Shown here in pieces: positions 1 to 20,710 of a DNA stretch of 20,710 nt. This DNA comes from a virus. The number at the start of each line of letters is the position of its first letter. Positions within the stretch are counted from its first letter, which is position 1. The translations under genes were made by a program, and so were the position numbers. Location: the IMG/VR virus record IMGVR_UViG_3300047324_000134, positions 1 to 20,710 of that record. The stretch is one strand, 5' to 3'. Under the pieces are notes generated by a model. It saw only the letters and a list, made by a program, of their open reading frames with translations. It was not told where the DNA came from and ran no database searches.

Positions 1-603
1 ATGGGGATGACGCAAACCGCATTGGCCAAACGTATAGGCTTCGTGCGCAACTACATATCGATTATTGAGAACGGCAAGGAGCCGTCGCATCGCTTCATCC
101 GTGCGCTGGAATTGCTCGAGCAGGGGCCGGTGCAATATAATGAACATTCCGAACTGGTGCGGGACGAAGAGTACGGGGCCGCGCGGCGCAGTCTGGTCGT
201 CGAGCCGGGCCGTTCAGGCGTCGCGCTCCGGGTGATCCCGCTGCTCTCCTGGGCGCAAGCCGGGACGGCGGAGGCCTGGACTGACCTGGAAGGGCGCGAG
301 GGGTTTGTGGGATTCAACGTGGAGGACCCGAAGGCTGTGGCCGTTCGTATTCGGGGGGATGGCATGGAGCCGCGGTTCCCACAGGGCACGATTGCGATTG
401 TGTATCCCGGTTGGGAAGCAAAGAGCCGCGACCTGGTGATCGCCCGCCTCAAGGACGGGACGGTGATCTTCGCCCGCCTCCATGTGGACGGGAACCATTA
501 CACTTTCATCTCGCTCAATGAGATTTACCCGCCTTTGACAGTGGAAAAGTCCAAGGTTGAGAAGGTGCTCCCCGTCGGAGGCACGTACCAGAGCCACTTA
601 TAA
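1..603 (+). CDS. Phage repressor-like HTH/S24-fold regulator with lost autocleavage residues (5' end probably outside window)
   Basis: Residues 4-29 form a Cro/C1-type helix-turn-helix (TQTALAKRIG, then NYISIIENGKEPS), so the protein should bind operator DNA. The domain starts at the second helix, so the usual first helix is missing and the gene probably begins upstream of the window. Residues 78-198 match the C-terminal LexA/CI (S24) fold: IPLLSWAQAG carries the usual Ala-Gly scissile pair (A87-G88) and VRIRGDGMEP aligns with the nucleophile motif GDSMEP. The catalytic Ser is Gly121, and the position of the general-base Lys in the later VxKRL-like motif is Ala158 (VIFARL). RecA-stimulated self-cleavage should therefore be impossible. 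The domain may serve only for dimerisation. The gene lies just upstream of the late genes on the same strand, where a late regulator is as plausible as a lysogeny repressor. Confidence 0.85.
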   Translation: MGMTQTALAKRIGFVRNYISIIENGKEPSHRFIRALELLEQGPVQYNEHSELVRDEEYGAARRSLVVEPGRSGVALRVIPLLSWAQAGTAEAWTDLEGREGFVGFNVEDPKAVAVRIRGDGMEPRFPQGTIAIVYPGWEAKSRDLVIARLKDGTVIFARLHVDGNHYTFISLNEIYPPLTVEKSKVEKVLPVGGTYQSHL

Positions 604-948
604 CACGGCTTCACGGGGTGTCGCGGCCATGGGGGTGCGGAGGTCGCGGGATGCCTGCCGCCCGTTCGGACGCGCTGTGAGTCCAATATTTTTTAGGGCG
701 CCTTCTATTTTATCCGACGCATCCCCGCATGGGTCCGCGACCCGTGGTTACAACGCTTGCGCGCAATATGGTGCGACAAAGTAAATCGAAGATGCTCTAC
801 CGAAAGCGGAATACAAAATTCGCTTTGCAAAAAAAAGTTACTACCCTCTTGACACCCATAGCGCGCGCGTCGGCCGCGAGAGTGTGTGCAAAGTCAATGG
901 AAAAGAAAGCATTACCTACCGCGTCATTTCGCTCGTCACGATGGAGTC
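604..948. other. Gene-free regulatory gap upstream of the lysis cassette
   Basis: These 345 bases hold no ORF with protein-like composition. The stretch from 660 to 850 is visibly richer in A/T than its surroundings, including a T6 run near 690 and an A8 run near 830. It contains an inverted repeat (803-826) and a perfect TTGACA hexamer at 849-854. I see no good TATAAT box 16-18 bases after that hexamer, so an activator-dependent late promoter, as in Mu, is possible but unproven. The first downstream gene starts at 949. Confidence 0.5.
803..826. promoter_or_regulatory. Inverted repeat, possible operator
   Basis: AAAGCG at 803-808 is the exact reverse complement of CGCTTT at 821-826, and the inner AAT/ATT bases extend the symmetry apart from one extra G. 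The 24-base size and the place between a repressor-like gene and the late genes fit an operator for a dimeric HTH protein. It is not followed by a T-run on the + strand, so it is a poor terminator. Binding by the gene-1 product is an inference. Confidence 0.35.
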
Positions 949-1395
949 ATGCAGCACCCCATCTTTCGCAAAGCTCAATGCGTTTGTTCCATCCTGGTCA
1001 TTGGCGCGGCAACGTTGTTCGAGCCTGCCTGCGGAACCCTTACCGCCTCGCGGCGCGGCGCGCTTCTGGTTGATGCCGGGACTCTCGCCAATATCGCCGG
1101 CACCGCCGCCGCGACTTACTATGGCGGGCCAGCCGCCGGCGAGCTTGCCAGCGCCGGCCTGAGTGCCCTGGGCAGTGTCCTCCAGGGATATGTCGGCAAT
1201 GCCGTTCCCACGTCGGTGGTGCAGGCGACGCCCGGTGTTGCCAACGTGGGAGTCGCGGTAGCCGGCCTCATCGCTCCCAATCACACGGTCACGCAGGCTG
1301 ATGTGAATATCGTCAACCAGGCGGCACAGATCGCGTCGACGCTGAATATCTCCGCGCCCGCGGCTACCGGAACGGCGGGGGCGGGCACGCCATGA
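949..1395 (+). CDS. Putative exported protein or lipoprotein of the lysis cassette
   Basis: The preferred start is the ATG at 949, placed just before a signal-like N-terminus and preceded by GGAG at a short distance. An in-frame ATG at 886 would add 21 unlikely residues. The 148-aa product has basic residues at the front, a hydrophobic stretch at about 11-24 and Cys28 in EPAC-GTL, which could be a lipidation site although Glu at -3 is non-canonical. The rest is rich in Ala, Gly, Val and Thr with low sequence complexity. It sits directly before the holin and muramidase genes, so a spanin-like or other envelope role in lysis is reasonable. I do not recognise a family. Confidence 0.6.
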   Translation: MQHPIFRKAQCVCSILVIGAATLFEPACGTLTASRRGALLVDAGTLANIAGTAAATYYGGPAAGELASAGLSALGSVLQGYVGNAVPTSVVQATPGVANVGVAVAGLIAPNHTVTQADVNIVNQAAQIASTLNISAPAATGTAGAGTP

Positions 1396-1435
1396 AGGCC
1401 GGGTGCGGATTACTTCAACCTTAAAGCTTACTCCC

Positions 1436-1672
1436 ATGGACCTACTAAAACAGATAGGCGTCGGCTATCTCCGTCACGGCCTGACGGCTGCGGCCGGTTA
1501 CCTCTTCGCACATGGCCTTATCCAGCAGGCGGATGAGCAGGTGTTCATTAGCGCATTGCTCGCACTTGCGGGGGTGGCATGGAGCACGATCAATAAGATC
1601 ATTCACGATAATGAGCTGCGGGCCGCCCGGACTGGGCTCCCGCTGGGAACCTCGACCGGCCCTGCCAAATGA
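1436..1672 (+). CDS. Putative holin (Pam3-gp28-like, two TM)
   Basis: This 78-aa protein has two membrane segments (about residues 10-29 and 36-52), an RH pair before the first (GYLRHGLTAAAGYL), a short polar loop, and a second segment ending in VAWSTINKI. This pattern matches small Pam3-gp28-type phage holins known to me. Holins accumulate in the inner membrane and open holes that release the muramidase. Its stop overlaps the start of the muramidase gene by four bases (ATGA), which supports translational coupling and a shared lysis role. The start at 1436 is chosen over an in-frame ATG at 1403 because the family signature begins directly after it; no Shine-Dalgarno sequence is visible. Confidence 0.75.
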   Translation: MDLLKQIGVGYLRHGLTAAAGYLFAHGLIQQADEQVFISALLALAGVAWSTINKIIHDNELRAARTGLPLGTSTGPAK

Positions 1673-2241
1673 AGGAGAATTTCCCGCTCTCACTGGACTT
1701 CGTGCTTCGTCACGAATGCGTTTACGCGCCTGGGCACGAGGACGATCTCGCGTACGTGGTGTGTGAGGATGTCCCCGGGGACGCCGGCGGTTGTACAAAA
1801 TTTGGAATCGATGCCGCGGATCATCCCGATGTGAATATCCGGGACCTCACGCTGGAAGGGGCAACGGATATCTACCGGGAGGGGGAATGGACGCAGTGCC
1901 GGTGCGATGAGTTACCGGAGGGAGTCGACACCGCGGTATTCGATTGCGCGGTTAATAACGGGGTTCACGTAGCGGGCATCCTCTTGCAGCGGGCGGTCAG
2001 GGCGTGCGGCCTTTCGGTGACTATCGACGGCGAGATTGGACCGAGGACTATCAGCGCCGTGGACGAGGTCTGCAAGGTCTCGAAGTGGGGGTTGATCAAT
2101 CATCTGTTGGAATTTCGCCGGCAGCATTACGCCGACATCGTTCTCCTGCATCCCGGGGATGGAGAATTTCTCCAGGGGTGGCTCAACCGTGTGAATGATC
2201 TGGAGCAGTTTGTCGATGGATCGGCGGCGACTACGGCATGA
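1669..2241 (+). CDS. Endolysin, GH108-type N-acetylmuramidase
   Basis: The 190-aa protein has the layout of GH108 muramidases. An N-terminal helix carries the catalytic-type Glu (RHECVY, E16, where the family usually reads EGGY). Then come a D-x-G-G-x-T-x-F/Y-GI motif (DAGGCTKFGI, residues 38-47), a VFDCAVNNG helix, and a C-terminal peptidoglycan-binding part with DGEIGPRTISAV (residues 120-131). It should hydrolyse the MurNAc-GlcNAc backbone. No signal peptide is visible, so release probably depends on the overlapping upstream holin. It has eight cysteines (17, 32, 42, 77, 79, 93, 113, 135), many for a phage lysozyme, which could form disulfides after export. The Gly-Gly after the catalytic Glu is replaced by Cys-Val. 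Confidence 0.85.
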   Translation: MKENFPLSLDFVLRHECVYAPGHEDDLAYVVCEDVPGDAGGCTKFGIDAADHPDVNIRDLTLEGATDIYREGEWTQCRCDELPEGVDTAVFDCAVNNGVHVAGILLQRAVRACGLSVTIDGEIGPRTISAVDEVCKVSKWGLINHLLEFRRQHYADIVLLHPGDGEFLQGWLNRVNDLEQFVDGSAATTA

Positions 2242-2310
2242 ATCGAACCCTTTATATAGGCGGGGCCCGGCGCGGGCACGGCTCGATTCGCCATGGCTGC
2301 AAGGAAAGCG

Positions 2311-2316
2311 AAGGAG
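2311..2316 (+). promoter_or_regulatory. Strong Shine-Dalgarno site (AAGGAG)
   Basis: AAGGAG lies seven bases before the ATG at 2324. It selects that start over an in-frame ATG at 2195 that would overlap the endolysin gene. It is one of the few clear ribosome-binding sites in the window. Confidence 0.7.
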
Positions 2317-2323
2317 CACTGCA

Positions 2324-2776
2324 ATGATAGTGGGCGATCTGAACTTCGAGAATGCGGGGCCGTTCCTTACCGTGGTGATCGGGCTCGTCGTGCTCTTCGG
2401 CTGTCTGGGACTGCTGCTGAGGGTGGGCAATGACGCCAGGGCGTTCTTCGGGCGCCGGCCTCCACTGGACACGGATGTCCGACAGATCGAGGCACGTGTC
2501 TCCCGGCTCGAGCTGGTGATGGAGCGGCTCGCAACGAGGGAGGCGCTGACCCAGCTCGAACGCGATTTCCGCCAGGCCCTCGACGAGAAATTTCACGCGC
2601 TCGACGGGAAACGAAGCCGGGATACCTCCGATCTTCACAAACACGTCGAGTCCACCGCCGGCAATTTCCACAAGCGGCTAAACGATATCTCCGCGGCCCT
2701 TGGCGACGAGATCAAGCGGCTCCCGAATGAAGTTTTCCAGATGCTAAAAAACGCAAGCAACCTCGGTAGTCACTGA
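2324..2776 (+). CDS. Membrane-anchored coiled-coil protein, DUF2730/Mu gp25-like or i-spanin-like
   Basis: The 150-aa product has one N-terminal membrane span (about residues 13-33, FLTVVIGLVVLFGCLGLLL). After it comes a long charged helical region with heptad-like spacing (IEARVSRLELVMERLATREAL, about 55-75) that continues to the C-terminus. This is the architecture of DUF2730 proteins, which in Mu-like phages sit between the lysis genes and the small terminase, exactly as here. An inner-membrane spanin would look similar, and the upstream exported protein at 949 could be its partner. The location supports gp25; the spanin role is inference. A strong Shine-Dalgarno site precedes the start. 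Confidence 0.65.
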   Translation: MIVGDLNFENAGPFLTVVIGLVVLFGCLGLLLRVGNDARAFFGRRPPLDTDVRQIEARVSRLELVMERLATREALTQLERDFRQALDEKFHALDGKRSRDTSDLHKHVESTAGNFHKRLNDISAALGDEIKRLPNEVFQMLKNASNLGSH

Positions 2777-2779
2777 CTT

Positions 2780-3031
2780 ATGCGCGCCACTAACATCCGC
2801 CGAACTGTTCTCGACATTCTCGAGCGGGCGCAACCTTACGCGCTCTCCGAGTCGCAACTCGCGGTCGAGCTGAACGGCGCGGTGCGTCCGCCGGCTGGAA
2901 GAGCTGAGTTTGATGAGGAAATCCTGTTCCTCCAGACGCGCGGCTATATCGCCACCATCCCCGATCCGCTCGATGACCACCTGGTCAAATGGGCAATCAC
3001 AGAAGCGGGCAGGACCATGCTTCGCCAATAG
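2780..3031 (+). CDS. Small winged-helix-like phage protein (Mu gp26 position)
   Basis: The 83-aa protein begins three bases after the previous stop. Its pattern is a helix (IRRTVLDILERAQ), a second helix with SESQLAVELN, then a recognition-like helix (AEFDEEILFLQTRGYIATIPDPL) and a terminal strand-helix (VKWAITEAGRTMLRQ). That resembles a winged-helix domain of the type seen in small genes just upstream of Mu-like terminases. Its role in packaging or regulation is unknown. The start has no Shine-Dalgarno sequence and sits in the context GACTTATG. Confidence 0.6.
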   Translation: MRATNIRRTVLDILERAQPYALSESQLAVELNGAVRPPAGRAEFDEEILFLQTRGYIATIPDPLDDHLVKWAITEAGRTMLRQ

Positions 3032-3058
3032 CTCGCCGAAATCCTGTCGCTCACTTTC

Positions 3059-3640
3059 ATGGCCACTAACCGCAAGATCCGCATGGACTCACATCTAAGC
3101 CAGTTGACTACTGAGCAACAGGATGAAGTGCTCGCGCATTGCGAGGGGATATCGATCGAGGAGGGAGTTTCCTGGTTGAATGCCCGATTCGGCGTCACGC
3201 TGAGCAAACCCGCCCTGAGCCGATGGCTGGGAAGGCGCCGAGTTGAGAGCTCCGTCGCCTCCAGGCTCGAGGAGATTCGCCAGGCGCGCGATCAGGCCAT
3301 GCTTATCGGGAAGGTCGTCGGCACGGCCACCGATATTACCGAGGCCAACATCGTACTCATCGCGCAAGCGGTGTTCGATGAATTGCTGAAAGCTCCTGAA
3401 GAGCGCGATGTGGCCAAGCTGGCGAAGTACATGTCCCTCGGCATCAAGGTCAAGGACCAGAACCTCAAGGCCCGCGCGGGCGACCTCGCGTTCGAACGGC
3501 TTCACTTTGACCAGGCAAGGAAGGCCCTCGCGTTCGCTTCCCGGCTCCAGCGGATAAACGAAAGCGGTGTGGATGAGCGCGCCAAGGTCGAGGAGGCGAT
3601 GGTGCTCCTCTTTGGCAAGCCGGTAACCGTGGAGACCTGA
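3059..3640 (+). CDS. Small terminase subunit, DUF3486/Mu gp27-like
   Basis: The 193-aa protein starts with an HTH-like part (about residues 15-60: TTEQQDEVLAHCEGISIEEG, then LSKPALSRWLGRR). That matches the DUF3486 pattern in which a DNA-binding helix ends with a Ser-x-x-x-Leu-x-Arg-Trp/Tyr motif. A long helical region follows (65-190) with clusters of Lys/Glu/Arg, as expected for oligomerisation and contact with the large subunit. The length is close to that of Mu gp27. The next gene is the large terminase, five bases downstream. The protein should recognise the packaging site and feed phage DNA to the motor. No Shine-Dalgarno sequence is visible. Confidence 0.8.
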   Translation: MATNRKIRMDSHLSQLTTEQQDEVLAHCEGISIEEGVSWLNARFGVTLSKPALSRWLGRRRVESSVASRLEEIRQARDQAMLIGKVVGTATDITEANIVLIAQAVFDELLKAPEERDVAKLAKYMSLGIKVKDQNLKARAGDLAFERLHFDQARKALAFASRLQRINESGVDERAKVEEAMVLLFGKPVTVET

Positions 3641-3644
3641 TTTT

Positions 3645-5150
3645 ATGATGCTCGATCCTTTCCATGTCCCCAGCATGACGGCGGATCAGGTCGCCTCCCA
3701 GGAGGCCGCACTGATCCACTTCCGGCAATATCAGTTGCCTATCTTCTGGTCGGCGCGCGGCCTGCTCCTGCTCCACTGGAGCCGTCAGATTGGCAAGTCA
3801 TTCACGCTTGCCGCGTGGGCGGCGCACCGGGTGGGGACAAATCCCGGGCGCCTGGTCACCGTGCTGAGTAACTCAAAGTCGAATGGAGTCGAGTTCATCC
3901 ATAAGTGCGCGGAGGTTTGCGCGCTCATGCGTCTCGCCTTCGAGCGGGTCGACCTTTCCACTGGCGAGAAGATCGAGAACATGCGCATGGAAATCCGGGT
4001 CACGGTGTCCGGCAAGGCGGGACGGATCATCGTTCTCGCGGCGAATCCCCGCACGGCACGCGGCTTCTCCGGCGACCTGATCCTCGATGAATTCGCCTTC
4101 CACGAGGACAGCGCCGCCATCTGGGACGCCGCGGAACCGATCATCTCAAGCAACCCCGATTACCTTTGCAGAATCGCGAGCACCGGCAATGGGCGGTTCA
4201 ATATGTTCTATAGGATGGCAAACGAATCCTCCCCCTATGCCATCTCCCGCATCCGCCGGAGCGAGGCGTGGCGGATGGGGGTGAAGATATACGACCCCGC
4301 GACCCGCCAGGAGATCACGCCGGAGCAGGCCCGCGCCGCCGCGCTGGACAAGGCCAGCTATGACCAGAACTACGAGTGCGCCTTTAACGATGAGAATATG
4401 GCGTTGCTTACAAACGCACTTATTTCGGCGTGCGAGTATGAGGGGGAGGGGGAGTCGAGCGGAGGCCGGTCGGGAGATTGGCGTTCCCGGGAATGTTTCA
4501 TTTGCTCGCAAGATTGGAGTTATGAGTGCATCGAGTTTCTCCGCGCTTGCAAAGGTCCGCTCGGCATCGGGCTGGATGTAGGCCGCACGCGGGACATCAC
4601 GGTTATCACCATTGGGGAAAGAATCGGTGGCATCCTCTTAACCCGGGCGATCCTGCGCATTGCTTCCATGCGCCTGCCGCAGCAGCTCGACCGGCTCCGG
4701 CCGATCCTGGAAATGGCAAACTTCGGCAGGCTCAGCGGAGACGCCACCGGCCTGGGGCTCGGCCTCGTTGAGTTTGCGCAGGAGTTATGCGGGCCCTACC
4801 GGGCGGAGGCCGTGCAATTCGCCGGTCGCGAGAAGCGCACCATTCGCGGCATCCAGCAGGGCGACTCCGCATTGGTAACCGAACTAATGGCTCTCGACTT
4901 GCTCGAAGTGTTTGAGAACAGGGCCATCCGCGTGCCGTGCGAGATGACTCTGCGCGACAGCCTCCGCAAGCCCGAGCGCATTACCACGGCGGCGGGGGTC
5001 CGTATCGCGGCGACGCGCGATGAATCGGGCCATGCGGACGAATTCTGGAGCATGGCACTTATGGTCCGGGCGCTCAAAGGCGCCAGGGCGACACCATTCG
5101 CGTACGAAGCCGCGGAGGAAGTGGCGACTGCGAAATTCGGCGGGCTATAG
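3645..5150 (+). CDS. Terminase large subunit (Mu gp28-like ATPase/nuclease)
   Basis: The 501-aa packaging motor is clear from its motifs. The Walker A variant is SRQIGKS (46-52), Walker B is LILDE (145-149), and a coupling-type STGNG lies at 179-183. The C-terminal RNase H-fold nuclease carries acidic residues in GLDVGRTRD (D311), GDATGLG (D366) and HADEFWS (D465). It hydrolyses ATP to pump DNA into the prohead and cuts the DNA when the head is full. Between ATPase and nuclease (about 263-302) there is a Ser/Gly/acidic linker followed by a Cys cluster (C284, C287, C295, C302) that I do not associate with the family. The start is ATGATG, with GGAG about ten bases upstream. Confidence 0.95.
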   Translation: MMLDPFHVPSMTADQVASQEAALIHFRQYQLPIFWSARGLLLLHWSRQIGKSFTLAAWAAHRVGTNPGRLVTVLSNSKSNGVEFIHKCAEVCALMRLAFERVDLSTGEKIENMRMEIRVTVSGKAGRIIVLAANPRTARGFSGDLILDEFAFHEDSAAIWDAAEPIISSNPDYLCRIASTGNGRFNMFYRMANESSPYAISRIRRSEAWRMGVKIYDPATRQEITPEQARAAALDKASYDQNYECAFNDENMALLTNALISACEYEGEGESSGGRSGDWRSRECFICSQDWSYECIEFLRACKGPLGIGLDVGRTRDITVITIGERIGGILLTRAILRIASMRLPQQLDRLRPILEMANFGRLSGDATGLGLGLVEFAQELCGPYRAEAVQFAGREKRTIRGIQQGDSALVTELMALDLLEVFENRAIRVPCEMTLRDSLRKPERITTAAGVRIAATRDESGHADEFWSMALMVRALKGARATPFAYEAAEEVATAKFGGL

Positions 5151-5187
5151 CCCATCTTTCGCACACTGAACTGACTTACACCCATAC

Positions 5188-6567
5188 TTGAACGTGAACC
5201 CCGAAACCCGACCCTCCCGCGCGAACGGCAGCCCTGCGGGGCTCCCCGCCACACGGCGCGCTCCCAAGACGGAAACCATGGTGAGCGCCGATGTCGTGCA
5301 ACTCGCGCTTCGGTCCCGCTTCAATCCCCTGCGCGGCCTTACCCCGCAGCTTTTATCCGTCTATCTCGATAACTTCCTTCTTGGCTTCGTGGCCTACGCC
5401 GCCCTCGTGTGGGATCAGATAGAAAAGCGCGACGACGTGATCAGAAACGTGGCGAGCAAGCGCAAGAAAGCTGTCGCCAAGTACAAGCGCAAGTCCTTCC
5501 AGCGCGATCAGACCCCGGAGGCCGCGGCTCACGCGCAGGCGCTCGATGATTTCTACGAGAACATGACGGTAGTCAATGCGCTGGACCAGAACGAGACCGG
5601 CGGTTTTCCTCTCCTGGTCCGCCAGATGATGGACGCGGTGGGCAAATACTATGCAGTGCATGAAATCGTCTGGCAGCCCGGGTGCGCCGGAGGTTCGCCG
5701 GGGCAGGCCGGGCGGGATGACATACTTACGGCGGAACTCCGATTCGTGCCGCTGTGGTTTTTTGAGAATCGGTCGGGACGCCTCCAATTTCTGAAGCTGC
5801 CGCTGGGCGGCGCGAATGGCGAGCCGCTGGAGCCGGGCGGATGGATGATCACCAAGGGCGACGGAATCATGGAGGCCTGCTCGATAGCCTACATGTTCAA
5901 AAACATGCCGCTGAAGGATTGGGTGAGTTACAGCGATAAGTATGGCACTCCCGGCGTGCTGGGACAAACCAATGCCGCGAAGGGAAGCGAAGCAGGCGAG
6001 GCGCTCAAGGCGGCGGTCGCAAGCTTTGGTCAGAACTGGTCCGGCGTGGTGTATGGCGCGGATGGCTCGATCAAGGATCCCATTTCGCTGATCACTGCGC
6101 GGGGCGAAGGCACGCTCCCTTTCCCGCCGCTGGTCGAGCGCATGGACCGCGCCCTGGCCTCGCTGTGGCGCGGCAGCGATCTTTCGACCATTTCCGCGGA
6201 TAACAAGGGAGCGAGCGTCCAGCAGGACGAAAGCGACATCCTCCTCGAAGACGACGCGGCGATGATCAGCGAGACGCTGCAGCTCTATATAGACCGATGG
6301 GTCATCTGGCAAAAGTTTGGCGCCAGACCTTTGGCTTACTCACGCATTGTGGTGCCGGAGTCGAATAACGTGGCCCTCGATCTCCAGATAGATGAGTTAC
6401 TCCTCAAAGCCGGCGCGCGCCTCGGGGAGCGCGAGCGCCTCGAGTACTACGGAAGGCCGCTCATCCGCGAGGACGATCTGCCTCTCCACAATCCCGTGGC
6501 CATTGTGGAGCGGGTTCAGGATATGACTCAAAACCAGACTGTCCAGGCGGAGGACTTGTCCGCGTAA
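5188..6567 (+). CDS. Portal protein, DUF935/Mu gp29-like
   Basis: The protein follows the large terminase and shows the DUF935 pattern. An N-terminal segment (SRFNPLRGLTPQLLSVYLDN) comes first, then a region on non-spent sites with basic residues (ASKRKKAVAKYKRKSF), and then the signature around DWVSYSDKYGTPGVLGQ with downstream VVYGADGSIKDP. The C-terminal part has LLLKAGARLGERERLEYYGRPLI (split: LLLKAGARLG and ERERLEYYGRPLI), as in other Mu portals. It should form the dodecameric ring through which DNA enters. From the TTG at 5188 it is 459 aa, slightly short for the family. The ATG at 5278 (429 aa) is an alternative start. Neither has a good ribosome site. Confidence 0.9.
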   Translation: MNVNPETRPSRANGSPAGLPATRRAPKTETMVSADVVQLALRSRFNPLRGLTPQLLSVYLDNFLLGFVAYAALVWDQIEKRDDVIRNVASKRKKAVAKYKRKSFQRDQTPEAAAHAQALDDFYENMTVVNALDQNETGGFPLLVRQMMDAVGKYYAVHEIVWQPGCAGGSPGQAGRDDILTAELRFVPLWFFENRSGRLQFLKLPLGGANGEPLEPGGWMITKGDGIMEACSIAYMFKNMPLKDWVSYSDKYGTPGVLGQTNAAKGSEAGEALKAAVASFGQNWSGVVYGADGSIKDPISLITARGEGTLPFPPLVERMDRALASLWRGSDLSTISADNKGASVQQDESDILLEDDAAMISETLQLYIDRWVIWQKFGARPLAYSRIVVPESNNVALDLQIDELLLKAGARLGERERLEYYGRPLIREDDLPLHNPVAIVERVQDMTQNQTVQAEDLSA

Positions 6568-6621
6568 CCGCCGCTGGCGAATGCCCGCTCACTTATAAAC
6601 CGCATTTCAACAACAACACAC

Positions 6622-7920
6622 ATGAACATCATTCAATCCATCGCTCAATGTCTGCGGAGTCTCCGCGCGGCGGGATCCGTGGACGATCCGTTGATCCATG
6701 GAGGCGCCAGGAATAGACGCCCTGTCCTCCTCGCCAATGAAGGGCGGCCGCTTCCGGTCACGCTCTTCCTGCCTAACCAATTATCTCCGCGGCAGCCCGG
6801 CCAGGACCACTGGGTGCAGCTCTCGCCATTCGGCGATTTTGCCAACGTCAGCGGGGCGGCGCGTGTCATCCAGCGGTTCCACCACGAGGATGCGCGGCAC
6901 ATTTGCGATGAATTTAACTCGGCCATCCGCCGGGTGACTCAGCCGCTCGGCATGCCGTTTTACATCGGGCACCCCGATCATCCCCGCTTCAAGGGGCAGC
7001 CTGGCCATGAGGACACGCGTTCGTACGGCCGGGGCAAGGAGATGCAGGTTCGCCACGATGCCACGTGCGCCACGTGCGCGGCTTTCGCGAACTCGAAGAG
7101 CAGCGGCGGGAGCGACGCATCCTGCCCGGACACTGCTCCCTGCCAGGAGCACGGCCTATTTGTGAGGATGCATTGGAACGACGACGGCGCGCGCCTCATC
7201 GCGAACGAAAGCTTTCATGGACATAGCGTCAATTGGGCCGCCATCCCGTCGGGAATGGAAAACGGCGTGCAGGTTTTCCGTCCGGTGCGGGTAAAGAGCG
7301 CCGGCTTTACCAATGAACCGAATATTCCCGTGCGGCCGGCCTCGCTCGCGAATGCCGCGGATAGCAGCGACGCGGAGCAGCAGCAGCAGCCCATTCAAAC
7401 TACTGTCCCACCCAGGCTCAAGCTTCTTGCCGGCTTCAAAGAAGACGACGAGGTGACGATGGATCAAGTCATTGACGCGCTCGAAAAGGCGCGTCCGGTG
7501 GAGAGCGCAAACGAAGCCGCACTCTCGGACCTCGAGCGGCAACTCGCAAACGAACGGCGCGCCCGCGCCACGTCAGTCGTGGACAGTCTTCTGAAGGCCG
7601 GCCGGGTTATCACCAGGGATCGCGCGGCGTGCATCGAGCAGTTATGCAACGCCGGCGACCAGTTCGAACAAAGGGCCGCCGAGATAGGGAACGCCCGGCC
7701 TGTCGTGAAGACCGAGGCCAGGTCGCGGGGGCTCGCAGGCCAGCACGCGAAAGTTGTCGAGGGAGAGCGCGAGCGTACGGCGCGCCTCCAGGAATTGCTG
7801 GACGCCCGCCAGAAGGATTTCCCGAACGAGACTTACGAAGAGCGCTTCCGCGCCGTGGCGAATTCCAACGAAGGAGCGCAGCTCTTCGTCCAGATGCGGC
7901 GCTCCGGAGCGGAAGAATAA
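6622..7920 (+). CDS. Phage prohead protease-scaffold, Mu I/Z-like
   Basis: The N-terminal two-thirds match the Mu gpI protease. YIGHPDHPRF (114-123) comes first, then a Gly-Arg-Gly-Lys segment, FVRMHWNDDGARLIANESFHG, then HSVNW (Ser202 is the likely nucleophile region), and finally VKSAGFTNEPNIPVRP (224-239), equivalent to the family's GLTN-x-PNIP. Residues about 280-430 are Ala/Glu/Arg-rich helices that fit the fused scaffold (Z). The protein should organise capsid assembly and then cleave itself. An insertion at 145-178 carries four Cys (149, 152, 168, 174) in a C-x2-C-x15-C-x5-C arrangement, part of which is coded by a tandem 9-base repeat at about 7061-7078. No MuF-type minor head gene lies between portal and protease. 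No Shine-Dalgarno sequence is present. Confidence 0.85.
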   Translation: MNIIQSIAQCLRSLRAAGSVDDPLIHGGARNRRPVLLANEGRPLPVTLFLPNQLSPRQPGQDHWVQLSPFGDFANVSGAARVIQRFHHEDARHICDEFNSAIRRVTQPLGMPFYIGHPDHPRFKGQPGHEDTRSYGRGKEMQVRHDATCATCAAFANSKSSGGSDASCPDTAPCQEHGLFVRMHWNDDGARLIANESFHGHSVNWAAIPSGMENGVQVFRPVRVKSAGFTNEPNIPVRPASLANAADSSDAEQQQQPIQTTVPPRLKLLAGFKEDDEVTMDQVIDALEKARPVESANEAALSDLERQLANERRARATSVVDSLLKAGRVITRDRAACIEQLCNAGDQFEQRAAEIGNARPVVKTEARSRGLAGQHAKVVEGERERTARLQELLDARQKDFPNETYEERFRAVANSNEGAQLFVQMRRSGAEE

Positions 7921-7932
7921 ACCAATCCATCC

Positions 7933-8112
7933 ATGTCAAAAGAACACGACCCGCAAAGCATTCAGCAAAAAATCGACGCCGGTCTCAGCCGTGAGCAAGC
8001 CATCGAAGTCCTGGACCGGCAGACCCCTTGCGAAGCGCCGGCTCCCGTCAAGGAAAAGAGAACTCGAAAAAGCGCTTCCCGATCATCCGGATCCCCCGGC
8101 GAAGACAAGTAA
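7933..8112 (+). CDS. Small 59-aa head-module protein
   Basis: This short ORF (ATG at 7933, TAA at 8110) begins 12 bases after the protease gene. Its sequence starts MSKEHDPQSIQQKIDAGLSR and continues with EQAIEVLDRQ, then a basic, Ser/Pro-rich tail (KEKRTRKSASRSSGSPGEDK). The segment IDAGLSREQAIEVLDRQ resembles the K-x-AGL-x-x-E-x-A-x-x-V motif of small proteins that I recall between protease and capsid genes in other phages. The helix plus positively charged tail could bind DNA or scaffold, but the function is unknown. Length, position, ATG context and composition support a real gene. Confidence 0.65.
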   Translation: MSKEHDPQSIQQKIDAGLSREQAIEVLDRQTPCEAPAPVKEKRTRKSASRSSGSPGEDK

Positions 8113-8268
8113 CATTTCAGAAAAGCTTCGCGATCCAGACACTTTGCCGCCCGGAGCAATCACGCCACGGGGGCAGCAACCAAAACCAAGCATGAAGGAT
8201 GAACCATGGAGGCTGAAGAACAACCTGCTGCCTTCGAACTTCATTCTTCCACTTAGAAAGAACCATCC

Positions 8269-8802
8269 ATGATCCATTCGATCATCGCCGTACCTGTATT
8301 GCTGCTCTTCCTCGCAGCGGCATGGACAGGCCTCAATAAAAGTCAACTCCATCGAGTCCTGACCGATTTGGCAAACTCGATCCTCGTCAACATCACGCCC
8401 AAGGGACGTGCGACCGCGGTTGCGGACATGGCGTTTACCCAGCGATACCTCATCGCGTGCCGTGGAGCGGAATATTACAGCATCGCCATCGCGGGACAGG
8501 GGAGCATCCCCTACGCCGTCGTCCCCGATATGACGCCCACGACCGACACGGATTTGAGTTACCCGCTCCCGGTGCACATCCTTGGTCTCAACGAGGATAC
8601 CGAACGCATGATCGCAAGCAGTCCCATCAATATCGATGACCTGCTCACGACGGATACCGGCGGGCTGGTGCGCACGGTGCCGCAGGCGCCCGGAACTTAC
8701 TGGATATTAGGCAAGGCAAAGACACAGGCCTTCGCAAATGGCGACCAGGTGGAAGTGATCCCCTGCTTCCCATACATGCGCAACGTGGCCCAGCCGGTCT
8801 AG
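8269..8802 (+). CDS. Capsid decoration/cement protein (DUF2190-like) with N-terminal hydrophobic segment
   Basis: Residues about 50-177 match capsid-cement proteins: a start resembling DAAxTxRYLL (VADMAFTQRYLIACRGAEY), then GQGSIPYAVVPD, HILGLNEDTERMIASSPINI, GTYWILGKAKTQA and QVEVIPCFPYM. Such proteins bind the outside of the capsid lattice. The annotated reading adds 53 residues before this domain. They include a membrane-like stretch (IIAVPVLLLFLAAAWTG, about 5-21), which is unusual for a virion shell protein. A start at Met54 (8428) would give the family's usual size of about 120 aa but would leave the hydrophobic stretch unexplained. The start overlaps the stop of a 26-codon ORF by ATGA. 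Confidence 0.75.
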   Translation: MIHSIIAVPVLLLFLAAAWTGLNKSQLHRVLTDLANSILVNITPKGRATAVADMAFTQRYLIACRGAEYYSIAIAGQGSIPYAVVPDMTPTTDTDLSYPLPVHILGLNEDTERMIASSPINIDDLLTTDTGGLVRTVPQAPGTYWILGKAKTQAFANGDQVEVIPCFPYMRNVAQPV

Positions 8803-8852
8803 GCCCGATCCGTCCCTTGATAGCCGCAAAACATTCAATCACCAGCAATCCA

Positions 8853-9209
8853 ATGAAACAAAAACTGACACACTCCGGTTTGATCGCTCTTGCGATGGCG
8901 CTCGCCGCCACCGTCCTCGGGTCCTACTTCCAGCAGGCGCAAGCCGGGCAGTATGACGTTACTTACGCCATCCGAATCTCCGGGACCGGGCCTCTGCTGA
9001 TGCCGTACCTGGGGACCTCCGGCTCATGGCAGACCGTGGCTACCACCAGCACCAATGGTTTTCTGCAGACGACCGGCAGCGGTCTCACGGTAAATCCCAG
9101 TCCCATCATTACCGGCACGGCCAACATCGCATCGCCGGCGCCCGGGGAGCTGGGCACTTCCGCCACCGGCCAGCTCCTCATCTGGACGGGATCGAACTGG
9201 GTTCACTAA
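8853..9209 (+). CDS. 118-aa protein with canonical Sec signal peptide inside the head module
   Basis: The N-terminus is a textbook type I signal: basic n-region (K2, K4), hydrophobic core at about 9-23 (GLIALAMALAATVLG) and an AQA cleavage motif (29-31) before Gly32. The mature part of about 87 residues is rich in Gly, Ser and Thr and looks like beta-structure. It ends in GELGTSATGQLLIWTGSNWV, a phrase typical of phage fibre or stalk domains. It lies between the decoration and major capsid genes, so a head fibre is a fair guess. A cleavable export signal on such a protein is hard to fit with assembly in the cytoplasm. The ATG at 8853 starts exactly at the n-region; an in-frame ATG at 8817 is less suitable. 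Confidence 0.7.
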   Translation: MKQKLTHSGLIALAMALAATVLGSYFQQAQAGQYDVTYAIRISGTGPLLMPYLGTSGSWQTVATTSTNGFLQTTGSGLTVNPSPIITGTANIASPAPGELGTSATGQLLIWTGSNWVH

Positions 9210-9242
9210 ACCGCCACACCTACTAACCAAGACAAAGCTAAC

Positions 9243-10331
9243 ATGAAAAAAGCAACTATCGCGGAAACCGCGCCGGTCATGTCCTTAAAGGACTACCGCA
9301 AGCATCATTCAAAGGCCGTCGAGCGGCTGGCGAAAATCGAAAACGAGCCGGTGGCGCTTATCGCCAATGAAGGCGCCCCGATCCGTCCGGGAGACGTTTA
9401 TCTTGCGAACGAATCCGTCTTCACGCAGCAGTTCTTCGATGAACCGCTCACCAATTACGCCGCGGGCTGGCGCGATCCGAATAACATCGAGGAAACGCTC
9501 GAATTCTTCGCTCCCAGCGTCCCGGTACCCCGGCGATTCACTTACAAATCGTGGACTAATATCGAAGAGTTCCTCTCGGAGGGCTCGTATGACGATCTTC
9601 GGGCAATTGGCGCCGAGTTTGCCACAGTTATCTACACCGGCTCGGAAATCCACGCCCGCACGGACAATCGAGGTCTCCGCATGCGCGTGGATATGGATGA
9701 GGTCGCGGATCCCAACAGCGCGCTGGCGGGCGGAATCCCCGCCTTCCAGGCTCGCATCGTCGAGAAGCTGAAGCGGCGCATCCTGCGCAACTCCCTGCGG
9801 CGCGCCATCGCCATGTTATCCGCGGGCGCCGTCATCACCGCCAAGACCTGGAACGGCGGCGCCGGCCAGGACCCGGACAACGACGTGCTGCAGCAGCTGG
9901 TCTCCGCGGCCACGCAATCGGGAATTCGTCCGAACCGCGTCGCCTGGGGCGACACCGCGTGGTCGAAGCGCGTGCTGACCCATCGGGCGCAGAACGACGC
10001 CGGGGGCTACGCGAGCGCGGGCCTCAATCCTGAAGAGGTCGGCATGTTCCTGATCGCCCAGCCTTACGTCAGCCGCGAGCGTTTCTCCGCCGCCGGCGCG
10101 GGGCTGGCGGAAGTCGTCGGCAATCTCGTCTTCATGTTTTACGCCATGGCGGGCCAGGACACCGAAGACCCTTCGAACATCAAGCGCTTCTATTCCATGA
10201 CCGATAGCGGCGGCCCCTGGAGGGTCTATGTCCAGCAGGTCACCAGCAAGCTGGTAGATATTACCGTGGAACACTACGAACTGATCAAGGTTACGAGTCT
10301 CCTCGGGATCAATCAGTTCACGATTAGCTAA
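9243..10331 (+). CDS. Major capsid protein (Mu gpT position)
   Basis: The 362-aa protein occupies the major-head position after protease-scaffold and decoration genes. Features that fit a major capsid protein are an N-terminal helical region with KAVERLAKIENEPV, the extended segment FFAPSVPVPRRFTYKSW, the DNRGLRMRVDMDEVADPNSA region, a helix pair KLKRRILRNSLRRAIAMLSA, and a C-terminal domain ending in DITVEHYELIKVTSLL. It should form the icosahedral shell. I cannot assign a Pfam family with certainty. Residues 39-46 (LIANEGAP) repeat a motif found at residues 36-43 of the protease-scaffold (LLANEGRP). No Shine-Dalgarno sequence is visible. Confidence 0.8.
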   Translation: MKKATIAETAPVMSLKDYRKHHSKAVERLAKIENEPVALIANEGAPIRPGDVYLANESVFTQQFFDEPLTNYAAGWRDPNNIEETLEFFAPSVPVPRRFTYKSWTNIEEFLSEGSYDDLRAIGAEFATVIYTGSEIHARTDNRGLRMRVDMDEVADPNSALAGGIPAFQARIVEKLKRRILRNSLRRAIAMLSAGAVITAKTWNGGAGQDPDNDVLQQLVSAATQSGIRPNRVAWGDTAWSKRVLTHRAQNDAGGYASAGLNPEEVGMFLIAQPYVSRERFSAAGAGLAEVVGNLVFMFYAMAGQDTEDPSNIKRFYSMTDSGGPWRVYVQQVTSKLVDITVEHYELIKVTSLLGINQFTIS

Positions 10332-10346
10332 ACATCTGGGTTGGGC

Positions 10347-10387
10347 GCCGCCGCCCCGTGGTCTGGGAATTCCACGCGGGCGGCGGC
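10347..10387 (+). terminator. GC-rich stem-loop after the major capsid gene (attenuator-like)
   Basis: The left arm 10347-10361 (GCCGCCGCCCCGTGG) pairs with the right arm 10372-10387 (CCACGCGGGCGGCGGC), with one bulged G and a 10-base loop. The stem starts 15 bases after the capsid stop codon. There is no following U-tract, so a classical intrinsic terminator is unlikely. It could act as an attenuator or an mRNA 3'-end stabiliser that lets capsid transcripts exceed those of the tail genes. Confidence 0.5.
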
Positions 10388-10456
10388 CAAGACTCTGGAG
10401 AAGTATGAATGATGAAGCAGCCAATCGAATTTGGCGGCTCGGCCGCTCCGCTGTCC

Positions 10457-10468
10457 TCAGCCTTTAAG
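10457..10468 (+). repeat. Partial host-type repeat, AGGCTAAA/TCAGCCTTTA family
   Basis: TCAGCCTTTAAG is the same element in the same orientation as TTCAGCCTTTAG at 11735-11746. It lies just before the gene starting at 10478 and gives that gene an A/T-rich leader (AAGTTTTGACTT) without a Shine-Dalgarno site. Only this short arm is present. Confidence 0.4.
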
Positions 10469-10477
10469 TTTTGACTT

Positions 10478-10930
10478 ATGTCCAACTGGACTTCCATTAC
10501 CATTGATACATTGAAAGCGGCCGGGCATGGCGCCATCGTTGACGCGGCGCAGACTGCCGGCATCGGCGGCGTTGACCCAGTCGCCGAGTCTATTGCGGAC
10601 GCCGTCTCGCGGGTGCGGGCCGCCTGCTCGACCGGCAATCAACTCGACGCGGACACCACCAAGGTACCGAATAGTGTCAAGGGCCTTGCCATCCGCATCG
10701 CGCTCTTCGCGCTCATGGAGCGGATCAATTACCCGCTGAGCGAGGACCAGCGCGATACGCGGCGCAATGATAACAGCACGCTGCTTCGAATCAATGATGA
10801 CAGATTGAAGTTCGAGCGTCCGGACACCGCCGCGGGCGGCGCGGAAATGCAGCCAGGGACAGACATGGATACCGTGACGCGGACAAATCGGCGCCAATAT
10901 ACCCGCAGAGGAATGGAAGGTTTGCTATGA
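10478..10930 (+). CDS. Head-tail connector, DUF1320/Mu gp36-like
   Basis: The 150-aa protein has the DUF1320 layout. An Ala-rich N-terminus comes first, followed by a helix with an Arg/Ala pattern (VAESIADAVSRVRAACSTG), a region that leads into VKGLAIRIALFALMERIN, and then DTRRNDNSTLLRINDDRLKF. In Mu-like phages this gene directly follows the major capsid gene, as here, and the product joins the portal vertex to the tail. Its stop overlaps the next start (ATGA), as expected for neck genes made together. The start context is GACTTATG with no Shine-Dalgarno sequence. Confidence 0.75.
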   Translation: MSNWTSITIDTLKAAGHGAIVDAAQTAGIGGVDPVAESIADAVSRVRAACSTGNQLDADTTKVPNSVKGLAIRIALFALMERINYPLSEDQRDTRRNDNSTLLRINDDRLKFERPDTAAGGAEMQPGTDMDTVTRTNRRQYTRRGMEGLL

Positions 10931-11652
10931 GCCTTCAGCGTTTCCAGCTCGACCTCGCGGCGCGCCTCGAGGCGGCGGCATTCTTCGCCGATATTCCGGT
11001 CTTCGTCCTCCGCCCTCGAGCGGCGTTCACCGCCGCGCAAATCCAGGACAACATCAACTCGGCCCTTGGCGCGCTTACCGCTCAGAACGGAAAGGCGGGC
11101 CTTTGCGCGACGGTGCTCATGCCGCTTCTGGAAACAGAGAAACAGGAATTGCCCGGACCTTACCTCCGCCTCAAATGCACGGTGAGAGTACAGGAGAATG
11201 TGATGGTGAACATGGGCGCGAATGGAACACAGATCGCCTGCGAGGATGCCGCAATCGCTACCGCGCAGACGTTGCACCTTTGGACGCCTGGCGGGACTGC
11301 GGGGATTCTGCGGGCCGGGACGGAAACCATCACGCCGAATCCCTCTTTTGGAGGGAAAGTTACTTATGATGTGCAGGTCGAGAGCGAGCTGGACCTGGCG
11401 TGCCTGGTCAAAACGGCGCAGCCGTTCATCAGCGAGGCGGGCGGCAACATCTCGATCGCCTGCGCGGACGGGGCGGCCTCGATCTATTACACGGTCGACG
11501 GATCGATGCCGTGGGCAGGGAATGGGACTTACCCGAGCACCGCGATACTTTACGCCGGGCCCTTCGCGGCGCCCGCAGCGGGGAGATTGATCCGTGCGGC
11601 GGCCTATAACCCCACGCTGCTGGGAAGCGATGTGGATTGGCTGCAGCTTTGA
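10927..11652 (+). CDS. Tail-completion/neck protein with C-terminal chitobiase-C-like domain
   Basis: Residues 1-160 look like a tail-terminator or completion protein (Mu gp37/38 position). An N-terminal helix (DLAARLEAAAFFADIPVFVL) is followed by a two-layer part with YLRLKCTVRVQENVMVN and a helix DAAIATAQTLHLW, closed by a strand (KVTYDVQVESELDL). Residues about 165-228 form a second domain, ISIACADGAASIYYTVDGSM then ILYAGPFAA and IRAAAYNP. This matches the DGSxP...LYxGPF...AxAY pattern of CHB_HEX_C (chitobiase C-terminal, Ig-like) domains, which often bind or present carbohydrate surfaces. The fusion would place an Ig-like knob at the head-tail junction. GGAAGG precedes the start, one of few good ribosome sites. 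Confidence 0.7.
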   Translation: MSLQRFQLDLAARLEAAAFFADIPVFVLRPRAAFTAAQIQDNINSALGALTAQNGKAGLCATVLMPLLETEKQELPGPYLRLKCTVRVQENVMVNMGANGTQIACEDAAIATAQTLHLWTPGGTAGILRAGTETITPNPSFGGKVTYDVQVESELDLACLVKTAQPFISEAGGNISIACADGAASIYYTVDGSMPWAGNGTYPSTAILYAGPFAAPAAGRLIRAAAYNPTLLGSDVDWLQL

Positions 11653-11653
11653 A

Positions 11654-11746
11654 AGGCTAAAGGCTGAAGGCTGAAATTTTAGATATGAGACAGACCCGAA
11701 AAGGCAGGACAAAACGGCGAAGCGCAGACGCGACTTCAGCCTTTAG
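11654..11746. repeat. Intergenic inverted repeat, AGGCTRA family
   Basis: Directly after the stop codon come three tandem heptamers, AGGCTAA, AGGCTGA and AGGCTGA (11654-11674). TTCAGCCTTTAG at 11735-11746 is the exact reverse complement of 11657-11668, giving a perfect 12-bp inverted repeat around a 66-base spacer. I recall AGGCTAAAGGCTGA-type repeats as common intergenic sequences in Verrucomicrobiota chromosomes; that is memory, not a search. Related copies lie at 10457, 13323 and 17311. Confidence 0.75.
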
Positions 11747-11766
11747 AAATTAGCATTTTCTTCACC

Positions 11767-12708
11767 GTGAGCATACCTCTTCGCATTCATGGGCCGGCAA
11801 TCATCGCCTTCAATGGGGTGAGCTATTACTTCAAGGAGGGACTCAAAGGGTCGATCAAGAGGAGCCGCGTGAAGATCGAGGTGGACGCCTTTGGACAGAT
11901 CGCGGAAGCTGCCAGGGATTGCGTTGTCGAATTCACGGGAACCCCGGCAGGCGCCATTCGCGCCGCGGATTTGGCGGCGCAAATGCCTTATCTTCCGAAC
12001 ACTGTCGGCGCGAGCATCTTCGGTACAAGCGATCTGCCGCTCGTTGTGCACACGATCAATGACGGCCAAACCATTACCTGGCAGCGGGGGGCGATCAGCA
12101 AGTACGCCCCCATCCTGCTCAGCGCTACGCAGGGGACGATTTACAAGGGAGACATGACCTTTTCGTGCCTGATGTCGAGTAACTTCGCGCCCAATGCGGT
12201 CTCCGCGTGGAAGAGTATTGCCTCTTCCGCATTCTCAGACGCCACGTTCGACTCGTCCACCGTGCGGATGGCGCAATATGTCGCCGCATGGGGCGGCGGA
12301 TCGCCTTACAACGCGATGATTTCGCAGGACGGCTTCCTGCTTACTCCGGCGATTGAGACTGAGAATATCTCCGTCGATAATTATGGGATCATCGACATGG
12401 CGCTCAAATCGGTCACTGGGAGAGCCCAGTTCAAACCGGCGAACCTGACCGAGGCTCAGATCGATGCGCTGATCGAGTTGCAGGGAAGCAATGCGATGCT
12501 CCCAGGACAGGCGATCGGTGACGGCGGATATGACCTTGTAATCAGCAGCAGTCTGCTGAAGGCGACCCTCAAGATGGCAGGCGCTGTGGATTACGGGGTG
12601 ATGTACGCAACCGGCAAACTTCGCGCCGGCGAGGTGGTCTTCGGCGCGGCGACTACTTTCACCGCGGGGGTCCCAAACGCGATCCTCACATTCAGCATCC
12701 CCAACTAG
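11767..12708 (+). CDS. Probable major tail tube protein
   Basis: The 313-aa product begins with GTG at 11767. No upstream in-frame ATG exists, and the sequence SIPLRIHGPAIIAFNGVSYY reads as a natural N-terminus. It is followed by strand-rich sequence with VKIEVDAFGQ, LAAQMPYLPNTVGASIFGTS and PLVVHTINDGQTITWQRGAI. This fits tail-tube proteins of non-contractile phages and comes directly after the tail-completion gene. The rest (IETENISVDNYGIIDMALKS, then AQFKPANLTEAQID) also suggests a beta-barrel with an inserted helix. No sheath gene accompanies it. I am fairly sure it is a tail structural protein, less sure it is the tube. Confidence 0.6.
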   Translation: MSIPLRIHGPAIIAFNGVSYYFKEGLKGSIKRSRVKIEVDAFGQIAEAARDCVVEFTGTPAGAIRAADLAAQMPYLPNTVGASIFGTSDLPLVVHTINDGQTITWQRGAISKYAPILLSATQGTIYKGDMTFSCLMSSNFAPNAVSAWKSIASSAFSDATFDSSTVRMAQYVAAWGGGSPYNAMISQDGFLLTPAIETENISVDNYGIIDMALKSVTGRAQFKPANLTEAQIDALIELQGSNAMLPGQAIGDGGYDLVISSSLLKATLKMAGAVDYGVMYATGKLRAGEVVFGAATTFTAGVPNAILTFSIPN

Positions 12709-12719
12709 AGAAAATGAAC

Positions 12720-12810
12720 GGTAGCCGAGGGCAAAAGACCCGTAACAAGCCAGCGCAGGGCAACGCCCTGGGTAAACGGGCAGAACATGGCAAGCGCCAA
12801 AGGCGCATGA
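12720..12810. repeat. Host-type intergenic repeat with two hairpins
   Basis: Two compact palindromes lie in the 174-base gap. CAGGGC-AAC-GCCCTG at 12756-12770 is a perfect 6-bp stem, and GCGCC-AAA-GGCGC at 12794-12806 a perfect 5-bp stem. The phrase GCAGGGCAACGCCCTGGGTA is a motif I recall from dispersed repeats of Planctomycetes and Verrucomicrobiota. It is unrelated in sequence to the AGGCTRA family. It could act as a transcription or processing signal between tail genes or be a passenger. The rest of the gap (12811-12882) shows nothing clear. Confidence 0.65.
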
Positions 12811-12882
12811 CAATAGATGCGGCCGCGGCTTTATTCAGATTGGTCTGATACCTTCCTTGTCTGTCGTTCCGCTCTTATCCGT

Positions 12883-13320
12883 ATGCTTGTATCAATAGGC
12901 ACATTCAATCTTTGCGACGGCACCCGGCTCAATGGCGTGGGGCTTACGAATCTGCGGTTCAAGGTGGATCGGAAGATTCAGGTAGCGGAGGTATTCCGCG
13001 CGCCGGCGGTGCTTGCGTTTGACAGGGGCAACCGGCAGACGACCGCCAGCTTCGAAATTAGCCGCACCTTCCCTGACCTCGGGTCCGCGGATGCGTTTAC
13101 CCTGACGCACGAGGAGAGTATCCCTACCTCCCCGGCGCTGGTGACCTTCATTGCCGTTCTGACCAATGGACAGAAGGTGCTCAGGTATCTGCCGAGCGGG
13201 ACAGTATCGAGCGTCGAGCTGGCTTCGCAGATCGGCCTCACAACCCGGCATCAGTACTCAATCGTTGGAGGTATCGTTACCTCGGTGGCGCCAAACCTCT
13301 GGGGAGCGGCGCAGATATGA
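12883..13320 (+). CDS. Small tail structural protein, function unknown
   Basis: The preferred start is the ATG at 12883. An in-frame ATG at 12817 would add 22 residues coded by sequence next to the repeat. The 145-aa product is strand-rich: MLVSIGTFNLCDGTRLNGVG, then LRFKVDRKIQVAEVFRAPAV, then ASFEISRTFPDLGSADAFTL, then LVTFIAVLTNGQKVLRYLPSG. This composition is typical of small tail or distal-tail proteins, and its place between tube and adaptor supports that. No Shine-Dalgarno sequence is visible. Confidence 0.6.
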   Translation: MLVSIGTFNLCDGTRLNGVGLTNLRFKVDRKIQVAEVFRAPAVLAFDRGNRQTTASFEISRTFPDLGSADAFTLTHEESIPTSPALVTFIAVLTNGQKVLRYLPSGTVSSVELASQIGLTTRHQYSIVGGIVTSVAPNLWGAAQI

Positions 13321-13322
13321 GC

Positions 13323-13416
13323 AAGGCTAAAAGTGAAGGCTGAAGGTGGAAAAGCGACTAGGCAACAAGCACAACCACTCGCCGCGAAGCGACGACCATT
13401 TCTTCATTCCTTAGCC
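13323..13416. repeat. Degenerate intergenic inverted repeat, AGGCTRA family
   Basis: AAGGCTAA (13323-13330) and a second unit AAGGCTGAAGG (13336-13346) follow the previous stop by a few bases. TTAGCC at 13411-13416 is the reverse complement of GGCTAA. The arrangement (tandem units just after a stop, then the inverse arm before the next start) copies the element at 11654-11746. The spacer differs in sequence. Confidence 0.6.
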
Positions 13417-13441
13417 TGTATAATTCAGCGTTCCTAAACTT

Positions 13442-14314
13442 ATGGCTACATTACAAACTCAGATCATCAGCCTGGTGGCAAACCTGTCAAGCAAGGCGCC
13501 GGTCATGGATATGGCCACTTCGCAGGAGCCGCAGGCGTGGTGGGCATGCGACCTCCAAATCCGTGCAAGCGCATTTTCGGACGCCGGGTTGACGATCCTA
13601 AGTGTGGCGAACCTCACCTCGGCGACGCTCTATCTGAAGGACCCGAGCAACCTGGATGGATCGCCACTCTTCAGCCAGACGCTGACGGAGTTTGATAATA
13701 CAACGACGGCAGCGACCTGGAATGCGGGGACAAACCAGCATATGCTCTTTACATTGCCTGCGGACGACCTTTCGTTTGGAGGGTTGACCAACGGGCAGCG
13801 TTTGCTGGATTTGGTGATCGTGGGGGTGACGACGGGAGGGAAGACCGCGGTTTTGTGTGTGGGGACGCTGGCGCTGATCGATAGCGGCGCGGATAGCCCT
13901 TCGTCGAACCCGGTGAACGCGATTACCGTCACGCAGGCTGCGGCGATGGTGGCGGCGGCGTTCTGGACGCAGGGGGTAACCAATCTTGGCGCAGCGGGGA
14001 CCACTCTGTTAGCAAATGGGCAGACGTGGGGCACGGGAAGGCTGCCATTCAGCCTGGCGGCCGGCGCGGGGGCCTATGTGGTCAATATCACGCTGAGCGA
14101 TGCCAATGTCCTCGCGGGGGCGCTGGTGCGGATACCGATTGATTTCCCGGCTTCGGCAAATCCGACGGTCAATATCTATGACGGCTCGACCGCGGGTAAT
14201 TTACTCGAAGGGCCGCTGACTAATCCGAATCCGGGGCAGGCTGCGAGCTTTCTGTTCACGGCCGGGTTTGACGGGACCAACTTTCACAAGGAATCGGGGA
14301 TGTGGGTGGGCTGA
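13442..14314 (+). CDS. Baseplate/fibre adaptor protein, BppU-like
   Basis: The 290-aa product has an N-terminal strand domain (about 15-150) resembling BppU-type adaptors: AWWACDLQIRASAFSDAGLT, then LTSATLYLKDPSNLDGSPLF and LLDLVIVGVTTGGKTAVLCV. A linker follows (160-205), then a C-terminal domain (209-285) containing NITLSDANVLAGALVRIPID and FPASANPTVNIYDGSTAGNL. The C-terminal domain is clearly related to residues 70-148 of the next protein, the 983-aa fibre (shared PAS-x-NP-x-x-N-x-x-D-x-x-TAG-x-LL and a final FHK). The shared domain may be the joint that attaches fibre to tail. Codon use here shifts toward GGG for Gly compared with the head genes. Confidence 0.6.
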   Translation: MATLQTQIISLVANLSSKAPVMDMATSQEPQAWWACDLQIRASAFSDAGLTILSVANLTSATLYLKDPSNLDGSPLFSQTLTEFDNTTTAATWNAGTNQHMLFTLPADDLSFGGLTNGQRLLDLVIVGVTTGGKTAVLCVGTLALIDSGADSPSSNPVNAITVTQAAAMVAAAFWTQGVTNLGAAGTTLLANGQTWGTGRLPFSLAAGAGAYVVNITLSDANVLAGALVRIPIDFPASANPTVNIYDGSTAGNLLEGPLTNPNPGQAASFLFTAGFDGTNFHKESGMWVG

Positions 14315-14323
14315 TATTTTTTT

Positions 14324-14430
14324 AACCGCAGAGAACGCAGAGAACGCAAAACTTTATGAACTTACGGACCCAACTTTATCGCATCTCCACGACCCTTCTC
14401 CTCTTTGCGCTCTTTGCGCTCTTTGCGGTT
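14324..14430. repeat. Long inverted repeat around the fibre start codon (CGCAGAGAA family)
   Basis: The left arm 14324-14350 is made of ACGCAGAGA-type units (CGCAGAGAACGCAGAGAACG inside it). The right arm 14404-14430 is made of TTTGCGCTC-type units. Reverse-complemented, the right arm matches the left at 23 of 27 positions, and two of the four mismatches would be G-U pairs in RNA. The 53-base loop holds the ATG at 14356. I recall this element as a very common intergenic repeat in Verrucomicrobiota and Planctomycetes genomes. Here the right arm is translated as part of the fibre's N-terminus. Confidence 0.85.
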
Positions 14431-17307
14431 GGTCTCCGCGCCGATCCTCCGGCGGCTACGTTTTACCAGTTCAATGGTGGACAGTCCGCGGCGGTGAGCA
14501 GCGGGACTTCGGTGACGCTATCGCGGCTCGGCTGCGTGTCATCTTACAATTTGACGCTCGGGAGCGGGACTGCGGCTTATACGGATAACTTGTCACTCTC
14601 GGACTCTGGGATTCATGCAGGCGATGTCTATCTGATTGCGGTTAGTTACCCGGCCTCTACCAACCCCAGCCTCAATGTGTTTGACTCGGGCACTGCCGGG
14701 ACGCTGCTGGATAGCTCGACGGGAACCGCGATTGCTGGGAGCACGACGCTGGAGTTTGTGAATATTACAGGAACGGCCTGGGTCGCCTTTCACAAGGGGG
14801 CGGTGCTGACAAAGAACCTCGCCGGGGGTGTCCAGGCGGCGCTCGGGACGCCGCTCAATTCTTCGGGGGGATTTGTGACGGGGAGCGGGCTGGCGAGCGG
14901 GACGGCGGCGAGCGCATTGTCGAGCGGGAGCGCCGCTGTGAGCGGGAGTGCGACCGTCGCGGGATCGGCGCTCACGAGCGGGAGCGCGGCCTTGGCTGGA
15001 TCGGCGGTGACAAGCGCTACGGCGGCTTACAGCGGGACCGCCGGATCGCTGGGTTCGGGCGCCTTCGGCAATCTGGCGATTTATTCGAATCAGCTTTCCG
15101 GGATTCATCAGAACTCGAATCTCTCGACGGGCGGGGGAACGGATGACCGGGCGACGCTGCAGGCGGCGCTGAACGCGATCAATGCGGCGGGAGGCGGCAC
15201 GCTGATCATGACGGGGCCGTGCCTGCTCTCGGGCTCGCTGGCGCTCTGGAGCAATGAGCGGATCGAGGGATTGAATGAAGGGAGCTGCGGGTTTTACCTG
15301 AGCGGCTCCTCGAATACTCCGGTGCTGACTAACATGCATCGCAGTTACCTCCAGGCCAGCGACAGCAATATCTGCGCGCAGAATCTGACGATCAACGGCG
15401 ACGGGCAGATTGGGGGGGGACTATTTGGCCAGGCGATGACGGACTCCGGCGGCAACTGGGTGCACGCGATAGATTTTAACGGGGTGAATAATATCGAGGT
15501 GTCGCGGTGCCAGGTGCTGAACTCTCGCAATTACGCGATCAACCTGACTTCGTGCAACTGGGTGAAGGTCGAGCATATCTATGCATGGTTCCCCTTCCCG
15601 TCCGCCACCCATGAGGATGCGGTGCACCTGGATGCGCCTTACAACGATGTCTTTATCAATGATATCTGGAGTAATGGGCTGGATGATGCGGTCGCGATTA
15701 ATGGGGATGAGGATTACGGACTTAGCCAGAGTTACTCGACGCCTCCGCTCATCGATACGAGCGGGACGAATAGCTCGCGGGTGCGGGTGAGTAACATCAC
15801 GGCGGCGGTGGGTTGCAACTCGGCGGTGCGGATCATTTCCGGGGTGGGCCGGGCGGACGATATCGTGGTCTCGAATGTGCACGGGGTGGTGAGGTCGTTC
15901 GGGGTGCTGATCGATGACGCCGGGGCGGGATACGCGGGGAATTTCGGCAGCATCACGCTGAGCGACATCGATCTCGGCTTTACTCCAAATACGTCGAATG
16001 GACCTGCGCCATTTACCGGCGGCCCGTATTTGATCGGCGTTCTGGACCAGGTGGATAGCCTTACGCTGCGCAATATCGGCGCGCAAAATTATGACGGGGC
16101 TTACGGGCCGTGGCTTTGCCTGGGCTCGGGGGCGCATATCCGGTCGCTCTCGATCTCGGGGCTGTGGCACGATGAGAGTTTTTCCCTCATGGCGAGCGGG
16201 ACGGGGCGGATCATGGCGCAGTACGCATGGGTGCATGAGATGCACATCGGGCCGCTGCAATGGGATAAGCCGGAATCGAGCGGATCGGCGTCCGGCGGCA
16301 TCCTGATGTCTTCGACGGCCAGCCAGATCGATGACCTGGAGTTTAACGGGGTGGAGACCAATAACGGCGCGGGCATCCTGTTGCAGACGAGCGGGACGAT
16401 TGGGGCGATCTCGGTGAACGGGTTGCGGGACCGGTACGCGGGGGCGCCGTCGATCACGCTGAGCGATACGACGACGAATGTGACGGTGGGGAGCGCGGAG
16501 GTGGGCCAGGCGCTGATCTCTGGCACGCCCGCGAGCATCACGGGGACGGGTAACGTGATTACGGATGGGACGGGAAGTTATCCTGCAGGCCGGCATGTCT
16601 ACGCGTGCATCTATCACCTTAACGAGAACAGTAACGTCGAGACGGCGGCATTCGACAGCAGCGGGAATTTTGCGCAGCCGCTCCTGCTCGGGAGCAGCAC
16701 GGGGACGAATATCTACCGGGTGACTGGGCAGATCTTCGGGAATTGCTATAACTTCCCCGGAAGCACGTCGTCGTGGCTGACGGGTAGAAGCCCGATCTCG
16801 CTGCCGCAGCAGTTTTGGCTATCGTATTGGGTGAAGTATTCAGGGAACGCCACGGGGAGTTATGGCGGGATTTGCTGCGAGTGCACGCACAACGGGATGA
16901 ATAACGGCGGCTTCCAGGCGATTCTTACGCAAAGTGGGACGACTTATTATCCGACCGCCAATGTGTGTACGGCCAGCAGCGGAGCCGGTGGCGTGGTCAA
17001 GACCTCGGCGCATGCGATCGTGGCGGGGAGCTGGCATTTTATCGTGCAGGAGGAGGATGGGGTGAACGGCGTCGAGGGGATCAGCGTGGATGGGAACGCG
17101 ATGGAGACCGGGACCTTCACGCCGCCGATTTTGATGGATACGAAGGATAATTTTGCCGTCGGCAGCTCGAGCAATGACACGGGCGCGGCGACTTATCCGC
17201 TGAATGCCTATCTCTGCGAGCTGGTGTTTCATCCGGGGCTGCCGACGAGCGGGGACATCAGCGCGATCTGGAATAGCGGCACGGGGCTGCAAGCGCCGTA
17301 TCCGTAA
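14356..17307 (+). CDS. Tail fibre/depolymerase: signal peptide, adaptor domain, repeat stem, beta-helix, LamG-like C-terminus
   Basis: The 983-aa modular protein starts with a signal-like segment (R4, R9, core STTLLLFALFALFAVG 11-26, possible cut after LRA). Residues 35-150 are an adaptor domain shared with the upstream protein. Residues 177-234 are a Ser/Gly/Ala stem of near repeats (SGSAA, AGSALTSG). GGGTDDRATLQAALNAINAA (259-278) opens a pectate-lyase-3-like right-handed beta-helix that runs to about 740, typical of phage polysaccharide depolymerases. Residues about 741-983 resemble a LamG/concanavalin fold (QFWLSYWVKYSG, SWHFIVQEEDGV, LCELVFHPG). It should bind and perhaps cut cell-surface glycans. 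A CCECTH cluster occurs in the C-terminal domain. Catalytic residues cannot be assigned by eye. Confidence 0.75.
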   Translation: MNLRTQLYRISTTLLLFALFALFAVGLRADPPAATFYQFNGGQSAAVSSGTSVTLSRLGCVSSYNLTLGSGTAAYTDNLSLSDSGIHAGDVYLIAVSYPASTNPSLNVFDSGTAGTLLDSSTGTAIAGSTTLEFVNITGTAWVAFHKGAVLTKNLAGGVQAALGTPLNSSGGFVTGSGLASGTAASALSSGSAAVSGSATVAGSALTSGSAALAGSAVTSATAAYSGTAGSLGSGAFGNLAIYSNQLSGIHQNSNLSTGGGTDDRATLQAALNAINAAGGGTLIMTGPCLLSGSLALWSNERIEGLNEGSCGFYLSGSSNTPVLTNMHRSYLQASDSNICAQNLTINGDGQIGGGLFGQAMTDSGGNWVHAIDFNGVNNIEVSRCQVLNSRNYAINLTSCNWVKVEHIYAWFPFPSATHEDAVHLDAPYNDVFINDIWSNGLDDAVAINGDEDYGLSQSYSTPPLIDTSGTNSSRVRVSNITAAVGCNSAVRIISGVGRADDIVVSNVHGVVRSFGVLIDDAGAGYAGNFGSITLSDIDLGFTPNTSNGPAPFTGGPYLIGVLDQVDSLTLRNIGAQNYDGAYGPWLCLGSGAHIRSLSISGLWHDESFSLMASGTGRIMAQYAWVHEMHIGPLQWDKPESSGSASGGILMSSTASQIDDLEFNGVETNNGAGILLQTSGTIGAISVNGLRDRYAGAPSITLSDTTTNVTVGSAEVGQALISGTPASITGTGNVITDGTGSYPAGRHVYACIYHLNENSNVETAAFDSSGNFAQPLLLGSSTGTNIYRVTGQIFGNCYNFPGSTSSWLTGRSPISLPQQFWLSYWVKYSGNATGSYGGICCECTHNGMNNGGFQAILTQSGTTYYPTANVCTASSGAGGVVKTSAHAIVAGSWHFIVQEEDGVNGVEGISVDGNAMETGTFTPPILMDTKDNFAVGSSSNDTGAATYPLNAYLCELVFHPGLPTSGDISAIWNSGTGLQAPYP

Positions 17308-17310
17308 CCA

Positions 17311-17326
17311 AGGCTAAACGCTAAAA
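17311..17326 (+). repeat. Short AGGCTAA-family repeat after the fibre gene
   Basis: AGGCTAAACGCTAAAA starts three bases after the fibre stop. It consists of AGGCTAA followed by the variant ACGCTAA. No inverse arm is visible before the next gene at 17349, so this copy is truncated. Confidence 0.5.
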
Positions 17327-17348
17327 TCGAGAAAGGGCTGCCATCACA

Positions 17349-17597
17349 ATGCCTGACGAGGACAGAGCGGATGATAGTAACGATCCTGCCGCGGCGGATA
17401 GCATAGAGGAGGAAAACGCCGGGAATTCTGATTCCCCGCCCGCAGGCGCGGACGACCAACGGCGAGAGCCGGTGGCCGCAACGGTCCGGCAGGAGTACAG
17501 CGGTCCCTCGCCGGATGGCGCTGGCAAAGGGGTTATCGCCGATATCATCGCGCGAATCGAGCGGCTGGAGGGCGCGATGGAGACCAATCGCCCATGA
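17349..17597 (+). CDS. Small acidic protein with C-terminal coiled-coil helix
   Basis: The 82-aa product is strongly acidic and disordered in its first half (MPDEDRADDSNDPAAADSIE). It then has a short helix IADIIARIERLEGAMETN that could oligomerise. The ATG context and the place between two large tail genes suggest a small tail or chaperone protein. It is too short and in the wrong context to be a tape measure. I recognise no family, and a spurious ORF cannot be excluded. Confidence 0.45.
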   Translation: MPDEDRADDSNDPAAADSIEEENAGNSDSPPAGADDQRREPVAATVRQEYSGPSPDGAGKGVIADIIARIERLEGAMETNRP

Positions 17598-17610
17598 CCA
17601 GCGTGAAGCC

Positions 17611-17647
17611 GTTTCGACGGGCTCAAGGCCCTGAGTATACCGAAGGG
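17611..17647. repeat. Host-type inverted repeat, TTTCGACGGGCTCA family
   Basis: GTTTCGACGGGCTCA at 17611-17625 is followed by CCCTGAGTATACCGAAGGG (17629-17647). TTCG pairs with CGAA and CTCA with TGAG, giving a degenerate inverted repeat. The phrase TTCGAC-x-GGCTCAGGG...CCCTGAG...CGAAGGG is a widespread genomic repeat that I recall from many bacteria. It fills the gap between the acidic protein and the hub gene, and its end provides the purine-rich GGGCGGG before the start at 17659. Confidence 0.65.
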
Positions 17648-17658
17648 CGGGACCCATT

Positions 17659-20040
17659 ATGAGCTGGTACCTGCGGATCGGCGGCGGCGCTCCGGTGCTT
17701 TTCTCGGCCATCGGCGCGAGCAAGCTCAAGCGGACGGTATCCAGTCAGAAGGAGTCGGTGTTCGCCTTTTCAGTCGATGGGGCTTCAGCGGATTGGAATC
17801 CGCTGGCGGCGGAGGGGACGATCTGCACCGTCTACGCGGACGCTACTCCTTACTTTGCGGGACGGCTGTACCGGATCCCTCGCAAGGGGCGCGGATCCAC
17901 GGAGAGCTTCCGCGACGATTCGCGGCACTGGTCGCTGAACTCCAAGCAGCTTCAGGTTACCCGTCCGGCGGAGAGCATCGACTACGAGATTCGGGACCCA
18001 TGGCTGGACCTCAAGCAGTTCGTCTTTCAACAGCAGTGGAATGTGATCACCGGCACGGATGAAAGCGGGCACCCGACGAAGACGGCGGAGTACCGCAGCG
18101 AATGCATCCTGGGGATGGACCTGAGCGGCAACCCGCTAAGCAACGGGGAGCAGATCACGATGATCATCGAGTGGGCTGCGAGCTGCGGGGCCTATTGCCA
18201 GCCGGGGGATATCGCGGTGTCTTCGCCGATCCCGTTTGATGAGATCACGGACATGAGCTGCGCGGAGTGCATCAAGCGGATGCTGCGCTGGAGCCCGGAC
18301 GCGGTGGCGTGGTTCGATTACTCGGTGACGCCGCCTGCCTTTAACGTGACGCCGAGGGCGGATTGCGAGGCGGTGTTTCTGGAATTTTCCGGAGGGCCTG
18401 AGAGTGTCGAAATCCACGCGCTGCCGTTTCTGGTGCCCCCGAGCGTGGTGATCCGGTACATCCAGATCACTGCGAGCAATGCGGGATCGGCGCAGGTGCA
18501 GGTGATACCGGATGTGTTCCCAGGGGGAGCGACGGGGAGGGAGTATGGGGCGATGGTGATGACCTGCAGGCTGGCGGAGGGGCAATCGACTTACCAGAAG
18601 CAGAAGATCAAGGCGCAAATCTTCCCGATTGCCAATAGCGGTACGGGGGAAGGCCCGGACGGAGGAAATATCTCCGATGGCGGCCCGAGCAATGATCCGC
18701 TGATCCAGTGGTGGCAGCGGAAGGTAACCTGGCTGAAGAATTTCGGGATCAGCTCGACGAGCTCGACGCCTGCGCCCACGGCTGCGGACATCGGCAACCA
18801 GCTCATCATTACCAATATGTGGGGGACGTTCGACGTGGGCGAAGGCGACGACGACGGAACGGGCACCGTGGCGCTTATAACGTTCGATGACGACGGCAAC
18901 GAGACGCTCAACACGGACTATGCCAATGAGCTGCTCCAGGGCCAGATCGCAAGCTGGATGACCCAGAATCAGGCGAAGACGACCTGGACGGCGCTGGTGA
19001 GCTATAGTTACCCCAGCGACGCGGGGTCGTACACGGCGCAGGATAATGACGCGATTGCGATCTTTGGCGGTCCGGTTGCGGCGCCCGATGGGAGCAGCAA
19101 CAGCGTGCCGATCAAGGTGACGGCTCGCGCGACGGCGACCAATGCGACCACCAGCACCTACTCGAGCCTGACCGGTTACACCGCGCCGGAGAGTCCTCCG
19201 AACGGGCTGGCGGAGTATCTGTACGAGAGCCTGGCTCAATTGCACTACGAGGGCCAATACACGACCGTGGGCCAGGAGGTCTCCATCTGGCGGCTGGGGC
19301 TGGTGCTGAACCTGTACGGCGGCCGCGAGGAATGGGGGAGCATGAACGCGCTGCTCCAGGAGATAACCGACGATCTGGACGCGGGGAAGACGACGCTGAA
19401 GTTCGGGCCACCGGGGCATCTGACCCTCCAGGACCTCATGGAGCTGATCCGCGCGAATCGTACGCGCGTGGTGAGCAGCCACATCAAGGAGCGGACAGAC
19501 GGGACGAGCGGGGATTGCTCGGAGGTGGATGGGGCGCTCCAGGGCTCCTCGGATGGGAGCGATCACCCGCCTTCCGCGCCGGGCATTGTCGATTTCCAGG
19601 GCTGCGACAGCAGCACCGCGGATGATGGGCCGCAGGTGGGCATCTATGGCGGGACCGTGAGCGACCTGACGCCGGGAGGAACTGTCTGGACGCCCACGGG
19701 GCTGGTGCTGGGGCAGTACACGGTGTTCGAGGTCTCGGCCGGAGACACGGTCGCGTACCTCATCATCACTTACGATATCTCGACCGGGCCGCCTCCGACG
19801 CTCAATATCACGAGCATCACGGTGCAGACCGATGACAGCGTCCCGGCCAATACCTCGGGGACGCTCTATGTGCAGCTGTTCAACTTCACGGTCACGGCCG
19901 CGAGCGGCAGCACGCCTGCGAGCGTGCAGATCACCGGCGATTTCATCGGCGACCAGCAATTCTTCGCGTGGCAGCGCTGGTTCTACCTGGGGCAGTTTGA
20001 AGCGATCAGCGGAAGCGCGGTCACGGTGCTTGGGGATTAG
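17659..20040 (+). CDS. Tail tip/hub protein (siphovirus baseplate hub-like)
   Basis: The 793-aa product begins SWYLRIGGGAPVLFSAIGAS and has an N-terminal barrel region (about 1-110, LYRIPRKGRGSTESFRDDSR). This is followed by a Cys-containing segment DMSCAECIKRMLRWSPDAVA, as in hub or tail-tip proteins that carry a late-control-D-type fold. Further on, TLKFGPPGHLTLQDLMELIR and ANRTRV match the GP-x-x-HL-x-x-x-DL-x-x-LLR signature that I associate with tail-hub proteins. The last 140 residues form an extra strand-rich domain (GIVDFQGCDSS ... FFAWQRWFYLGQF), possibly a receptor-facing Ig-like part. It should close the tail tip and hold fibres. The start has a purine-rich AGGGCGGG region about ten bases upstream. 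Confidence 0.7.
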   Translation: MSWYLRIGGGAPVLFSAIGASKLKRTVSSQKESVFAFSVDGASADWNPLAAEGTICTVYADATPYFAGRLYRIPRKGRGSTESFRDDSRHWSLNSKQLQVTRPAESIDYEIRDPWLDLKQFVFQQQWNVITGTDESGHPTKTAEYRSECILGMDLSGNPLSNGEQITMIIEWAASCGAYCQPGDIAVSSPIPFDEITDMSCAECIKRMLRWSPDAVAWFDYSVTPPAFNVTPRADCEAVFLEFSGGPESVEIHALPFLVPPSVVIRYIQITASNAGSAQVQVIPDVFPGGATGREYGAMVMTCRLAEGQSTYQKQKIKAQIFPIANSGTGEGPDGGNISDGGPSNDPLIQWWQRKVTWLKNFGISSTSSTPAPTAADIGNQLIITNMWGTFDVGEGDDDGTGTVALITFDDDGNETLNTDYANELLQGQIASWMTQNQAKTTWTALVSYSYPSDAGSYTAQDNDAIAIFGGPVAAPDGSSNSVPIKVTARATATNATTSTYSSLTGYTAPESPPNGLAEYLYESLAQLHYEGQYTTVGQEVSIWRLGLVLNLYGGREEWGSMNALLQEITDDLDAGKTTLKFGPPGHLTLQDLMELIRANRTRVVSSHIKERTDGTSGDCSEVDGALQGSSDGSDHPPSAPGIVDFQGCDSSTADDGPQVGIYGGTVSDLTPGGTVWTPTGLVLGQYTVFEVSAGDTVAYLIITYDISTGPPPTLNITSITVQTDDSVPANTSGTLYVQLFNFTVTAASGSTPASVQITGDFIGDQQFFAWQRWFYLGQFEAISGSAVTVLGD

Positions 20041-20044
20041 GTTT

Positions 20045-20710
20045 ATGATTCTTCACCCTGAGTTGACCCAGCAGCCGCCCAATAGGCTGGTTATCGTGGG
20101 AACCTCCATATCCGCGGCGGCGAACTTCTATGCGGGCTCGCCTTCCGGCGCCTACGCGAACGCGGTGAGCAATCTTCCCTCATGGGGCGCGCTCGGGGCC
20201 AGCGGGACGAGTTCGTTTAGTCCCTCGGCGCAAGGTTACAAGAAGCTGTATGAGTTACCTTACCCTCCGGACCATTACCTGGGGTCGGCGACCGCCTCGG
20301 TCCAGAGGAGCAGGTATCAGTTCGTTTTCTTCACGGGCACCTGCTATCTCCAGGTCTGGTGGAACTTGGTGACGACTTCCTACGGGCCTGGGGGCGGCAC
20401 TATTTCGACGGTGGCGAAGAACTACCTTTGGACGCCTACGGGCTCCGGGGGATTGTGCGTGCCGAATCCGGCGACGTTCAACCCGGTGACGGATACGACG
20501 ATCCCGATCACCCCGGATATCTTCAACACCTGGCCATCATCGAGTGTATTCGAAATGGATGACACGGAGCCGCCCGATCCCACCAGCCCGTCAAGCTCGG
20601 TAAATACCGAGTTGTATTACACCACGATGCAGAATCTCGCCTGGTCATTTGTGGAGGGATACGCCCCGCCGCTGGACGGCAGCGGGCCGAACGGCTTCCC
20701 GGCGACATGA
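20045..20710 (+). CDS. Virion-associated protein of unknown function
   Basis: The ATG at 20045, four bases after the hub stop, is preferred over an earlier in-frame ATG at 19832 because that extension is only an Arg/Ser-rich shadow of the hub gene. The 221-aa product has no signal peptide, starts MILHPELTQQPPNRLVIVGT, and is rich in Tyr, Trp, Pro, Ser and Gly (TCYLQVWWNLVTTSYGPGGG). That suggests a strand-rich structural or receptor-binding protein. A Pro/Thr/Ser-rich linker lies near residue 180 (DDTEPPDPTSPSSS). The gene ends at the last base of the window. I recognise no family. Confidence 0.55.
   Translation: MILHPELTQQPPNRLVIVGTSISAAANFYAGSPSGAYANAVSNLPSWGALGASGTSSFSPSAQGYKKLYELPYPPDHYLGSATASVQRSRYQFVFFTGTCYLQVWWNLVTTSYGPGGGTISTVAKNYLWTPTGSGGLCVPNPATFNPVTDTTIPITPDIFNTWPSSSVFEMDDTEPPDPTSPSSSVNTELYYTTMQNLAWSFVEGYAPPLDGSGPNGFPAT

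Follow-up and report, generated by a model that had tools for sequence, protein, structure and literature searches.

The prevailing view is that tailed phages synthesise and assemble all of their virion proteins within the cytoplasm. There is a precedent among tailed phages for head assembly at a membrane, the T4 prohead being assembled on the inner membrane, and the filamentous phages possess virion proteins, pIII and pVIII, which carry cleavable signal peptides and are assembled at the inner membrane. Phage lambda encodes Lom, a protein with a Sec-type signal whose gene adjoins the tail fibre genes and which is an outer-membrane protein of lysogens (PMC12309495). In a survey of DGR phages, the missing signal peptides on phage variable proteins were taken as support for their phage origin (PMC6199706). 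Our search of the literature found no described exported tail fibre or membrane-anchored decoration protein, a result which is not proof of absence. A membrane anchor on a head-coat protein, together with export signals on a fibre and a small protein, is therefore unusual for tailed phages.

The DNA analysed here, referred to below as the window, is the 20,710-nucleotide virus record IMGVR_UViG_3300047324_000134 of IMG/VR (positions 1-20,710), and the genes and segments given below as start..end lie on its + strand. The window carries a Mu-like head module comprising gp27-like, terminase, Portal_Mu, Mu-like protease, cement, major capsid protein and gp36-like genes. A repressor, a Pam3-type holin, a GH108 endolysin and a lipoprotein are encoded upstream of this module, the standard lysis genes being present. 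Mu likewise has gp27-like, terminase, Portal_Mu, Mu-like_Pro and gp36-like genes, and a membrane protein of the window occupies the position of the Mu gp25 releasin; in contrast to Mu, no transposase was found in the 20.7-kb contig. Searches of viral contigs with the cement protein yielded 13 related contigs, and one match was obtained in a Spartobacteria MAG, and 16 of 388 Verrucomicrobiota genomes gave matches to a cement-family profile, several of these lying on multi-megabase contigs. The cement protein, the 118-aa protein, the fibre and the major capsid protein of the window had no match among 50,697 phage records (INPHARED). The genome matches and the lack of phage-record matches suggest that the hosts of this phage group are Verrucomicrobiota and that a cultured relative is lacking in the collection searched. 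Related loci are denoted below by L numbers.

An earlier note had pointed to hydrophobic or signal-like N-termini on three structural proteins of the window, and all three were confirmed, the open reading frames being as described. The first is a protein of 177 aa (8269..8802), for which AF2 gave a model with a mean pLDDT of 87.5, rising to 95-98 over most of the beta domain. Foldseek matched this model with a PDB probability of 1.0 to capsid/cement chains of Pam3, HFTV1, the phi29 gp8.5 base, BB1, TW1 and Sf11, and also placed the beta domain with the T1 cement/decoration protein; DUF2190 proteins were matched in BFVD. The PF09956 model did not match the window protein, and matched two of its 11 close relatives (best E 1.6e-4). 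The 8269 protein resembles the members of PF09956 Phage_cement_2 / DUF2190 (Pam3, TW1, HFTV1, phi29 gp8.5 base) in its beta fold, as judged by Foldseek, and in the position of its gene next to that of the major capsid protein (9243..10331; phrog_1005 major head protein, E 1.2e-5). It differs from them by an added N-terminal hydrophobic helix and basic flank, and the few ordinary PF09956 proteins of the host phylum that were inspected begin directly at the domain and lack the helix. Modelled fold, structural matches and gene position support the assignment of the 8269 product as a capsid cement (decoration) protein with an extra N-terminal helix.

The N-terminus of the cement protein reads MIHSIIAVPVLLLFLAAAWTGL. 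Conservation, charge and the AF2 model mark residues 1-22 (8269..8334) as a hydrophobic helix, predicted to be an N-out/C-in anchor, and K/R content and AF2 mark residues 23-37 (8335..8379) as a basic flank or linker helix; the modelled helices span residues 2-20 and, at low confidence, 24-37. The hydrophobic helix, 20 residues long in the window protein, recurs in 20 of 28 relatives, even at identities of only about 20-25%, with apolar cores of 16-27 uncharged residues and a mean KD of 1.7-3.1, and a dN/dS of 0.13 was obtained for the helix segment against L005. The MIH starts align among the relatives, and SD-like sites of the AAGGAG type lie upstream of the cement starts in L003, L007, L008, L012 and L042. 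Homologues starting beyond the hydrophobic segments, for example at Met54, would by the earlier note have counted against its reading; for the most part this was not seen, a downstream start occurring in one of 11 close homologues, and Met54, which lacks conservation, was rejected as the start. A lipoprotein reading was also rejected, a lipobox-like motif (VLAASC) occurring in L003 only. All 20 anchored members carry lysine or arginine among the 15 residues that follow the core, and the net positive charge is greater behind the core in 16 of them and ahead of it in one. According to the positive-inside rule, the basic flank of a membrane segment stays inside, and since the positive charge follows the core, the N-terminus is predicted to lie outside and the domain inside. 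The helix is thus a predicted N-out/C-in (reverse) signal anchor, with the domain in the cytoplasm, and because such a segment is not an export signal, the cement protein is probably tethered and not exported. The full helix is missing in eight of the 28 relatives, namely L002 and seven distant ones, and is therefore not essential to the cement domain.

The second protein is a small protein of the head cluster, 118 aa in length (8853..9209), which has relatives in L005, L002, L012, L003 and L040, belongs to no Pfam family and is predicted to be exported. Its signal peptide, residues 1-31 (8853..8945), reads MKQKLTHSGLIALAMALAATVLGSYFQQAQA and has an n/h/c layout with an A-x-A-type site, AQA, followed by GQYD. 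Gene prediction favoured a start at 8895; the start at 8853 is supported by the 85% identity to L005 from residue 1 onwards. Both the layout and the A-x-A-type site persist among the relatives though the sequence changes, the cleavage motifs across the family being AQA, ARA, VRA and ARG. In L042, the same slot holds a different small signal-bearing protein, with a signal that ends in AVHA before QTS, and small signal-bearing proteins are also encoded just 3' of the major capsid protein gene in L070 and L071.

The third protein, of 983 aa (14356..17307), is a tail fibre- or spike-like protein with a GH28-like and LamG-like C-terminus, matched below the curated Pfam cut-off. Its gene sits among the tail genes, and the protein has a constant N-terminal module and a variable C-terminus (GH28/LamG/GDSL), with GDSL lipase or LamG C-termini in its relatives. 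The window fibre matched PHROGs weakly, and only families of unknown function; the signal-bearing protein of the distant locus L080 matched phrog_7389, tail fiber. The N-terminal module was modelled by AF2 with a mean pLDDT of 65 and had no match in the PDB, so that the model is uninformative as to its fold. The predicted signal peptide covers residues 1-29 (14356..14442) and reads MNLRTQLYRISTTLLLFALFALFAVGLRA, with cleavage predicted between LRA and DPP, and AVG/LRA as another possible site. In the close clade, all nine separate fibres have a signal that ends in [AG] before [DY]P[PS], and the -3 position is occupied by L in four of the nine, including the window. The signals of six relatives are 21-32% identical to that of the window, against 45-76% for the mature part, so it is the signal's function and not its sequence that is kept. 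Signal-bearing fibre-like genes are also present in L014, L042, L070 and L080, and in the fibre region of L072 several consecutive genes bear signals. The upstream tail protein (13442..14314) has a module in common with the fibre (43% identity over 54 aa to fibre residues 66-119) and is without a signal peptide, none of the 16 members of its family having a hydrophobic N-terminus. L007 has no signal-bearing fibre, and there the 13442-family protein ends in a fibre-like extension, again with the signal absent. A need for disulfides as the reason for export was unsupported, the cysteine content of the fibres being uneven (0.15-2.1%).

The fibre and the 118-aa protein both have a basic n-region, an apolar core and [AG] at the probable cleavage site. 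In 20 of the 24 signal-bearing proteins that were compared, the excess of positive charge precedes the core, and in none does it follow. Charge layout and motifs support the assignment of cleavable Sec-type (Sec/SPase I) signals to the fibre and the 118-aa protein, from which we infer that both would be exported by Sec and cleaved. The earlier note had treated the three N-termini as alike; this holds for the fibre and the 118-aa protein, both with cleavable signals, but not for the cement helix, which is an anchor by its charge layout. Since the layouts are opposite, the cement protein on the one hand and the fibre and 118-aa protein on the other represent two phenomena.

Signals and anchors were called with a home-made hydrophobicity and charge rule rather than a trained predictor, the chief limitation of the sequence evidence, and a protein was flagged when a 13-residue uncharged window with a mean Kyte-Doolittle value of at least 1.9 started by residue 25. 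This rule flagged 20 of 29 cement proteins against four of 243 other members of conserved head and tail families in 30 related loci (Fisher p 9e-20). The major capsid protein of the window lacks a hydrophobic N-terminus, as do all of its 28 relatives. When the rule was applied to 56 Mu and lambda genes, all that it flagged were known membrane or exported proteins, namely the SAR endolysin, the spanins, the releasin, Lom, the holin and Rz; in contrast to the window, no head or tail gene of Mu has such an N-terminus. Chance hydrophobicity was rejected on the strength of these controls. Such N-termini also recur in the distant Verrucomicrobiota prophages L070, L071, L072 and L080, and the view that the segments are real targeting signals, odd for tailed phages, was supported by sequence comparison across about 30 loci.

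The start codon of the window fibre lies within the loop of an imperfect palindrome with 27-nt arms that are 85% complementary. The left arm (14324..14350) of this dispersed palindromic repeat lies 5' of the fibre start, and the right arm (14404..14430) encodes LFALFALFAV, the core of the signal peptide. In L002 and L070, too, arms of this kind overlie the signal cores. In L008 a palindrome-like pair of heptamers, (AAAAGTT)n / (CTTTTCA)n, encodes FSLFTFHFSL, and in L005 the core is encoded by a TTCAGCCTTTAG-type arm. An arm of the TTCAGCCTTTAG type also occurs between genes in the window, at 11652-11758. Cores derived from repeats fit with a signal that tolerates any apolar sequence. Dispersed REP/palindromic repeats are known in Opitutus terrae, and overlap of such repeats with the N-termini of ORFs has been reported (PMC3733652). 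The window repeats are likewise short palindromes that overlap N-termini, with membership of the GTAG class only putative; they differ in that the arm supplies a signal-peptide core which relatives keep by means of other sequences. The idea that a chance REP alone accounts for the fibre signal was rejected, signals being present in relatives without that repeat. The arms were also rejected as general chromosomal donors of signals, the exact arm pattern being rare (11 of 195 genomes), and the chromosomal copies of the window-fibre-type palindrome that were inspected look intergenic and not placed at gene starts.

We consider it somewhat probable that all three N-termini function in targeting, as signals of two kinds, in a lineage of Mu-like phages of Verrucomicrobiota, serving decoration on the membrane side and delivery of the fibre by way of the periplasm. 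The cement protein would insert N-out/C-in, with its cement domain on the cytoplasmic side of the inner membrane, and heads would be decorated, and perhaps matured, at that face. The fibre and the 118-aa protein would be exported by Sec, have their signals cleaved and accumulate in the periplasm until holin, endolysin and spanin open the envelope, whereupon they would join the particle or act beside it. Head decoration at the inner membrane and addition of the fibre from the periplasm at lysis are the more speculative parts of this proposal. In its fullest form, assembly would span two compartments, with membrane-anchored cement coating heads in the cytoplasm and Sec-exported fibres and the small head-cluster protein completing the virion as the envelope opens, with the fibre signal free to change in sequence and built anew, time and again, from dispersed palindromic repeats; this we put forward tentatively, as possible and not as probable. 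Such a scheme would differ from the described ones. In T4 it is the portal/initiator that is concerned, whereas here it is a cement protein with a predicted membrane anchor. The filamentous phages are of an unrelated type and are extruded without lysis, whereas the window belongs to a tailed phage and has genes for terminase, portal and lysis. Lambda Lom has in common with the window fibre a Sec-type signal and a gene adjoining tail fibre genes, but it is not a fibre, whereas in the window the fibre-like protein itself bears the signal.

Lom nevertheless suggests a different reading, in which the signals are real and the exported fibre and 118-aa protein are actors in the envelope rather than parts of the virion; they might, for example, block or trim the receptor of the phage or glycans on the cell surface, whether in the lysogen or in the late stages of infection. 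The position of lom between tail and fibre genes, the enzyme- or lectin-like fibre C-termini (GH28, GDSL lipase, LamG), the fibre module on the non-exported 13442 protein and the ability of L007 to manage without an exported fibre all speak for an envelope role. However, the signal-bearing genes form part of the late structural operon, adjoining tail genes, their C-termini show the kind of variation seen in receptor-binding proteins, the match of the L080 protein is to a tail-fibre family and a small signal-bearing protein stands beside the major capsid protein in several lineages. An envelope role is the main rival and a strong one, a real possibility though short of probable, and the observations made here fit either reading.

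The cement helix could instead be a hydrophobic arm buried within the capsid or a trimer stalk, a weaker rival than the envelope role and one that we regard as unlikely. The capsid surface is where cement proteins are located, and several relatives have a short amphipathic MIxFIKxLFxARPVF stretch in place of the helix; yet the long, uncharged and strongly apolar cores with their one-sided basic flank have the look of membrane segments, and no such arm is present in the ordinary PF09956 proteins of the phylum. It is very improbable that the N-termini are artefacts of wrong start codons or of a palindromic repeat read by chance as hydrophobic. The window fibre core is indeed read from a repeat arm, and REPs over annotated N-termini can mean mis-called starts (PMC3733652), but signals are also borne by fibres with unrelated N-terminal sequence (L003, L010, L012, L013 and L014), and the cement starts are backed by SD-like sites, alignment and purifying selection.

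If signal-cleaved fibres are present on virions, assembly in this lineage would span two compartments, and pipelines that read a signal peptide as the mark of a host gene would miss such fibres. The same finding would give this Verrucomicrobiota phage group, which had no match in the phage records searched, a structural peculiarity for the first time. Should the exported fibres prove to be envelope proteins, they may represent a new class of receptor-module decoys. No sign was found of a domesticated element, such as a gene transfer agent, a possible meaning listed in the earlier note; most of the relatives are viral contigs, in which the fibres vary and a lysis cassette is present.

Dispersed palindromic repeats, belonging to at least three families, were found to supply arms that encode the signal-peptide cores of several fibres. 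In the window the palindrome spans 14324-14430, with one of its arms lying over the fibre signal core, and a similar arrangement was seen in four related loci, at 12800 in L002, at about 4688 in L070, at 14668-14812 in L008 and at about 10035-10070 in L005. Judged from sequence, it is as if dispersed repeats had been a recurrent source of new fibre signal peptides.

In a different prophage region, L073, the signal core of a 200-aa lipoprotein gene (LLCVSLCALCVFSGC, 2445-2510) overlaps a degenerate arm of a palindromic repeat family that also underlies fibre signal cores. A palindromic repeat of a second family (AAAGGCTGAAGGCTGAA.../TTCAGCCTTTAG) occupies 11652-11758 of the window and is flanked by two tail genes. 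Approximately five consecutive genes with signal-peptide-like N-termini were observed in the tail-fibre region of L072 (1-6002), a prophage within a 4.1-Mb contig.

In the window and its close relatives, 24 of 175 gene starts had an ACTT in the 10 bases preceding them, as against 2.8% of all ATGs, an excess that may be due in part to intergenic base composition. Clear Shine-Dalgarno sites were equally scarce.

The tail region of the window also encodes a 241-aa protein (10927-11652) with a Fn3_assoc/CHB_HEX_C_1 domain at its C-terminal end. No obvious tape-measure gene was found in window positions 1-20710, while the related loci L004, L080 and L086 carry an apparent one downstream of the fibre region; the window contig may end upstream of this gene. 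In L007, a gene judged by eye to be heptosyltransferase-like (17873-18442) lies 3' of the tail genes and is a candidate surface-glycan modifier.
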